Shown: piece by piece, positions 1-64,000 of the stretch
Position numbering within the stretch: position 1 is the stretch's first letter
Layout of the letters: every line of letters begins with the position of its first letter
Assembly: GCF_000025565.1 (NCBI RefSeq)
Contig: NC_014121.1
Location: 1,736,001 to 1,800,000 of the forward strand
Source: Enterobacter cloacae subsp. cloacae ATCC 13047
Lineage (GTDB): Bacteria > Pseudomonadota > Gammaproteobacteria > Enterobacterales > Enterobacteriaceae
Reading direction: 5' to 3'
Length of the DNA: 64,000 nucleotides
Made by a program: the position numbers and the translations under genes
The notes under the pieces: model-generated
Told to the model about the DNA's origin: nothing
The model's database searches: none
The model's input: only the letters and a program-made list of their open reading frames with translations

Positions 1-94
1 GCGTTAAAGTTCGTTAATCATGTTTTGTCTCGATCTCGCTCATCCCTTGTTTTATGCGCTCCTGGACGATCTTTATCGATTTTAAAAATTATGA

Positions 95-373
95 GTTCAT
101 ATTATGTCAGCCCTGGCGGAAATGGAGAGGGAGTTGATTGTGGAGCGCACCCGGGCAGGTTTGGCTGCAGCTCGTGAGAAAGGTCGAATCGGCGGCAGGC
201 GTCCAAAGCTTACCCAGGAACAATGGGACCAGGCGGGCCGACTGATTGCGAACGGCGTGGACAGAAAACAGGTGGCAATAATTTATGATGTGGCCGTGTG
301 CACGCTTTATAAAAAATTTCCGGTGGGGATAAATCGGAGAAAAAGCAGCCCACCGTGTGAAATGGCGGGCTGA
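95..373 (+). pseudogene. C-terminal remnant of a Pin/Hin-type serine DNA invertase
   Basis: The reading frame from about base 95 matches the last third of phage and plasmid DNA invertases: the helix with ALAEMERELIVERTRAGL, then GRIGGRRPKLT, then a helix-turn-helix DNA-binding tail ending in TLYKKFPVG. The homology seems to begin just after an in-frame TGA at 92-94, before the first ATG at 104, so this is a cut gene and not a short complete one. The N-terminal catalytic domain with the nucleophilic serine is missing, so it cannot invert DNA. Bases 1-91 show nothing I recognise. It lies head-on to an antirepressor gene, which fits a decayed prophage. Assignment to the invertase family is firm; the parent phage is not known. 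Confidence 0.8.
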
Positions 374-383
374 TTTGTGATTT

Positions 384-965
384 TTACGGTTGTATCCAGC
401 GATCACGTGCTCGCCGTGCTATGGCGATCATTTTCTGTATCTCTCCGAGAGTGAATTTTTCCGCTTCATCGCAAGGCATTACCACATAGCCGGAACGGAT
501 CACATGTTCCAGGCATGAATCTGGGTTCATAACTACTTCAGTAGGCATAAGAGGGTGGCAGGCCACAGGCAGGCCGTTTTCGAAATAGGTGATTACTGCG
601 TAATTCCCCGGAAAGGTGTGGCTGGAGGCCTGCTGTTTTAACTGTCTCTCGCATTCGATGAAGTAGCGGCGAATCTGTCTGCCTTTATCGTTTCGTTCAA
701 CCATAGCCAGTTCTTTGGCGGTGTCGAGTGTGAGATGGTAATCCTTCCGGTTGTGGCCACCTCGTCCAGAATTTTGCTTTCCAGTATTGGAAAGCAAAAC
801 GTAGTCTTGATTTTCAATGAAGCCGTAATCGGCAATGCGGTCTTTTATCCAGGCTGCAAAAATTTTCCCTACTGATAAGAACGCATGAAGATCACGCGCA
901 TCGCAGAGAAGGGTTGTTTCATTGCAAATCTTGCCGTTAAAGAGGGGTATAAGCTGAGTGGTCAT
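384..965 (-). CDS. AntA/AntB-type phage antirepressor
   Basis: A 193-residue protein. The N-terminal half (about residues 5-110) carries the AntA/AntB antirepressor fold: CDARDLHAFLSVGKIFAAWI, then DYGFIENQDYVLL, then a DYHLTLDTAKELAMVERNDKG segment and RRYFIECER. The C-terminal 70 residues are family-variable. Such proteins bind and inactivate phage repressors and so help a prophage to induce. The start at 965 was chosen over an ATG at 1013 because a GAGGA ribosome-binding site lies seven bases upstream of it. The gene follows an icd-like ORF and a C4-like RNA, the order of the P1/P7 immI operon. The gene looks intact, but its prophage is mostly gone. Confidence 0.8.
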   Translation of the reverse strand: MTTQLIPLFNGKICNETTLLCDARDLHAFLSVGKIFAAWIKDRIADYGFIENQDYVLLSNTGKQNSGRGGHNRKDYHLTLDTAKELAMVERNDKGRQIRRYFIECERQLKQQASSHTFPGNYAVITYFENGLPVACHPLMPTEVVMNPDSCLEHVIRSGYVVMPCDEAEKFTLGEIQKMIAIARRARDRWIQP

Positions 966-1013
966 AGTGACGTCCTCATGTTGGATGAGATTTATCACCA
1001 CCAACGACGCCAA

Positions 1014-1202
1014 TCATTGGGTGGTGAACTGTGCAGGGTTGGCGTAACCGGTCCAACGTCCGGCGCTTCCGAAGAAGCCCCCACACAGCCCACCATAGAT
1101 GCAGATGCTGCTGTGCTTAGCGCATAAAAAAACCGCTAACGCGGTTGTGCGCTGTTGGAAAATCCGGGACGCCAATCCCGGCACCAGATTTTGCTGGTGC
1201 AA
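1014..1202 (-). CDS. Small Icd/Ash-like phage ORF upstream of the antirepressor
   Basis: A 62-codon ORF 48 bp ahead of the antirepressor. Its C-terminal part, with ICIYGGLCGGFFGSAG and YANPAQFTTQ, has the flavour of small Ash/Icd-like ORFs that precede antirepressor genes in P1-, P4- and lambda-like prophages; this comparison is from memory. The first 25 codons overlap three stem-loops that look like a C4-type antisense RNA, so the true translation start may lie further downstream. In P1, icd inhibits cell division and is translationally linked to ant. Function here is inference from position; the ORF may simply be a leader reading frame. Confidence 0.4.
   Translation of the reverse strand: MHQQNLVPGLASRIFQQRTTALAVFLCAKHSSICIYGGLCGGFFGSAGRWTGYANPAQFTTQ
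1126..1202 (-). ncRNA. c4: C4-like antisense RNA (candidate)
   Basis: Read on the minus strand, three consecutive hairpins are visible: CACCAG/CTGGTG-type arms (1181-1187 with 1194-1200), CCGGGA/TCCCGG (1164-1169 with 1176-1181), and AACCGC/GCGGTT (1131-1136 with 1141-1146) followed by a T run, which looks like an intrinsic terminator. The TTGGCG in the second loop is complementary to CGCCAA further down the same transcript, inside the icd-like ORF. In P1, the C4 RNA is processed from the immI transcript and pairs with sequences in front of icd to block icd and ant translation. The layout fits; family membership needs a covariance-model test. Confidence 0.5.
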
Positions 1203-1521
1203 GGCGAGTATGTGAAAAAATCATTTTTATGTCAACGCCGGTCAAAAAATCCTTCTCCAAAACTCAGGCGTAAGTGCATGAAAATGCTTGCGTTCGCACA
1301 ACGTAAAATGCATTAAAAAATGCGCTAAAATATGGGGTTATCTATTTGAATCAAAAGAGGAATCTGTGGTTTTCGTTTTTCTTTGAACTCAGAAGGTTTA
1401 AAGCCGAAAAGAGACCAAATCATACGCTTACGGCAAGGTTTGAAAAGCCATTCACGCCGAAAATATCGATGGGATCAATTTTGGCGTAACGCTTAAGTGA
1501 TAGCGGGAATATAAGAGGAAG
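1203..1521. other. Non-coding stretch between prophage remnant and trpA
   Basis: About 320 bp, AT-rich, without a convincing ORF. It must hold the promoter of the leftward immI-like transcript. An imperfect inverted repeat lies around 1454-1464 and 1477-1487 (ACGCCGAAAAT with AATTTTGGCGT). It could be a prophage junction, but I could not identify an attachment core because the other end is outside the window. Confidence 0.4.
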
Positions 1522-1547
1522 ACCGTCTGGCTGAGTCGCCAGACGGT
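1512..1547 (-). terminator. trp operon terminator
   Basis: A perfect 10-bp stem (1522-1531 with 1538-1547) closes a 6-base loop 8 bp past the trpA stop. Read leftward it is followed by the T-rich run TTCCTCTTATATT. Position and form match the terminator that ends the trp operon in enterobacteria. Confidence 0.8.
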
Positions 1548-1554
1548 GGAAGGA

Positions 1555-2364
1555 TCAGGCTTTACGCGTTGCGGCTTTCATCGCCGTAACAAATGCTTTG
1601 AGTTCAGCCAGCATATGCTCGGGTTTGTCCACGTTCTTCTCAATGATTTTGATGATAGCAGAGCCGGAGATCGCGCCTGCCGCTTTTGCGTCAATTGCCG
1701 CCGTAACCTGATCCGGGGATGAAATCCCGAATCCCTGCAGCGGAGGCGCTGCGTGGTATTCAGCCAGTTTTTCTACCAGATGATGCAGCGGCAGCGCGGC
1801 TTTGTTTTCAGCACCCGTCACGCCCGCGCGGGAGAGCAGGTAGGTGTAACCGCGGCCGTAAGAGGCAATCTGGCGCAGCAGTTCATCATCGGCGTTTGGC
1901 GGGCAGATGAAAATTGGCGCCACGTTATGACGCATAGCTGCCTGGCGGAACGGTGCAGATTCTTCAACCGGGACGTCGGCCACCAGCACGGAGTCAACGC
2001 CGACCCGCGCGCACTCGGCATAAAATTCGTCGATTCCGCGGTTAAAGACCAGGTTGGCATACATCAGCAGGCCAATCGGAATGGTCGGGTGCTTCTGACG
2101 GATCGCGGCCAGCATCTCAAAACACTGCGTTGGGGTTACGCCCGCGGCAAAGGCACGCAGAGTGGCGTTCTGAATGGTCGGGCCATCCGCCAGCGGGTCA
2201 GAGAACGGGATCCCCAGCTCCAGCGCATCGGCACCGGCTTCAATCAGGGCGTCGATAATTTTTAGCGACTGTTCCGGGCCCGGATCGCCCAGGGTTACGA
2301 AGGGAACGAACGCGCCTTCCTGGCGGGATTTCAGTTGTGCAAATGCGTTATCGTAGCGTTCCAT
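1555..2364 (-). CDS. trpA: Tryptophan synthase alpha subunit
   Basis: 269 residues, about the length of E. coli TrpA. It cleaves indole-3-glycerol phosphate to indole and glyceraldehyde 3-phosphate; indole is channelled to TrpB in the alpha2-beta2 complex in the cytoplasm. A TIM barrel with catalytic Glu49 (in [12 protein letters not shown]) and Asp60 (in DPLADGPT) both present, and the phosphate-binding GISGSA-like segment near residue 233. The ATG shares its A with the trpB stop (TGATG at 2362-2366), the classical translational coupling of this pair. It is the last gene of the operon, followed by the terminator. No defect seen. Confidence 0.98.
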
Positions 2365-3557
2365 CAGATTTCCCCTCGTGCTTTCAGAATATCGTGAACG
2401 GTGAAGATATCTTTATCACCGCGACCGGAAAGGTTAACGACCAGCAGTTGCTCTTTTTCCGGGTTTTCTTTCATCATTTTCAGCGCATGCGCCAGAGCAT
2501 GCGAGGACTCCAGTGCCGGGATGATCCCTTCGCTGCGGCACAGCGTCTTAAACGCTTCCAGCGCTTCGTCATCGGTGATGGAGACGTAGTCAGCGCGTCC
2601 GGTGCTGTTCAGGAACGCATGCTGTGGCCCGACGGACGGGAAATCCAGACCGGCAGAGATGGAGTACGACTCTTCAATCTGACCTTCATCGGTCTGCATC
2701 ATTGGCGCTTTCATGCCGAAGTAGATCCCCACGCGGCCATGTTTCAGCGGTGCGCCGTGCTCACCGGTTTCAATCCCGTGACCCGCTGGCTCCACCCCGA
2801 TCAGGCCAACACGGGTTTCGTCGATAAAATCAGCGAACATCCCGATGGCGTTTGATCCCCCGCCCACGCAGGCAATCACCGCGTCCGGCAGACGGCCTTC
2901 TTTTTCAAGGATCTGCGCTTTGGTCTCTTCGCCAATCATGCGCTGGAATTCACGCACGATAGTCGGGAACGGGTGCGGGCCAGCGGCTGTGCCGAGCATG
3001 TAGTGCGCGGTTTCATAGCTACCAGACCAGTCGCGCAGCGCTTCGTTACAGGCATCTTTCAGCGTGGCTGAACCACTGTGAACCGGGATCACTTCTGCGC
3101 CCATCAGACGCATACGGAATACGTTCGGAGACTGACGCTCAACGTCTTTCGCCCCCATATAGATACGGCATTTCAGGCCAAGCAGGGCGCTTGCCAGTGC
3201 TGATGCCACGCCGTGCTGACCCGCGCCGGTTTCGGCGATGATCTCGGTTTTGCCCATCCGTTTTGCCAGCAGCGCCTGTCCTAACACCTGGTTGGTTTTA
3301 TGCGCGCCGCCGTGCAGCAGGTCTTCACGCTTGAGGTACAGCGTGGTTTTGGTGCCGGCAGTCAGGTTACGGCATTTGGTCAGCGCTGTTGGACGGCCCG
3401 CGTAGTTTTTCAGCAGGTCGGTAAATTCAGCCTGAAACGCTGGATCTTTCTGTGCGCTCACAAACGCTTCTTCCAGCTGGCGCAGTGCGGGCATCAGGAT
3501 CTGCGGAACGTACATCCCGCCGAACTCACCAAAATACGGGTTAAGTAATGTCGTCAT
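2364..3557 (-). CDS. trpB: Tryptophan synthase beta subunit
   Basis: 397 residues from the ATG that begins [14 protein letters not shown]; an in-frame extension to 3614 lies upstream and is not part of the family. This PLP enzyme condenses indole with serine to make tryptophan. The PLP lysine is Lys87 in GGAHKTNQ, and the phosphate-binding GGGSNAIG loop is present. The ribosome-binding site is AGGAAG just before the start. It lies 10 bp after trpC and overlaps trpA by one base, so both synthase subunits are made in equal amounts. Confidence 0.98.
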
Positions 3558-3567
3558 TTTTTCTTCC

Positions 3568-4926
3568 TTAATATGCACGCAGAGTTTTAAATACCGAGGC
3601 CAGCTTACTGGCATCTTTGATGCCCGGTTGCGACTCTACGCCTGAATTGAAATCGAGGCCCGCGCAGCCGGTTTTGGCTGCTTCCACACAGTTGTCCGGG
3701 CTAAGTCCACCCGCCAGCAGGACATTGTCCAGCGCTTCGCCGTTCAGCAGTGACCAGTCAAAACGTTGGCCTGTACCGCCCTGGCCGTTATCGAGCACGT
3801 ATTTATCAACATGATTCAGGTTACGTGCTGGCAGGGTGCTGCCCACGCTCTGCGCTTTCCAGATCTGAACCTGAGGAGCCAGCCCGGCACGCAGGGCATC
3901 GATGTATGCCTGATCTTCATCACCGTGCAGTTGTACTGCACTAAGGGATAACGCTTCGGCTTTTGCCGTAACGTCCGCAATATCAGCGTTACGGAAGACG
4001 CCCACATAACTGAGTGGGGCTGCCGCTATCACCTTGCGTGCCTGTTCATCGCTCACCGCACGCGGTGAGGCGTCCACAAAGATCAACCCGCCGTAAATAG
4101 CCCCCGCCTCATAGGCGGCCTGGGCATCCTGTTCGCGGGTTAAGCCGCACACTTTGTTTTCACCCAACAGCACCCGACGCACTGCGGCATTGAGATCGTC
4201 ATGTGCCATCATCGCAGAGCCAATCAGGAAACCGTTGGCAAAGTGGCTCAGCTCACGCACCTGGGCGTAGCTGTTGATCCCGGATTCACTGATAACAGTC
4301 ACGCCAGAGCCCAGACGCGGTGCCAGCTGACGCGTACGATTCAGGTCAATTGACAGATCGCGCAGATCGCGGTTGTTAATCCCGACCACTTTCGCCTGCA
4401 GTGCAATGGCTCGCTCCAGCTCTTCTTCGTTGCTCACCTCGGTCAGCACGCCCATGTTGAGGCTGTGCGCCACCGCAGCCAGCTGGCGATACTGCTCGTC
4501 GTCGAGCACCGAGAGCATCAGCAGGCAGGCGTCAGCCTGGTAAAAACGCGCCAGCCAGATCTGATACGGGTCGATAATAAAGTCTTTGCACAGAATCGGT
4601 TGCGGCGCGATGCTGCTGACAACAGGCAGAAAATCGAAGCTGCCCTGGAAATATTTCTCATCCGTCAGCACGGAGATCGCCGACGCATGATGCTTATAAA
4701 TACCGGCAATACGCGCCGGATCGAAATCCTCACGGATAACGCCTTTCGACGGGGAGGCTTTTTTGCACTCAAGAATAAATGCGGTGCGCGCGCCCTGCAG
4801 GGCATCATAGAAACGACGGCTGCTTGGGACGACGTCGTTCTGAAAACTGGCAAGCGGCTGCTGCGCTTTGCGGGCTTCCACCCAGATGGCCTTATCGGCA
4901 ACGATTTTCGCTAAAACGGTCTGCAT
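3568..4926 (-). CDS. trpC: Bifunctional indole-3-glycerol-phosphate synthase / phosphoribosylanthranilate isomerase
   Basis: 452 residues, the fused TrpC-TrpF form usual in enterobacteria. Residues about 1-255 form the IGP synthase barrel ([13 protein letters not shown] near residue 50, [26 protein letters not shown]). Residues about 256-452 form the PRA isomerase barrel ([45 protein letters not shown]). The enzyme first isomerises phosphoribosylanthranilate and then closes the indole ring with loss of CO2. It lies 3 bp after trpD and 10 bp before trpB, within one transcript. Both active sites look complete. Confidence 0.98.
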
Positions 4927-4929
4927 TCT

Positions 4930-6525
4930 TTACCCTCTTGCCGCAAGTGCGGTAACGCGATCGTAAGCTGCACCAGAGCGCAGTACGTCCAGAACTTTTT
5001 GTGCGTTGGCTTTGAGATCCTCTTCGCCGTGCAATCGCATCAGCATGGCGACGTTGGCTGCCACGGCTGCCTCATGGGCGACCTCTCCCTTACCTTGTAA
5101 TAAGCGCGTGAGAATGTCACGGTTTTCTTCCGGCGTGCCGCCTGCCAGCGCCTCCTGATGATACGGCGTTAAACCAAAGTCGGCGGCTTCCAGCTGATAG
5201 CTCAGGAGTTCGCCATTGCGCAGTTCCGCAACGAGAGTTGGCGCGTGAAGGGACACTTCATCCATTCCCCCGCTGTGAACTACTGCCGCGCGCTGATAAC
5301 CGAGCACGCGCAGGGTTTCCGCAATTGGCAGAACCAGTTCCGGGCTGTAAACACCAATCAGCGCCAGCGGCGGGTGCGCCGGGTTGATCAGCGGCCCCAG
5401 TACGTTAAACAGCGTGCGTGTTTTAAGCTGCTGACGAACCGGCATCGCATGGCGGAAACCGGTGTGATACTTCGGCGCAAACAGGAAGCAGACGCCCAGA
5501 TCGTCCAACGCTTCACGGGAGCGTTCGGCGTTCATATCCAGGTTAATGCCGAAGGCAGCCAGCAAATCGGACGAGCCCGAGCGGCTGGAGACGCTGCGGT
5601 TACCGTGTTTCGCCACTTTCAGGCCACACGCCGCGGCCACGAAGGCGCTGGCGGTGGAGATATTGATGCTATTGCTGCCATCACCCCCGGTGCCGACGAT
5701 ATCCGCAAACTGATAATCCGGGCGCGGGAAGGGGGCGGCATTTTCCAGCAGGGCCGTGGCGGCACCGGCGATTTCTTGCGGGCTTTCGCCGCGCACTTTC
5801 ATGCTTACCAGTGCGGCCGCCAGCTGTTCAGGTTTCAGCTCACCGCGAACCACGGCAGAAAAGAGCTGGTGGCTCTCCTGCTGGCTCAGGGTCTGCGCCT
5901 GATACAGCTTTTCCAGAATCGGTTGCAGCGTGTTGGTCTGCTCCAGTTTCTGCAACGCCCAGTCCAGCGTCTGCTCCAGCAGTCGCGCGCCATGGGTCGT
6001 GAGAATCGACTCCGGATGGAACTGCATGCCGCAGACGCGATCCGCATCGTGACGCACGGCCATTACCATCCCTTCAAACGAGGCGTTAATGGTCAGCCCG
6101 GCCGGGATGTTGCTGCCTACCAGGGAGTGATAACGCGCAACCGGCAGCGGATTTGGCAGGCCGGCAAACATCGCCTGGCCGTCATGTTCAATGCTGGAGG
6201 CCTTGCCATGCAGGATCTCACCTGCCTGACCCACGTAGCCGCCATAGGCTTCCACAATCGCCTGGTGACCCAGACAGATACCGATAATCGGCAGTTTACC
6301 GCGCATACGGGTCAGCAGCTCCGGCATACAGCCCGCTTCACTGGGGGCACCTGGACCAGGAGAGAGCATCAGCACCGGGTTTTGCATGGTTGCCAGACGG
6401 TCTATCAGCGTCTGTGCCGGAACATGGTTACGATAGATAACGACGTTGTGACCATTCGCACGCAGCTGATCTGCCAGGTTATAGGTAAAAGAGTCGATGT
6501 TATCGAGCAGCAGAATGTCAGCCAT
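4930..6525 (-). CDS. trpD: Bifunctional anthranilate synthase glutaminase / anthranilate phosphoribosyltransferase
   Basis: 531 residues, the TrpG-TrpD fusion. The first 195 residues are a class I glutamine amidotransferase with nucleophile Cys84 in GICLGHQA and the His-Glu pair in MQFHPESI; it feeds ammonia to TrpE. The rest is anthranilate phosphoribosyltransferase, with the glycine-rich [14 protein letters not shown] loop and [15 protein letters not shown]. The ATG overlaps the trpE stop (TGATG), which couples production of the two anthranilate synthase subunits. If TrpE is truly lost, the glutaminase half has no partner, but the phosphoribosyltransferase would still serve anthranilate taken up from outside. 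Confidence 0.97.
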
Positions 6526-8086
6526 CAGAAAATCTCCTGTGCGTGATGTGCGGTAGCAATGGCGCGCAATACCGCGCGGGCTTTACTGCGGGTTTCGTCA
6601 GCTTCAGACTGCGGAACAGAATCCAGAACAATCCCTGCGCCTGCCTGCACGGTAGCGATACCGTCCTCAACGTAGGCGGAGCGGATCACAATGCAGGTAT
6701 CCAGATCGCCATGGGCGGTGAAGTAGCCCACTGCACCACCGTAACTGCCGCGACGGCGCCCTTCAGCCGCCGCGATCAGCTGCATGGCGCGAACTTTCGG
6801 CGCGCCGCTCAGCGTGCCCATGTTCATACAGGCGCGGTAGGCGTGAAGCACGTCGAGGTCGCTGCGCAGTTCGCCCACCACGCGGGATACCAGATGCATA
6901 ACAAACGAGTAGCGGTCGACCTTGGTTAAGTCCGCCACGTAGCGGCTGCCAGGGGTACAAATGCGCGCCAGGTCATTACGGGCCAGATCAACCAGCATCA
7001 GATGCTCGGAGAGCTCTTTATGGTCGGTACGCATTTCCAGCTCAATGCGGCTGTCGAGATCGCGATCCAGCGAGCCATCGGCTCGACGGCCGCGTGGACG
7101 GGTTCCGGCAATTGGGTAGATCTCAATCTGGCGGCTGGTGGCGTCATATTTCAGTGAACTTTCAGGGGATGCGCCAAACAGGGTGAAATCATTGTCCTGC
7201 ATAAAGAACATGTACGGGCTTGGGTTGCTCTTTTTCAGCACGTCATAGGCCGCGAGCGGCGACGGGCAGGGCAGAGAGAAACGACGGGAAGGAACAACCT
7301 GGAAAATTTCTCCGGCGCGAATCGCTTTTTGCATCTGGCGAACCACGGCACCGTACTGATCGTCGCTCTGATTAACCTCACAGGTCATTTTCTCGACACG
7401 ATGTACAGGCAGCGCAGGCGGCGCTTCGGTCATTTGTTGCTGCAACTGCTCAATACGCTGCTCAAGGCGTTTTTTCTCTGTCGCGGATGGCGTGAAGAGG
7501 CTTGCCTGAATACGGGTGTTTTTTTCTGGTGGTCGATCACCAGTAAGGTTTCGGCCAGGTAGAAGCAGTAGTCGGGGCAGCGGTTACCCTGTTCAATGTC
7601 CGGTAAATCTTCGAACCCGGCCACCAGGTCGTAAGCAAACAGCCCGCCAAAGAACATTGCTTCGCGTTCATCTTCCGGCACGGTGACCAAATTTTGCAGC
7701 AGACGGAAGGCATCAAAAACGGAAAGAGAGCACAGGCGTGCGTCTTCGTCCAGCAGCTGGCTCACCGGCGGGAAGTGCAGAACGCGCATTTCAGGATGGT
7801 GTTCATTTTCGATACCAGCAGGCAGGCTCGCATCCAGTAACGGCAGCAGAGCCGCACCGTTATCCGATAACGCTTTGATAGTGACAGTGTCACCTAGCGC
7901 CGTAATGCGCAGCGCGCTGTCCACCAACAGCAGGCTCTTGAGATCGTCTTTGCTGTCAATATCGGCGGATTCCAGTAACAACGTGGCTGGACGCGCACCG
8001 CAGACCTGATGAAACAGCGCGGTTGGGTTGTGGCGATAGGCCGCCTCGCTGGTCAGCAATTCGAGGTGTGGTTTGGCTGTTTGCAT
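6525..8086 (-). pseudogene. trpE: Anthranilate synthase component I, frameshifted
   Basis: TrpE makes anthranilate from chorismate, the committed step of tryptophan synthesis, and carries the tryptophan feedback site. Here it is split in two frames. The first runs from ATG 8086 through LLLESADIDS (the feedback region) to VIDHQKK and then reads nonsense to a TGA near 7430. The second continues the family sequence from QQQMTEAPP through [27 protein letters not shown] and [15 protein letters not shown] to the stop at 6525. The break is in a run of seven T (plus strand, 7519-7525), which codes CAG AAA AAA AC. One extra A restores [11 protein letters not shown] and gives exactly 520 codons, the E. 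coli length. It is either a real mutation, a homopolymer sequencing error, or a site rescued by slippage. Confidence 0.93.
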
Positions 8087-8111
8087 TATGTTGTTCTCAT
8101 TTATTCTGTTC

Positions 8112-8137
8112 AAAAAAAAGCCCGCTGATGAGCGGGC
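8112..8137 (-). terminator. trp attenuator
   Basis: Read leftward: a 7-bp stem AGCCCGC-type hairpin (8120-8126 with 8131-8137) followed by eight T (8112-8119). It lies between the leader peptide and trpE. This is the 3:4 hairpin that stops transcription when charged tRNA-Trp is plentiful. Confidence 0.93.
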
Positions 8138-8181
8138 GGGTATCTGTTTGCTGTACGCAGACGTGTGACACTGCCCGGAAA

Positions 8182-8226
8182 TCAGGAAGTGCGCCACCAA
8201 CCGTGCAGAGTGAAATGTGCAGTCAT
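8182..8226 (-). CDS. trpL: trp operon leader peptide
   Basis: A 14-codon ORF encoding MTAHFTLHGWWRTS, upstream of the attenuator hairpin. The E. coli leader ends in the same GWWRTS. The two adjacent Trp codons make ribosomes stall when tryptophanyl-tRNA is scarce, which favours the antiterminator and lets transcription run into trpE. It is too short for ordinary gene callers. Confidence 0.95.
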   Translation of the reverse strand: MTAHFTLHGWWRTS

Positions 8227-8257
8227 TTTCAGATACCTTTCTCGTGTGAACTTGCGT

Positions 8258-8289
8258 ACTAGTTAACTAGTTCGATGGCGTGTTGTCAA
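8258..8289 (-). promoter_or_regulatory. trp promoter with TrpR operator
   Basis: On the minus strand, TTGACA (8284-8289) and TTAACT (8261-8266) are separated by exactly 17 bp. The -10 lies inside the palindrome ACTAGTTAACTAGT (8258-8271), the TrpR operator core; one more flanking base on each side nearly matches the full 18-bp consensus. Repression by tryptophan-bound TrpR is therefore expected. Confidence 0.93.
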
Positions 8290-8365
8290 CCCTTGATTTC
8301 AGAATTTCGTGGCAAGTCGGTATCATGGGCTTTTAAGATGTCTCTAACCTGTGACGGGAAGTGCT

Positions 8366-9247
8366 TTGAGCGATACCACCTACGCCGTAATTTATGATTT
8401 ACACAGCCATACCCAGGCCTCCGATGGTCTGCTGACGCCCGAAGCGTTGGTGCATCGTGCCGTTGAAATGCGGGTTGGCACGCTGGCCATAACCGATCAC
8501 GATACAACCGATGCCATTCCAGCCGCGCGCGCCGAGATTGCCCGCAGTGGTCTGGCACTCAAACTGGTTCCTGGCGTCGAGATATCGACCGTCTGGGAGA
8601 ATCACGAAATCCATATTGTTGGCCTGAACATTGATATAGACCATCCGGTAATGTGTGCGTTTTTGCAAGAACAAAAAACGCGCCGCAACCAGCGCGCAGA
8701 AATGATCGCTGAACGTCTGGAAAAGGCGCATATTCCGGGCGCACTGGAGGGGGCACAAAGGCTGGCAAATGGGGGCGCGGTAACGCGCGGTCATTTTGCC
8801 CGTTTTCTGGTTGAGGCGGGCAAGGCCACAACGATAGCGGATGTCTTTAAACGCTATCTGGCTCGCGGGAAAACCGGATATGTTCCGCCACAGTGGTGTA
8901 CAATAAAACAAGCTATTGATGTGATTCATCATTCTGGCGGTAAGGCCGTGCTGGCCCATCCGGGGCGGTATAATCTTTCTGCTAAATGGCTGAAAAGACT
9001 GCTGGCGCATTTTGCCGAATGCGGTGGCGAGGCGATGGAAGTCGCCCAGTGTCAGCAGGCGCCCAACGAGCGTTCGCAGCTTGCGACCTACGCCCGCCAG
9101 TTTGGTTTGCTGGCGTCACAAGGCTCAGATTTTCATCAGCCCTGTGCGTGGATAGAACTGGGACGCAAGCTTTGGTTACCCGCAGGCGTTGAGCCTGTCT
9201 GGCAGCTCTGGGAACAGCCACAGCAACTTGAAGAGAGGGAAGTATGA
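8366..9247 (+). CDS. rnm: RNase AM (PHP-domain 5'-3' exonuclease, YciV)
   Basis: 293 residues. A PHP-family metal phosphoesterase: metal ligands are visible in YDLHSHT, ITDHDT, PGVEIS, HIVGLN, VLAHPGRY and GSDFHQP. In E. coli the enzyme (formerly YciV or TrpH) trims 5' ends of the large and small rRNAs and degrades short RNAs and 3',5'-bisnucleotides. I chose the TTG start at 8366, giving LSDTTYAVIYDLHSH, because it aligns with the E. coli N-terminus; a GTG at 8351 is the alternative. It is transcribed away from trpL and overlaps yciO by four bases. Confidence 0.92.
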   Translation: MSDTTYAVIYDLHSHTQASDGLLTPEALVHRAVEMRVGTLAITDHDTTDAIPAARAEIARSGLALKLVPGVEISTVWENHEIHIVGLNIDIDHPVMCAFLQEQKTRRNQRAEMIAERLEKAHIPGALEGAQRLANGGAVTRGHFARFLVEAGKATTIADVFKRYLARGKTGYVPPQWCTIKQAIDVIHHSGGKAVLAHPGRYNLSAKWLKRLLAHFAECGGEAMEVAQCQQAPNERSQLATYARQFGLLASQGSDFHQPCAWIELGRKLWLPAGVEPVWQLWEQPQQLEEREV

Positions 9248-9864
9248 GTCAGTTTTTCTATATTCATCCGGATAATCCGCAGCCGCGCCTGATCAATCAG
9301 GCCGTGGAGATCGTGCGTAAAGGGGGCGTTATCGTCTACCCGACCGATTCGGGTTATGCGCTGGGCTGTAAGATTGAAGATAAAGCGGCGATGGAGCGTA
9401 TTTGCCGTATTCGCCAGTTGCCGGACGGTCACAACTTTACCCTGATGTGCCGGGATCTCTCTGAGCTATCGACCTATGCTTATGTCGATAACGTGGCATT
9501 TCGTCTGATTAAAAATAACACGCCGGGCAACTACACCTTCATCCTGAAAGGGACGAAAGAGGTTCCGCGCCGTCTGTTACAGGAAAAGCGCAAAACCATC
9601 GGGATGCGTGTGCCGTCTAACCCGATTGCCCAGGCCTTGCTGGAAACGCTGGGTGAGCCGATGCTCTCAACCTCACTGATGCTGCCCGGCAGTGAATTCA
9701 CCGAGTCCGATCCGGAAGAGATCAAAGACCGTCTGGAAAAGGTAGTTGAGTTGATTATTCATGGCGGTTACCTCGGTCAGCAGCCGACCACGGTTGTCGA
9801 CTTAACGGAAGATGCACCGGAAGTGATTCGCGAAGGCGTGGGTGATGTTAAGCCTTTCTTGTAA
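9244..9864 (+). CDS. yciO: Sua5/YciO/YrdC-family protein YciO
   Basis: 206 residues covering one YrdC-like domain, with KGGVIVYPTDSGYALGC at residues 22-38 and the basic groove residues KRKTIGMRVPSNP near residue 117. Family members bind double-stranded RNA and nucleotides; TsaC/Sua5 relatives make threonylcarbamoyl-AMP for tRNA t6A, but YciO itself shows little or no such activity and its role is unsettled. ATGA overlap with rnm indicates one operon. In E. coli yciQ follows; here the next gene is rluB, so yciQ is absent. Confidence 0.92.
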   Translation: MSQFFYIHPDNPQPRLINQAVEIVRKGGVIVYPTDSGYALGCKIEDKAAMERICRIRQLPDGHNFTLMCRDLSELSTYAYVDNVAFRLIKNNTPGNYTFILKGTKEVPRRLLQEKRKTIGMRVPSNPIAQALLETLGEPMLSTSLMLPGSEFTESDPEEIKDRLEKVVELIIHGGYLGQQPTTVVDLTEDAPEVIREGVGDVKPFL

Positions 9865-9960
9865 AGGTGTAAGCAGCTATACTACGCGGCCATCAAATCA
9901 GGGCATAGCCCTGGTTTGACCTGATTCGACGCCTGTGAAGGCGACACCTGAGGAAGCTCA

Positions 9961-10836
9961 ATGAGCGAGAAGTTACAGAAAGTGCTGGCGCGTGCCGGCC
10001 ACGGCTCACGCCGTGAAATCGAAGCCATTATTGAAGCCGGACGCGTGAGTGTGGACGGTAAAATCGCCACGCTCGGTGACCGCGTAGAAATCGTGCCGGG
10101 GCTTAAAATCCGTATCGACGGTCATCTTATCTCGGTTAAAGAATCTGCTGAGCAGATCTGCCGCGTGCTGGCGTACTACAAGCCGGAAGGTGAACTGTGT
10201 ACGCGCAACGACCCGGAAGGTCGCCCGACGGTATTTGACCGTCTGCCTAAACTGCGTGGCGCACGCTGGATTGCAGTGGGGCGTCTGGATGTGAACACCT
10301 GCGGTCTTCTGCTGTTCACAACGGATGGTGAACTGGCAAACCGTCTGATGCACCCAAGCCGTGAAGTGGAACGCGAATACGCCGTACGCGTGTTCGGCCA
10401 GGTTGATGAGAACAAACTGCGCGATCTGTCGCGTGGCGTTCAGCTGGAAGACGGTCCTGCAGCGTTCAAAACCATCAAATTTACCGGTGGTGAAGGGATC
10501 AACCAGTGGTACAACGTTACCCTGACCGAAGGCCGTAACCGTGAGGTTCGTCGTCTGTGGGAAGCGGTGGGCGTGCAGGTTAGCCGTCTGATCCGTGTCC
10601 GTTACGGCGATATTCTGCTGCCAAAAGGTCTGCCACGTGGTGGCTATACCGAACTGGACCTGACGCAGACCAACTACCTGCGTGAACTGGTGGGCCTGGC
10701 GCCAGAAACCACTTCCAAAGTGGCGGTGGAGAAAGATCGTCGTCGCATGAAGGCGAACCAGATCCGTCGTGCGGTGAAACGCCACAGCCAGGTGAACAAT
10801 AATCGCCGCGCTGGCAGCCGTAATAACAACGGTTAA
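9961..10836 (+). CDS. rluB: 23S rRNA pseudouridine(2605) synthase
   Basis: 291 residues. An N-terminal S4 RNA-binding domain ([18 protein letters not shown] at residues 4-21) precedes an RsuA-family catalytic domain with the active-site aspartate in [21 protein letters not shown] and the motif [17 protein letters not shown]. It makes pseudouridine at position 2605 in the peptidyl-transferase domain of 23S rRNA. The C-terminal 45 residues are a basic, Arg/Asn-rich tail, typical of RluB. The 96-bp leader contains two small hairpins. A terminator follows directly. Confidence 0.95.
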
Positions 10837-10871
10837 AAATAAAAGCCCGGTTAATTTCACCGGGCTTTTTT
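10837..10871. terminator. Bidirectional terminator rluB / btuR
   Basis: An 8-bp stem (AGCCCGGT at 10844-10851 with ACCGGGCT at 10859-10866) has T runs on the plus strand after it and A runs before it, so it can end both convergent transcripts. Confidence 0.9.
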
Positions 10872-10872
10872 A

Positions 10873-11463
10873 TCAATAATCAATGCCGATTTGCGCTTTG
10901 ATACCGGCATCAAAAGCATGTTTAACCGGACGCAATTCGCTGACGGTATCCGCTAATTCCAGAATATCCCGATGACAGCCGCGGCCTGTGACGATCACCG
11001 TCTGATGCGCCGGGCGATTCCTGAGTGCCTCCAGTACGGCGTCCAGCGGCAGATAGTCGTAGGCGACCATATAGGTGATCTCATCCAGTAACACCATGTT
11101 CAGGGCCGGGTCTGCCAGCATTCGTTTTGCATGCTCCCAGACCGCGAGGCAGGCCGCGGTGTCGGTTTCCCGGTTTTGGGTATCCCACGTAAAGCCTGTC
11201 GCCATCACCTGGAACTCAACCCCGTGCGGCTCAAGTAAATTACGTTCACCGTTGGGCCATTCCCCTTTAATAAACTGAATGACACCCACTTTCTGCCCGT
11301 GACCAACGGCGCGCGTGGCGGTACCAAAGGCAGCGGTGGTTTTGCCTTTGCCGTTGCCGGTAAACACGATGATGATCCCGCGTTCATCCTGAGCAGCGGC
11401 GACACGGGCATCAACCTGTTCTTTCAGGCGCTGCTGACGTTGCTGGTGACGTTCTTCACTCAT
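10873..11463 (-). CDS. btuR: Cob(I)yrinic acid a,c-diamide adenosyltransferase
   Basis: 196 residues of the CobA/CobO/BtuR family. The P-loop GNGKGKTTAAFG is at residues 36-47. It transfers the adenosyl group from ATP to reduced corrinoid to make adenosylcobalamin forms, for salvage or for de novo B12 synthesis. Other family marks are VIQFIKGEWPNGE, LDEITYMVAYDYL and VTGRGCHRDILELAD. Its ATG overlaps the yciK stop by four bases, so the two genes share a transcript, as in E. coli. Confidence 0.95.
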   Translation of the reverse strand: MSEERHQQRQQRLKEQVDARVAAAQDERGIIIVFTGNGKGKTTAAFGTATRAVGHGQKVGVIQFIKGEWPNGERNLLEPHGVEFQVMATGFTWDTQNRETDTAACLAVWEHAKRMLADPALNMVLLDEITYMVAYDYLPLDAVLEALRNRPAHQTVIVTGRGCHRDILELADTVSELRPVKHAFDAGIKAQIGIDY

Positions 11464-12221
11464 TGCGAAATCCCGGGTTTACGGCCTGGCTGGGCATCAA
11501 AGGTCATCCCTGTTTTACGGCGGCTATCATCGCCCATCAGCCAGAGATAGAGCGGCATAATATCTGCCGGGGTTTTAAGCTTCTGCGGATCTTCCGTCGG
11601 GAAGGCGCTGGCGCGCATTTTGGTACGCGTTCCGCCTGGGTTAATGCAGTTCACGCGCAGATGACGGCTCTGATACTCCTCCGCCAGCACCTGCATCATC
11701 CCTTCGGTCGCGAATTTTGAGACCGCATACGCCCCCCAGTTTGCGCGGCCTTCGCGCCCTACGCTGGAGGAGGTGAACACCAGCGAACCGGAATCAGATG
11801 TGAGTAATAAAGGAAGCAGTGCCTGGGTCAGGAAAAAGGTGCCGTTGATATTGACCTGCATGACCTGCTGCCAGATCTCAGGATCCTGTTCATCCATCGG
11901 GCGAACCTCCCCAAGCAAGCCGGCATTGTGCAGTACGCCATCCAGCCGTGGGTAGTGGGTGCTGATGCGGTGGGCAAGCTCCTGGCACGTTTCAGGGGTA
12001 CAGGTGAGCAGATCCAGCGTGTACCAGCGGGCAGGAATGCCACCGGCGGCGTCAATCTCCTGAGCCACTCCTTTGAGTTTTTCTTCGTTACGGCCAATGA
12101 GAATTACGCTCGCGCCATAGTCAGCGTAGGTCAGTGCCGCTTCGCGGCCAATACCATCGCTGGCACCAGTGACCAGAATGATGCGGTTCTGCAGCAGATT
12201 TTTTTGCGGTTGATAATGCAC
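11460..12221 (-). CDS. yciK: Short-chain dehydrogenase/reductase YciK
   Basis: 253 residues. Classical SDR: NADP-binding TGASDGIGRE near residue 18, NAG at LHNAGLLGEV, catalytic Ser in FTSSSVGR and Tyr-Lys in YAVSKFA. The substrate is not established; E. coli YciK is a poorly characterised oxidoreductase. I chose a GTG start at 12221, giving the family N-terminus (V/M)HYQPQKNLL, because AGGAG lies five bases upstream; the ATG at 12305 adds an unrelated extension. It is cotranscribed with btuR. Confidence 0.92.
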   Translation of the reverse strand: MHYQPQKNLLQNRIILVTGASDGIGREAALTYADYGASVILIGRNEEKLKGVAQEIDAAGGIPARWYTLDLLTCTPETCQELAHRISTHYPRLDGVLHNAGLLGEVRPMDEQDPEIWQQVMQVNINGTFFLTQALLPLLLTSDSGSLVFTSSSVGREGRANWGAYAVSKFATEGMMQVLAEEYQSRHLRVNCINPGGTRTKMRASAFPTEDPQKLKTPADIMPLYLWLMGDDSRRKTGMTFDAQPGRKPGISQ

Positions 12222-12472
12222 GGTGACTCCTCGGCGCACAGTGATGCAAAGACGCCTTATTGTGTGACTTTTCGGCTTTATGCCCGAATTAGCATGAGAA
12301 TTCAATCAGTCTACAGGACGCATCGCTGTAAAATTAACAATTTGCAAATATTTAAACCAGAATCGGGGGATTCCTGAAGACGGCTCGCAGAGGTAATGTC
12401 ACGAGCGAGACGCATGGGCAGGGCTGTTGTACACTGCCGTGAAAGATTCGTGGTTAAATCAAGGTGGAACGC

Positions 12473-13519
12473 GTGGAATTACTTTCTCAATATGGGTTGT
12501 TTTTGGCAAAGATCGCGACGGTGGTGATTGCCATTGCGGTAGTGGCCGTTCTGATTGTTAACCTGACGCAGCGCAAACGTCAGCGTGGTGAGTTACGCAT
12601 TACCCGCCTGAGCGAGCAGTATAAAGAGATGCAGGAAGAGATGTCGCTGGCCCTGCTTGACAGCCATCAACAGAAACTGTGGCACAAAGCGCAGAAGAAA
12701 AAGCATAAGCAGGACGCCAAAGCGGCAAAAGCCAAAGCGAAGCTTAACGCGCCGGAGGAAACCTCAATCCCGCGTGTCTATGTGCTCGATTTTAAAGGCA
12801 GCATGGATGCCCATGAGGTCTCTTCCCTGCGTGAAGAAGTCACCGCCGTGCTTGCCGTGGCTAAACCGCAGGATCAGGTGGTTGTCCGTCTTGAGAGTCC
12901 GGGTGGGGTCGTTCATGGTTATGGGCTGGCGGCTTCGCAGCTACAGCGTCTGCGTGAAAAACAGATCCCGCTGACGGTTGCGGTGGACAAAGTCGCGGCG
13001 AGCGGTGGCTATATGATGGCCTGCGTGGCGGATAAAATTGTTGCGGCGCCGTTTTCTATTATTGGCTCCATCGGGGTGGTTGCGCAAATCCCGAACTTTA
13101 ACCGCTTCCTGAAAAGCAAAGAGATCGACATTGAATTGCATACGGCGGGTCAGTACAAACGTACCCTGACGCTGCTGGGGGAGAACACGGAAGAAGGACG
13201 GCAGAAATTCCGTGAAGATCTCAATGAAACCCATCACCTCTTTAAAGACTTTGTGCACCGTATGCGCCCGGCGCTTGATATTGATCAGGTGGCAACTGGG
13301 GAGCACTGGTACGGTACGCAGGCGCTAGAAAAAGGGCTGGTGGATGAAGTGGGCACCAGTGACGACCTGCTGTTGAATCTGATGGAAGGGCGCGAACTGG
13401 TTGGCGTGCGCTTTACCCAGCGTAAGCGATTGCTTGACCGCTTTACTAACAGCGCGGCCGAAAGCGCGGATCGCCTGCTGCTCCGCTGGTTGCAACGCGG
13501 ACAAAAACCGCTGCTGTAA
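12473..13519 (+). CDS. sohB: Inner-membrane S49-family protease SohB
   Basis: 348 residues. One N-terminal membrane helix (about residues 8-30), a charged linker rich in Lys and Ala (residues 65-95), then a signal-peptide-peptidase A-like domain with nucleophile Ser in KVAASGGYMMA and the general-base Lys in GQYKRTLT. SohB was found as a multicopy suppressor of an E. coli degP (htrA) mutant; its active site is presumed periplasmic. GTG at 12473 is preferred over GTG at 12464 because AAGGTGG sits about seven bases before it and the protein then starts like E. coli SohB. It is monocistronic and ends at a strong terminator. Confidence 0.93.
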   Translation: MELLSQYGLFLAKIATVVIAIAVVAVLIVNLTQRKRQRGELRITRLSEQYKEMQEEMSLALLDSHQQKLWHKAQKKKHKQDAKAAKAKAKLNAPEETSIPRVYVLDFKGSMDAHEVSSLREEVTAVLAVAKPQDQVVVRLESPGGVVHGYGLAASQLQRLREKQIPLTVAVDKVAASGGYMMACVADKIVAAPFSIIGSIGVVAQIPNFNRFLKSKEIDIELHTAGQYKRTLTLLGENTEEGRQKFREDLNETHHLFKDFVHRMRPALDIDQVATGEHWYGTQALEKGLVDEVGTSDDLLLNLMEGRELVGVRFTQRKRLLDRFTNSAAESADRLLLRWLQRGQKPLL

Positions 13520-13522
13520 ACA

Positions 13523-13550
13523 AAAACGCGAGGCCAGAGCCTCGCGTTTT
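13523..13550. terminator. Terminator between sohB and yciN
   Basis: A 12-bp perfect stem (13523-13534 with 13539-13550) whose arms begin with AAAA and end with TTTT, so it can act on both convergent transcripts. Confidence 0.88.
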
Positions 13551-13553
13551 GCG

Positions 13554-13805
13554 TTAATCGACCAGGTGATATTTCTCTGAAAGCGTGTGCGCCAGGTATT
13601 TAAACATATTGAATACGGCGGTGCTTTTCGGGGTGGGTAACCCTTGTTCGTCAAGGAAGTATTCGCCGCTGAATACCAGCACGCCGTTACGTTGTTCCAC
13701 GCCGGTCGCTTCAATACCCGCCAGGGTGTCTTCATGGTCACGAATCAGCTTATTTGCTTCGATAAGCAGAGAGGCTCGATCAATGGGTTGGGTTGTATTC
13801 TGCAT
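13554..13805 (-). CDS. yciN: Conserved small protein YciN
   Basis: 83 residues, the E. coli YciN length and sequence type ([10 protein letters not shown] at the N-terminus, [33 protein letters not shown] at the end). It is small, acidic and soluble with no known catalytic motif; its function is unknown. The start at 13805 gives the family N-terminus and has GGAG five to ten bases upstream. It is divergent from topA. Confidence 0.92.
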
Positions 13806-14204
13806 AATCCACTCCTTAAACAGTGACAATAGTCTACGCCGGGGGCGCTTTGGGGGCAAATTTTCCCTGTAATGTGAGGGGGTAAGGGGCCGTGACCTGG
13901 CTGGCAGGATTTGCTTTTGCATGCTAATAAAGTTGCGTAACGAATTTTATCAGGTAGAGTGTGCGCTTTCGTCATTCTGGCAACAGAATTGCTTGACATT
14001 CGACCGGGAATTCGTCACGAATTACATCCGATGTGAGAAAAATACCCGATAACTCAATCACCTGGGCGTTAACGCTTTGACGTTCAGTAAGACAAAGGGG
14101 TTGATATCCCCTGACGCAGTCGCAATATCAATGGCTCGTCGTCAGTGGAAGGGAAATCAACATGCGGCGTATTCCTGGAAGAATTAAATTAGGTAAAGGT
14201 GAAT
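13806..14204. promoter_or_regulatory. Intergenic region yciN / topA with topA promoters
   Basis: About 400 bp without a gene. E. coli topA has several promoters here, including supercoiling-sensitive and heat-shock ones. I see a TTGACA at about 13994-13999 with no good -10 at the usual distance, and GC-poor tracts typical of promoters, but I cannot assign start sites. Confidence 0.5.
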
Positions 14205-16802
14205 ATGGGTAAAGCTCTCGTCATCGTTGAGTCCCCGGCAAAAGCCAAAACGATCAATAAGTATCTGGGTAATGACTACGTGGTTAAGTCCAGCGTCGGT
14301 CACATCCGCGATTTGCCGACCAGTGGCTCAGCCAGCAAAAAGAGCGCAGACTCTACCTCCACCAAAGGGGCTAAAAAGCCTAAAAAGGATGAACGTAGCG
14401 CGCTTGTCAACCGCATGGGTGTTAACCCATGGCATAACTGGGATGCACACTATGAAGTGCTGCCCGGCAAAGAAAAAGTCGTTAACGAGCTGAAGCAGCT
14501 TGCTGAAAAAGCAGACCACATTTATCTCGCAACCGACCTTGACCGCGAAGGGGAAGCCATTGCCTGGCACCTGCGGGAAGTGATCGGGGGTGACGACAAA
14601 CGCTACAGCCGTGTAGTGTTTAACGAAATTACGAAGAATGCGATTCGCCAGGCGTTTGAGAAGCCGGGTGAACTGAACATCGACCGCGTAAACGCGCAGC
14701 AGGCACGCCGTTTTATGGACCGTGTCGTGGGTTACATGGTCTCTCCACTGCTGTGGAAAAAGATTGCCCGCGGTCTGTCCGCAGGGCGTGTGCAGTCCGT
14801 TGCTGTGCGTCTGGTTGTTGAACGCGAGCGTGAGATCAAAGCCTTCGTCCCGGAAGAGTTCTGGGAAGTGGATGCCAATGTCACCACGCCGGGTGGAGAT
14901 GCGCTGCCGCTGCAGGTGAGTCATCAGAATGACAAACCGTTCCGTCCTGAAAACCGTGAGCAGACCATGGCTGCCGTGGCGCTGCTGGAAAAAGCGCGCT
15001 ACCAGGTTCTGGAGCGTGAAGATAAACCGACCAGCAGCAAACCTGGCGCACCGTTTATTACGTCTACGCTGCAACAGGCTGCGAGCACGCGCCTGGGTTA
15101 TGGCGTGAAGAAAACCATGATGATGGCCCAGCGTCTGTATGAGGCGGGTTATATCACCTATATGCGTACTGACTCGACAAACCTGAGCCAGGATGCCGTC
15201 AACATGGTGCGCGGCTACATCAGTGACAACTTCGGTAAGAAATACCTGCCAGCGAGTGAAAACCAGTACGCCAGCAAGGAGAACTCACAGGAAGCGCACG
15301 AAGCCATTCGTCCTTCTGACGTCTCCGTGTTAGCCGAATCGCTGAAAGATATGGAAGCCGATGCCCAGAAGCTGTATCAGCTTATCTGGCGTCAGTTCGT
15401 GGCGTGTCAGATGACACCAGCACAGTATGACTCCACCACGCTGACCGTTGGCGCGGGTGATTTCCGCCTGAAAGCGCGTGGCCGTATCCTGCGCTTCGAT
15501 GGCTGGACTAAAGTGATGCCTGCGCTGCGTAAGGGTGATGAAGACAGAACCCTGCCTGCGGTAAACAAAGGGGATGAACTCTCTCTGGTTGATCTCGTGC
15601 CTGCCCAGCACTTCACCAAGCCGCCAGCGCGTTTCAGCGAAGCGTCTCTGGTTAAAGAGCTGGAAAAACGCGGTATTGGCCGTCCATCCACCTATGCGTC
15701 GATTATTTCGACCATTCAGGACCGCGGTTACGTGCGTGTTGAAAACCGTCGTTTCTATGCGGAAAAAATGGGTGAGATCGTCACTGACCGCCTGGAAGCC
15801 AACTTCCGCGAACTGATGAACTACGACTTCACCGCGCAAATGGAAGACAGCCTCGATCAGGTTGCCAGCCATCAGGCCGAGTGGAAAAAGGTTCTCGACA
15901 GCTTCTTCAGCGACTTTACCAACCAGCTTGAAAAAGCGGAAAAAGATCCTGAAGAGGGCGGCATGCTGCCGAATCAGATGGTCCTGACCAGCATCGACTG
16001 CCCAACCTGTGGTCGTAAAATGGGGATCCGTACTGCCACTACTGGCGTTTTCCTCGGCTGTTCTGGCTACGCGCTGCCGCCGAAAGAACGCTGCAAAACC
16101 ACCATTAACCTGGTACCTGAGAACGAAGTGCTCAACGTGCTGGAAGGGGATGATGCGGAAACCAACGCCCTGCGTGCAAAACGTCGCTGCAAGAAATGCG
16201 GCACCGCGATGGACAGCTACCTCATCGATCCAAAACGTAAATTGCACGTCTGCGGTAATAACCCGACCTGCGATGGATATGAGATCGAAGAGGGTGAGTT
16301 CCGCATTAAAGGTTACGACGGTCCTATCGTTGAGTGTGAGAAGTGTGGTTCTGAGATGCACCTGAAAATGGGGCGCTTCGGCAAGTACATGGCGTGCACC
16401 AACGACGAGTGTAAGAACACGCGTAAAATCCTGCGTAACGGTGAAGTCGCGCCGCCGAAGGAAGATCCGGTTCCGCTGCCAGAGTTGCCGTGCGAGAAGT
16501 CCGACGCTTACTTCGTGCTGCGTGATGGTGCTGCCGGCGTGTTCCTTGCGGCAAACACCTTCCCTAAATCGCGCGAAACCCGCGCGCCACTGGTGGAAGA
16601 GTTGTACCGTTTCCGCGACCGCCTGCCTGAGAAACTGCGCTACCTGGCCGATGCGCCACAGCAGGATCCGGAAGGCAATAAAACCGTTGTGCGTTTTAGC
16701 CGTAAAACGAAGCAGCAGTATGTTGCGGCGGAGAAAGACGGCAAGGCAACCGGCTGGTCAGCATTCTTTGTGGATGACAAATGGGTTGAAGGCAAGAAAT
16801 AA
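14205..16802 (+). CDS. topA: DNA topoisomerase I (type IA)
   Basis: 865 residues, as in E. coli. It relaxes negative supercoils and balances gyrase. In order: TOPRIM domain ([17 protein letters not shown] at the N-terminus, [15 protein letters not shown] near residue 110), the core with the tyrosine nucleophile in [12 protein letters not shown] (Tyr319 in E. coli), then C-terminal zinc-ribbon modules with paired cysteines ([34 protein letters not shown]) and a final ribbon-less DNA-binding region. The ATG at 14205 is preferred over GTG at 14199 because it matches the family start [10 protein letters not shown] and AAAGGTGA precedes it. Intact. Confidence 0.98.
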
Positions 16803-16828
16803 TCTTTCCTTACCGTAACTTACCTGTG

Positions 16829-16857
16829 AAAGGGCCGGACTTCCGGCCCTTTTTTAT
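16829..16857 (+). terminator. topA terminator
   Basis: The GC-rich stem AGGGCCGG (16831-16838) pairs with CCGGCCCT (16843-16850) and is followed by a T run, 25 bp after the topA stop. Confidence 0.88.
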
Positions 16858-16974
16858 TACCTTGTTATTATTTTTTGTTCCGTACTATACAGTCAGGCTA
16901 TAAATGATATAGTGGTTATAGTTAACCCTTTTCTTATTATCAAATCGTCTTAAGCGATTGACCGCATGCGCTAA

Positions 16975-17964
<990 letters not shown>

Positions 17965-18301
17965 TCACTCCCGGTATCTTTCCGCCCAGGAAAGATACCG
18001 AAATAACCTCTCAAAGCTAAATTAGAATTATCATCATCTGCACTTAACTGCCGTATAATGTCATTAACCATTTATTCAGTGTGGTTATAATGTCGTGAAT
18101 TGGCGACAAAAGTAGAACTAATTTTTGGCTTCGCAAATATTTCCTTTCAAATATTTATTTCTGGTCAAAAGAATGAATATTTCCCATCAATAGATACGTA
18201 AATTCACTGGCTTTTCGGCTAAAGTTTCTTTAGGATTTATCTCAACAGATGATTAATTGTACCAATTGTTTGGTCTCTAAATGATAAGCGATATCGATTG
18301 T
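17965..18301. other. cysB-ymiA intergenic region with a strong stem-loop
   Basis: Eight bases after the cysB stop lies a perfect 12-bp stem (17972-17983 with 17989-18000) with a 5-base loop but no following T run, so it may protect the mRNA end or act only weakly as a terminator. The rest, very AT-rich, should hold the ymiA promoter. No ORF supported. Confidence 0.6.
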
Positions 18302-18442
18302 ATGAGGTTAGCAATGCCTTCAGGAAGTGAAGAACCGCAAAGGGATCCTGCGCTCAAGCGTAAAGCCTGGCTGGCGGTCTTTCTCGTCTCCGCCTTGTTT
18401 TGGGTGGTGGTTGCTTTCCTGGCCTGGAACTATTGGGGTTGA
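18302..18442 (+). CDS. ymiA: Small membrane protein YmiA
   Basis: 46 codons: a charged, proline-containing N-terminus (PSGSEEPQRDPALKRK) and one transmembrane helix, WLAVFLVSALFWVVVAFLAW, ending in NYWG. It matches the small E. coli protein YmiA in place and pattern. Function unknown. The start at ATG 18302 reproduces MRLAMPSG; an ATG at 18314 is an alternative. yciX starts two bases after its stop. Confidence 0.88.
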   Translation: MRLAMPSGSEEPQRDPALKRKAWLAVFLVSALFWVVVAFLAWNYWG

Positions 18443-18444
18443 AT

Positions 18445-18615
18445 ATGGCAGTGACGGTACGTACAGAAACAGTTAAACAGATGTGTCAGCTTCGTGACAG
18501 GGGCCACAAAGTGCGCAAAGCACCTGCCACTGCCGTACCCGCGTCCTGGAAACTGACGCCGCAGCAGCAAGCGTTTATTGATGTGTTCGCAGAAGACGAA
18601 CCCAAAAAACAATAA
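18445..18615 (+). CDS. yciX: Small conserved protein YciX
   Basis: 56 codons, basic, soluble: TVRTETVKQMCQLRDRGHKV, then SWKLTPQQQAFIDVFAEDE. It matches the small E. coli protein YciX, which lies in the same place between cysB and acnA. Two bases after ymiA, so translation is probably coupled. Function unknown. Confidence 0.87.
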   Translation: MAVTVRTETVKQMCQLRDRGHKVRKAPATAVPASWKLTPQQQAFIDVFAEDEPKKQ

Positions 18616-18750
18616 TTTACTTAATTGCGTAATGATGCAAATAGTCTGAATAAAGGCTCAATGCATATGTACTCTTTAATAAATACACATCAGCAATATT
18701 GAACTGAGGGCAGACCTCGGAACCTTTAATAAATAATGCCTGGTGTCCCT

Positions 18751-18852
18751 ATGATGAATAACATGATGTCTATGAAATACTGGTCATGGCTCGGCGTTTT
18801 TTCCGCGTCGATTCTGTTCTGGTCACAGCTTATCTGGCTGGCCCTCCACTAA
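18751..18852 (+). CDS. ymiC: Very small membrane protein, probably YmiC
   Basis: 33 codons: a Met-rich start (MMNNMMSMKYW) and one hydrophobic helix, SWLGVFSASILFWSQLIWLA, ending in LH. A terminator follows immediately. E. coli has a tiny membrane protein, YmiC, at this site before acnA; identification rests on place and topology. The ribosome-binding site is weak and several in-frame ATGs are possible (18751, 18754, 18763). Confidence 0.65.
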   Translation: MMNNMMSMKYWSWLGVFSASILFWSQLIWLALH

Positions 18853-18858
18853 ATCGTA

Positions 18859-18885
18859 AAACCTCGCTACGGCGGGGTTTTTTGT
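18859..18885 (+). terminator. Terminator after ymiC
   Basis: Stem AAACCTCGC (18859-18867) with GCGGGGTTT (18872-18880), one G-T pair, loop TACG, then six T. It separates the small-protein genes from the acnA promoter region. Confidence 0.88.
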
Positions 18886-19017
18886 TTTCTCCCCCGCACT
18901 GGAACATTCCTGGATTTATCATTTCGGGTTGTTATCAAAACGTTACGACATCTTTGTGTTATCTTTAATTACAGCCCTGATGATTGTCAGGACATCTCTG
19001 TAATTAAGGAGGAGCTT

Positions 19018-21693
19018 ATGTCGGTAACCCTACGCGAAGCCAGTAAGGACACATTACAGGCAGAAAATAAAACCTGGCACTACTACAGCCTGCCGCTGGC
19101 AGCCAGGACGCTTGGGGACATTTCGCGTTTACCCAAGTCCTTAAAAGTTTTACTGGAAAACCTCTTACGCTGGCAGGATGGTGATTCCGTCACCCTTGAA
19201 GATATCCAGGCGCTGGCAGGGTGGCTTAAGCATGCCCATGCTGACAGAGAAATTGCCTATCGACCGGCAAGGGTTCTGATGCAGGACTTTACCGGGGTCC
19301 CTGCTGTGGTTGACCTTGCGGCAATGCGCGAAGCGGTGAAGCGCCTTGGCGGCGATACCGCTAAAGTAAATCCGCTCTCTCCCGTTGATCTCGTTATCGA
19401 CCACTCTGTCACCGTGGATCACTTTGGTGACGACGATGCCTTTGGCGAAAACGTACGTCTGGAAATGGAGCGTAACCACGAACGTTACGTCTTTCTGAAG
19501 TGGGGGCAGCAGGCCTTTAGCCGCTTTAGCGTCGTTCCGCCCGGTACGGGTATCTGCCACCAGGTGAATCTTGAATACCTGGGCAAAGCGGTCTGGAGTG
19601 AATTGCAGGATAAAGAGTGGGTGGCCTATCCGGATACTCTGGTGGGCACAGATTCGCATACCACCATGATTAACGGCCTGGGCGTTCTGGGCTGGGGCGT
19701 TGGCGGAATTGAAGCCGAAGCGGCCATGCTTGGCCAGCCGGTATCGATGCTGATCCCTGATGTGGTGGGCTTTAAGCTTACCGGCAAACTGTCGGAAGGC
19801 ATTACCGCCACCGACCTGGTACTTACCGTCACGCAGATGCTGCGTAAGCATGGTGTGGTGGGTAAATTTGTCGAATTCTACGGTGACGGGCTGGATTCAT
19901 TGCCGCTTGCCGACCGTGCCACCATCGCCAACATGGCGCCGGAGTATGGCGCAACCTGCGGCTTTTTCCCCATCGATACTGTCACGCTGGAATATATGCG
20001 CCTGAGCGGCCGTAGCGAAGAGCAGGTGGCGCTGGTTGAAGCGTATACCAAAGCGCAGGGGATGTGGCGTAACCCGGGCGATGAACCGGTATTTACCAGC
20101 ACACTTGAACTGGATATGGGGACCGTCGAGGCGAGCCTGGCGGGGCCAAAACGTCCACAGGATCGGGTGGCGTTGAGTGACGTACCGAAAGCCTTTGCCG
20201 CCAGTAATGAACTGGAAGTTAACACGGCGAAAAAAGACCACCGCCCAATCGACTATGTCCTGAACGGACATCAGTATCAGCTTCCGGATGGTGCGGTTGT
20301 CATTGCAGCCATAACCTCCTGTACAAACACGTCGAACCCCAGCGTGCTGATGGCCGCCGGTCTGCTGGCGAAGAAAGCGGTAGAGCTGGGGCTTAAGCCA
20401 CAGCCGTGGGTAAAAGCCTCTCTGGCACCGGGCTCCAAAGTGGTTTCAGATTACCTTGCACAGGCCAGATTAACGCCGTATCTGGATGAGCTGGGCTTTA
20501 ACCTAGTGGGGTACGGTTGCACCACCTGTATCGGGAACTCGGGTCCGTTACCTGAACCGATTGAGATGGCGATCAAGCAGGGCGATCTCACCGTCGGGGC
20601 CGTTCTCTCCGGTAACCGAAACTTTGAAGGCCGTATTCATCCGCTGGTCAAGACCAACTGGCTGGCGTCTCCACCGCTGGTTGTGGCATACGCTCTGGCC
20701 GGGAATATGAATATCAACCTGGTCACCGATCCGATTGGCCACGATCGCAAGAATGATCCGGTCTATCTGAAGGATATCTGGCCATCTGCCCGGGAAATTG
20801 CATTGGCCGTAGAGGAAGTTTCTACCGAAATGTTCCGCAAAGAGTATGCGGAGGTGTTTGAAGGTACGCCGGAATGGAAGGCCATCGACGTCGTGGGTTC
20901 AGATACCTATGACTGGCAGGATGATTCGACCTATATCCGCCTGTCGCCGTTCTTCGATGAGATGCTGGCTGAACCTGCACCGCTTCAGGATATCCACGGC
21001 GCGCGCATTCTGGCGATGCTGGGAGACTCCGTCACCACGGACCACATTTCGCCGGCGGGAAGCATCAAAGCCGACAGTCCAGCAGGCCGTTACTTGCAGA
21101 GTCGGGGTGTGGAGCGCCGGGATTTCAACTCCTACGGCTCGCGTCGTGGTAACCATGAAGTGATGATGCGCGGCACGTTTGCCAATATCCGTATCCGCAA
21201 CGAAATGGTGCCGGGCGTGGAAGGGGGCATGACGCGACATTTGCCGGGGAGCGACGTGATCTCAATTTATGACGCCGCCGTCAAATACCAGCAGGAAGGC
21301 ACGCCGCTGGCGGTTATCGCCGGGAAAGAGTACGGCTCTGGCTCCAGCCGTGACTGGGCGGCCAAAGGCCCGCGTCTGCTTGGGGTTCGGGTGGTGATTG
21401 CCGAATCGTTTGAACGTATCCACCGTTCAAACCTGATAGGGATGGGGATCCTGCCACTCGAATTCCCGCAGGGCGTCACCCGTAAAACGCTGGGACTCAC
21501 CGGGGAAGAGCTGATTGACATCAGCGGCCTGCAAAATCTGCAGCCGGGTAAAACGGTGCCGGTGACATTAACGCGCGCAGACGGTAAAACAGAGGTGCTC
21601 GACTGCCGGTGTCGTATCGATACGGCAACAGAACTCACCTATTACCAGAACGACGGCATTCTACATTACGTGATTCGTAAGATGCTGGACTGA
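19018..21693 (+). CDS. acnA: Aconitate hydratase A
   Basis: 891 residues. It interconverts citrate and isocitrate through an [4Fe-4S] cluster; the stationary-phase and oxidative-stress isozyme of enterobacteria. Cluster cysteines are in [10 protein letters not shown] and [13 protein letters not shown]. Substrate-binding motifs [20 protein letters not shown] and the swivel-domain [17 protein letters not shown] are present. AAGGAGGAG precedes the ATG at the right distance. In E. coli the promoter responds to SoxRS, Fur and sigma S; I did not identify those sites in the 130-bp leader. Confidence 0.98.
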
Positions 21694-21701
21694 TGGAGCC
21701 A

Positions 21702-21728
21702 GCCCGGCACGCGAGGGCGTTGCCGGGC
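21702..21728. terminator. Hairpin between convergent acnA and ribA
   Basis: GCCCGGCA (21702-21709) pairs with TGCCGGGC (21721-21728) across an 11-base loop, 8 bp after the acnA stop. No clear T run follows, so strength as a terminator is uncertain. Confidence 0.55.
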
Positions 21729-21737
21729 ACTTTGCGA

Positions 21738-22328
21738 TCACTCGCTCAGCAGATGCCCCATTTTGGCGGCTTTGGTGTCGAGGTAGTGCGCGTTTTTTGG
21801 GTTACGTCCCACAATGAGCGGTACGCGCTCAACGATATTGATCCCCGCTTCGGTCAGAATTTCGACTTTTTTCGGGTTGTTAGTCAGCAGGCGTACTTCA
21901 TCCACGCCCAGCAGCTTAAACATATCCGCACACAGCGTGAAATCGCGCTCATCGGCAGCGAAGCCGAGCTGGTGGTTTGCTTCTACCGTGTCGTACCCCT
22001 GGTCCTGCAGCGCGTAGGCGCGGATTTTATTCAGCAGGCCAATATTGCGCCCTTCCTGGCGGTGATAAAGCAGCACACCGCGACCCTCTTCGGCAATATG
22101 AGAGAGCGCTGCCTCCAGCTGGAAACCGCAATCACAGCGCAGGCTGAACAACGCATCGCCGGTCAGACACTCCGAATGAACGCGAGAAAGTACCGGGGTT
22201 TGTCCTGAAATGTCGCCGTACACCAGCGCGACGTGATCCTGTCCGGTCGCCAGTTCTTCAAATCCCACCATCAGGAAATCGCCCCATGGGGTTGGCAGTT
22301 TGGCTTCTGCCACACGTTTAAGCTGCAT
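21738..22328 (-). CDS. ribA: GTP cyclohydrolase II
   Basis: 196 residues. First step of riboflavin synthesis: opens the imidazole ring of GTP with loss of formate and pyrophosphate. Zinc ligands are Cys residues in [19 protein letters not shown]; the catalytic region continues in [15 protein letters not shown] and NPKKVEIL. The start at 22328 ([16 protein letters not shown]) was chosen over the ATG at 22406 on family length. It is a single gene, convergent with acnA and divergent from pgpB. Confidence 0.97.
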
Positions 22329-22526
22329 GTGATTCTCCAGAGTAGGCTGACACGTTTCGTGTCTTCCGCCTGTTTTTGCTTTCTGTATCCGTTCATTTTG
22401 CCACAAGCTCAGCAGGTTCGCCTAATGGCTGCCATGCTATACGAACGTTAAACGCACGATCCGACATATCCACCTGTCGGATGAATTTCAGTTATGATTG
22501 TGACGCTTAGCGAAAAAGGAGAAGAC

Positions 22527-23294
22527 ATGCTTTCAATCGCCAGACGAACGGCAGCAGGTGCAGCCATATTGTTGATTATGCCATTAGCCGTTTGGGTATC
22601 AGGCTGGATGTGGCAGCCCGGGCACAATACCCTGTGGCTGAAAACGTTATACTGGATAACAGAGACGGTCACCCAGCCATGGGGCATCATTACTCATGTA
22701 GTGCTTTGCGCCTGGTTTTTGTGGTGCCTGCGCTTTCGTCTCCGCGCAGCGCTGGTGCTCTTTGCTATCCTCGGTGGGGCGATTCTTGTTGGCCAGGGGG
22801 TAAAATCCTGGGTGAAAGGCCATGTGCAGGAGCCGCGGCCATTTGTGGTCTGGCTGGAAAAAACGCATCATGTTCCGGTGAATGAGTTCTACAATTTAAA
22901 ACGTAAAGATCGCGGTGCGCTGGTAAAAGAACAGCTTGCGGAACAGCAGGATATCCCGACGTTTTTACGTAAACACTGGCAAAAAGAGACCGGCTTTGCG
23001 TTTCCATCCGGGCACACCATGTTTGCCGCCAGTTGGGCACTTCTTGCCGTCGGCCTTTTATGGCCGCGGCGTCGTACTGTCACTATCGCCATTTTACTGG
23101 TCTGGGCGACGGGGGTGATGGGGAGCCGTCTACTGCTGGGCATGCACTGGCCACGCGATTTAGTGGTGGCGACGCTCATTTCATGGCTGCTTGTTACCCT
23201 TGCCACCTGGCTGGCTGAACGGCTCTGCGGTCCGTTAACGCCGCCGCCGGAAGAGAAAGAAGAGATCGCCGAAAGGGAGCACAGTGGCGTCTGA
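22527..23294 (+). CDS. pgpB: Phosphatidylglycerophosphatase B / undecaprenyl pyrophosphatase
   Basis: 255 residues, a PAP2-superfamily membrane phosphatase with about six transmembrane helices. The three catalytic motifs are visible: KGHVQEPRP, FPSGHTMFA and SRLLLGMHWPRD. It removes phosphate from phosphatidylglycerophosphate and pyrophosphate from undecaprenyl-PP in the periplasmic leaflet. The ATG at 22527 has AAGGAG six bases upstream; an earlier ATG at 22494 lacks this and adds a non-family extension. lapAB follow on the same strand with a 148-bp gap. Confidence 0.95.
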   Translation: MLSIARRTAAGAAILLIMPLAVWVSGWMWQPGHNTLWLKTLYWITETVTQPWGIITHVVLCAWFLWCLRFRLRAALVLFAILGGAILVGQGVKSWVKGHVQEPRPFVVWLEKTHHVPVNEFYNLKRKDRGALVKEQLAEQQDIPTFLRKHWQKETGFAFPSGHTMFAASWALLAVGLLWPRRRTVTIAILLVWATGVMGSRLLLGMHWPRDLVVATLISWLLVTLATWLAERLCGPLTPPPEEKEEIAEREHSGV

Positions 23295-23442
23295 AGGTTG
23301 ATTTTGCGCATTCAGCCCATAAATCCATGACGGGCGCGTCACTTTTTCCGTTTCGCGCCCGTCGCTAAAATGGTAGTTTATAAGGCTGATTGCGGTAAGT
23401 TGAACACACTTTATTCGCTTGAACCACATAACGGGAAGTAAT

Positions 23443-23751
23443 GTGAAATATTTACTCATTTTCTTACTGGTATTGGCGATTTTTGTCATTTCAGTCACAT
23501 TGGGTGCACAAAACGATCAACAGGTGACGTTTAACTATCTGCTGGCGCAGGGCGAGTATCGGGTTTCGAGCCTGCTGGCGGTCTTGTTCGCAGCGGGTTT
23601 CGCCATCGGCTGGCTGGTTTGCGGTCTGTTCTGGTTAAAAGTACGTGTTTCGCTTGCGCGCGCTGAACGTAAAATTAAACGCCTCGAACATCAAATTGCG
23701 CCTGCGTCCGACATTCCGGAAAGCTCTGGTGTGCCGGTCGTCAAGGAATAA
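23443..23751 (+). CDS. lapA: Lipopolysaccharide assembly protein A
   Basis: 102 residues with a GTG start (VKYLLIFLLVL) preceded by GGGAAG. Two transmembrane helices (about residues 2-20 and 40-63) and a cytoplasmic coiled region rich in Arg and Glu (RAERKIKRLEHQ). LapA (YciS) works with LapB in the inner membrane to link LPS transport with control of LpxC. It lies 6 bp before lapB and is clearly cotranscribed. Confidence 0.95.
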   Translation: MKYLLIFLLVLAIFVISVTLGAQNDQQVTFNYLLAQGEYRVSSLLAVLFAAGFAIGWLVCGLFWLKVRVSLARAERKIKRLEHQIAPASDIPESSGVPVVKE

Positions 23752-23757
23752 TCGAAT

Positions 23758-24927
23758 ATGCTGGAGTTGTTGTTTCTGCTTTTGCCTGTAGCCGCTGCCT
23801 ATGGCTGGTATATGGGCCGCAGAAGTGCGCAACAAACAAAACAGGATGAGGCGAACCGACTCTCCCGCGACTACGTTGCAGGGGTGAACTTCCTCCTGAG
23901 CAATCAACAGGATAAAGCGGTCGACCTGTTCCTCGACATGTTAAAAGAGGACACAGGGACCGTTGAAGCACACCTGACCCTGGGCAATCTGTTCCGCTCG
24001 CGCGGCGAGGTTGACCGTGCCATTCGTATTCACCAGACCCTCATGGAAAGCGCCTCGTTAACTTACGATCAGCGCCTGCTGGCAGTACAACAGCTGGGCC
24101 GCGACTACATGGCGGCAGGGTTGTATGACCGTGCGGAAGACATGTTCTCGCAACTGGTGGATGAAACAGATTTCCGCATAGGTGCGCTGCAGCAGCTGCT
24201 GCAGATTTACCAGGCCACCAGCGACTGGCAGAAAGCCATTGATACCGCTGAACGTCTGGTTAAGTTGGGTAAAGACAAACAGCGCGTCGAGATAGCCCAT
24301 TTTTACTGCGAACTGGCCCTGCAGCAGATGGGGAACGACGACATGGACAAAGCCATGGCGTTGCTGAAAAAAGGGGCCGCCGCAGACCGCAATAGTGCGC
24401 GTATTTCCATCATGATGGGGCGCGTGTTTATGGCGAGTGGCGACTATGCCAAAGCCGTTGAAAGCCTGCTGCGCGTCATTGATCAGGACAAAGAGCTGGT
24501 CAGTGAAACCCTTGAAATGCTGCAGACCTGTTATCAACAGCTGGGTAAACAGGATGAGTGGGTAGCGTTCCTGCGCCGCTGCGTGGAAGAGAACACCGGA
24601 GCCACCGCGGAGCTGATGCTTTCCGACGTAGTGGAGCAGCATGAGGGCAGCGACACGGCGCAGGTTTATATTACGCGTCAGCTGCAGCGTCATCCTACCA
24701 TGCGGGTTTTCCATAAGCTGATGGATTACCACCTGAACGACGCAGAAGAAGGGCGTGCTAAAGAGAGCCTGATGGTGCTGCGTGACATGGTGGGCGAACA
24801 GGTGCGTAGCAAGCCGCGCTACCGCTGTCAGAAGTGTGGTTTTACCGCGTATACGCTATACTGGCACTGTCCTTCGTGCCGGGCCTGGTCAACCATCAAG
24901 CCCATTCGCGGTCTCGATGGACAGTAA
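23758..24927 (+). CDS. lapB: Lipopolysaccharide assembly protein B (LpxC turnover adaptor)
   Basis: 389 residues. An N-terminal membrane anchor (first 20 residues), a long array of TPR helices (about residues 35-330) and a C-terminal rubredoxin-like metal site with two CxxC pairs (YRCQKCGF and HCPSCRAW). LapB (YciM) presents LpxC to FtsH for degradation and so limits lipid A synthesis; YejM (PbgA) counters it. All four metal cysteines are present. Forms an operon with lapA. Confidence 0.97.
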   Translation: MLELLFLLLPVAAAYGWYMGRRSAQQTKQDEANRLSRDYVAGVNFLLSNQQDKAVDLFLDMLKEDTGTVEAHLTLGNLFRSRGEVDRAIRIHQTLMESASLTYDQRLLAVQQLGRDYMAAGLYDRAEDMFSQLVDETDFRIGALQQLLQIYQATSDWQKAIDTAERLVKLGKDKQRVEIAHFYCELALQQMGNDDMDKAMALLKKGAAADRNSARISIMMGRVFMASGDYAKAVESLLRVIDQDKELVSETLEMLQTCYQQLGKQDEWVAFLRRCVEENTGATAELMLSDVVEQHEGSDTAQVYITRQLQRHPTMRVFHKLMDYHLNDAEEGRAKESLMVLRDMVGEQVRSKPRYRCQKCGFTAYTLYWHCPSCRAWSTIKPIRGLDGQ

Positions 24928-25113
24928 TTTTTTTAAAAGACCTCACTTTAGTTACAACATACTTATCACTTTTATAATCCCGTTCAGCATCGTGCGGTTT
25001 GCCAGCCTGGCAGGGAATAAAACGATCCTGTCAATTTGTGGCGCTGGCAGGTAGAATGCACGCCGTTTATCTGTTCCGCGCCGCTGCGCGCCCATAGACG
25101 AAAAGGGCTGGTC

Positions 25114-25851
25114 ATGACGTCTGTTACTTCCTCCACTTCCCGCGTAGTTACTGATTCTCCTGTTGTTGTTGCTCTTGATTACAATAAACGTGACGCTGCT
25201 CTGGCTTTTGTCGACGGTATTGACCCTCGCGACTGTCGCCTTAAAGTGGGCAAAGAGATGTTTACGTTATTTGGACCGCAAATCGTACGCGATCTGCAAC
25301 AGCGCGGTTTTGACGTTTTCCTCGACCTCAAATTTCATGATATTCCAAACACCACGGCGCACGCCGTTGCCGCGGCTGCCGAGTTGGGTGTATGGATGGT
25401 TAACGTGCATGCATCGGGTGGGGCGAGAATGATGACAGCCGCGCGTGAAGCGCTTCTGCCGTTTGGCAGCGACGCCCCCTTGTTGATTGCGGTAACGGTG
25501 CTGACCAGCATGGACGAAAATGACCTGCGCGACCTCGGTGTGACGTTGTCACCGGCTGAACATGCAGAGCGTCTTGCGCGGCTGACGCAGAATTGCGGCC
25601 TGGACGGTGTTGTCTGTTCCGCGCAGGAAGCGGTGCGTTTCAAAACGGAGCTGGGCCAGAATTTCAAACTGGTCACGCCGGGTATCCGCCCAGCGGGCAG
25701 CGAGGCTGGCGATCAGCGCCGTATTATGACCCCTGAGCAGGCGCTGGCGGCAGGCGTGGATTACATGGTCATCGGCCGTCCGGTGACACAATCTGCCAAT
25801 CCGGCAGAGACGCTTAAGGCTATCAACGCATCACTGAAAAAGGGGGCGTAA
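25114..25851 (+). CDS. pyrF: Orotidine 5'-phosphate decarboxylase
   Basis: 245 residues. Last step of UMP synthesis. The catalytic Asp-Lys-Asp set lies in [12 protein letters not shown]; phosphate-binding GIRP and VIGRPVTQS are present near the C-terminus. The ATG at 25114 gives the family length; the open frame extends upstream to 25036 but without family similarity. The stop overlaps the yciH start (TAATG), so the two are translationally coupled. Confidence 0.97.
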
Positions 25852-26177
25852 TGACCGACTCAAACAGCCGTCTGGTCTATTCAACCGAAACCGGGCGCAT
25901 TGATGAACCGAAAGCGAAAGCAGAGCGCCCAAAGGGCGACGGTATTGTCCGTATCCAGCGCCAGACCAGCGGGCGTAAAGGTAAGGGTGTTTGCCTTATC
26001 ACGGGTATCGATCTGGATGATGCAGAACTGGCGAAACTGGCGGCTGAACTGAAAAAGAAATGTGGCTGCGGCGGTGCCGTCAAAGACGGGATAATCGAAA
26101 TCCAGGGTGATAAACGCGACGTCATTAAATCGCATCTCGAAGCCAAAGGGATGAAAGTAAAACTGGCGGGCGGCTAA
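25851..26177 (+). CDS. yciH: SUI1/eIF1-like translation factor YciH
   Basis: 108 residues. A C-terminal SUI1 domain (about residues 30-108) with RIQRQTSGRKGKGVCLITGI and CGCGGAVKDGIIEIQGDKRD. E. coli YciH resembles eukaryotic initiation factor eIF1 and is thought to influence start-site fidelity or translation under stress; its role is not settled. It shares one base with the pyrF stop and is followed by a terminator. Confidence 0.94.
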   Translation: MTDSNSRLVYSTETGRIDEPKAKAERPKGDGIVRIQRQTSGRKGKGVCLITGIDLDDAELAKLAAELKKKCGCGGAVKDGIIEIQGDKRDVIKSHLEAKGMKVKLAGG

Positions 26178-26184
26178 AATAAAT

Positions 26185-26215
26185 GAGCCACGGTATTTAC
26201 CGTGGCTCTTGTTTT
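26185..26215 (+). terminator. pyrF-yciH terminator
   Basis: A 10-bp stem GAGCCACGGT/ACCGTGGCTC (26185-26194 with 26199-26208), loop ATTT, followed by TTGTTTT, starting 8 bp after the yciH stop. Confidence 0.9.
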
Positions 26216-26279
26216 ATACGTGCGTAAGTCAGACCTGAAATTCGATAAATATCGCGATGCCCATCAGGGCGTATAATAA

Positions 26280-26498
26280 TTATTTGCCGACCTGGTGACC
26301 GATAATACCACCAACAGCAGCACCACCTAATGTACCCAGCGTACTACCGTCTGTTAATACTGCACCACCCAGTGCACCAGCACCGGCACCAATGGCGGTG
26401 TTACGGTCACGTTTAGACCAGTTAGAGCATGCGCTCAGGGACATTGCTACAGTGATTGCCAGAACAGCGGCGGCTAATTTTTTGCTGGTTAAGGTCAT
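26280..26498 (-). CDS. osmB: Osmotically inducible lipoprotein OsmB
   Basis: 72 residues. A signal peptide with lipobox LSAC (Cys24) and then a glycine-zipper domain (AIGAGAGALGGAVL, LGGAAVGGIIG). In E. coli it is induced by high osmolarity and stationary phase through sigma S and the Rcs system. GGAGAAAG precedes the ATG. The 260 bp upstream carries its promoter; I could not assign it to a sigma factor. Confidence 0.95.
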   Translation of the reverse strand: MTLTSKKLAAAVLAITVAMSLSACSNWSKRDRNTAIGAGAGALGGAVLTDGSTLGTLGGAAVGGIIGHQVGK

Positions 26499-26732
26499 AA
26501 TACTTTCTCCTGAATTATCGATTCACGGAAAGATGCACGCTTTAAGTATAGACTAAACGAATACTTAAATTCTGTTCTCCGTGAAAGCTGGTCGCGCAGG
26601 TGTTACGTCATCACGCAGGTGATAGTCACTTCCTGTTATATCGCTAACATTAATTTTACGTCTTCAGGGTCAGTTAAACAGGTAAAAACTCTTAAAGGGG
26701 GGTTAGGATTCCTCTCAGAGAGAGGTTAAGAG

Positions 26733-26751
26733 GCGCCTGAAATTCAGGCGC
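26733..26751 (-). terminator. Stem-loop after yciT
   Basis: GCGCCTGA (26733-26740) pairs with TCAGGCGC (26744-26751), 8 bp beyond the yciT stop. Read leftward it is followed by CTCTTAACC, only weakly T-rich, so termination is likely but not certain. Confidence 0.5.
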
Positions 26752-26759
26752 TCGCGGAC

Positions 26760-27512
26760 TCAGGCGGGTTTTTTAATAATGTCGACGATAAGTCCGTCTT
26801 CCTGGAGTTTATTCCGATGCGCTTCGCTCAGACGGTCATCAGTAATTACGCGGCTGAACCGGGATATTGGCCCCATCGTATAAGGATGGACCGCGCCAAA
26901 TTTTGAACTGTCGGTCAGCACGATTGCGTCACACTCTTTTTCCAGTACCGCGTTCACAACGTCTGAACGCATCATATCCCGACCGGTAAAGCCGGTTTCG
27001 GGCTGCCAGCCGTCAATACCGATGAAGGCCTTGCTGAAATGCACCTGCTGCACGTACTGACGCGTCAGCGGGCCGACCATGCTCTCACTTTTTTTCTGAT
27101 AGATACCGCCCAGCAGGATGACCTCGCAGCGTGTCTCCTTCAACAAGTGAGCGATATAGCTACTGACGGTAATGATGGTGATGTCTTTTTGCTCGGCCAG
27201 GGTGCGGGCCAGCAGGGCGTTGCTACTGCCGTTCTCAATAAAGACCGTTTCGCCATTGTTCACTAAGGACGCGGCAAACTCAGCCAGCTCACGTTTGAGG
27301 GCATAGTTATTCATCATGCGGGTTTCTACGTCCTCGCTGTCCAGCGGGACCGCATACCCATGCGCACGACGCAGGTAGCTCTGTTTTTCGAGTAGATTCA
27401 GATCCTGACGGATGGTGACTTCAGAAACGCCTGTCGTTTTAGCGAGATCGACGACGCTCACGCGCCCCTGATCGATGACCATCTGCAAAATGATTTGTTG
27501 TCGGGAATTCAT
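26760..27512 (-). CDS. yciT: DeoR-family transcriptional regulator YciT
   Basis: 250 residues from the ATG at 27512 ([11 protein letters not shown], the family start); an ATG nine bases earlier is possible. N-terminal DeoR helix-turn-helix ([29 protein letters not shown]), then a sugar-phosphate-isomerase-like effector domain with [10 protein letters not shown] and [16 protein letters not shown]. coli YciT is linked to osmotic-stress responses, but its ligand is unknown. It is a single gene. Confidence 0.92.
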
Positions 27513-27555
27513 AGCATCCATTTAATAAAGCGAAACGAGGGCGGATAGGGCGTGG

Positions 27556-27738
27556 TTAAACTTCCCACGGGGCTTTTGGCTGTCTGTTTTCTGACGCGGT
27601 TTCGGCGCCAGTCTGAGCCAGAAGTTCAGACTTCAGGATCTCAAGGTTACGGATCGCAGAGTGATAATCGCCCGCAACCAGTATATCCAGCACGGTATCA
27701 ATTCGTTGGGCTACGGCCTGCGCATCAATGTTAGACAT
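27556..27738 (-). CDS. yciZ: Small UPF0509 protein YciZ
   Basis: 60 residues: [31 protein letters not shown], ending KAPWEV, as in E. coli YciZ. Soluble, helical, no known function. It lies upstream of yciT on the same strand with a 43-bp gap and divergent from rpfF. Confidence 0.9.
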
Positions 27739-27931
27739 AATCTCATCCCGGGTACGAAAAGTTAATATTTTCAATGATGCAGAAAATGGATTCAAAAGAG
27801 AAGGGAAAAAATGCAATAACTAAATTACATAAATGAAAGTAATAAATTTATTCCCCCGCATGCAGCGTGATGAATGAGTGGATTAGTCTAAAACTGCGCG
27901 CAAGGCGCTTTTTTATATGAGGAATTAGACT

Positions 27932-28801
27932 ATGACAGTTATCAATCAGGCTACCTGCACACTGTTTACCGATACTGAACGTTTCACTCAGTTGTCCGGG
28001 TATTATGAGGAGGAGCGCCGCACAGTCTGGATGATGTTACGGGCGCAGCCACGACCTTGCTTCAACCATGCGTTAATCGAAGAGATCATGAACCTCTCCT
28101 GGCTCGTTCGCCAGTCCGGGTTTGCGGTCGATTTTTGGGTTACCGGTTCGCTGGTGCCCGAGATGTACAATGCGGGAGGTGATTTACAGTTCTTTGTCGA
28201 ATGTATCCAAAACGGACGCCGCGAAGCGTTAAGAGCCTATGCCCGTGCCTGCGTGGACTGCGTTCATGCGGCGTCACGGGGGTTTGATACGGGGGCTATT
28301 ACCCTGGCGATGGTCGAAGGCAGTGCGTTAGGGGGCGGATTCGAAGCCGCGCTGGCGCACCACTTTGTGCTGTCCCAGCGCGATGCCCGCTTAGGCTTCC
28401 CTGAGATCGCCTTCAACCTTTTCCCCGGCATGGGGGGGTACTCGCTGGTTGCTCGCCGCTCAGGCATGAAGCTGGCGGAGGAGCTCATCTACAAAGGGGA
28501 GTCTCATACGGCAGAATGGTATGAACAGCATGGGTTAGTGGATGTCCTGTTCGAACCCGGGCAAAGTTACGTCTCCGTCAGAACGTTCATTGACACGCTG
28601 CGGCCGAAGATGAACGGCGTAAAGGCGATGTTACGCGCCCGTACCCGCGTGCTGCAGCTGCCTCGCAGCGAGCTGATGGATATCACGGAAGATTGGGTTG
28701 ACGCTGCGTTCTGCCTTGAACCAAAAGATATCGCCTATATGGAGCGTCTGGTCATGCTGCAAAACCGCCACCAGGCGGCGGGTTTACGCAAAGCCAGTTA
28801 G
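27932..28801 (+). CDS. rpfF: DSF-family signal synthase RpfF (crotonase fold)
   Basis: 289 residues of the enoyl-CoA hydratase/isomerase fold, RpfF branch. It makes cis-2-unsaturated fatty acid signals (DSF/BDSF type) from acyl-ACP. The two catalytic glutamates appear as Glu138 (GGGFEAAL) and Glu158 (LGFPEIAF), 20 residues apart as in Xanthomonas RpfF. The GSALGGGFE oxyanion-hole region is intact. GAGGAATT precedes the ATG, itself just after a small GC hairpin and a T run (27896-27914). Its stop overlaps the stop of rpfR by four bases in convergent orientation. The pair is known in Cronobacter and Enterobacter; E. coli K-12 lacks rpfF. Confidence 0.92.
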
Positions 28802-30789
28802 TGCTGTTTACGCGCCTGATATCGCTTTAGCCATCGCTCGAATGCGGCAGCGGGCATGGGCTTAGCAAAGAGAAAACCCTGCCGTTCGTTGACGCCGTTC
28901 TTAGTCAGAAAGGCGTCTTCTTTTGCGTTCTCCACACCTTCGGCAATGACCTGCAAATTAAGCGCCTGTGCCACCGCGACGATGGCCCGCACCAGCGACT
29001 GGGAAATAGACTGTTTATGAATATCCCGGACAAATGACTGATCGAGTTTAATCGCATCGATGGGGAAGCGTGCCAGCTGCGACAAAGACGAGTAGCCGGT
29101 ACCAAAATCGTCCAGATGGATTTGCGCACCAAGCTGGCTGAACTGCTGAATCACCGACAGCGCCAGCTCTTCGTTTTCAATGAGGCAGCTTTCCGTTAAC
29201 TCAACGTCGATAGGGCAGTATTCAAAATCCAGATCCTTCAGGGCCTGTTTTAAGTCGCTGAAAATGGTTTGATCTGCCAGCTGACGGGCCGAGACGTTCA
29301 CCGCCACGCGCAGGTTAATGCCTTTGTCGCGCCATTTCGCCACCTGGCGAACCACATCAAGCATGACCCAGCGGCCAAGCGGCACAATCAGCCCTGACTC
29401 CTCAGCATACGAGATAAACTCCAGCGGAGGAATCAACCCGCGTTCTGGTGATTGCCAGCGCACCAGCGCTTCAAGGCTTCTGACTTCACCACGCCAGGTG
29501 ACTTTAGGCTGGTAGTGGATCAGCAACTGATCGTTATCCAGCGCTTTGCGCAGGTTGGTATCCAGCCAGAGATACTCAAACACGCGCTGGTTCATTTCCG
29601 GCGAGAAGACGCAGAACTTACCCCGGCCGTTTTCTTTCGCCGTGTACATGGCGGTATCGGCATTGCGGATGACGCTTTCCCGATCGTTACCGTGCTGCGG
29701 GGCGAGGGCGATACCTAACGAGCAACCGGTATAAATTTCAATCAAACCAATTCTGAACGGCTGGCGCAGACGGGTCAGAATGCGTGATGCCATCGCTTCC
29801 AGAGAACCCTGAGAGGTATTGGTGGCCATGACAATAAATTCATCGCCGCCGAGTCGCGCCAGCACCTGGCCTTCTTCCAGACAGCTCAGAATGGCCAGCG
29901 CGACCGCCTGTAATAACTGATCGCCAAACATGTGCCCGTAGGCGTCGTTCACCTTTTTGAAGTTATCGAGATCGAGATATACCACGCCAACCTGCGTCTC
30001 ACCGCGGCTGTCGATGGCATCTGAAATCAGTTCGTGGATCGCGTTGCGGTTCGGCAACCCGGTGATGGTGTCGGTATTGGCCAGCACCCGCAGGCGCTCC
30101 TGGGCGCGGCGCTCCTCCGTAATATCGGTGCCGGAACAGATAAGAAAAATTTCATTTTTACCGCTACCGCTGTGGACAAATTTGTTTCTGAACAGAAACA
30201 ACCGTTGTCCTTTTCGCGTTTTGATCCAGCGCTCGACTTCGTAAGAGCTGCCGTTGCGAAAGAAGCCGGTGATGTTGCGCTTAGAGGCTGCCGCTTCACT
30301 GCGGCTCATAAACAACTTAAACACGTTCTGGCCGATAACTTCTTGTTCTTTCAGGCCGGTGTACTCCTCGCTCAGGCGGTTAAACCGCTGAATATTGCCG
30401 TTCTGATCGAGGATTACGATAACGGAGTTGGCTTCCGAAACCACTTGTTCCGCAAAGGACAGCCCCTGAGCAAGGTCCCGGGCTACGGAAGGCGTATCGT
30501 TCCACGCAGAAGCTGTTCCGGCCCACTCATTACGGGTTATTTTGCGTCCGACAAGGTGAACAGGAACATCTTCGCCGTACAACGAGAGCGTCATAGAGAT
30601 ACTGGACGTAATAACGGTTAACTGGCGAATAAGTTCGGCCTGTTCATCATCCAGCGCCACCACCTGAGTGACATCGGCATTTTCGCTGGTAGAAAGGTGC
30701 AGAGCATTGCTGTCTGCTGTCAGTCGCCACCAGGGGCTGTGAGTTCCCATGTAACGAAACAGCAAATTCTGCTCCAGATCGTCCATCAT
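28798..30789 (-). CDS. rpfR: DSF receptor / cyclic-di-GMP phosphodiesterase RpfR (PdeR, YciR)
   Basis: 663 residues (or 662 from the second Met). In order: an N-terminal FI domain (about 1-95) that in RpfR proteins binds RpfF, a PAS domain (about 105-225) that binds the fatty-acid signal, a GGDEF domain with intact GGDEF at 314-318, and an EAL domain with SLEALVRW at 438-445 and DDFGTGYSS. Signal binding stimulates breakdown of cyclic-di-GMP. In E. coli the same protein (PdeR) acts in the curli control cascade without RpfF. It is convergent with rpfF, which supports a complete signal-receptor pair. Confidence 0.93.
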
Positions 30790-31060
30790 GTTTTCTCCTG
30801 CAGCTACCTGTTAGCGCACAATTTATTCCGTTGCAATCGGCTTTTTCGAGGTGAGACCACGGCCAGACCGATGTGAACTTATTGTTTTTTCCCGGGTTTC
30901 TTATAATAAAACGAGTCAGGTAAAAAAGGATACTTAGCAAATAAAAATTCACGTAACCGAATATAACGGCACTCTTTTACTGTAGATAATTCTGGCGAAT
31001 TTGGGCGGGGGAAGTCTGAAAATAGTAAGAAAAAATGAAGAGTTTGCAGCGTGGCGTAAA
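30790..31060. other. rpfR upstream region
   Basis: With the rnb terminator this forms a 325-bp gap. It should hold the rpfR promoter: on the minus strand an AT-rich TTATTATAAG lies about 115 bp upstream of the start. No ORF with family similarity was seen. Confidence 0.4.
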
Positions 31061-31104
31061 AGAAAAAATTGTCGGCCCGTCCGGCAAGGAAAGGGCCGAC
31101 AATT
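31061..31104 (-). terminator. rnb terminator
   Basis: A perfect 12-bp stem (31067-31078 with 31093-31104) with a 14-base loop, followed leftward by TTTTTTCTTTT. It ends the rnb transcript just after its stop. Confidence 0.9.
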
Positions 31105-31114
31105 GAACAGCTTA

Positions 31115-33049
31115 TCAGGCGGCAGGGCGCGCGATGATGCTGCGGGTTTCCATGCGGACTTCGGCGATAGTTACGTCAATCACGTCGGTGACCTTGTAAA
31201 CCGTTTCACCTTTGATTTGCACAGTCCCGTTTTCCTGGCTGCAGACAAGTTCATCGCGAACGGCATGCAGGAACGGCGCAGGGATAAAGGCCACCGCCCC
31301 GTTATCCACCAGACGTACGCGCATCCCCCCACGGCTGATATCAATGATTTCTGCAGCGAAGCGAGTGTCTGTGCCGGCTTTGTCCTGCAGGAAGCGGGCG
31401 TACAGCCAGTCACCTACGTCACGTTCCGCCATGCGGTTCAGGCGCCGACGATCTGCCATCTGCAAGGTCGTGTCATCCTGAGGACGCGCAATTGATTCGC
31501 CCTTAATGATCGCTTTCAGCAGGCGATGGTTAACCATATCGCCATACTTACGAATTGGAGATGTCCAGGTGGCGTAGGCTTCAAGACCGAGGCCGAAGTG
31601 TGGGCCAGGCTCAGTGCTGATCTCGGCAAAGGACTGGAAGCGACGAATACGGCTGTCGAGGAAACCAGAAGGCTGTGCGTCCAGCTCGCGGCGCAGCTTG
31701 CAGAAGCCCTGCAAGGTCAGCACTTCTTCCGGGTCAACATGCACATCATGGTTCTTCAGTAAGGCGGCCAGCGCTTCGGTGTTCGCCGGATCAAACCCGG
31801 TATGAACGTTATAAATGCCGAAGCCGAGCTTTTCGCGCAGCACGCGTGCGGCACAAATATTGGCGGAAATCATCGCTTCTTCGACGATGCGGTTCGCAAT
31901 GCGTCGTGGTTCGGCCACGATATCCAGCACTTCACCTTTTTCGCCCAGAACGAAGCGATAGTCCGGACGATCCTTGAACACCAGCGCATGGGTTTGACGC
32001 CACTCGCTGCGGCTCAGACAGATGCGGTGCAGCAGACGAATCTGTGCGGCAATGGCTTCAGAGGCCGGTTCCCAGCTGCCCGTGTTCTCCAGCCAGTCAG
32101 AGACGTCGTCGTAAGCCAGCTTGGCTTTAGATTCAATGGTGGCGGCGAAGAATTCGATATCGTCTTCAATTGTGCCGTCCGCAGCAATGGTCATGCGGCA
32201 GGCGAGCACCGGACGCACTTCGTTCGGACGCAGCGAACAGAGATCGTCGGAGAGTTCACGAGGCAGCATCGGGATGTTAAAGCCCGGCAGATAGTTGGTG
32301 AACGCACGGATTTTCGCGATATCGTCCAGCTTGCTGCCTTCAGCAATCCAGGCGGTAGGATCGGCAATGGCAACGGTTAACAGCAGTTTGCCGTCAGCAA
32401 GTTCTTCAGCATACAAGGCGTCATCCATATCTTGCGTACTGGCGCTGTCGATAGTAACAAACTCCAGGGCAGTCAGATCGCGACGCTCAATACCTTCGTC
32501 CTGCATCTCGGTGGCGACGCCGTTCGGGGCTTCTTTCTCAAGGTTATGGCGCGCAAGCGTAACCCACCACGGTACAAAATGGTCATCACCGAACGTGATG
32601 AACTGGGTCAGTTCCGCATAGAAACCGCGATCGCCTTTCAGTGGATGACGGCGCATTTCCGCAACGGCCCAGTCACCTTCTTTAAAATCATGCTCAACGC
32701 CGCGAGCGGCACGGCAGGGGATGGCGTCTTTCAGCAGAGGATGATCCGGCACGATGGAGAGACGATCGTCTTTTCTCTGTACCTTGCCCACAAAACGGGT
32801 CAGGAACGGCTCGATCAGTTCTTCCGGCTCGGCAGATTCACGCTCTTTTTCGGTATGAATAACCGCCATGACGCGGTCGCCGTGCATCACTTTCTTCATC
32901 TGCGGTGGCGGAATGAAGTAGCTTTTCTGCGCGTCGACTTCAAGGAAACCAAAGCCTTTTTCCGTGGCTTTTACGACCCCTTCTGCACGCGGCGTCTGGG
33001 AATGCAGTTGCTGTTTAAGCTGCGCTAGCAGCGGGTTGTCCTGAAACAT
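31115..33049 (-). CDS. rnb: Exoribonuclease II
   Basis: 644 residues, identical in length to E. coli RNase II. It degrades RNA 3' to 5' processively in the cytoplasm. Two N-terminal cold-shock domains, the RNB catalytic domain with Asp201, Asp207, Asp209 and Asp210 in [12 protein letters not shown], and a C-terminal S1 domain ending [11 protein letters not shown]. The start matches the family ([14 protein letters not shown]). Monocistronic. Confidence 0.97.
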
Positions 33050-33137
33050 AATGTTCTATTTTCGTAGCCATTGAGCGGCTGACAGTTTTACGCGATTCTC
33101 ACTGCCACAGCAAGCGCTCTTTGGGTAAATAGTATGG

Positions 33138-34124
33138 TTATTCCGCTTTGCCAAGCGCCACTTTCAGGCGCTCCAGCCAGCCGTCTAACGCGCTTCGCGT
33201 AAGCAGTGCAATCGCCCGGCCAGCGGGAAGTCCTTCTTCCGTGAGCGGGTTAAACTGTGCTGCACTGAAACGGCCCGGTGAACGTGTCAACAACTCCACG
33301 GCCGCTAAGAGCGCCGGCGACGCGGCCCGGTCTTCATTGCGGCAATAGTTCAGGATTTCTCCCGTCAGATCGAGCAACGTGGGTTCGTGGCAGAGCACAG
33401 GCGTCAGCGCCTGAAGGGCGGGCTCGGCTTGCCAGCGTGAAAGCGACTCAAGTTGATGCGCACTGGCATAGCGCAGTTCCACGACAGGCAGTAGAGCGAT
33501 CCAGGCGCCGGGCCTGGCGGGCAGCGTGTGCGGTTGAATATGGTGTCCCGGCAACCAGCGTACGGGGTGGCCCAGCAGCGCCTGAAATACTGCTACCACG
33601 CGGGCCTGAAAACCGATGAAGCCAATAATCTGGCTGATGAGCACGATGTCATACGTTGTCAGACCCACCTCATCAAGCTGGTTCTGCGCTTTATCATCAA
33701 TGACATCCGGTGAGCTGGCAAGCTGGCGGGCATACTGCGTGATCTGGGCCAGACGGCGGTTACTTTCGCGAGAGGAGTCCGGGCCGGGAAGGGGGGCGAG
33801 AAGGGCGGCGTAGTGGTTACAGAGCCTTTGAACCCCGCAGGCCTGCGCCACCGTCAGCGCGGTGCTTAGCCTGTCGTAGGCACTCAGCGTATGCAGACGG
33901 TTGACGGCGATATCGAGTGGAAACAGCCGGTGACATAACGCCCGGGCAGGAGTAAGCCAGCCAGCACAGGCAGTAACAATCTCATCCGGTAAGGCTAAAT
34001 CGAGCAAAAAACGATCGTCGACGTTAGCGGCTTCGGGCACCAGAGGCAGGACATCCGTCTGCGCGTGGTTTGACTGGGTTTCGTGGTACCAGTGGCCTTT
34101 GCCGGAAAAACGGCGTTGTTCCAT
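33138..34124 (-). CDS. yciW: AhpD-like protein YciW, shortened
   Basis: 328 residues. The N-terminus (MEQRRFSGKGHWYHETQSNH) and the carboxymuconolactone-decarboxylase-like region (LSTALTVAQACGVQRLCNHY, IIGFIGFQARVVAVFQALLG) match YciW; the end TRSPGRFSAAQFNPL also matches. E. coli YciW, as I recall it, is about 375 residues; about 45 residues seem missing in the middle, before the RSPGRFSA segment. E. coli yciW is under CysB control and has been linked to cysteine/methionine metabolism; its reaction is not known. It lies next to rnb on the same strand. Confidence 0.85.
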   Translation of the reverse strand: MEQRRFSGKGHWYHETQSNHAQTDVLPLVPEAANVDDRFLLDLALPDEIVTACAGWLTPARALCHRLFPLDIAVNRLHTLSAYDRLSTALTVAQACGVQRLCNHYAALLAPLPGPDSSRESNRRLAQITQYARQLASSPDVIDDKAQNQLDEVGLTTYDIVLISQIIGFIGFQARVVAVFQALLGHPVRWLPGHHIQPHTLPARPGAWIALLPVVELRYASAHQLESLSRWQAEPALQALTPVLCHEPTLLDLTGEILNYCRNEDRAASPALLAAVELLTRSPGRFSAAQFNPLTEEGLPAGRAIALLTRSALDGWLERLKVALGKAE

Positions 34125-34240
34125 GGGCGTTCCTTGATCTCAAAATGGCGATCAATATCCTGGCGTAAGGCGGATGAGGGGAAAAATATTGTTAGGTGAT
34201 AACAAATAGCAGAACGGAATAACGAGAGAGGGCGGGGCGG

Positions 34241-34271
34241 GAAAAACTCTCTTCCCGGGCGGGAAGAGAGT
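34241..34271 (-). terminator. fabI terminator
   Basis: A perfect 11-bp stem (34246-34256 with 34261-34271), loop GGGC, followed leftward by TTTTT, 8 bp after the fabI stop. Confidence 0.88.
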
Positions 34272-34278
34272 CACAAAC

Positions 34279-35067
34279 TTATTTAATTTCCAGCTCGTTC
34301 ATTGCAGCGATGTTGAAGCCGCCGTCAACGTGAACCACTTCGCCGGAGATACCCGCGGAAAGGTCAGAGCACAGGAATGCTGCAGAGTTACCCACATCTT
34401 CAATGGTAACGGTACGACGAATCGGGGTAACCGCTTCGCAGTGTGCCAGCATTTTACGGAAATCTTTGATACCGGAAGCCGCCAGGGTGCGGATTGGACC
34501 TGCAGAGATGGCGTTAACGCGCACGCCTTCAGGGCCCATTGCGTTCGCCATGTAGCGGACGTTTGCTTCCAGAGACGCTTTAGCCAGACCCATCACGTTG
34601 TAGTTAGGGATTGCGCGCTCTGCGCCCAGGTAGGACAGGGTCAGCAGGGCGGAGCCCGGGTTCAGCATGGCACGGCAAGATTTCGCCATCGCAACAAAGC
34701 TGTAAGAGCTGATGTCGTGAGCGATTTTAAAGCCATCGCGGGTTACCGCGTTCACGTAGTCACCGTCAAGCTGGTCGCCAGGTGCGAAGCCGATGGAGTG
34801 AACGAAACCGTCGAATTTGTCCCACGATTTTGCCAGTTCAGCAAACATGCCATCGATGCTTTCATCTTGTGCAACGTCACATTCCAGAACAATGCTGGAA
34901 CCCAGCTGCGCGGCAAATTCTTCAACACGGCCTTTCAGCTTGTCGTTCTGGTAGGTGAACGCCAGCTCAGCGCCTTCGCGATGCATTGCCTGTGCGATGC
35001 CGTATGCGATGGACAGTTTGCTGGCAACGCCGGTTACCAGAATGCGCTTACCGGAAAGAAAACCCAT
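34279..35067 (-). CDS. fabI: Enoyl-[acyl-carrier-protein] reductase (NADH)
   Basis: 262 residues. Last reduction step of type II fatty-acid elongation; target of triclosan and isoniazid-type drugs in the family. SDR fold: [18 protein letters not shown] at the N-terminus, [11 protein letters not shown], and the catalytic Tyr-Lys in [12 protein letters not shown]. The start at 35067 ([10 protein letters not shown]) is the family start; an in-frame ATG at 35088 adds seven residues. The next gene upstream in E. coli is ycjD; here an acquired island follows instead. Confidence 0.97.
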
Positions 35068-35338
35068 AGCTTTAATCCTTATATTCATTGCTTATTTTGC
35101 CTTGTAATTCATAGCGTTACAGGCAGTATTTCAAAATTATTCGAAATCAGCTCGAAATTATAGCCCACTCACTGCCCCTTGTGTCACGCTATTTCTCGCG
35201 AATCTCCCGGGAATGAACGCGCGTAAGGGGCTGATATGGGAAACGCGGCTGTGAAAATTTCGGCATTCGTCCAGTATATCACCCGGCGTCAGGTTCACCT
35301 CATCCAACCAGCGTCGAAGTGTGATCCCGTAAAGCGTT

Positions 35339-38300
35339 TCACCTTTTTCTGGCGTGCTCGATGAAACGCGCGACGACAATAAAGAAAACCGGGACGAAGA
35401 AAATGGCGAGAAATGTACCGCTAATCATACCGCCGAAAACCCCGGTACCAATGGCATGCTGCGTGCTGTCACTTGCGCCACGGGCCAACATTAACGGGAT
35501 AACCCCTAGCGTAAAGGCCAGTGAGGTCATCAGAACAGGTCGCAAGCGTTGCCGGGCAGCCTGTAGCGTTGCTGCCACGATTGTTTCCCCCTCCCGCTGC
35601 AGCTGCCTGGCAAACTCGACAATCAGAATGGCGTTTTTTGCAGACAGCCCGATCAGGGTGATCATCCCCACCTTGAAGAAAACATCATTTGTCATGCCGG
35701 CAATGTGCACGGCCACTACCGCGCCAATAAGACCCAATGGCACGACCAGCATGACCGCGAAGGGTATAGACCAGCTCTCATAGAGCGCCGCAAGAACCAT
35801 AAACACAACGAGGATCGACAGCACAATAAGGCCGGGAAGCTGTGACTCAGACGCTTTCTCCTGCAATGAACTCCCGGCCCATTCCCCTGCGATACCCGCA
35901 GGCATCTCTCTTGCCAGCGCTTCCATGGTTTTCATTGCCGTACCGCTGGATTCACCCGAGGCGGCACTTCCCGTAATACGTATCGCAGGATAACCCTGAT
36001 AGCGGTTCAACTGCTGGGGCGCAACGTTCCATGAAAGGGTGGCAAACGCAGAGACCGGCACCATCTGTCCCGTCCGATTTTTTACCGATAAGGCTAAAAA
36101 TTGTTCGGGCTGCATGCGGTAGGGCGCATCGGCCTGAACAATCACCTGTTGAACGCGGCCGTTATTGGTATAGTCATTAACGTAACTGGAGCCCGTGGTC
36201 ACAGACAAGGTTTGATTAATTTCGTCAAACGAGACGCCCATGGACTCGGCTTTTTCCCGGTCGATCTGAATCGCCAGGCTGGTGCCATCCGGCAGGCCAT
36301 CTATGTAGACATCACTCAGTTCAGGCCGTTGATTTGCCTGCTGAACAAGGTCATCCGCAGCCTTTTTTAGAGCCTGATATCCCAGCCCTGCCCGGTCCTG
36401 CAGATAGTAAGTAAATCCGGATGAGGTCCCCATATCCGAAATCGCCGGAGGGAGCAGGCTCATCGTCACGGCATCAGAAACGCTCTCCATGCGCGACTGG
36501 ATAGCGTTCGCTTCATCCTGGGCGGTGATCCCTTGTCGGTTTTTCCAGTCCTTAAGCGTGGTAAAGGCCATGGCCGAGTTGGGGCCAGAACCTGAAAAGC
36601 CAAAGCCCAGGATCATAATGTTGCTCTCAATCGCCGGTCGCGATGCAATTTCCTCTTCAAATTTTTCAACCACTTTAAGGGTACGCTGCATGGTCGCATC
36701 AGACGGCAGTTGCAGGGATGACATAAAGTAGCCCTGATCTTCATCCGGCAAAAACGAGGAGGGCAAAGACGACAGGCCAGCAAACAGGGCAGCGCAAAGG
36801 GCAACATACAGCAGCAGCATGCGGCCCGTTCGTTTTAATACGGCGCCCAGGCTGGAGGCATATACCGCCGTGAGGGCGTGAAAATGCGCGTTAAACCAGG
36901 TCGCAAATTTCCCGGCGCCTCTCTTGTTCGCCTCATGGGGCTTGAGTAACGTGGCACAAAGCGCGGGTGTCAGCGTCAGCGCCAGAAAGGCCGATAACAA
37001 AATGGAAATGGCCATTGAAATACAGAATTGTCGATAGATGATCCCCACCGATCCCTCAGCAAAGCCCATCGGGATAAACACCGCCGTGAGCACAAGCGTG
37101 ATACCCGCGATGGCAGGGGTGATTTCCTGCATGGCCTGCCGCGTGGCTTCGCGCGGTGAAAGCGCTTTTTCTACCATCAGTCTTTCGACGTTTTCAACCA
37201 CGACGATGGCATCATCAACGATAATACCGATTGCCAGCACCATGCCGAACATGGTCAGGATGTTGATGGAATAACCGCTGAGCAGCATGATCGTAAAGGT
37301 GCCCAGGAGCGCCACGGGGGCGACAATCGCCGGAATAAGCGTGCAGCGTATCTTGTGCAGAAAAAGCAGCATGACCAGAAACACCAGCACCATCGCTTCA
37401 ACAAACGTCTGTACCACCTTCATAATTGAAAGCTTTACGAAGGGTGCCGTATCAAAAGGGACGGTGAAGGTCATTCCCTCCGGAAGCACGCGAGAGAGCT
37501 CATCAATGCGCGCCCGCACGCCTGAGGCGGTACTGATGGCATTCGCTCCCGGCGACAGCTGGATTGCGGCTGCCGTCGCCGGGACGCCGTTTTCGCGAAT
37601 ACCGTACGCATAGCTTTGCAGGCCGGATTCAATGCGGGCAACGTCCGACAACTGCAGGCGGGCCCCTGTGGTATCGGATTTAAGGGTAATATGGCGAAAT
37701 GCCTCGACCGAAGAAAGTTGTCCTTTGACCGTAATCGGATAAGTCACTCCCTGGCCTTCTGTTGCCGGTTCATCGCCCGTTCTACCGGGGGAAACAATGG
37801 TATTCTGCTGGCTGACTGCCGTAAGCACATCGCTCACCGACAGCCCATAGCTGTGAAGCTTCATCGGATCGAGCCAGATACGTAGCGCTTTCTCACCACC
37901 AAAAAGCTGGACTTTGCCAACCCCCGGCACGCGGCGAAGCTCATCGCTAATATTTCTGGCAAAATAATCGCTCAAATCCGCTTCCTGAAATTTCCCGGAG
38001 GTGGATTTTAACCCCACCATCATCAGAAAACCGGCGTTCGCCGCCTCGACGTTAATGCCGTTTTGCCGGACCGACTGAGGCAGACGCGGCTCGACAATTT
38101 TTATCTGATTCTGGAGATCCATCTGCGCCAGTTTAATATCTGTGCCTGGCTTAAACGTCACCGTAATTGAGGCTGAACCGGTGGTGTCACTCGAGGATTC
38201 AAAATAGAGCAAATTATCCACGCCGGATATTTCACGTTCGATAAGAGAGACGACCGATGTATTCATTACATCAGGGCTGGCACCGGGATACGAGACAGTA

Positions 38301-38434
38301 ATGATAATACCCGGCGGTGCAACGACCGGATATTGCGCAACCGGCAGCCGGGGGATAGACAACACGCCCGTTAAAACAATAAAAAGTGCGACGACCCAGG
38401 CGAAAACAGGACGATCAATAAAAAATTGCGGCAT
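35339..38434 (-). CDS. kexD: RND efflux transporter, AcrB/KexD-like
   Basis: 1031 residues of the HAE1 RND family: 12 transmembrane helices and two large periplasmic loops. MPQFFIDRPVFAWVVALFIV is the typical start; the proton-relay aspartates are in IGIIVDDAIVVVENVERLM and the relay lysine in GLSAKNAILIVEFA. GGAAG lies eight bases ahead of the ATG. No membrane-fusion or outer-membrane partner gene is adjacent, so it would have to borrow AcrA and TolC or similar. In Klebsiella, KexD is a lone RND pump under CrrAB control; the neighbouring CrrAB-like system makes KexD the best guess. It probably shares a transcript with the gene upstream (35-bp gap). Confidence 0.6.
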   Translation of the reverse strand: MPQFFIDRPVFAWVVALFIVLTGVLSIPRLPVAQYPVVAPPGIIITVSYPGASPDVMNTSVVSLIEREISGVDNLLYFESSSDTTGSASITVTFKPGTDIKLAQMDLQNQIKIVEPRLPQSVRQNGINVEAANAGFLMMVGLKSTSGKFQEADLSDYFARNISDELRRVPGVGKVQLFGGEKALRIWLDPMKLHSYGLSVSDVLTAVSQQNTIVSPGRTGDEPATEGQGVTYPITVKGQLSSVEAFRHITLKSDTTGARLQLSDVARIESGLQSYAYGIRENGVPATAAAIQLSPGANAISTASGVRARIDELSRVLPEGMTFTVPFDTAPFVKLSIMKVVQTFVEAMVLVFLVMLLFLHKIRCTLIPAIVAPVALLGTFTIMLLSGYSINILTMFGMVLAIGIIVDDAIVVVENVERLMVEKALSPREATRQAMQEITPAIAGITLVLTAVFIPMGFAEGSVGIIYRQFCISMAISILLSAFLALTLTPALCATLLKPHEANKRGAGKFATWFNAHFHALTAVYASSLGAVLKRTGRMLLLYVALCAALFAGLSSLPSSFLPDEDQGYFMSSLQLPSDATMQRTLKVVEKFEEEIASRPAIESNIMILGFGFSGSGPNSAMAFTTLKDWKNRQGITAQDEANAIQSRMESVSDAVTMSLLPPAISDMGTSSGFTYYLQDRAGLGYQALKKAADDLVQQANQRPELSDVYIDGLPDGTSLAIQIDREKAESMGVSFDEINQTLSVTTGSSYVNDYTNNGRVQQVIVQADAPYRMQPEQFLALSVKNRTGQMVPVSAFATLSWNVAPQQLNRYQGYPAIRITGSAASGESSGTAMKTMEALAREMPAGIAGEWAGSSLQEKASESQLPGLIVLSILVVFMVLAALYESWSIPFAVMLVVPLGLIGAVVAVHIAGMTNDVFFKVGMITLIGLSAKNAILIVEFARQLQREGETIVAATLQAARQRLRPVLMTSLAFTLGVIPLMLARGASDSTQHAIGTGVFGGMISGTFLAIFFVPVFFIVVARFIEHARKR

Positions 38435-38469
38435 GAGGATTACTTCCAGTCAACTAACAGTGAAACGCA

Positions 38470-39372
38470 TTACGGGTGCAGTGCCTCGTCATCGGTCGAT
38501 ACCCGTTTACCGATGTCTCTGAGCTGTGAAAATTTCTCAAGGAGTTGCGGGGCGTCATCCAGGCTTGTGGCAAACATCCACATATAGGTCATCACGGAGT
38601 AGATATGACCCGCCGTAATACCCGTCGAGTGGGTCATCAGGATAATGGTCAGCGTAAAAAGCAGGGCGATCAGCGAACCAATCAGTAAATATCCCCACGC
38701 TTCGCGGTCAGAGAGCGCAATACGCAAGTGTGCAAGCGTAGAATAATGACGTTTGAGGGTCGCAGAGCCCGCTTTATGTACATAATCCACCTCTTTCTCG
38801 AGGCGGTTATTGAGGCGTCTGAACAGCAATTCATTCTTATGGGTGAAACCGGAAACAAATCCCATCAGGATTAAGACGATGATGGCGCAGACGATACCAG
38901 CCCAGAATTCAATGGTCAGCAGCATAATGGCTGCACCAAAAAGCGAACTCATTGAGGTAATGAGCATGGGCAGATGCATTTCAAAGAAATCCACGAACTC
39001 ACGCGATAAGGTAACTCTCGCCGCGATTGTCGAATGATTAAGCTGGTATTTTCGCTGAGCCAGCACCACAGAGACCGCAAGCCCGGCGTAAATCCGTGCG
39101 AAGGTGCGCGTGTCCACGCTGCGCCTGGCGGCACCAATGCACCAGATAAACAGGACCATTAGCCCATACAGTGCAGCGCTCACGGTATCCCCGGCGAGAA
39201 TGGCATTTATCGCGATCCCCGCAAGTACGGGATAGAGTAAAAAGGTCACATTTTCGGCAATAACCAGAAAGAAGGTAATAAACAGCTTCTTGCGGTGCCG
39301 CACGGCAAGTGCCTTGAGCGAGCCAACAACCCCGGAAACGACCGGAGGACAATGAGTATTTTTAAGGATCAT
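38470..39372 (-). CDS. ABC-type six-transmembrane domain protein without ATPase
   Basis: 300 residues, all membrane domain: about six helices (ITFFLVIAENVTFLLYPVL, AALYGLMVLFIWCIGA, LITSMSSLFGAAIMLL, FWAGIVCAIIVLILMGFVSG, YLLIGSLIALLFTLTIILM, GHIYSVMTYMWMFATSL). It resembles the stand-alone ABC six-transmembrane family (Pfam ABC_membrane_3) and has no Walker motifs; no ATPase gene lies nearby. It is upstream of the RND gene and likely in one operon. Function unknown. The ATG at 39372 has no clear ribosome-binding site. A shared direct-repeat box lies about 100 bp upstream. Confidence 0.7.
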   Translation of the reverse strand: MILKNTHCPPVVSGVVGSLKALAVRHRKKLFITFFLVIAENVTFLLYPVLAGIAINAILAGDTVSAALYGLMVLFIWCIGAARRSVDTRTFARIYAGLAVSVVLAQRKYQLNHSTIAARVTLSREFVDFFEMHLPMLITSMSSLFGAAIMLLTIEFWAGIVCAIIVLILMGFVSGFTHKNELLFRRLNNRLEKEVDYVHKAGSATLKRHYSTLAHLRIALSDREAWGYLLIGSLIALLFTLTIILMTHSTGITAGHIYSVMTYMWMFATSLDDAPQLLEKFSQLRDIGKRVSTDDEALHP

Positions 39373-39473
39373 ATTTTTCGAGTTATTAATGCCAGAGAGC
39401 AGGGGAATTCCGTCAGGAATTTATCCATTAACCGTTACTTTATACAGCGCATGTTTAGTACTGATGTGCGATT

Positions 39474-39494
39474 TGTGGAGGTTATATGGAGACA
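39474..39494 (-). promoter_or_regulatory. Island box A: direct repeat, likely response-regulator site
   Basis: Plus-strand TGTGGAG (39474-39480) and TATGGAG (39485-39491) start 11 bp apart, followed by ACA. In the direction of the pump operon this reads CTCCATA, four bases, CTCCACA. A -10-like TATAAA lies about 30 bp downstream in that direction (39439-39444). The same arrangement occurs at 40024 and 44023. Confidence 0.65.
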
Positions 39495-39499
39495 GTAAA

Positions 39500-39886
39500 T
39501 TAAATCATCCTTAACATGAGATAAATGGGTGAGCCAACAAAAAATATAATGAGAAAACATTCGCAGTAAAACACCAGATCGGCAATATCAGGTGCGATGT
39601 TTAACAAAATACTGAAAATGATGATCAGGTAGATAAAAATCAATGCCAGGCACAGGGCCATGACAAGGAGTTCCGTCAATCCGCCTCCTTTATGTTGAAT
39701 CGCAAGAAAAAACGATGTCGCTGCGATACAACCATAAATAACAGGTGAGGAGATAATGGTTGCCGCCACTTTTTCATCGACTTCATGTATCAGGATCATC
39801 CAAAGATGCAATAATCCCCACGATACAATAAGAAACAAACATGACGTGCCAATGTTAGCAGGTGAGACATATCTATTAATATTCAT
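39500..39886 (-). CDS. Small four-helix membrane protein of the CrrAB-like island
   Basis: 128 residues with four predicted helices (about 9-31, 43-62, 70-97, 103-125), short loops and no known domain. It sits between the pump operon and the response-regulator gene, on its own minus-strand unit with a shared box upstream. In Klebsiella the CrrAB locus drives crrC, a protein of roughly 130 residues that raises colistin resistance via PmrAB; length and place make this gene a candidate equivalent, but I cannot confirm sequence similarity. No clear ribosome-binding site before the ATG at 39886. Confidence 0.6.
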   Translation of the reverse strand: MNINRYVSPANIGTSCLFLIVSWGLLHLWMILIHEVDEKVAATIISSPVIYGCIAATSFFLAIQHKGGGLTELLVMALCLALIFIYLIIIFSILLNIAPDIADLVFYCECFLIIFFVGSPIYLMLRMI

Positions 39887-40001
39887 GGTGAGTGTCTTCG
39901 GGTATTAATGAAAGCAATTGATAGACCGGGGTGCGTGCGAGAAGTTCAACGGTTTATTCTCTTTGGTCGTTTTTTTCTGAATAAAAAAGATTACGTCTGT
40001 A

Positions 40002-40044
40002 TATGGAGTATTTATTTCCGAAATGTGGAGGAAGTGTGGAGACA
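40002..40044 (-). promoter_or_regulatory. Island box B: three repeats between the small membrane gene and the response regulator
   Basis: Plus-strand heptamers TATGGAG (40002), TGTGGAG (40024) and TGTGGAG (40035) start 22 and 11 bp apart, that is, on one face of the helix; the last is followed by ACA as in box A. Read toward the 128-residue gene, a -10-like TAATCT (39988-39993) lies 30 bp beyond the 40024 copy. The divergent response-regulator gene starts at 40201, so the box could also serve autoregulation. Confidence 0.65.
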
Positions 40045-40200
40045 ATAACCTAAGGGGGTTCGGTTGTGGCAGAAATGTTTATAAAAAGTCGTCGCGCAAC
40101 GGCACTTTTTTGTCGTGCGTGGGTCTTAGACTTTTATAAAATGACGTATAGCGTATTTTCTCAACATAATAGAGACGCTTTCAGTTCCTGTGGAGATAAA

Positions 40201-40905
40201 ATGTACAAAAATAATTTAATCCTAGTCGCCGAAGATGAAGATGAAATCGCCGATATACTGATGAGCTACCTGCAGCGGGCTGGGATGAAAACGTTAAGGG
40301 CAACTGACGGTGAGCAGGCGATAAATCTGACACGTCTGCATAAACCGGATCTCGTTTTGCTGGATATCCAGTTGCCGGTATTTGATGGCTGGAGCGTTCT
40401 TACCACGCTGCGCCGGGAGAGTACGGTGCCTGTTATTATGGTCACCGCCCTCGATCAGGATGTTGATAAGCTGATGGGATTGCGTCTGGGCGCAGACGAC
40501 TACGTGATCAAGCCTTTCAATCCCTCTGAAGTTGTCGCGCGAGTCGAAGCCGTACTGCGCAGGACGAAGGCTCACGTTCAACAGGTGGCTGCAATGCCGC
40601 TCAGGACGCCCTTCATCACGGTCTACCCGGATGATTTCTATATAGAAGTTACGGTGGGGGAAGAGGTGGTTTGCCCGGTATTGACCACCACAGAATTTAA
40701 ATTGCTGACTTACCTGGTCAGGAACCCAAGAAAGGTCTGCTCTCGTGAGGAATTACTTAACGCCTGCCTGCCGGAAGGCGATACCTTAGACAGAACGGTC
40801 GACAGCCACATGAGCAAACTGCGTAAAAAACTGGAGCTTGCAGGTCTTCATGGTGTGCCAGAAAGCATTAGAGGAATGGGCTACCGGCTGGGAGAAAAGA
40901 AATGA
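40201..40905 (+). CDS. crrA: OmpR-family response regulator, CrrA/AdeR-like
   Basis: 234 residues. Receiver domain with acidic pocket (VAEDEDE), phosphoacceptor Asp55 in LLDIQLP, and switch Lys in VIKPFNPSEVVARVEAVLRR; then a winged-helix DNA-binding domain (TTTEFKLLTYLVRNPRKVCS, RTVDSHMSKLRKKLE, RGMGYRL). The TALDQDVDKLMGLRLGADDY stretch is strongly reminiscent of Acinetobacter AdeR and Klebsiella CrrA. ATG 40201 is chosen because TGTGGAG precedes it; the frame runs upstream to 40066 without similarity. Its stop overlaps the kinase start (ATGA). It probably binds the repeated boxes of this island. Confidence 0.7.
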   Translation: MYKNNLILVAEDEDEIADILMSYLQRAGMKTLRATDGEQAINLTRLHKPDLVLLDIQLPVFDGWSVLTTLRRESTVPVIMVTALDQDVDKLMGLRLGADDYVIKPFNPSEVVARVEAVLRRTKAHVQQVAAMPLRTPFITVYPDDFYIEVTVGEEVVCPVLTTTEFKLLTYLVRNPRKVCSREELLNACLPEGDTLDRTVDSHMSKLRKKLELAGLHGVPESIRGMGYRLGEKK

Positions 40906-41969
40906 GCAGAGAATCTGTTCTGAGCCGCCAGATTCTGACCTACATGTTAACGCTGGCATTGATGATTATCGCCATCGCTATCCTGGGGTCCTGGCTGTTT
41001 TACAGCTTCGTACTCGATTACCTTCCGGGCGGCGTAGCGGCCGGTAACGATGAAAATATGACGATGTGGGACTGGGTGTGGATCGTGACGGTCTCTGCAA
41101 TCAGTGTGATGATTTCCCTCTTTTTAACCGTAAAGCTGTCATCGCGCATCCTCACGCCATTAAACGCGGTTGCCACAAGCCTGAAACGCATCTCGCAGGG
41201 CGAGCTGGATGCCAGGGCCTGGTGCGCCAGTTCCCGGCTTGGCGAGATAAATCATCTCGTCAACGACTTCAACGAAATGGCTGAAAAATTACAGACGCTG
41301 GACAGTCAACGTAAATCCTGGAATGCGGCGATTGCTCATGAGTTGAGAACGCCCGTCACGATTTTACGCGGGCGGCTTCAGGGGCTCGTCGACGGTGTTT
41401 TTACGCCGGAACCCGTTCTGTTTAATAACCTGCTTAAACAAACCGAAGGGTTGGCGCGGCTGATAGAAGATCTCAGGGTTGTCAGTTCAGACGGCGGTGC
41501 CGGTTATACGTTATACAAGAGTGAGATCGATCTGAAGGAAACCCTCGAAACGGCGCTGGAAACCTTCAGACCCGAGTTTGAGCGTAAGCAATTTACTCTT
41601 CGTACCGAACTTAAAGCCCAGCGGTGTCTCTGCGATCCGCTACGTATTAATCAGTGCTTAACCGTGCTGTTCGACAATGCGCTGCATTATTCGACATCAC
41701 GTAAACTCATCGTAAAAAATGGCGTGTTTGGCAGAGAAAATTACATTCTGATTCAGGACGAAGGGCCGGGCATTCCCCGCGAATTTCATGATTTTCTCTT
41801 CCAGCCCTTTCAGCGGGATAAAGGGGCCAGACAATTGAATCCTGAAGGGTGTGGTTTAGGGCTGTCGGTGGTCAAAGCCATCATGTCTGCGCACGGTGGC
41901 GATGTCACCTATGTATTGACGAAGCAAAACCACTCCCTCTTCAAATTAACCTGGCCGATCGCGTCGTAA
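40902..41969 (+). CDS. crrB: Sensor histidine kinase, CrrB/AdeS-like
   Basis: 355 residues. Two transmembrane helices (about 11-37 and 57-79) frame a periplasmic loop of only about 20 residues, then a HAMP domain, the H-box with His146 in WNAAIAHELRTPVTILRGRL, the N-box LFDNALHYS, and DEGPGIP and GCGLGLSVVKAI. The short sensor loop suggests sensing within the membrane. The H-box region is very close to AdeS (WNAAIAHELRTPITILQGRL as I recall). In Klebsiella, point changes in CrrB give high colistin resistance. It overlaps crrA by four bases. Confidence 0.7.
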   Translation: MSRESVLSRQILTYMLTLALMIIAIAILGSWLFYSFVLDYLPGGVAAGNDENMTMWDWVWIVTVSAISVMISLFLTVKLSSRILTPLNAVATSLKRISQGELDARAWCASSRLGEINHLVNDFNEMAEKLQTLDSQRKSWNAAIAHELRTPVTILRGRLQGLVDGVFTPEPVLFNNLLKQTEGLARLIEDLRVVSSDGGAGYTLYKSEIDLKETLETALETFRPEFERKQFTLRTELKAQRCLCDPLRINQCLTVLFDNALHYSTSRKLIVKNGVFGRENYILIQDEGPGIPREFHDFLFQPFQRDKGARQLNPEGCGLGLSVVKAIMSAHGGDVTYVLTKQNHSLFKLTWPIAS

Positions 41970-42373
41970 CTGCGTACAGGCTCAAATGAGCCTGTTTGCG
42001 ACGGGCGTCATTTGCCACATTTCACCTAACCTGGCATCCCATTCCGGCGGCGTGATAGTCAGTTTGCCCCGTTTCGGACTTAACGTTATCTCACTGAAGT
42101 AGATCTCGTCCCGGGTGAGCATGAGATCGACACGGCAATAGTCAATCCCCAGGGCCAGTGCTTGTGCCGCCAGCAGCGCTTCCTGATAAGAGGCGGGCTT
42201 GGGTATGTCCTGCGGAGTGTTGGGATATTCCATCTGGAAAGGCTGCAACTGCCAGTGGCGATCGTAAACGTTGATAAAACCATTGCCGCTTTCATCGGTG
42301 AAATCAGCTTCCACAAACTGCGCAACACCGTGGAAACAATGAATCCTCAACATTTCGGGTGTTGTGTTTTTGT

Positions 42374-42382
42374 CCGCGTCAT
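42374..42382. repeat. Target-site duplication, left copy
   Basis: CCGCGTCAT directly outside the left terminal repeat; identical to 43440-43448. Nine bases is the usual IS903 duplication length. Confidence 0.97.
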
Positions 42383-43439
42383 GGCTTTGTTGAATAAATC
42401 AGATTTCGGGTAAGTCTCCCCCGTAGCGGGTTGTGTTTTCAGGCAATACGCACGCTTTCAGGCATACCTGCTTTCGTCATTTTGTTCAGCGCTCGTACCA
42501 GGGCCATAGCCTCCGCAACCTGACCATCGTAGTCACGCAGCGTCAGTGAACCCCCGAACAGCTGTTTTACCCGGTACATCGCCGTTTCCGCTATCGAGCG
42601 ACGGTTGTAATCTGTTGTCCATTTCCACCGCGCATTACTCCCGGTCATTCGCTGATTAGCCACTGCACGGTTACGGTCTGCATATTCACCGGGCCAGTAA
42701 CCCGCACCTTTTCGGGGAGGGATAAGCGCGCTGATTTTCTTACGCCGCAGTTCATCGTGACAGAGCCGGGTGTCGTAAGCGCCGTCTGCCGATGCTGCCC
42801 TGATTTTTCTGTGAGTCTGCCGGATAAGACCCGGGAAGGCTTCTGAGTCCGTCACATTGTTCAGCGACAGGTCAGCGCAGATGATTTCATGTGTTTTACT
42901 GTCAACGGCGAGATGCAGCTTACGCCAGATACGGCGGCGTTCCTGGCCATGCTTTTTGACTTTCCACTCGCCTTCACCGAAGACCTTCAGCCCGGTGGAA
43001 TCAATTACCAGGTGTGCGATTTCACCCCGGGTGGGCGTTTTGAAACTGACGTTAACCGACTTTGCCCGCCTGCTGACACAGCTGTAATCCGGGCAGCGTA
43101 GCGGAACGTTCATCAGAGAAAAAATGGAATCAATAAAGCCCTGCGCAGCGCGCAGGGTCAGCCTGAATACGCGTTTAATGACCAGCACAGTCGTGATGGC
43201 AAGGTCAGAATAGCGCTGAGGTCTGCCTCGTGAAGAAGGTGTTGCTGACTCATACCAGGCCTGAATAGCTTCATTATCCAGCCAGAAAGTTATGGAGCCA
43301 CGGTTGATGAGGGCTTTATTGTAGGTGGGCCAGTTGGTGATTTTGAACTTTTGCTTTGCCACGGAACGGTCTGCGTTGTCGGGAAGATACGTGATCTGAT
43401 CCTTCAACTCAGCAAAAGTTCGATTTATTCAACAAAGCC
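42383..43439 (-). mobile_element. IS903-type insertion sequence (IS5 family), complete
   Basis: Exactly 1057 bp, bounded by perfect 18-bp inverted repeats GGCTTTGTTGAATAAATC (42383-42400) and its complement (43422-43439). It carries one transposase gene reading leftward. Length, ends and 9-bp target duplication are those of IS903. Perfect duplications and an intact transposase show a recent insertion, by simple transposition, into an ATP-grasp gene. Confidence 0.97.
42439..43407 (-). CDS. IS903-type transposase
   Basis: 322 residues, IS5-family DDE transposase. Core residues lie in HLVIDSTGLKVFGEGEWKV (first Asp), SADGAYDTRLC (second Asp) and NRRSIAETAMYRVKQLFGG (Glu in the Y-R-K signature). 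The N-terminal part KFKITNWPTYNKALINRGS is that of IS903. The classical IS903 protein is about 307 residues, so the first 15 may be an annotation extension. The frame is intact, so the element may still move. Confidence 0.96.
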   Translation of the reverse strand: MKDQITYLPDNADRSVAKQKFKITNWPTYNKALINRGSITFWLDNEAIQAWYESATPSSRGRPQRYSDLAITTVLVIKRVFRLTLRAAQGFIDSIFSLMNVPLRCPDYSCVSRRAKSVNVSFKTPTRGEIAHLVIDSTGLKVFGEGEWKVKKHGQERRRIWRKLHLAVDSKTHEIICADLSLNNVTDSEAFPGLIRQTHRKIRAASADGAYDTRLCHDELRRKKISALIPPRKGAGYWPGEYADRNRAVANQRMTGSNARWKWTTDYNRRSIAETAMYRVKQLFGGSLTLRDYDGQVAEAMALVRALNKMTKAGMPESVRIA

Positions 43440-43448
43440 CCGCGTCAT
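43440..43448. repeat. Target-site duplication, right copy
   Basis: CCGCGTCAT directly outside the right terminal repeat, identical to the left copy at 42374-42382. Confidence 0.97.
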
Positions 43449-44022
43449 TAAAGAGATCGATATACTTCTCGCACAGAATAACAGGAGGGATGTTTTTATA
43501 TTGCCATTCCCGTGTGGTGTAATATAGATTTCTCTTTAATGCCAGCCGAAGCTTGTTTTGCGATTTTTTAAGGTCAAATTCAGCTTTGTTTGTGCATATG
43601 ATCGCGCTTCCACTGTCATGGTTGCACTTTAACACAAATTTATGCGGCAGTTTCGTCATGTCGATGTGCTCAACGCGACGGTATACGTCAATCAATGGAA
43701 CGATTTTTAGACGTTGCGTTCTCGACAGGACATATTCCCGCACAGCGAGTTTATCCGCCAGCATCGTATAGTGTGCATTATGGTCATAGACCAGACGATG
43801 ACAAATTTTTTCGTTCAGGGTGGCAGGTGATTTTATATCAAATGTGTCGCCGTGGGTTGCTTTGAGACGGGACAGATGAAAGTTAATGTCTGATATTAAA
43901 TAAGACCGACACTTCCTGAGCAGATACTCAAGGTGTTTTAAATAATATGTGGTTTTGTTCATTCTTTCCTCCGGAATATCTGCATATTCTGAAGGAGAAG
44001 GATTGATTCTTATTGCCTGGAG

Positions 44023-44040
44023 TATGGAGGAAAAATGGAG
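44023..44040 (-). promoter_or_regulatory. Island box C: direct repeat upstream of the ATP-grasp gene
   Basis: Plus-strand TATGGAG (44023-44029) and AATGGAG (44034-44040) start 11 bp apart, about 60 bp upstream of the interrupted ATP-grasp gene and in the same orientation to it as boxes A and B have to their genes. A weaker -10-like CAGAAT lies about 32 bp beyond. Confidence 0.55.
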
Positions 44041-44073
44041 AGCCGCTTATAAAGCGGATGGCGATGTGCAACG

Positions 44074-44109
44074 CAAAATAAAAGGATTAAACGTTCTGTT
44101 TAATCCTTT
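44074..44109 (-). terminator. Terminator downstream of sapF
   Basis: A 12-bp perfect stem AAAGGATTAAAC/GTTTAATCCTTT (44081-44092 with 44098-44109), followed leftward by TTATTTTGCG, about 50 bp after the sapF stop. Confidence 0.8.
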
Positions 44110-44159
44110 GAAGTTCTGAGTCGAAATATTCGCTGTCGCGGGAGACGCCTGACGGGCGG

Positions 44160-44966
44160 TTACCGATCCTTTCTCCATGCATCAGCAGTTAGCGCTTCAC
44201 CAAAATGTCCGGCAATCAGGCGTTTTGTTAAATCGTGGAGTGGGGAGGCCAGCACATCCGCCGTGCTGCCGCGCTCGACAACTTCACCCTGATGCATGAC
44301 CATCACCTGGTCGCTGATGTGTTTCATCATGCCAAGATGTTGGGTCACGTAGATATAAGAGATCCCCTGTTTTTCCTGCAATTCCAGCATCAGGTTAATT
44401 AACTGCGAACGCATCGACATATCCAGTGAGGCGAGGGCTTCGTCAGCAATAATCACCTTCGGGCGCAAAATCAGGGCGCGCGCCAGCCCAAGACGCTGCT
44501 TCTGTCCTGGAGCCAGCATATGCGGATAGTAACTTTCGTGATCGGGCAGCAGTCCGACCATACGCAGGGTTTCAAAGATACGTTTACGGCGAGCGTCAGG
44601 CTCCAGATCGGTATTCAGCCGCAGCGGGAAATCCAGGATCTGCGAAATACGCTGGCGCGGATTGAGCGAGGTGGAGGGATCCTGGAAGATCATACGGATG
44701 CGCTGGCTGCGGAAGGAGTAATCGCCAAATGCCAGCGGATGATCGTCAATCAGCACTTCACCGCCGCTTGGCTCAACCATGCCCGCCAGCATCTTAGCCA
44801 GCGTGGATTTGCCGGAACCATTCTCGCCAATAATCGCCAGCGTCTGCTTTTCGCGCAGCGTAAAGCTCAGCGGTTTCACCGCTTCCACGGTCTGGCGATG
44901 GAACAGCCCGGTGCGGTAGCGAAAGGTCTTACTCAGGTTGCGTACTTCCAGTAAGGTTTCGACCAT
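44160..44966 (-). CDS. sapF: Sap ABC transporter ATP-binding protein SapF
   Basis: 268 residues. ABC ATPase with Walker A GENGSGKSTLAK, Q-loop FQDPSTSLNPRQ and Walker B KVIIADEALASLDM. The usual signature LSGGQ is replaced by LAPGQKQRLGLARAL, as in E. coli SapF, so this is a family trait. With SapD it powers the SapBC permease, linked to antimicrobial-peptide resistance and, in E. coli, putrescine export. One base separates it from sapD. Confidence 0.96.
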   Translation of the reverse strand: MVETLLEVRNLSKTFRYRTGLFHRQTVEAVKPLSFTLREKQTLAIIGENGSGKSTLAKMLAGMVEPSGGEVLIDDHPLAFGDYSFRSQRIRMIFQDPSTSLNPRQRISQILDFPLRLNTDLEPDARRKRIFETLRMVGLLPDHESYYPHMLAPGQKQRLGLARALILRPKVIIADEALASLDMSMRSQLINLMLELQEKQGISYIYVTQHLGMMKHISDQVMVMHQGEVVERGSTADVLASPLHDLTKRLIAGHFGEALTADAWRKDR

Positions 44967-44967
44967 T

Positions 44968-45960
44968 TCACTCTCTCTCCATGTTCAGCGGGAAATGACA
45001 GGCGTAAAGATGGTTTTTCGCCCCCGTCAGACGCGGCGTTTCAATACACTTACGCTGAGCATACGGGCAACGTGGCCCAAGACGACAGCCTATCGGCAAT
45101 GATTCCAGAAGCGGGATCGCACCCGGCAGCGTGTTCAGACGGCTCTTGTGCGGCATGGCGCTGCCAAAATCCGGGATCGCACGAATCAGCGCCTGCGTAT
45201 AGGGGTGGTGCGGCGTGGTGATCAGATCTTCACTGGGGGCGGTTTCCACCGTTTGCCCACAGTACATCACATCAATTTTATCCGCCCATTTGCTGAGCAT
45301 TTGCAGGTCGTGACTGATCAGCAAAATGGTGGTGTTGTTATTCTGATTCAGCCGCGTCAGCAGACGAAATATCTGCGCCTGCGTGGTCGGCTCCATCGCG
45401 TTCGTTGGTTCATCCGCAATCAATAGGCGCGGCTGATTGGCCAGCGCGATGGCGATCATCACTTTCTGGCATTCACCGTCGGTGAGTTCGTAGGGGAAAC
45501 TGCGCATTGCGTCTTTATGATCTTTGATCCCGACGCGGTGCAGCAACTCAATGGCGCGGCGTTTGCGCCAGCCGAAACGCTGCCACCAGCGGCCTTTATA
45601 GGTCCAGCCGGGGATATTCTGCATCAGCTGCTTACCTACGCGCTCGGACGGGTCAAGGCAGGATTGTGGCTCCTGGAAAATCATCGAGACGTTATGGCCC
45701 ACCAGCTTGCGACGTTCGCGCGGGGAGAGGCGCAGCAGGTCGATATCATCAAACCGCATGCGGTCGGCGGTGACGCGCCAGTTGTCCTTCGCTACACCAC
45801 AAATGGCTTTGGCGATGAGGCTTTTCCCGGAGCCGGATTCGCCCACCAGCCCGCGAATTTCACCTTCAGCAAGGGTAATGCTGATTCGATCGACAGCCTT
45901 AACCCAGCCCTCACCGGTTTTAAACTCGATGGTGAGGTTGCGGATATCAAGAAGCGGCAT
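44968..45960 (-). CDS. sapD: Sap ABC transporter ATP-binding protein SapD
   Basis: 330 residues. OppD-type ATPase with Walker [17 protein letters not shown], Walker [15 protein letters not shown] and a C-terminal oligopeptide-transporter segment with the cysteine cluster [15 protein letters not shown] (possible iron-sulfur or zinc site in this family). The ABC signature appears as [15 protein letters not shown], degenerate as in E. coli SapD, which also supports Trk potassium uptake. TAATG overlap with sapC. Confidence 0.96.
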
Positions 45961-46850
45961 TATTGCACCCCCGCATTAATTGCGCGGCGAATACCGTCGC
46001 CCAGCAGGTTAATCAGCAACACGCTGACCATAATGGCCGCACCCGGTAACATAACTGTCCACGGGGCGACGTAGATAAGCTCCAGCGCATCGCCCAGCAT
46101 CGCACCCCATTCCGGTGACGGCAGTTGGGCACCCAAATCGAGGAAACCCAGCGCAGCGATATCCAGTATCGCCATCGACAGGGCGCGGGTGATCTCGGTG
46201 ACCAGCCCGGCTGCGATATTCGGCAGGACGGCAAACCAGAGAATATTCAGCGTGGTGGCACCGTCCAGACGGGCAGCAACAACATACTCTTTCTCCAGTT
46301 CGTCATGCACCATGCTGTACACAGAGCGAACGATACGGGGCAGGATAGCCAGCCACACGGCAAACATGGCATGCATCAGGTGCGGCCCGGCAAAGGCCAC
46401 CACAATGATCGCCAGCAGCAGCGATGGGATAGAGAGCAGGGTGTCCAGAATGTGATTCAGCACCGCCGAGCGCAGACCGTGGGTGGAGCCAGCAAAAATG
46501 CCCAGCGCCAGACCGCAAACTGTGGCGGCAAGCGTCACCACAAACGCACCACCCACCGTTGGGGCGGCACCGCTCAGCAGGCGGCTCAGCACATCACGGC
46601 CCAGATCGTCGGTGCCCAGGAAGAAGGAAACTTCCCCATAGCGCGACCACGACGGGGGCAACAATTGATAGCCGAGGAACTGCTGGTCGATACCGTATGG
46701 CGCAAACCACGATCCAAATACGCACAGCAAGACCAGACCGGCACAGCCGTACAGGCCGATCATTGCCGTGGTGTCACCATAGAATTTACGCCACACGGTA
46801 CGTAGCGCACCGGGCGTGCGCTTTTCACTGTATACGCTATCGTAAGGCAT
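45960..46850 (-). CDS. sapC: Sap ABC transporter permease SapC
   Basis: 296 residues, DppC/OppC type with an N-terminal helix plus five more. The inner-membrane EAA loop is seen as [39 protein letters not shown] before it is typical of the family. It pairs with SapB. It overlaps sapB by 14 bases and sapD by one. Confidence 0.95.
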
Positions 46851-47802
46851 ACCATTCCTTATGCTTCAACGGGTTGGCCATTGCACCCAAAATATCGGAA
46901 ATCACGTTAACAATAATCACCAGCGAACCAATCACCATGACGCCTGCTGAAATGGCGGCGTAATCCTGCTGACGAATGGCGTTAATGAGCCACCGGCCCA
47001 GACCTGGCCAGCTAAAGACCATCTCGGTGATCATCGCCAGGGTTAGCATGGTCGAAAACTGCAGCCCAAGGCGCGGAATAACCGGCGGGAGCGCGTTATG
47101 CAGTACGTGACGACGCAAGATAGTCAGGCGTGAGAGACCGCGCGTGGCCGCAGCTTTAACGTAGTTCTGATCAAACACTTCCATGGTGCTCAAGCGCATC
47201 AGGCGGATCACTTCGGTTGTTGGCGCCACCGCAAGCGTTAGCACCGGCAACACCATATGACGCAGGGCGCTGACGATCATTTCGTGACGCCAGACGGAAT
47301 CAGAGAGCCATGCATCAATAATGGCGAAACCGGTCACCGATTTAACCGTGTAGAGGAGGTCAAAGCGGCCTGAAACCGGCAGCCAGCCCATCGTCAGAGA
47401 GAAGAACAGCGTCAGCAACAGCGCCAGCCAGAAGACCGGGATAGAAAAGCCGAGCAGGGCGAGGGCGCTGATAAATTTATCCTGCCATTTATTGCGATAA
47501 ATCCCCGCCAGCATGCCCACTGGAATGCCCACCATCAGGGCAAAGCCGAAGGCCAGAATACAGAGCTCCATCGTGGCCGGGAACACGTCTTTCAACTGCT
47601 CAGAGATAAGCTGTCCGTTGATACTGGAGACGCCAAAATCCCAGTGCAGCAGGCCGTTGAACCAGAACAGCCAGGCATCCCACAGCGACGATCCCTGAAG
47701 CGGGGCGTGCGGCGTAAAGTAGCTCAGGCTGAATCCCACGAAGGTCAGTAAAAAGAGCGTCACCAGCAGTAACAGGAGTCGACGCAAGGTAAAAATGATC
47801 AT
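46837..47802 (-). CDS. sapB: Sap ABC transporter permease SapB
   Basis: 321 residues, DppB/OppB type: [20 protein letters not shown] at the N-terminus, six helices, and the permease loop [20 protein letters not shown]. It forms the membrane channel with SapC. The ATG overlaps the sapA stop (ATGA), so translation is coupled. Confidence 0.95.
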
Positions 47803-49439
47803 GGTTTTTTCACCTCTTGTTCTTTTTCACGGTCGACCCCGGCGAAGGAGGCGTTGCCAAACGGGCTCAATACCAGGCCTTTAATATCGTAACGATAGGC
47901 CTGCAGACGCAGGGAAGAGGCCAGCGGCAGCACGGGCAGTTCCTTAGCGAGGATCTTTTGCGCTTCATCATAGGCATCAATGCGTGACGAGAGCTGTTGT
48001 GACGCCAGCGCTTTTTGCAGAACGGCGTCAAACTCGCGGTTGCACCAGTGAGCGTAGTTGGTCTGTGAGTTTATTGCCGCGCAGCTCAGCAACGGACGGA
48101 AGAAACTGTCCGGGTCGTTACTGTCAGTCGCCCAGCCCGTCAGCGTGAGGTCATGGTTCATATCCATCAGGCGCGCTTCCTGAAAACGCCCTTCAACCGG
48201 AATGATGATCACTTTTACACCGACCTGCGCCATATCAGCCTGCAGCAGCTCGGCGGTTTTCAGTGGGCTAGGGTTCCATGCCTGAGAGCTGGTCGGTACC
48301 CAGAGTTGCAGCGTCAGGTTTTCAGCGCCCAACGCTTTAAGCTGTTCGCGTGCTTTTGCCGGATTGTATTCCGTGATTTTGGCTTCACCGTCATACGCCC
48401 ACGAGGCGCGCGGTAAAATAGAGGCAGCGGTTTCCGCGGTGCCGTAATAAATGGACTGCATCAAACGCTGGTTGTTAATGGCCAGCGCCAGCGCATGACG
48501 AACTGCCGGGTTATTCAGCGGCGGCTTATCGGTGTTAAAAGCGAGATAGGCAATGTTCATACCCGGGCGCAGCGTCAGGCGCAGGCGCGGATCGTCGCGT
48601 AAAATAGTGAGCTGGCTGGCGGCAGGCCAGGCCAGCACGTCACATTCGCCGGTCAGCAGCTTTGAGAGCCGTCCTGTACCGCCGGACCCGAGGTCGACCA
48701 CTACCTGCGGCATCAGCGGCGTGCCGCGCCAGAAGTGTTCGTGGCGCTGCAGGCGAATATATTGCCCGGCGCGGTATTCGGCCAGCTGGAACGGACCGGT
48801 ACCGACCGGCTGGCGGTCAAGCAGCTCCTGACGATCCTGCTTGTTCAGCTTTGCCGCGTACTCAGCGGACATGACGGACGCATAGTGGGTCGCCAGATGC
48901 CAGAGGAAAGAGGCATCCGGGCGCGTCAGGGAAAATTCAACCGTCCGGTTATCCAGTTTGCGCACGCTTTTAACGGTGTCGGCAAACTGCAGGCTGTCGA
49001 AATAGGGGAAGTTCCCCCCGTTGACGTTATGCCAGGGGTGATGGCGGTTGAAGATACGCTGGAACGTAAAGACCACATCGTCTGCATTCAGCTTGCGCGT
49101 GGGGGTAAACCACGGCGTATGCTGAAACGCAACGTCATCACGCAGACGGAAACGGTAAGTTGCGCCGTTGTCCAGCACCTCCCAGCTTTCCGCCAGCTCC
49201 GGCACCAGACGGTAGGTGTACGGATCAACATCAAGCAGACGGTCGTAAAGCTGAGCGGCGAGAGTATCCACAATCAGGCCGCTGCCCGCTTTTTGTGGGT
49301 TGAAGGTATCAACCTGTCCGCTGACGCAGTAGACGAAGCCACTGTCACGAATATCAGGCTGCTCAGTTGGCTCGGGGGCAGCAAAGGCCTGGCTACTGAA
49401 CAGACTGAGTGCAAAAAAGGACGATAAAACCAGACGCAT
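47799..49439 (-). CDS. sapA: Sap periplasmic peptide-binding protein SapA
   Basis: 546 residues. A cleavable signal peptide ([20 protein letters not shown]) and an SBP type 5 peptide-binding domain ([60 protein letters not shown]). In Haemophilus and Salmonella SapA binds antimicrobial peptides and sends them to the SapBCDF permease. First gene of the sap operon. In E. coli the puu region lies upstream; here an integrase scar and lipase operon do. Confidence 0.95.
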
Positions 49440-49505
49440 AATTTTTAAGGTATGATATGTTAAGTGGCTATCTTACTAATATTAAACGAAATTATCCAGT
49501 GTCGT

Positions 49506-49736
49506 TTATCCCTGAGGGCATCCTGGGGGCAGTAGCGTTTGCAGTCGCTCATTCAGCATACCAACCTGATCGGCATTCATACCGACTCTCCACTTTGAAT
49601 ATACCTCATAAACCATCTTAGCATTTTCATGCCCTGTCTGACTCGCTATAAACGAAGGATTCGCCCCGACAGACCGTATGCGGTTAGCAACTGTGTGCGT
49701 GATTGGCTGATGGAACTCACGGCAGACATCTTCCCG
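49506..49736 (-). pseudogene. C-terminal fragment of a phage-type tyrosine integrase
   Basis: The open stretch read leftward encodes about 76 residues with no start codon of its own. It contains SVGANPSFIASQTGHENAKM followed by VYEVYSKW, the last two boxes of lambda-like site-specific integrases; the tyrosine nucleophile lies in the VYEVY part. An in-frame TAA at 49737-49739 blocks it upstream and the catalytic N-terminal part is missing. It marks a past insertion between sapA and pspF, beside the type I secretion operon. Confidence 0.8.
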
Positions 49737-49739
49737 TTA

Positions 49740-50141
49740 CCTCGCGATGCGATATTGGGTGGGCAATAAATCCCCTATAATAAAGTGCGCGCTGTTTATC
49801 CTGTGCAAGCATGATGCGATGGCGTGAATTATTATTGAGTCGATGTATTACAATAAGAAATATTCACTAAACGTATACTTGCTTAATTAATGGTTGCGTT
49901 ACGAGTAATGTTGATTTATATACTGACCCTCTGATCTTGCAATTTGGCAGGGCGAAAGAAAAAAGAATAAAATGAATCGTCATAACATCTAAGAAAATTA
50001 CAGTTTTCTGTTGGGGCATACCGAACGGCACTGCGCCTGATTGTCTGCTTTTTTATATTTAATGTTAAATCTTTTTCATCATGGACGTCTCGCGTCTTTC
50101 TCATGGCATGAGAAGTGACCAAAACATCAGAGAGTTAGGGA
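49740..50141. other. AT-rich region upstream of the type I secretion operon
   Basis: About 400 bp with no supported gene; lower GC than the flanking core genes to the eye. It should contain the promoter of the secretion operon. A palindrome close to its right end is listed separately. A 68-codon minus-strand ORF inside has no recognisable features and is not called. Confidence 0.5.
50098..50114. promoter_or_regulatory. 17-bp palindrome upstream of the secretion operon
   Basis: TTCTCATG-G-CATGAGAA: two perfect 8-base arms around one base, 27 bp upstream of the ABC-transporter start. Such symmetry suggests an operator for a dimeric regulator, but no regulator gene is adjacent. Confidence 0.45.
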
Positions 50142-51866
50142 ATGATTGAACCTTTGGGGCTAATTAAGAATTTTGCACGCGTTCGCACGCGCATATTCGT
50201 GACGATTGCGTTTTTCTCATCGGTCATAAATATACTGATGCTGGCACCATCTATTTATATGTTGCAGGTTTACGATCGCGCGCTGTCATCCGGGAATACC
50301 ACAACGCTTTTTATGTTGACGCTGCTGGTGTTATTTATGTTTGCCGTCATGGCACTCCTTGATTACGCGCGTGGCATCGTCATCATCCGATTGGGTAATC
50401 AATTTGATAATGCGCTTTCGCCTGCACTCTATACCGCTGCATGTGAAAGTAATCTCGTTAAGCACAGCCCGAATGCCGGGCAGGCTATCAGCGACCTCAC
50501 CGTTATACGCCAGTTTGTTACCGGCCCGGCGTTATTTGCGGTTTTTGATTCCATTTGGTTTCCTGTTTACCTCGGCGTTATTTTTCTTTTTAACACCTGG
50601 CTCGGGGTGTTCTCGCTTTCAGGCGCATGTCTGCTGCTGGCCCTGGCGTTTATTAACGAAAAAACGACGCGTCAGCTTTTGAATGAAGCGGGGGGGTATG
50701 CCTTGATCTCAAATCACCAGGCTAACAGCTCCTTACAATCTGCTGAGACGCTGCATGCCCTGGGGATGACTGACAACGTGAAGGCGCGCTGGTGGCGCGG
50801 ACATCAACAGTTCCTTTATTGCCAGAGTGCGGCCAGTGAACGCGCTGTATTGATGTCTGCCGTCACCAAAACCGTACGCATGGCGCTTCAGTCCCTGATG
50901 TTGGGGCTGGGCTGCTGGCTGGCGATTCTGGGAGACATCTCGCCGGGCATGATGATCGCGGGCTCAATTTTGCTCGGAAGAGCGCTGTCACCGGTGGAAC
51001 AACTCATCAGCATGGCGAAAGGCTACCGGTCAGCTCGTCTGGCATGGGAACGCGTGGTTCGTCTGACGGGAGACTTTCCCCCGGCGCAGGAGAGCATTCG
51101 CCTGCCGGCTGCGCAGGGAGTGCTCACGGTGGAGAATGTCACCGTTTTCCCTCCGGGAAACCCCCGGCAGCCCATACTGCAAAACATCACTCTGCGGGTA
51201 AACCCGGGTGAGGTGCTGGGAATTGTGGGAGCCAGTGCATCGGGGAAATCCTGTCTCGCCAGAGTGTTGTGCGGTGTCTGGCCTGCCGGAGAGGGGGATG
51301 TCAGGCTGGATGGGGCAGATATTTACCAGTGGCAGAAGCAGAAGCCGGGTCCTGGAATCGGCTACTTGCCACAGGACGTTACGCTTTTCACGGGAACCCT
51401 CGCTGAGAATATTGCCCAGTTTGGGGAGATTGATTCAACGCAACTGATCGCCACGGCAAAGCAGGCCGGGATCCACGACATGATTTTGCGTATGCCTGAC
51501 GGGTATAACACCCTGACCGGCGAGCAGGGTATGGCCCTGTCGGGTGGGCAAAAACAGCGCATTGGCCTGGCCCGGGCGCTGTACGGCAATCCGGCACTGG
51601 TGATCCTTGATGAGCCCAACGCTCACCTCGATGAATCGGGTGAGCAGGCTTTGCAGCAGGTTATCCGGCAGCTCCGGCAGCAGAAAAAAAGCGTTGTCAT
51701 CATTTCTCATCGTCCGGGAATATTGCCGCTGACCAGCCATTTGCTCGTCCTGGAAGGCGGAAAAACCAAGCTTTATGGCCCAACGGCACAACTCTTACAG
51801 CAGTCAGCTCGCCCGGTAAATAAGACACACAGCGTCCCTGCTGAACAAGGAAAAGCCCATGCATAA
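50142..51866 (+). CDS. Type I secretion ABC transporter (PrtD/LipB-like)
   Basis: 574 residues. Membrane domain about 1-300 (LAPSIYMLQVYDRALSSGN is typical of PrtD/HasD/LipB), then an ATPase domain with Walker A GIVGASASGKSCLARVL, signature LSGGQKQRIGLARAL, Walker B LVILDEPNAHLDE and the His switch ISHRPGI. No C39 peptidase domain, so it exports proteins with an uncleaved C-terminal signal. It overlaps the adaptor gene by eight bases. The cargo is probably the RTX lipase at the operon end. Confidence 0.93.
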   Translation: MIEPLGLIKNFARVRTRIFVTIAFFSSVINILMLAPSIYMLQVYDRALSSGNTTTLFMLTLLVLFMFAVMALLDYARGIVIIRLGNQFDNALSPALYTAACESNLVKHSPNAGQAISDLTVIRQFVTGPALFAVFDSIWFPVYLGVIFLFNTWLGVFSLSGACLLLALAFINEKTTRQLLNEAGGYALISNHQANSSLQSAETLHALGMTDNVKARWWRGHQQFLYCQSAASERAVLMSAVTKTVRMALQSLMLGLGCWLAILGDISPGMMIAGSILLGRALSPVEQLISMAKGYRSARLAWERVVRLTGDFPPAQESIRLPAAQGVLTVENVTVFPPGNPRQPILQNITLRVNPGEVLGIVGASASGKSCLARVLCGVWPAGEGDVRLDGADIYQWQKQKPGPGIGYLPQDVTLFTGTLAENIAQFGEIDSTQLIATAKQAGIHDMILRMPDGYNTLTGEQGMALSGGQKQRIGLARALYGNPALVILDEPNAHLDESGEQALQQVIRQLRQQKKSVVIISHRPGILPLTSHLLVLEGGKTKLYGPTAQLLQQSARPVNKTHSVPAEQGKAHA

Positions 51867-53172
51867 TAGCGATGCGCAGAAGACGCCCCTTGTTGACGTC
51901 GTTCCGTTTGTCCGCCTTGGCTGGGTAGTGTTGCTGGCAGGTCTGGGATCTTTCTTGCTCTGGGCGGCACTGGCGCCGCTGGATAAAGGTGTTGTTTCCA
52001 CCGGAACCGTGGTGGTGGACGGCTACCGTAAGGCCGTTCAGGCACCCACAGGCGGTGTGGTGACAAGCATCGCCGTCAGAGAGGGGCAGACGGTACATAA
52101 AGGCGACCTGCTGGTGCTGCTCAGCCAGCAATCGACGCTCGCCCAACTCTCCGCTGCGCGCCAGCATTATCTGACGTCGCTCATTGCTGAAAGCCGCCTG
52201 CAGTCTGAGCTGGCGGGCATGCAAACGCTGACCTTACCCCCTGAGACAGAAGACGAAGCCCTGCGGGATGCGATCAAGCCCATAGTGGCTCAGCAACGCC
52301 AGCTTATGCATGCCCGGCAGGAGGCGCTGAAAAATGCTCAGGAAAACGACGCTCAGGCCATTGCAGGGCTGGCTCGCCAGCGCGATTCGCTTGCCAGAAC
52401 CTGCGAGACGAAAGCGCAAGGGCTCGCACTGTTAAATCGTCAACTCAAAGACCTGAAACCACTAATGGAAGAGGGCTATTTCCCCCGTAACCGCTATCTC
52501 GATATCCAGGTGCAATCGGCGTCTCTGGCGGGCGAGGTGGGTGAAACCCGCAGCAAAATCGTAGAGTTAGGGAATCAGATCGCCCAGCTCAAACGCGGCA
52601 TGCAGCAGCGGTTGATTGATAACCGGAAAGATATTGAAACGCAAATTGACCAGCTTCGCCTGCAGGTCAGCGAGAGCAAAAAACAGCTGACGCTCTCCGG
52701 TGTCGATCTCTCCCTGACCCGCGTTGTCGCACCGCAGGATGGTGTGGTAATGAACCTCGCGCTTGCCAGCGACAGCGCGGTGGTGAGCGCGGGCGAGCAG
52801 CTACTGGAAATTGTCCCGCAGGCCTCCCCCCTGATTATCGACTCACAAATTGACGTCGCCCTGATCGATAAAGTCCATAAGGGCATGCCCGTTACCCTGA
52901 TGTTTACCGCCTTCAACCAGCAAAGCACGCCGAAAATCCCGGCCCGGGTATCGCTGGTGTCAGCGGATCGCCAGACCGATCCCACCACCCAGCAGCCGTA
53001 CTACAAGATTCAGATCGCCGTTACGCCGGAGGGGATGAAAAAGCTGAAGAGCGAGGAGGTTAAACCGGGTATGCCAGTAGAGGTCTTTATTAAAGCCGGA
53101 GAGCGCTCGCTGTTGAGCTATCTGCTGAAACCCATTGTGGATCGTGCATCGCGGTCGTTCATCGAGGAGTAA
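51859..53172 (+). CDS. Type I secretion membrane-fusion protein (HlyD family, PrtE/LipC-like)
   Basis: 437 residues. One N-terminal membrane helix (about 15-38, WVVLLAGLGSFLLWAALAPL), a split lipoyl/barrel-sandwich domain (VVVDGYRKAVQAPTGGVVTS early, RVVAPQDGVVMNLALASDSA late), a long coiled-coil hairpin between them (residues 90-290) and a beta-barrel tail. It bridges the ABC pump and the outer-membrane channel across the periplasm. Two bases before the outer-membrane gene. Confidence 0.93.
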   Translation: MHNSDAQKTPLVDVVPFVRLGWVVLLAGLGSFLLWAALAPLDKGVVSTGTVVVDGYRKAVQAPTGGVVTSIAVREGQTVHKGDLLVLLSQQSTLAQLSAARQHYLTSLIAESRLQSELAGMQTLTLPPETEDEALRDAIKPIVAQQRQLMHARQEALKNAQENDAQAIAGLARQRDSLARTCETKAQGLALLNRQLKDLKPLMEEGYFPRNRYLDIQVQSASLAGEVGETRSKIVELGNQIAQLKRGMQQRLIDNRKDIETQIDQLRLQVSESKKQLTLSGVDLSLTRVVAPQDGVVMNLALASDSAVVSAGEQLLEIVPQASPLIIDSQIDVALIDKVHKGMPVTLMFTAFNQQSTPKIPARVSLVSADRQTDPTTQQPYYKIQIAVTPEGMKKLKSEEVKPGMPVEVFIKAGERSLLSYLLKPIVDRASRSFIEE

Positions 53173-53174
53173 AG

Positions 53175-54533
53175 ATGCTTACCGCAAAGTTCATACCTGT
53201 TGTGTATCTGCTCGCGCTGATGACGTCCTTTTCAGCAGGTGCGCTGACACTGACTCAGGGCTGGTTCATGGCGCTGGACAACGATCCGCAATACCGCGCT
53301 GCCGTGAAGGATCAGCTTGCCGGAGAAGAGTACATCCCCATCGGTCGCGCCGGGTTACTGCCAAAAGTCAGCGTTAGCTATCAACGCGCACCGCGTAACT
53401 GGCAGCGGCAGCAGTACCAGCAGACAAATTTGTTGGAGGAGCGTTCTGAGGTGGTGCAGCATCAACAATATGACAGTTATTCGGGATCGGTTACCGTTGT
53501 TCAGCCGCTGTTTGATTACGATGCCTATGCGGGGTATCGCATCGGCATTATCAAAAAAATGCAGTCTGATGAACGCTACCGAAGCAGTCTGCTTGATCTG
53601 CAAAACCGCTTCATTACCGCCTGGCTGGATCTTACCGAGGCGCATCAACGGCTCCAGCTTGCGACTCTGCATCGTCAGGGGCTGGAAGAGCAGAAAAAGC
53701 AGGCTCAGCGACAGTTTGAGGCCGGTGAGGGCGCAGTAACGGATGTCACAGAGACCGCCTCTGCGCTCAGCCTGGCGATTGCGGATGAGGTGGAGGCGCG
53801 CGATACGCTGGATACGGCTAACGTTGCGTTATCAGCGATCGTGGGCGTGGATCTCTCGCAGACGGCAACGCTACCGATACTCGGTGAAAAGCCGCTTAAG
53901 CTGCCGCTGGCATCAGGAGACTATCGATACTGGGAACAAAAGGCGGCTGCGCATAATCCCGATATTCTTTCTGCCGGACATAACGTGGAAGAAAAACGCT
54001 ATGAAATTGAACGCAGTCGCGCTGGCGCGCTTCCCCGGGTACAGCTTTACGCGATGCATTCGGAGAACGATTCAAGCAACGACAATACCATTCATCAGAA
54101 ATATCGTACCGACAGCATAGGCCTGCGCGTAAGCATGGATCTCTTTTCCGGGGGCGGCGTTTCAGCGTCCCTGCGTCAGGCAGCGGCCCGCTATGAGCAG
54201 GCAAAATATCTTCATGATGCACAGCGGCTGGCGACCTACAGCGAAATTAAAAAATCCTTAAATAAATGCCTCCATGCGTCAGAGCGCCTTGCTGCCTATG
54301 CTTCCGCGGTGGACGCCGCCAGGCGTCAGATTGAAGCGACGAAAAAAAGCATTCAGGCTGGTCAGCGCATGAATATCGATTTATTAAATGCAGAACAATC
54401 TTTCTATAAAACCAAAGTTGAGCTTACTGCAGAAAAACATGCTGTCATTAAGGCATGGGTCAGTTTGCTCGCGCAGACGGGCGAAATAAACAATGATAAC
54501 GTTATGTTACTTGATTCGTATTTTGCTCAATGA
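53175..54533 (+). CDS. Type I secretion outer-membrane factor (TolC family, PrtF/LipD-like)
   Basis: 452 residues. Signal peptide ending near residue 23 (LALMTSFSAGALT), then two repeated TolC-type halves: YRAAVKDQLAGEEYIPIGRA early, and later LEEQKKQAQRQFEAGEGAVT and IQAGQRMNIDLLNAEQSFYK. It forms the trimeric outer-membrane channel of the exporter. With the two previous genes it makes a complete, self-contained type I system. 27 bp before the lipase gene. Confidence 0.92.
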   Translation: MLTAKFIPVVYLLALMTSFSAGALTLTQGWFMALDNDPQYRAAVKDQLAGEEYIPIGRAGLLPKVSVSYQRAPRNWQRQQYQQTNLLEERSEVVQHQQYDSYSGSVTVVQPLFDYDAYAGYRIGIIKKMQSDERYRSSLLDLQNRFITAWLDLTEAHQRLQLATLHRQGLEEQKKQAQRQFEAGEGAVTDVTETASALSLAIADEVEARDTLDTANVALSAIVGVDLSQTATLPILGEKPLKLPLASGDYRYWEQKAAAHNPDILSAGHNVEEKRYEIERSRAGALPRVQLYAMHSENDSSNDNTIHQKYRTDSIGLRVSMDLFSGGGVSASLRQAAARYEQAKYLHDAQRLATYSEIKKSLNKCLHASERLAAYASAVDAARRQIEATKKSIQAGQRMNIDLLNAEQSFYKTKVELTAEKHAVIKAWVSLLAQTGEINNDNVMLLDSYFAQ

Positions 54534-54560
54534 TTGTTGATAATAAACAGAGGGACGACT

Positions 54561-56294
54561 ATGCCTGTATTCGATTATCAGGGCGAGAAAAACACGCAGC
54601 TTATTAAGGATGCACTGACCATTGAAAGTATCAATTTTGGTGCAGCCACGTATGCTGATTATACCTATACAGAAGAAAATGGCTGGAAAGTATTAGACGG
54701 GACCACGCTTAACTACAGCGGCTGTACTAATCCCTATGGTGCTTTTTATGGCGAAAGTCTTCTTGAAACCAGCGCTGAATGCAACGTTATGGGAAAATAT
54801 GACGCCAATGGCAAGCTGGTCAATATAGGCATTAGCTTCTGGGGGACGGGCACTTACGCCAGCGCGCCTTCACTTCAGCATACCATCAATACCGCGATGG
54901 ATACCGTCAGCGACGTATTATCTGCACTGGTCGACGGCTATGCGGATAACTATGTTCTCAACGCGTATAAAAACCTCATGAGTTCGGTGGCCGCGTTTGC
55001 CACGGCAAATGGCCTGACCGGTAATGACATCATCATTACCGGACATAGTCTTGGCGGACTGGCTGTTAACAGCATGGCAACCCTGTCCGCACAGGGCCAG
55101 TGGGGTGGTTTCTTTGAGGACGCAAGCTACGTCGCATTCGCCTCTCCGACTCAAAACCTGGCCGATGACAAAGTGCTTAATATTGGTTATGAGAACGATC
55201 CGGTATTTCGTGTGTTAACGGGTCACAGCTTGACGCTGGACAGTTTATTTAACCACGACACGCCGCTTGAAACCTGCACCAACAACATCGTCTCCTTTAA
55301 TGATTACTATGCCGGCCTGACCAACGATTGTAAGATCTTTTCGATCGCGAATATGGCGTCCTGGGCCGGGCACTCCGGTCAGGGCTATACGGACGGTGCA
55401 TTACGAATTATGGATTCTGAAATCTATGATTTCACCCATCAAAATTACAATATCATTGTTTCTAATCTTTCTGAAGCATACCGTTCCACGACCTGGGTTT
55501 CGGATCTCAATAAATCCGTAACGCATGTGGGATCAACATTTATTATTGGTACCGAAACAAATGATTTATTACAAGGAGGGAAGGGTAACGATTATCTCTG
55601 CGGTGGTGGGGGAGATGACAGTTTTAAAGATCACAGCGGCTACAACGTTATTTATGGCGGCGCAGGGACTAACACCTACGTAACGGAATGTCATATTGCC
55701 GATTTTACGTTTAGCCACGATGCAGAAGGGACGCTGTACTTTAAATATTCCACCGGCGATATTACACGGGCGGAAGATATCCATTACGTTAACGCAGACC
55801 ACACCTTGTTCAGCCTGTTTGGTATTAACATCAACCAGAACGCGACATGGCAGGTCACGGATTATGGCTTAGAAGGTGACAGTGGCTCAATCGCGTATGC
55901 GAAAAGCTATTATGCCGGTAAAGAGAACAGCTTCACTATCTCGACCGCCAGTAATGATAGCTGGTTCTATTCAGGAGCCAATGACAGTGAGATCAGCGTA
56001 AACGGGAACAATAACAATGTGGTTTCCGGGTATGCCGACGACGCCATCCACCTTAACGGCAGCGAAAACACGCTTCTCTTCTACGGTGATTTTGGTCATG
56101 ACACGGTCTATAACCTCTCCGCCAGCGACAGCCTGATCTTTATGGCTAACCAGAACATTGCCGATAATGACAGCTATCTCAACCACCTGTCGTTTGAAGG
56201 TGATAATGCCTTACTCACCTACGGCGACAGCAGCGTCACGCTGGTCGGTGTGAATACCGATATGCTTTCGCAGATGCATATTGCGGTAGCATAA
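54561..56294 (+). CDS. RTX lipase, family I.3 (type I secreted)
   Basis: 577 residues from the ATG with GAGGG six bases upstream (a TTG at 54534 is unlikely). N-terminal alpha/beta-hydrolase domain: catalytic Ser163 in TGHSLGGLAVN, probable Asp213 (GYENDPVFR) and His271 (WAGHSGQG), spaced as in Serratia LipA. Then FIIGTETNDLLQGGKGNDYL with a short calcium-binding RTX block (GGKGNDYLC, GGGGDDSFK, GGAGTNTYV), a degenerate second parallel beta-roll, and a C-terminal secretion signal after SVTLVGVNTDML. No signal peptide, as expected for type I export. It should hydrolyse triglycerides or polyesters outside the cell. Six cysteines are unusual for such a protein. Confidence 0.9.
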   Translation: MPVFDYQGEKNTQLIKDALTIESINFGAATYADYTYTEENGWKVLDGTTLNYSGCTNPYGAFYGESLLETSAECNVMGKYDANGKLVNIGISFWGTGTYASAPSLQHTINTAMDTVSDVLSALVDGYADNYVLNAYKNLMSSVAAFATANGLTGNDIIITGHSLGGLAVNSMATLSAQGQWGGFFEDASYVAFASPTQNLADDKVLNIGYENDPVFRVLTGHSLTLDSLFNHDTPLETCTNNIVSFNDYYAGLTNDCKIFSIANMASWAGHSGQGYTDGALRIMDSEIYDFTHQNYNIIVSNLSEAYRSTTWVSDLNKSVTHVGSTFIIGTETNDLLQGGKGNDYLCGGGGDDSFKDHSGYNVIYGGAGTNTYVTECHIADFTFSHDAEGTLYFKYSTGDITRAEDIHYVNADHTLFSLFGININQNATWQVTDYGLEGDSGSIAYAKSYYAGKENSFTISTASNDSWFYSGANDSEISVNGNNNNVVSGYADDAIHLNGSENTLLFYGDFGHDTVYNLSASDSLIFMANQNIADNDSYLNHLSFEGDNALLTYGDSSVTLVGVNTDMLSQMHIAVA

Positions 56295-56297
56295 CTC

Positions 56298-56326
56298 TTA
56301 TCCCCGCGGGAACCTCGCGGGGATAA
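56298..56326. terminator. Hairpin after the lipase gene
   Basis: TTATCCCCGCG (56298-56308) pairs perfectly with CGCGGGGATAA (56316-56326), loop of 7. It lies between convergent lipase and pspF genes. No T run follows, so efficiency is uncertain. Confidence 0.65.
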
Positions 56327-56350
56327 ATCCCGTCAGAATGGTTCTGCCCG

Positions 56351-57328
56351 TCAGCGCATCTGGTGCTTTTTGAGCAATGCTCTTAACTGGTGGTAGGTCA
56401 GCCCCAACAGTTCAGCCGCCCCTTTCTGGTTATATTTCGCCATCCTCAGGCTCTGCTCCAGTAGCTGTTGTTCCTGCTTATGCTGAAACTGGCGCAGATC
56501 GAGCGGGAGTGAGGGCCCATCGTTCGAACTCGCCGGGGCGGTGACAGATGGCGCGTTACGCTGAAAAGGATCGAGAATAATGTTGTCCAGTTCCGTTTCG
56601 CTGCTGCCGTGACGGTAGACAGAGCGTTCGACGACGTTCTTCAGCTCGCGAATATTCCCCGGCCAGGGGTAGTTAAGCAGCGTCTCCCGGGCATTATCGC
56701 TAAAGCCCGAAAAGAGCGGCAGACCCAGCTCACGGCACATCTGAATGGCAAACTGTTCCGCCAGCAGCATAATATCGCTGCGCCGTTCACGCAGCGGTGG
56801 AAGCTGGACGACGTCAAAAGCGAGGCGGTCGAGCAGGTCGGCGCGAAATTTATCCTCAGCCACCATTTCCGGCAGGTTGGCATTTGTCGCACAGACCAGA
56901 CGCACGTTAACCTGTAGCGGCTGGCTGCCGCCGACGCGTTCCAGCTCGCCATATTCAATGACGCGCAACAATTTTTCCTGTACCAGCATTGGCGCGGTGG
57001 CCAGCTCGTCAAGGAACAGGGTGCCGCCGTCGGCACGCTCGAAACGGCCAGGATGGCGCTTTTGCGCCCCGGTAAAGGCTCCCGCTTCATGGCCGAACAG
57101 CTCGGTATCCAACAGGTTTTCATTCAGCGCGGCACAGTTAAGCGAAATAAAAGGACCATCCCAGCGCCCGGACAGATAGTGGAGTCGGTTGGCGATCAGC
57201 TCCTTGCCCGTGCCGCGCTCACCGATTATCAGCACCGGTTTGTTGAGAGGGGCGAGGCGTGAAACCTGCTCCAGCACTTCGAGAAAGCTGTTAGCCTCAC
57301 CGAGTAAATTGTCTTTATATTCAGCCAT
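56351..57328 (-). CDS. pspF: Sigma-54 enhancer-binding protein PspF
   Basis: 325 residues. AAA+ domain with Walker A IIGERGTGKELIA, the sigma-54 contacting loop GAFTGA (in GHEAGAFTGAQKRHPG), Walker B GGTLFLDELATAP, then a Fis-type helix-turn-helix (QKGAAELLGLTYHQLRALLK). It has no N-terminal receiver domain, as usual for PspF; PspA binds and inhibits it. ATG 57328 (MAEYKDNLLGEANSF) is the family start. Divergent from pspA. Confidence 0.97.
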   Translation of the reverse strand: MAEYKDNLLGEANSFLEVLEQVSRLAPLNKPVLIIGERGTGKELIANRLHYLSGRWDGPFISLNCAALNENLLDTELFGHEAGAFTGAQKRHPGRFERADGGTLFLDELATAPMLVQEKLLRVIEYGELERVGGSQPLQVNVRLVCATNANLPEMVAEDKFRADLLDRLAFDVVQLPPLRERRSDIMLLAEQFAIQMCRELGLPLFSGFSDNARETLLNYPWPGNIRELKNVVERSVYRHGSSETELDNIILDPFQRNAPSVTAPASSNDGPSLPLDLRQFQHKQEQQLLEQSLRMAKYNQKGAAELLGLTYHQLRALLKKHQMR

Positions 57329-57426
57329 GATGAAATTAACCACTCCTTAGCGAGATTCACCAGGTGAGCTTAGTTCCACAGTGAGCGAAAATCAATCACA
57401 TTCAGTGAAATCAATAAGATAAAAAG

Positions 57427-57443
57427 TTGGCACGGGAATTGTA
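57427..57443 (+). promoter_or_regulatory. Sigma-54 promoter of pspA
   Basis: TTGGCAC (57427-57433), five bases, TTGTA (57439-57443): the -24/-12 pattern with GG at -24 and one departure from consensus at -12 (GT in place of GC), as in the E. coli pspA promoter. It is 52 bp upstream of the pspA start. The AT-rich stretch 57380-57425 likely holds the PspF and IHF sites. Confidence 0.88.
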
Positions 57444-57491
57444 TTATCTGTACAGCAGGGCATAGCCCGATAACAGAAATGTGAGGATTGA

Positions 57492-58163
<672 letters not shown>

Positions 58164-58217
58164 TAATTCATGCGGCACCTGAGCGTGCCGCCACGCATCG
58201 TACGACAAGGAGTACAC

Positions 58218-58442
58218 ATGAGCGCGCTTTTTCTCGCTATTCCCTTGACCATTTTCGTGCTGTTTGTGCTGCCGATTTGGTTATGGCTGCACTACAGCAA
58301 CCGTTCTTCACGGGACGCCCTTTCCCAGAGCGAGCAACAACGTCTGGTACAGCTGTCCGATCAGGCGAATAAGATGCGTGAACGTATTCAGGCGCTGGAA
58401 GCTATCCTGGATGCGGAACACCCGAACTGGAGGGAGCGTTAA
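58218..58442 (+). CDS. pspB: Phage shock protein B
   Basis: 74 residues: one transmembrane helix (FLAIPLTIFVLFVLPIWLWL) and a leucine-rich cytoplasmic helix (QRLVQLSDQANKMRERIQAL). With PspC it senses membrane stress and releases PspF from PspA. The ATG at 58218 has AAGGAG nearby; its stop overlaps the pspC start (TAATG). Confidence 0.95.
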   Translation: MSALFLAIPLTIFVLFVLPIWLWLHYSNRSSRDALSQSEQQRLVQLSDQANKMRERIQALEAILDAEHPNWRER

Positions 58443-58801
58443 TGTCAGGACTGAATCTGAATAAAAAGCTGTGGCGGATCCCACAACAGGGCATGGTTCG
58501 CGGCGTCTGTGCGGGGCTTGCCCACTATCTGGATGTACCGGTTAAGCTGGTGCGCGTGGTAACGGTGTTATCGATTTTCTTCGGTCTGGCGTTTATCACT
58601 CTGGTGGCGTACATCGTATTGTCGTTTGTGCTCGACCCCATGCCGGAAGGTGAATTGGCTGCAGAAGGCGCACCGAGCAGTAGTGACATTCTGAACCAGG
58701 TGGATGCTGAACTGGCCGCAGGTGAAAAGCGGTTGCGCGAAATGGAACGTTACGTCACGTCTGATACCTTTACGCTGAGAAGTCGTTTTCGTCAGCTTTA
58801 A
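58442..58801 (+). CDS. pspC: Phage shock protein C
   Basis: 119 residues: PspC domain with KLWRIPQQGMVRGVCAGLAH, a transmembrane helix (VVTVLSIFFGLAFITLVAYI) and a C-terminal helical tail (LNQVDAELAAGEKRLREMER). It partners PspB. One-base overlap with pspB; 12 bp before pspD. Confidence 0.96.
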   Translation: MSGLNLNKKLWRIPQQGMVRGVCAGLAHYLDVPVKLVRVVTVLSIFFGLAFITLVAYIVLSFVLDPMPEGELAAEGAPSSSDILNQVDAELAAGEKRLREMERYVTSDTFTLRSRFRQL

Positions 58802-58813
58802 GAGAGAACATAG

Positions 58814-59035
58814 ATGAACAAAAACTGGCAACAGGCCGGTCAGAAGGTAAAACCCGGCCTGAAAATCGCAGGTAAACTGGTCCTGCTGACGGCGTTACGT
58901 TATGGTCCGGCAGGCGTGGCTGGCTGGGCAATAAAATCTGTTGCCCGTAAGCCGGTAAGACTGTTGCTGGCCGTGGCGCTGGAGCCGCTGCTGCAAAAAC
59001 TGGCCAAACGTTTTTCCCGTCGATACTTATCCTGA
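58814..59035 (+). CDS. pspD: Phage shock protein D
   Basis: 73 residues, basic and amphipathic ([39 protein letters not shown] at the end). Peripheral inner-membrane protein of the Psp operon; its exact role is unclear. E. coli next has pspE; here only a possible fragment follows. Confidence 0.92.
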
Positions 59036-59063
59036 TCCCCATGTATACCGCAGTCTTTCTCTT

Positions 59064-59144
59064 ATGAGAGGAGGGCTGCTGGCATTTCTCTTCGTTTTCT
59101 CCCTTTTCTGTCTTTCTTTGCGGCAGCTCACATTACTGCGCTGA
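59064..59144 (+). pseudogene. pspE: Possible pspE signal-peptide remnant
   Basis: 26 codons starting MRGGLLAFLFVFSLFCLS, which resembles the E. coli PspE signal peptide (MFKKGLLALALVFSLPVFA, from memory) at the place pspE should occupy. It then leaves the family and stops; the rhodanese domain is absent. It may be a real remnant or a chance hydrophobic ORF. Confidence 0.4.
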
Positions 59145-59244
59145 GTTGCCTTGAGAAGACGTTTTTACCCCCTCAGGTCCGTTGACAGATATTTTTCATG
59201 GGAGTAGATTGCGTTCCGTGGGACCGCTACCATGGAAAAATAAA

Positions 59245-60930
59245 GTGAACGATAAAATTAAAAATTTAATCAATCTTGTTTACGGCGAATCGTTTTCTGA
59301 GGCGCACCGTGAAACACTGTCAGGGAAAATCTCCAGAGCTGCTGCCGTTATTACCGAAAGGCGTAAACCCGGTTGGGATGAAAAAGATATCGTCCTGATA
59401 ACCTATGCCGATCAGTTCTACAATAAAGGGGAGAAAGCGCTGCCTGTTTTTACCCGTTTTTATAACAGATGGCTTTCTCGTTCATTTTCTCATGTGCATC
59501 TTTTACCTTTTTACCCGTGGTCCTCTGATGATGGTTTTTCCGTTATCGATTACCATGACGTTGCGCCTGAAACGGGAACATGGCAAGACGTTGCTGAATT
59601 AAAGCAGTATGCCAGTTTAATGTTCGATTTTGTTTGCAACCATATGTCAGCGAAAAGCCAATGGTTCGCTCATTATCTTGCGCAAAAACCGGGCTATGAA
59701 GATTTCTTTATTTCCGTGGATCCGCAAACTGATTTATCTGCTGTGACACGGCCTCGCGCATTGCCTCTCCTGACACCTTTTACACTTGATGACGGAAGCG
59801 TTCGGCATCTGTGGACGACCTTCAGCGATGATCAGATTGACCTCAATTTCGCCTCTCCTGAGGTGTTGATTGCAATGGTGGATGTGCTTCTCCATTACCT
59901 GATGGAAGGGGCGCGCTATATCCGCCTTGATGCGGTCGGCTTTATGTGGAAGATCCCCGGAACAAGCTGCATCCATCTTGAACAAACGCACCGTTTGATT
60001 CAGCTCTTCCGCGCCATTACGGACGCTGTGGCACCGGGTACGGTGATCATCACTGAGACCAATGTCCCGCATAAAGACAACGTTTCTTACTTTGGTGACG
60101 GCAAGAATGAAGCCCAGATGGTGTATCAGTTCTCCTTGCCACCACTGGTTCTGCATGCCGTTCATCGTCAGGATGTACGGGCACTTTGTCAGTGGGCCTC
60201 ATCGCTGGAACTGCCGTCAAAGCAAACCACCTGGTTTAACTTTTTGGCCTCGCATGACGGGATCGGACTTAATCCGTTACGCGGAATTTTACCGGAATCT
60301 GAAATTCTGTCGCTGGTGGAAACACTCCAGCAGGAAGGCGCGCTGGTTAACTGGAAAAATAACCCTGATGGTACGCGCAGCCCGTATGAAATCAATGTAA
60401 CCTACCTGGATGCATTAAGTGCTAAGAAGGATGAAGATACTCTGCGCATCGCCCGTTTTATTCTGGCTCATGCCGTTCTGTTGAGTTTCCCGGGTGTGCC
60501 TGCAATCTATATTCAGAGTATTATTGGCTCCCGTAATGATTATGAGGGTGTGGAGCGGTTAGGGTATAATAGAGCAATAAACCGAAAGAAATATCAGGCC
60601 GGTGAAATTGATCATAAACTCGACGATATTAATAGCCTTCGTCATAAGGTTTATTCTGGATTGAGTGCGTTAATTTCGTTACGCCGTCAGGAAAAAGCGT
60701 TCCACCCGGACAGTCAGGCGCGCTTTGAAACATTCGGGGAGCATGTTTTGAAAATAGTTCGCATTGCCGATAACGGCGAGCGAATAACAGCGCTCTTTAA
60801 TTTCAGTAATGATATTCAACACCTCCCTTCAAATAGTCAGACAGGAAAAGATTTAATAACCGGGATCAATATTAACGATACGACGTTGACCCTAAATCCA
60901 TGGCAGGTTATGTGGATTAAAGAAAACTAA
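59245..60930 (+). CDS. ycjM: GH13_18 glycoside phosphorylase YcjM (glucosylglycerate phosphorylase type)
   Basis: 561 residues. A sucrose-phosphorylase-like alpha-amylase barrel: YADQFYNKGE, HLLPFYPWSSDDGFSVIDYH, MFDFVCNHMS, the nucleophile Asp in YIRLDAVGFMWK, acid/base Glu in IITETNVPHKDN and FLASHDGIGLNP. E. coli YcjM is a 2-O-alpha-glucosylglycerate phosphorylase acting in the cytoplasm on sugars imported by ycjNOP. GTG at 59245 aligns with the E. coli start; the frame is open back to 59182. A three-codon ORF (ATG GAA AAA TAA) ends one base before the GTG. The operon continues with the ABC importer. Confidence 0.88.
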   Translation: MNDKIKNLINLVYGESFSEAHRETLSGKISRAAAVITERRKPGWDEKDIVLITYADQFYNKGEKALPVFTRFYNRWLSRSFSHVHLLPFYPWSSDDGFSVIDYHDVAPETGTWQDVAELKQYASLMFDFVCNHMSAKSQWFAHYLAQKPGYEDFFISVDPQTDLSAVTRPRALPLLTPFTLDDGSVRHLWTTFSDDQIDLNFASPEVLIAMVDVLLHYLMEGARYIRLDAVGFMWKIPGTSCIHLEQTHRLIQLFRAITDAVAPGTVIITETNVPHKDNVSYFGDGKNEAQMVYQFSLPPLVLHAVHRQDVRALCQWASSLELPSKQTTWFNFLASHDGIGLNPLRGILPESEILSLVETLQQEGALVNWKNNPDGTRSPYEINVTYLDALSAKKDEDTLRIARFILAHAVLLSFPGVPAIYIQSIIGSRNDYEGVERLGYNRAINRKKYQAGEIDHKLDDINSLRHKVYSGLSALISLRRQEKAFHPDSQARFETFGEHVLKIVRIADNGERITALFNFSNDIQHLPSNSQTGKDLITGININDTTLTLNPWQVMWIKEN

Positions 60931-60945
60931 AAAAGGACCTTAACA

Positions 60946-62238
60946 ATGAAAATGCCGAGAATTGTGCTGATTTCAGCACTGGTTTCGTGCGCCCTGTTAT
61001 CAGGCTGCAAGGACGACACACAATCTTCTGTGACCATCGAGTTTATGCATTCGTCGGTGGAACAGGAGCGTCAGGCCGTCATCACGAAACTGATTGAGAA
61101 ATTCGAGAAAGAGAATCCCTCCATTACGGTGAAACAGGTGCCGGTGGAAGAGGATGCATACAACACCAAGGTCATTACCCTCGCGCGGACCGGCGCACTG
61201 CCGGAGGTGATTGAGGTCAGCCATGACTATGCAAAAGTGATGGATAAAGAGCAGTTGCTGGACCGTGACGCAATTGGCGAAGCCATTAAAGCCGTCGGTG
61301 AAAAGACATTTTATGACGGCATTCTTCGTGTTGTTCGCACGGAAGACGGCACCGCGTGGACGGGGGTGCCAATTAGCGCCTGGCTGTCAGGCGTCTGGTA
61401 CCACAAAGATGTTCTCGCCGCGGCGGGTATTAAAGAGCCGCATAACTGGCAACAGCTGCTGAAAGCCAGTCAGATGCTCAACGACCCGGCTAAGAAACAC
61501 TACGGTATCGCGCTTCCTACCGCTGAAAGCGTCATGACCGAGCAGGCCTTCTCCCAGTTTGCCCTTTCAGGTGGGGCAAACGTCTTCGACGCGCAGGGCA
61601 ACATCCAGATCGATACGCCTGAAATGTTAAACGCGCTGGCGTTTTATAAAGAACTGGCGAAGAACACGATGCCAGGCTCGAACGACGTCATGGAGATCAA
61701 AGACGCGTTCATGAACGGTTCCGCGCCAATGGCGGTTTACTCCACCTACATTCTGCCTGCCGTGTTTAAAGAAGGGGATCCTGCCAACCTGGGCTTCGTG
61801 GTTCCAACGGAAAAATCGTCTGCGGTTTACGGCATGGTGACGTCCCTGACGATCACGACCGGCCAGACTGAAGAAGAAACCAAAGCCGCTGAGAAATTTG
61901 TGACATGGATGGAGCAGGCTCAAAACGCGTCGGACTGGGTCATGATGTCTCCGGGGGCGGCGTTACCGGTGAACAAACTGGTGGTGGATACCGAGAGCTG
62001 GAAAAACAACGAGGTCATCAAAGCCTTTGGTCAACTGCCGTATGAGCTGATCGCACAGTTCCCGAATGTGCAGGTATTTGGGGCCGTGGGCGACAAAAAC
62101 TTTACCCGCATGGGCGACGTAACAGGTTCCGGCATCATCAGTTCGATGGTGCATAACGTGACGGTAGGTCAGCAAGACCTCAACACCACGTTAAGCAACA
62201 GCCAGAAACGCCTGACTGACCTGGTTTCTCAACGATAG
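60946..62238 (+). CDS. ycjN: Sugar ABC transporter substrate-binding lipoprotein YcjN
   Basis: 430 residues. Signal peptide with lipobox LLSGC (Cys21), then a family 1 extracellular solute-binding fold (EFMHSSVEQERQAVITKLIE, ISAWLSGVWYHKDVLAAAG, FMNGSAPMAVYSTYI). It captures the disaccharide or glucoside used by the ycj pathway. AAAGGACC precedes the ATG; 15 bp after ycjM and 23 bp before ycjO. Confidence 0.93.
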   Translation: MKMPRIVLISALVSCALLSGCKDDTQSSVTIEFMHSSVEQERQAVITKLIEKFEKENPSITVKQVPVEEDAYNTKVITLARTGALPEVIEVSHDYAKVMDKEQLLDRDAIGEAIKAVGEKTFYDGILRVVRTEDGTAWTGVPISAWLSGVWYHKDVLAAAGIKEPHNWQQLLKASQMLNDPAKKHYGIALPTAESVMTEQAFSQFALSGGANVFDAQGNIQIDTPEMLNALAFYKELAKNTMPGSNDVMEIKDAFMNGSAPMAVYSTYILPAVFKEGDPANLGFVVPTEKSSAVYGMVTSLTITTGQTEEETKAAEKFVTWMEQAQNASDWVMMSPGAALPVNKLVVDTESWKNNEVIKAFGQLPYELIAQFPNVQVFGAVGDKNFTRMGDVTGSGIISSMVHNVTVGQQDLNTTLSNSQKRLTDLVSQR

Positions 62239-62261
62239 GAGCGCTTCTGCGGAAGGAAATT

Positions 62262-63143
62262 ATGAAGACGTTGTTTTCTGGTCGTTCAGATATGCCTTTC
62301 GCCATGCTGCTGTTGGCCCCCAGCCTGATTTTGCTGGGGGGCCTTGTGGCCTGGCCAATGATTTCCAATATTGAAATCAGTTTCTTACGCTTGCCGCTCA
62401 ACCCGCGCATTAGCGCGGTGTTTGTTGGGCTGGATAACTACATCCGTATTTTGAGTGATGCAGCGTTCTGGCACTCCCTGTGGATGACCTTCTGGTATAC
62501 GGCCCTGGTGGTGATAGGTAGCACGGGGCTAGGGCTGGCTGTTGCCATCTTCTTTAACAGGGAATTTCGGCTGCGCAAAACGGCGCGTTCGCTGGTGATT
62601 TTATCTTACGTCACGCCGTCTATTTCACTGGTGTTTGCCTGGAAATACATGTTCAACAACGGCTACGGCATCGTGAACTATCTGGGGGTAGACCTGCTGC
62701 ATCTGTATGACCAGGCACCGCTGTGGTTCGACAACCCCGGCAGCAGCTTTGTGCTGGTGGTGCTATTCGCCATCTGGCGCTACTTCCCGTATGCGTTTAT
62801 CTCGTTTCTCGCGATCTTACAAACGATTGATAAATCGTTATACGAAGCCGCAGAAATGGATGGCGCGAATGGCTGGCAACGTTTTCGCATCGTCACGCTG
62901 CCCGCGATTATGCCGGTGCTGGCCACGGTCATCACGCTGCGAACCATCTGGATGTTTTACATGTTTGCGGACGTGTACCTGCTGACTACCAAAGTCGATA
63001 TTTTGGGCGTCTATCTCTACAAAACGGCGTTTGCCTTTAACGATTTGGGTAAAGCTGCGGCTATCTCAGTGGTGCTGTTTGTGATCATTTTCGCCGTCAT
63101 TCTGCTGACCAGAAAAAGGGTAAATCTCAATGGCAACAAATAA
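62262..63143 (+). CDS. ycjO: Sugar ABC transporter permease YcjO
   Basis: 293 residues, MalF/UgpA-type permease with six helices. The EAA loop is YEAAEMDGANGWQRFRIVTL. LLLAPSLILLGGLVAWPMI marks the first helix. It pairs with YcjP; the two genes overlap by 14 bases. Confidence 0.94.
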   Translation: MKTLFSGRSDMPFAMLLLAPSLILLGGLVAWPMISNIEISFLRLPLNPRISAVFVGLDNYIRILSDAAFWHSLWMTFWYTALVVIGSTGLGLAVAIFFNREFRLRKTARSLVILSYVTPSISLVFAWKYMFNNGYGIVNYLGVDLLHLYDQAPLWFDNPGSSFVLVVLFAIWRYFPYAFISFLAILQTIDKSLYEAAEMDGANGWQRFRIVTLPAIMPVLATVITLRTIWMFYMFADVYLLTTKVDILGVYLYKTAFAFNDLGKAAAISVVLFVIIFAVILLTRKRVNLNGNK

Positions 63144-63972
63144 ACGCGTACTGGGACGAATTGGTTTTTATCTGGGGCTCGCGGCGTTCCTGATCATCAC
63201 GCTGTTCCCATTTTTCGTGATGCTGATGACCTCCTTTAAAAGCGCCAGAGAGGCGATATCGCTGCATCCGACTATTCTGCCGCAGGAGTGGACGTTACAG
63301 CATTACATCGACATCTTTAACCCGCTGATTTTCCCGTTTGTGGATTACTTCCGTAACAGCATGGTGGTGTCACTGACTTCGTCGATCGTTGCGGTGTTTC
63401 TCGGCACGCTGGGGGCTTACGCCTTATCCAAACTGCGTTTTAAAGGGCGCACGACGATCAACGCCAGCTTCTACACCGTCTACATGTTTTCAGGGATTCT
63501 GCTGGTGGTGCCGCTGTTCAAAATCATCACCGCGCTCGGCATCTATGACACCGAACTGGCGCTGATTATCACCATGGTGACTCAGACGTTACCCACGGCG
63601 GTATTTATGCTGCGCAGCTATTTCGACACCATCCCGGACGAAATAGAAGAAGCCGCGATGATGGATGGCCTTAACCGCCTGCAAATCATCTTTCGCATCA
63701 CCGTTCCGTTGGCGATTTCGGGCCTGGTGTCGGTCTTTGTCTACTGCTTCATGGTGGCGTGGAACGACTATCTGTTTGCCTCCATTTTCCTGTCCAGCGC
63801 CAGCAACTTCACCTTGCCGGTAGGGCTGAACACCCTTTTCAGTACGCCAGATTACATCTGGGGCCGCATGATGGCGGCATCGCTGGTGACGGCACTGCCG
63901 GTGGTCATCATGTATGCGCTGTCTGAACGTTTTATTAAAAGTGGTTTGACCGCCGGTGGCGTTAAGGGCTGA
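63130..63972 (+). CDS. ycjP: Sugar ABC transporter permease YcjP
   Basis: 280 residues, MalG/UgpE-type permease: six helices, EAA loop IEEAAMMDGLNRLQIIFRIT, and the usual MLMTSFKSAREA after the first helix. The operon has no ATPase gene yet within the window; in E. coli ycjV or another MsiK-like ATPase serves. AAGGAG at 63990-63995 is the ribosome-binding site for the next gene (ycjQ in E. coli), which starts beyond the window. Confidence 0.94.
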   Translation: MATNKRVLGRIGFYLGLAAFLIITLFPFFVMLMTSFKSAREAISLHPTILPQEWTLQHYIDIFNPLIFPFVDYFRNSMVVSLTSSIVAVFLGTLGAYALSKLRFKGRTTINASFYTVYMFSGILLVVPLFKIITALGIYDTELALIITMVTQTLPTAVFMLRSYFDTIPDEIEEAAMMDGLNRLQIIFRITVPLAISGLVSVFVYCFMVAWNDYLFASIFLSSASNFTLPVGLNTLFSTPDYIWGRMMAASLVTALPVVIMYALSERFIKSGLTAGGVKG

Positions 63973-64000
63973 GGCGGCCAATTTTAACAAGGAGTGAGTA

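What the first reader, a model, noticed from the sequence alone, without database searches (positions are those of the whole stretch)
39474..44040. Same 11-bp-phased TGGAG repeat in front of all three minus-strand units of the island
Boxes at 39474/39485, 40002/40024/40035 and 44023/44034 share the pattern T-R-T-GGAG, four bases, T-R-T-GGAG (the last box has AATGGAG), with start-to-start spacing of exactly 11 bp. In the first two the second heptamer is followed by ACA. All three have the same orientation relative to the gene they precede, and -10-like elements lie about 30 bp beyond in each. Tandem repeats at one helical turn are how OmpR-family regulators bind. This predicts a three-promoter regulon of the local response regulator: pump operon, 128-residue protein and ATP-grasp gene. 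I know of no description of this box.
Basis: seen in the sequence. Interest (0 to 1): 0.8.

Follow-up and report, generated by a model that had tools for sequence, protein, structure and literature searches.

The report
AdeR-type operators before three resistance promoters
The repeats are real, conserved binding sites for the neighbouring CrrA/AdeR switch protein of a drug-efflux island; one of the three sites has already been published, while the other two and a shared four-repeat layout beside the promoter look new.

Summary
Observation confirmed. TRTGGAG-N4-TRTGGAG occurs three times in the window, on + in front of the three minus-strand units. Scored for full layout, these rank first among 71 of the genome's 72 near-matches. 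The island is CrrAB/CrrC/KexD. The box is not undescribed: it is the direct repeat of A. baumannii AdeR, and 40024-40041 is the motif that PMC11892822 places 159 bp upstream of this regulator, in a fragment the regulator shifts. I did not see the boxes at 39474 and 44023 in the passages I read. Window excluded, at least 12 of 14 letters recur in 37 of 44 pump, 39 of 41 crrC and 40 of 40 ATP-grasp promoters of Enterobacteriaceae and Pantoea. New here: the box is the distal half of an array of four half-sites at 11-bp steps, then 9 bp and a -10 hexamer, without a -35; the third half-site is not evident in the ATP-grasp group. The layout also fits the A. baumannii adeA promoter; among distant loci with a box, 23 of 24 keep the fourth half-site. 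Most likely: direct PhoB-like activation by CrrA at three promoters.

The parts
39452..39491 (-). CrrA operator of the ABCm-kexD pair, four half-sites: 39485-39491 CTCCATA, 39474-39480 CTCCACA, 39463-39469 GCACATC, 39452-39458 CTAAACA
   Evidence: profile of 31 relatives' rows
39437..39442 (-). -10-like hexamer TAAAGT
   Evidence: no -35 consensus partner
40002..40041 (-). CrrA operator of crrC, four half-sites: 40035-40041, 40024-40030, 40013-40019 (degenerate), 40002-40008; 40024-40041 is the published AdeR_Ec motif
   Evidence: PMC11892822 section 7
39987..39992 (-). -10-like hexamer AATCTT (weak here, better in relatives)
44001..44040 (-). CrrA operator of the ATP-grasp gene: 44034-44040 CTCCATT, 44023-44029 CTCCATA, 44012-44018 AGGCAAT (no clear half-site), 44001-44007 ATCAATC
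   Evidence: found in 40 of 40 other loci scored
43986..43991 (-). -10-like hexamer CAGAAT
40201..40905 (+). crrA (adeR_Ec), OmpR/PhoB-type response regulator
40902..41969 (+). crrB, sensor kinase; best NCBIfam hit AdeS, below cut-off
39500..39886 (-). crrC, 128 aa
   Evidence: NCBIfam CrrC 172.2 bits against cut-off 150
38470..39372 (-). ABC six-transmembrane protein
   Evidence: Pfam PF13748
35339..38434 (-). kexD (adeB_Ec), RND permease
43429..43962 (-). TupA-like ATP-grasp gene, N-terminal piece (gene interrupted)
   Evidence: Pfam PF14305
41982..42353 (-). TupA-like ATP-grasp gene, C-terminal piece
   Evidence: Pfam PF14305

Best explanation
The boxes are the distal halves of three operators for the island's own response regulator CrrA (AdeR_Ec). 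Each operator has half-sites of consensus CTCCAYA, read toward the regulated gene, at strict 11-bp steps: a strong distal pair, a degenerate third (not evident in the ATP-grasp group), and an intermediate fourth. Nine base pairs after the fourth comes a -10 hexamer, and there is no -35. Phosphorylated CrrA would bind the distal pair as a head-to-tail dimer and lead a second dimer onto the weak proximal pair, where it stands in for the -35 element and recruits sigma-70 RNA polymerase, as PhoB does. Targets: crrC (and the pump pair by read-through), the ABCm-kexD pair by an internal promoter, and the ATP-grasp gene. Shown here: sequence, conservation, layout. Published: binding to the fragment that holds the crrC box; regulation of pump and crrC. 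Inferred: phosphorylation, order of dimers, replacement of the -35, binding at 39474 and 44023.
For: Three sites against 0.06 expected. At least 12 of 14 letters in 37 of 44 pump, 39 of 41 crrC and 40 of 40 ATP-grasp promoters, window excluded; specific to 11-bp spacing and strand. One register of half-sites and -10 in three promoter groups. In distant loci with a box, fourth half-site in 23 of 24 and the best -10 match at the same offset, A. baumannii adeA included. DNA-binding domain closest to AdeR, 5x5l. Published gel shift and reciprocal function with A. baumannii AdeR; expression of pump and crrC dependent on ECL_01761/62. The island sites rank 1-3 of 71 scored places in the genome.
Against: No binding data seen for 39474 or 44023. 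The published shift used a 539-bp fragment. The window's crrC -10 is poor. The third half-site is not above background in the ATP-grasp group. In distant loci the -10 reaches 4 of 6 in only 7 of 24. RT-PCR puts kexD on one mRNA with crrC, so the pump box may add little. 7 of 44 pump promoters missed the score. 9 of 33 distant loci had no box by the rule used. BaeR-type sites look alike.
Confidence: 0.85

Rival explanations
1. The boxes are BaeR sites: the paralogue BaeR, whose sites also contain CTCCAT, controls or co-controls the three promoters.
For: The stretch upstream of what I take for mdtA in this genome has a related tandem, AATGGAGGAAATATGGAA. CTCCAT tandems at 11 bp downstream of acrF occur in genomes with and without crrA.
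Against: The published gel shift and the expression data are for CrrA/AdeR_Ec. The mdtA tandem lacks the -10 at the fixed place and scores 20 by my own count against 23-27 for the island sites. The CrrA binding domain is nearer to AdeR than to BaeR, and distant boxed loci have the site beside an AdeR-like regulator.
Confidence: 0.08
2. Only the distal pair matters (a plain two-half-site AdeR box); half-sites 3 and 4 are ordinary promoter sequence, partly a degenerate -35 region.
For: Published accounts describe only the direct repeat. Half-site 3 is weak everywhere and not evident in the ATP-grasp group.
Against: Half-site 4 is the best of offsets 38-74 in each of the three groups and recurs in 23 of 24 distant boxed loci, against a mean of 2.9 at other offsets.
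Confidence: 0.25
3. Chance or ribosome-binding-site-like TGGAG words without regulatory role.
For: TGGAG occurs 55 times on + in the window, and one TGTGGAG lies just before crrA at 40189.
Against: Spacing-, strand- and gene-specific conservation and 0 of 100 shuffles; the sites are antisense to the genes they precede.
Confidence: 0.01

Closest known systems
AdeR operator in the adeR-adeA spacer of Acinetobacter baumannii (AAGTGTGGAGNAAGTGTGGAG as quoted in PMC10052836)
   Same: The same heptamer, 11-bp step and orientation to the pump; the spacer of L244 shows the same half-sites 1, 2 and 4, the 9-bp gap and AATAAT. AdeR proteins of the two species substitute for each other.
   Different: Known as a two-copy repeat before one pump operon; here three promoters, two of which I did not see described. 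CrrA falls below NCBIfam's AdeR cut-off (262.7 against 340 bits).
dzrR box of Dickeya, Ralstonia and Burkholderia (CTCCATC-N2-A-N-CTCCAT, PMC10052836)
   Same: The reverse complement of the same 11-bp tandem, before an RND pump, footprinted.
   Different: That paper states that the AdeR site is not in the DzrR target promoter; it compared one strand only, as I read it. DzrR is reported as not phosphorylation-dependent.
BaeR box (TTTTTCTCCATDATTGGC, recalled)
   Same: Contains CTCCAT; paralogous regulator.
   Different: Other flanks; the putative mdtA site of this genome lacks the fixed -10 place.
PhoB pho box and class II activation (recalled)
   Same: 11-bp direct repeats that end about 10 bp before the -10 and stand in for the -35.
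   Different: Other half-site sequence (recalled).

Membership tests
AdeR-type operator | tandem (A)AGTGTGGAG repeat at 11-bp step | tested here: met
   motif quoted
AdeR-type operator | bound by an AdeR-family regulator | not testable with these tools
   published for the fragment with 40024-40041; not seen for 39474 and 44023
AdeR-type operator | lies upstream of an RND pump gene | tested here: met
   39474 before ABCm-kexD; conserved in 37 of 44 other loci
AdeR (NCBIfam NF012227 equivalog) | score over cut-off 340 | tested here: not met
   262.7 bits, though it is the best family
BaeR (NCBIfam NF007982 equivalog) | score over cut-off 380 | tested here: not met
   177.9 bits
CrrAB/CrrC/KexD island | CrrC equivalog beside RR, HK and RND permease | tested here: met
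   172.2 against 150 bits; gene order
OmpR/PhoB-type response regulator | receiver plus Trans_reg_C domain | tested here: met
   PF00072 and PF00486
PhoB-like class II activation | repeats end about 10 bp before the -10, no -35 | tested here: met
   9-bp gap; no consensus promoter at these -10s. The layout only, not the mechanism

The most novel reading that the evidence does not exclude
AdeR, CrrA and DzrR share one promoter design across alpha-, beta- and gammaproteobacteria: four phased half-sites ending 9 bp before the -10. The published 10-bp direct repeat is only its upstream half; the weak downstream half sets how strongly the pump is induced. The TupA-like ATP-grasp gene is the most constant CrrA target, kept with its box even where pump and crrC are not found beside crrA.
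Probability: 0.6. Interest if true: 0.55.

Novelty: new member of a known kind. Interest (0 to 1): 0.42.

Why it matters
CrrAB, AdeRS and DzrR govern efflux and cationic-peptide resistance in several opportunists. Seeing their sites as one operator with a fixed place beside the -10 makes direct targets predictable: in this genome only the three island promoters score high, so the motility and beta-lactam effects of deleting the regulator (PMC11892822) are more likely indirect. It also points to the ATP-grasp gene, probably the 'glycosyltransferase' beside crrB in the K. pneumoniae literature, as a core member of the regulon.

Tried and rejected
Two further genome hits of the looser pattern were followed. 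The one downstream of acrF: among the 30 loci shown of 60 genomes searched, CTCCAT tandems are kept in part, with and without crrA, so I do not count it as a CrrA site. The one at C3:2536351 scores 20 on the combined scale against 23-27 for the island.

K. pneumoniae ATCC 13883: 4 matches with at most one mismatch, 2 of them in the island; 64 with at most two against 43 for the control, so a genome-wide list by the tandem alone is mostly background. The other two were not followed.

A scan with a recalled BaeR consensus gave 66 hits with up to 2 mismatches (control 21) and was not pursued. The AdeR family search over 369 genomes of the class gave 3 genomes at E 1e-80, none over cut-off, and none of the 14 controls. 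The regulators of L246-L249 have no box of 12 or more within 450 bp upstream.

Pump-box misses (7 of 44): L040, L090, L094, L118, where kexD lies 36-88 bp from crrC; L057, with a TetR gene in between; L085, a spacer of about 205 bp without a box; L051, a fault of my script, its box being visible. The two crrC misses score 11 (L083, L087). Loci in which a gene is absent or cut off were not counted: 3 pump, 6 crrC, 7 ATP-grasp of 48. Seven pump rows (L055, L056, L058, L079-L082) were left out of the profile because their best pair is half-sites 2 and 3; one step up they fit the layout. My notebook says 47 loci; the number is 48 with the window.

Searches behind 'not seen in print' for 39474 and 44023: (open-licence PMC papers only), plus the passages read. 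Three papers likely to bear on it are not held: McConville 2020, Cheng 2016, Wen 2017; a description there is possible. I saw no figure, so a box drawn in a figure would have escaped me.
Full report
What is there. The window is bases 1736001-1800000 of contig 3 (5,314,581 bases) of a three-contig genome. Size and published locus fit E. cloacae ATCC 13047; the name is my inference. Between fabI and sapF lies an island: RND permease KexD, an ABC six-transmembrane protein, CrrC (128 aa; NCBIfam equivalog met), response regulator CrrA, kinase CrrB, and a TupA-like ATP-grasp gene interrupted by a transposase gene. They correspond to ECL_01758 to ECL_01762 of PMC9664853 (abstract, section 8 and passages seen), there called orthologues of KexD, CrrC, CrrA and CrrB.

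With one mismatch allowed the tandem occurs 3 times in 64 kb against 0.06 expected. The whole genome has 2 perfect and 2 one-mismatch matches, 3 of the 4 in the island.

Conservation. By coordinates, two of the 19 are Lelliottia nimipressuralis and Leclercia adecarboxylata. Of the 80 loci, 23 were used here, 6 repeat genomes already held, 20 went into the distant test below, and 31 of lower identity were not used. At least 12 of 14 letters match in 38 of 45 pump, 40 of 42 crrC and 41 of 41 ATP-grasp promoters, window included. In a similar set without identical sequences, window or its near twin, the counts are 32 of 38, 37 of 39 and 39 of 39 at spacing 11; at spacings 7-10 and 12-15 at most 8, on the other strand at most 1, and 0.4-0.7% of mononucleotide shuffles. 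The ATP-grasp box lies 60-63 bp before the gene in 39 of 41, 50 and 53 bp in the other two. Where kexD follows crrC at 36-88 bp the internal box is missing (4 loci). In Pantoea L089 and L093 neither crrC nor kexD was found within the 5.5-kb flank, yet the ATP-grasp gene and its box remain.

Four half-sites. Aligned on the box and read toward the gene, the three promoter groups (31, 39 and 39 distinct rows) share one register: CTCCAYA at offsets 22 and 33, a weak copy at 44, an intermediate copy at 55 (CTAAACA, CTCGACA, ATCAACA), then 9 bp and a hexamer at 71 such as TAGACT, CAAAAT or CAGAAT. Scored with a matrix made from offsets 22 and 33 only, offset 55 is the best of offsets 38-74 in each group. 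Offset 44 is second over all rows and in the pump and crrC groups, but not above background in the ATP-grasp group. A -10 matrix peaks at 71 in each group. In the window the arrays are 39452-39491, 40002-40041 and 44001-44040, the hexamers 39437-39442, 39987-39992 and 43986-43991. The consensus scan reports no -35/-10 promoter ending at these hexamers.

Test outside that set. Of 33 loci with more distant regulators (about 47-59% identity where a figure is given), 24 have a box of at least 12 of 14. Two of these (L237, L243) were found by scanning the other strand of the locus, not by the rule of 450 bp upstream. The 9 without include L113, whose match begins at the end of the held stretch, and L103, which has a box in the opposite orientation. 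In the 24, half-site 4 matches at least 4 of 7 in 23, against a mean of 2.9 of 24 at other offsets; half-site 3 averages 4.33 of 7; the -10 match is highest at offset 71, with at least 4 of 6 in 7 of 24 against a mean of 0.65. Taking the most upstream register where several exist favours half-sites 3 and 4 somewhat. A. baumannii, IncC plasmids and Aeromonas are among them. The Rhizobium rows are close relatives, so these are not 24 independent events.

Genome-wide. Of the 72 places with at most two mismatches, 71 were scored for the full layout (73 rows); the island's three rank first to third (27, 26, 23; next 21). The last place, upstream of what I take for mdtA, scores 20 by my own count.

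What is known. The AdeR site is a 10-bp direct repeat (passages of PMC9426577 and PMC10052836). PMC11892822 (abstract, sections 7 and 9, passages) reports that ECL_01761 shifts a 539-bp fragment with a motif 159 bp upstream of its ORF, which is 40024-40041 (159 bases lie between 40041 and 40201), that the AdeR proteins of the two species substitute for each other, and that ECL_01758 to ECL_01760 share an mRNA. PMC9664853 shows pump and crrC expression altered without ECL_01761 or 01762. PMC6026146 (passages) reports raised crrC, efflux pump and a neighbouring 'glycosyltransferase' in a K. pneumoniae crrB mutant; by gene order I take the last for the ATP-grasp gene. PMC10052836 footprints DzrR on a stretch with CTCCATCATATCTCCAT and says the AdeR site is absent; on the other strand it is the same tandem.

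Mechanism. The DNA-binding domain is closest to AdeR's (5x5l, 74.2 bits), ahead of PhoB (49.0) and BaeR (40.7). The regulator most likely binds head to tail on the strong pair and then on the weak pair beside the -10. Cooperativity, phosphorylation and the role of the weak pair are inference.

Verdict. A real operator of a known kind, already published at one of its three places. New, as far as I could see: two further sites, one before an ATP-grasp gene, and the four-half-site layout shared by AdeR-like regulators.

Noticed in passing
42380-43440: An IS5-family insertion (transposase 42439-43407) splits the ATP-grasp gene in this strain; uninterrupted copies exist in relatives.
   Followed up: partly
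39500-39886: PMC11892822 gives 539 bp between ECL_01760 and crrA, here 314 bp: the annotated start of crrC may be too far downstream; the 128-aa frame is conserved.
   Followed up: partly
L007:4220-4305 (G000:C3 near 4779719): CTCCAT words downstream of an acrF-like gene are conserved in genomes with and without crrA; possibly BaeR sites.
   Followed up: partly
L240, L241: Conjugative IncC plasmids p1_b156b_NDM5 and pHD7411-NDM carry an AdeRS-like pair, a three-part RND pump, a GGDEF gene and the same operator layout.
   Followed up: partly
L057, L239: Salmonella plasmid and E. coli chromosome versions have a TetR-family gene between the pump unit and crrA; no box of 12 or more was found in the pump promoter.
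   Followed up: partly
44081-44109: Terminator-like hairpin between sapF and the ATP-grasp promoter (7 found in the region, 4.8 expected); the inverted repeat is kept in many relatives.
   Followed up: no
L056/L115, L118, L053: Interrupted frames: crrA in Leclercia and in Enterobacter sp. EA-1, crrB in E. chuandaensis.
   Followed up: no
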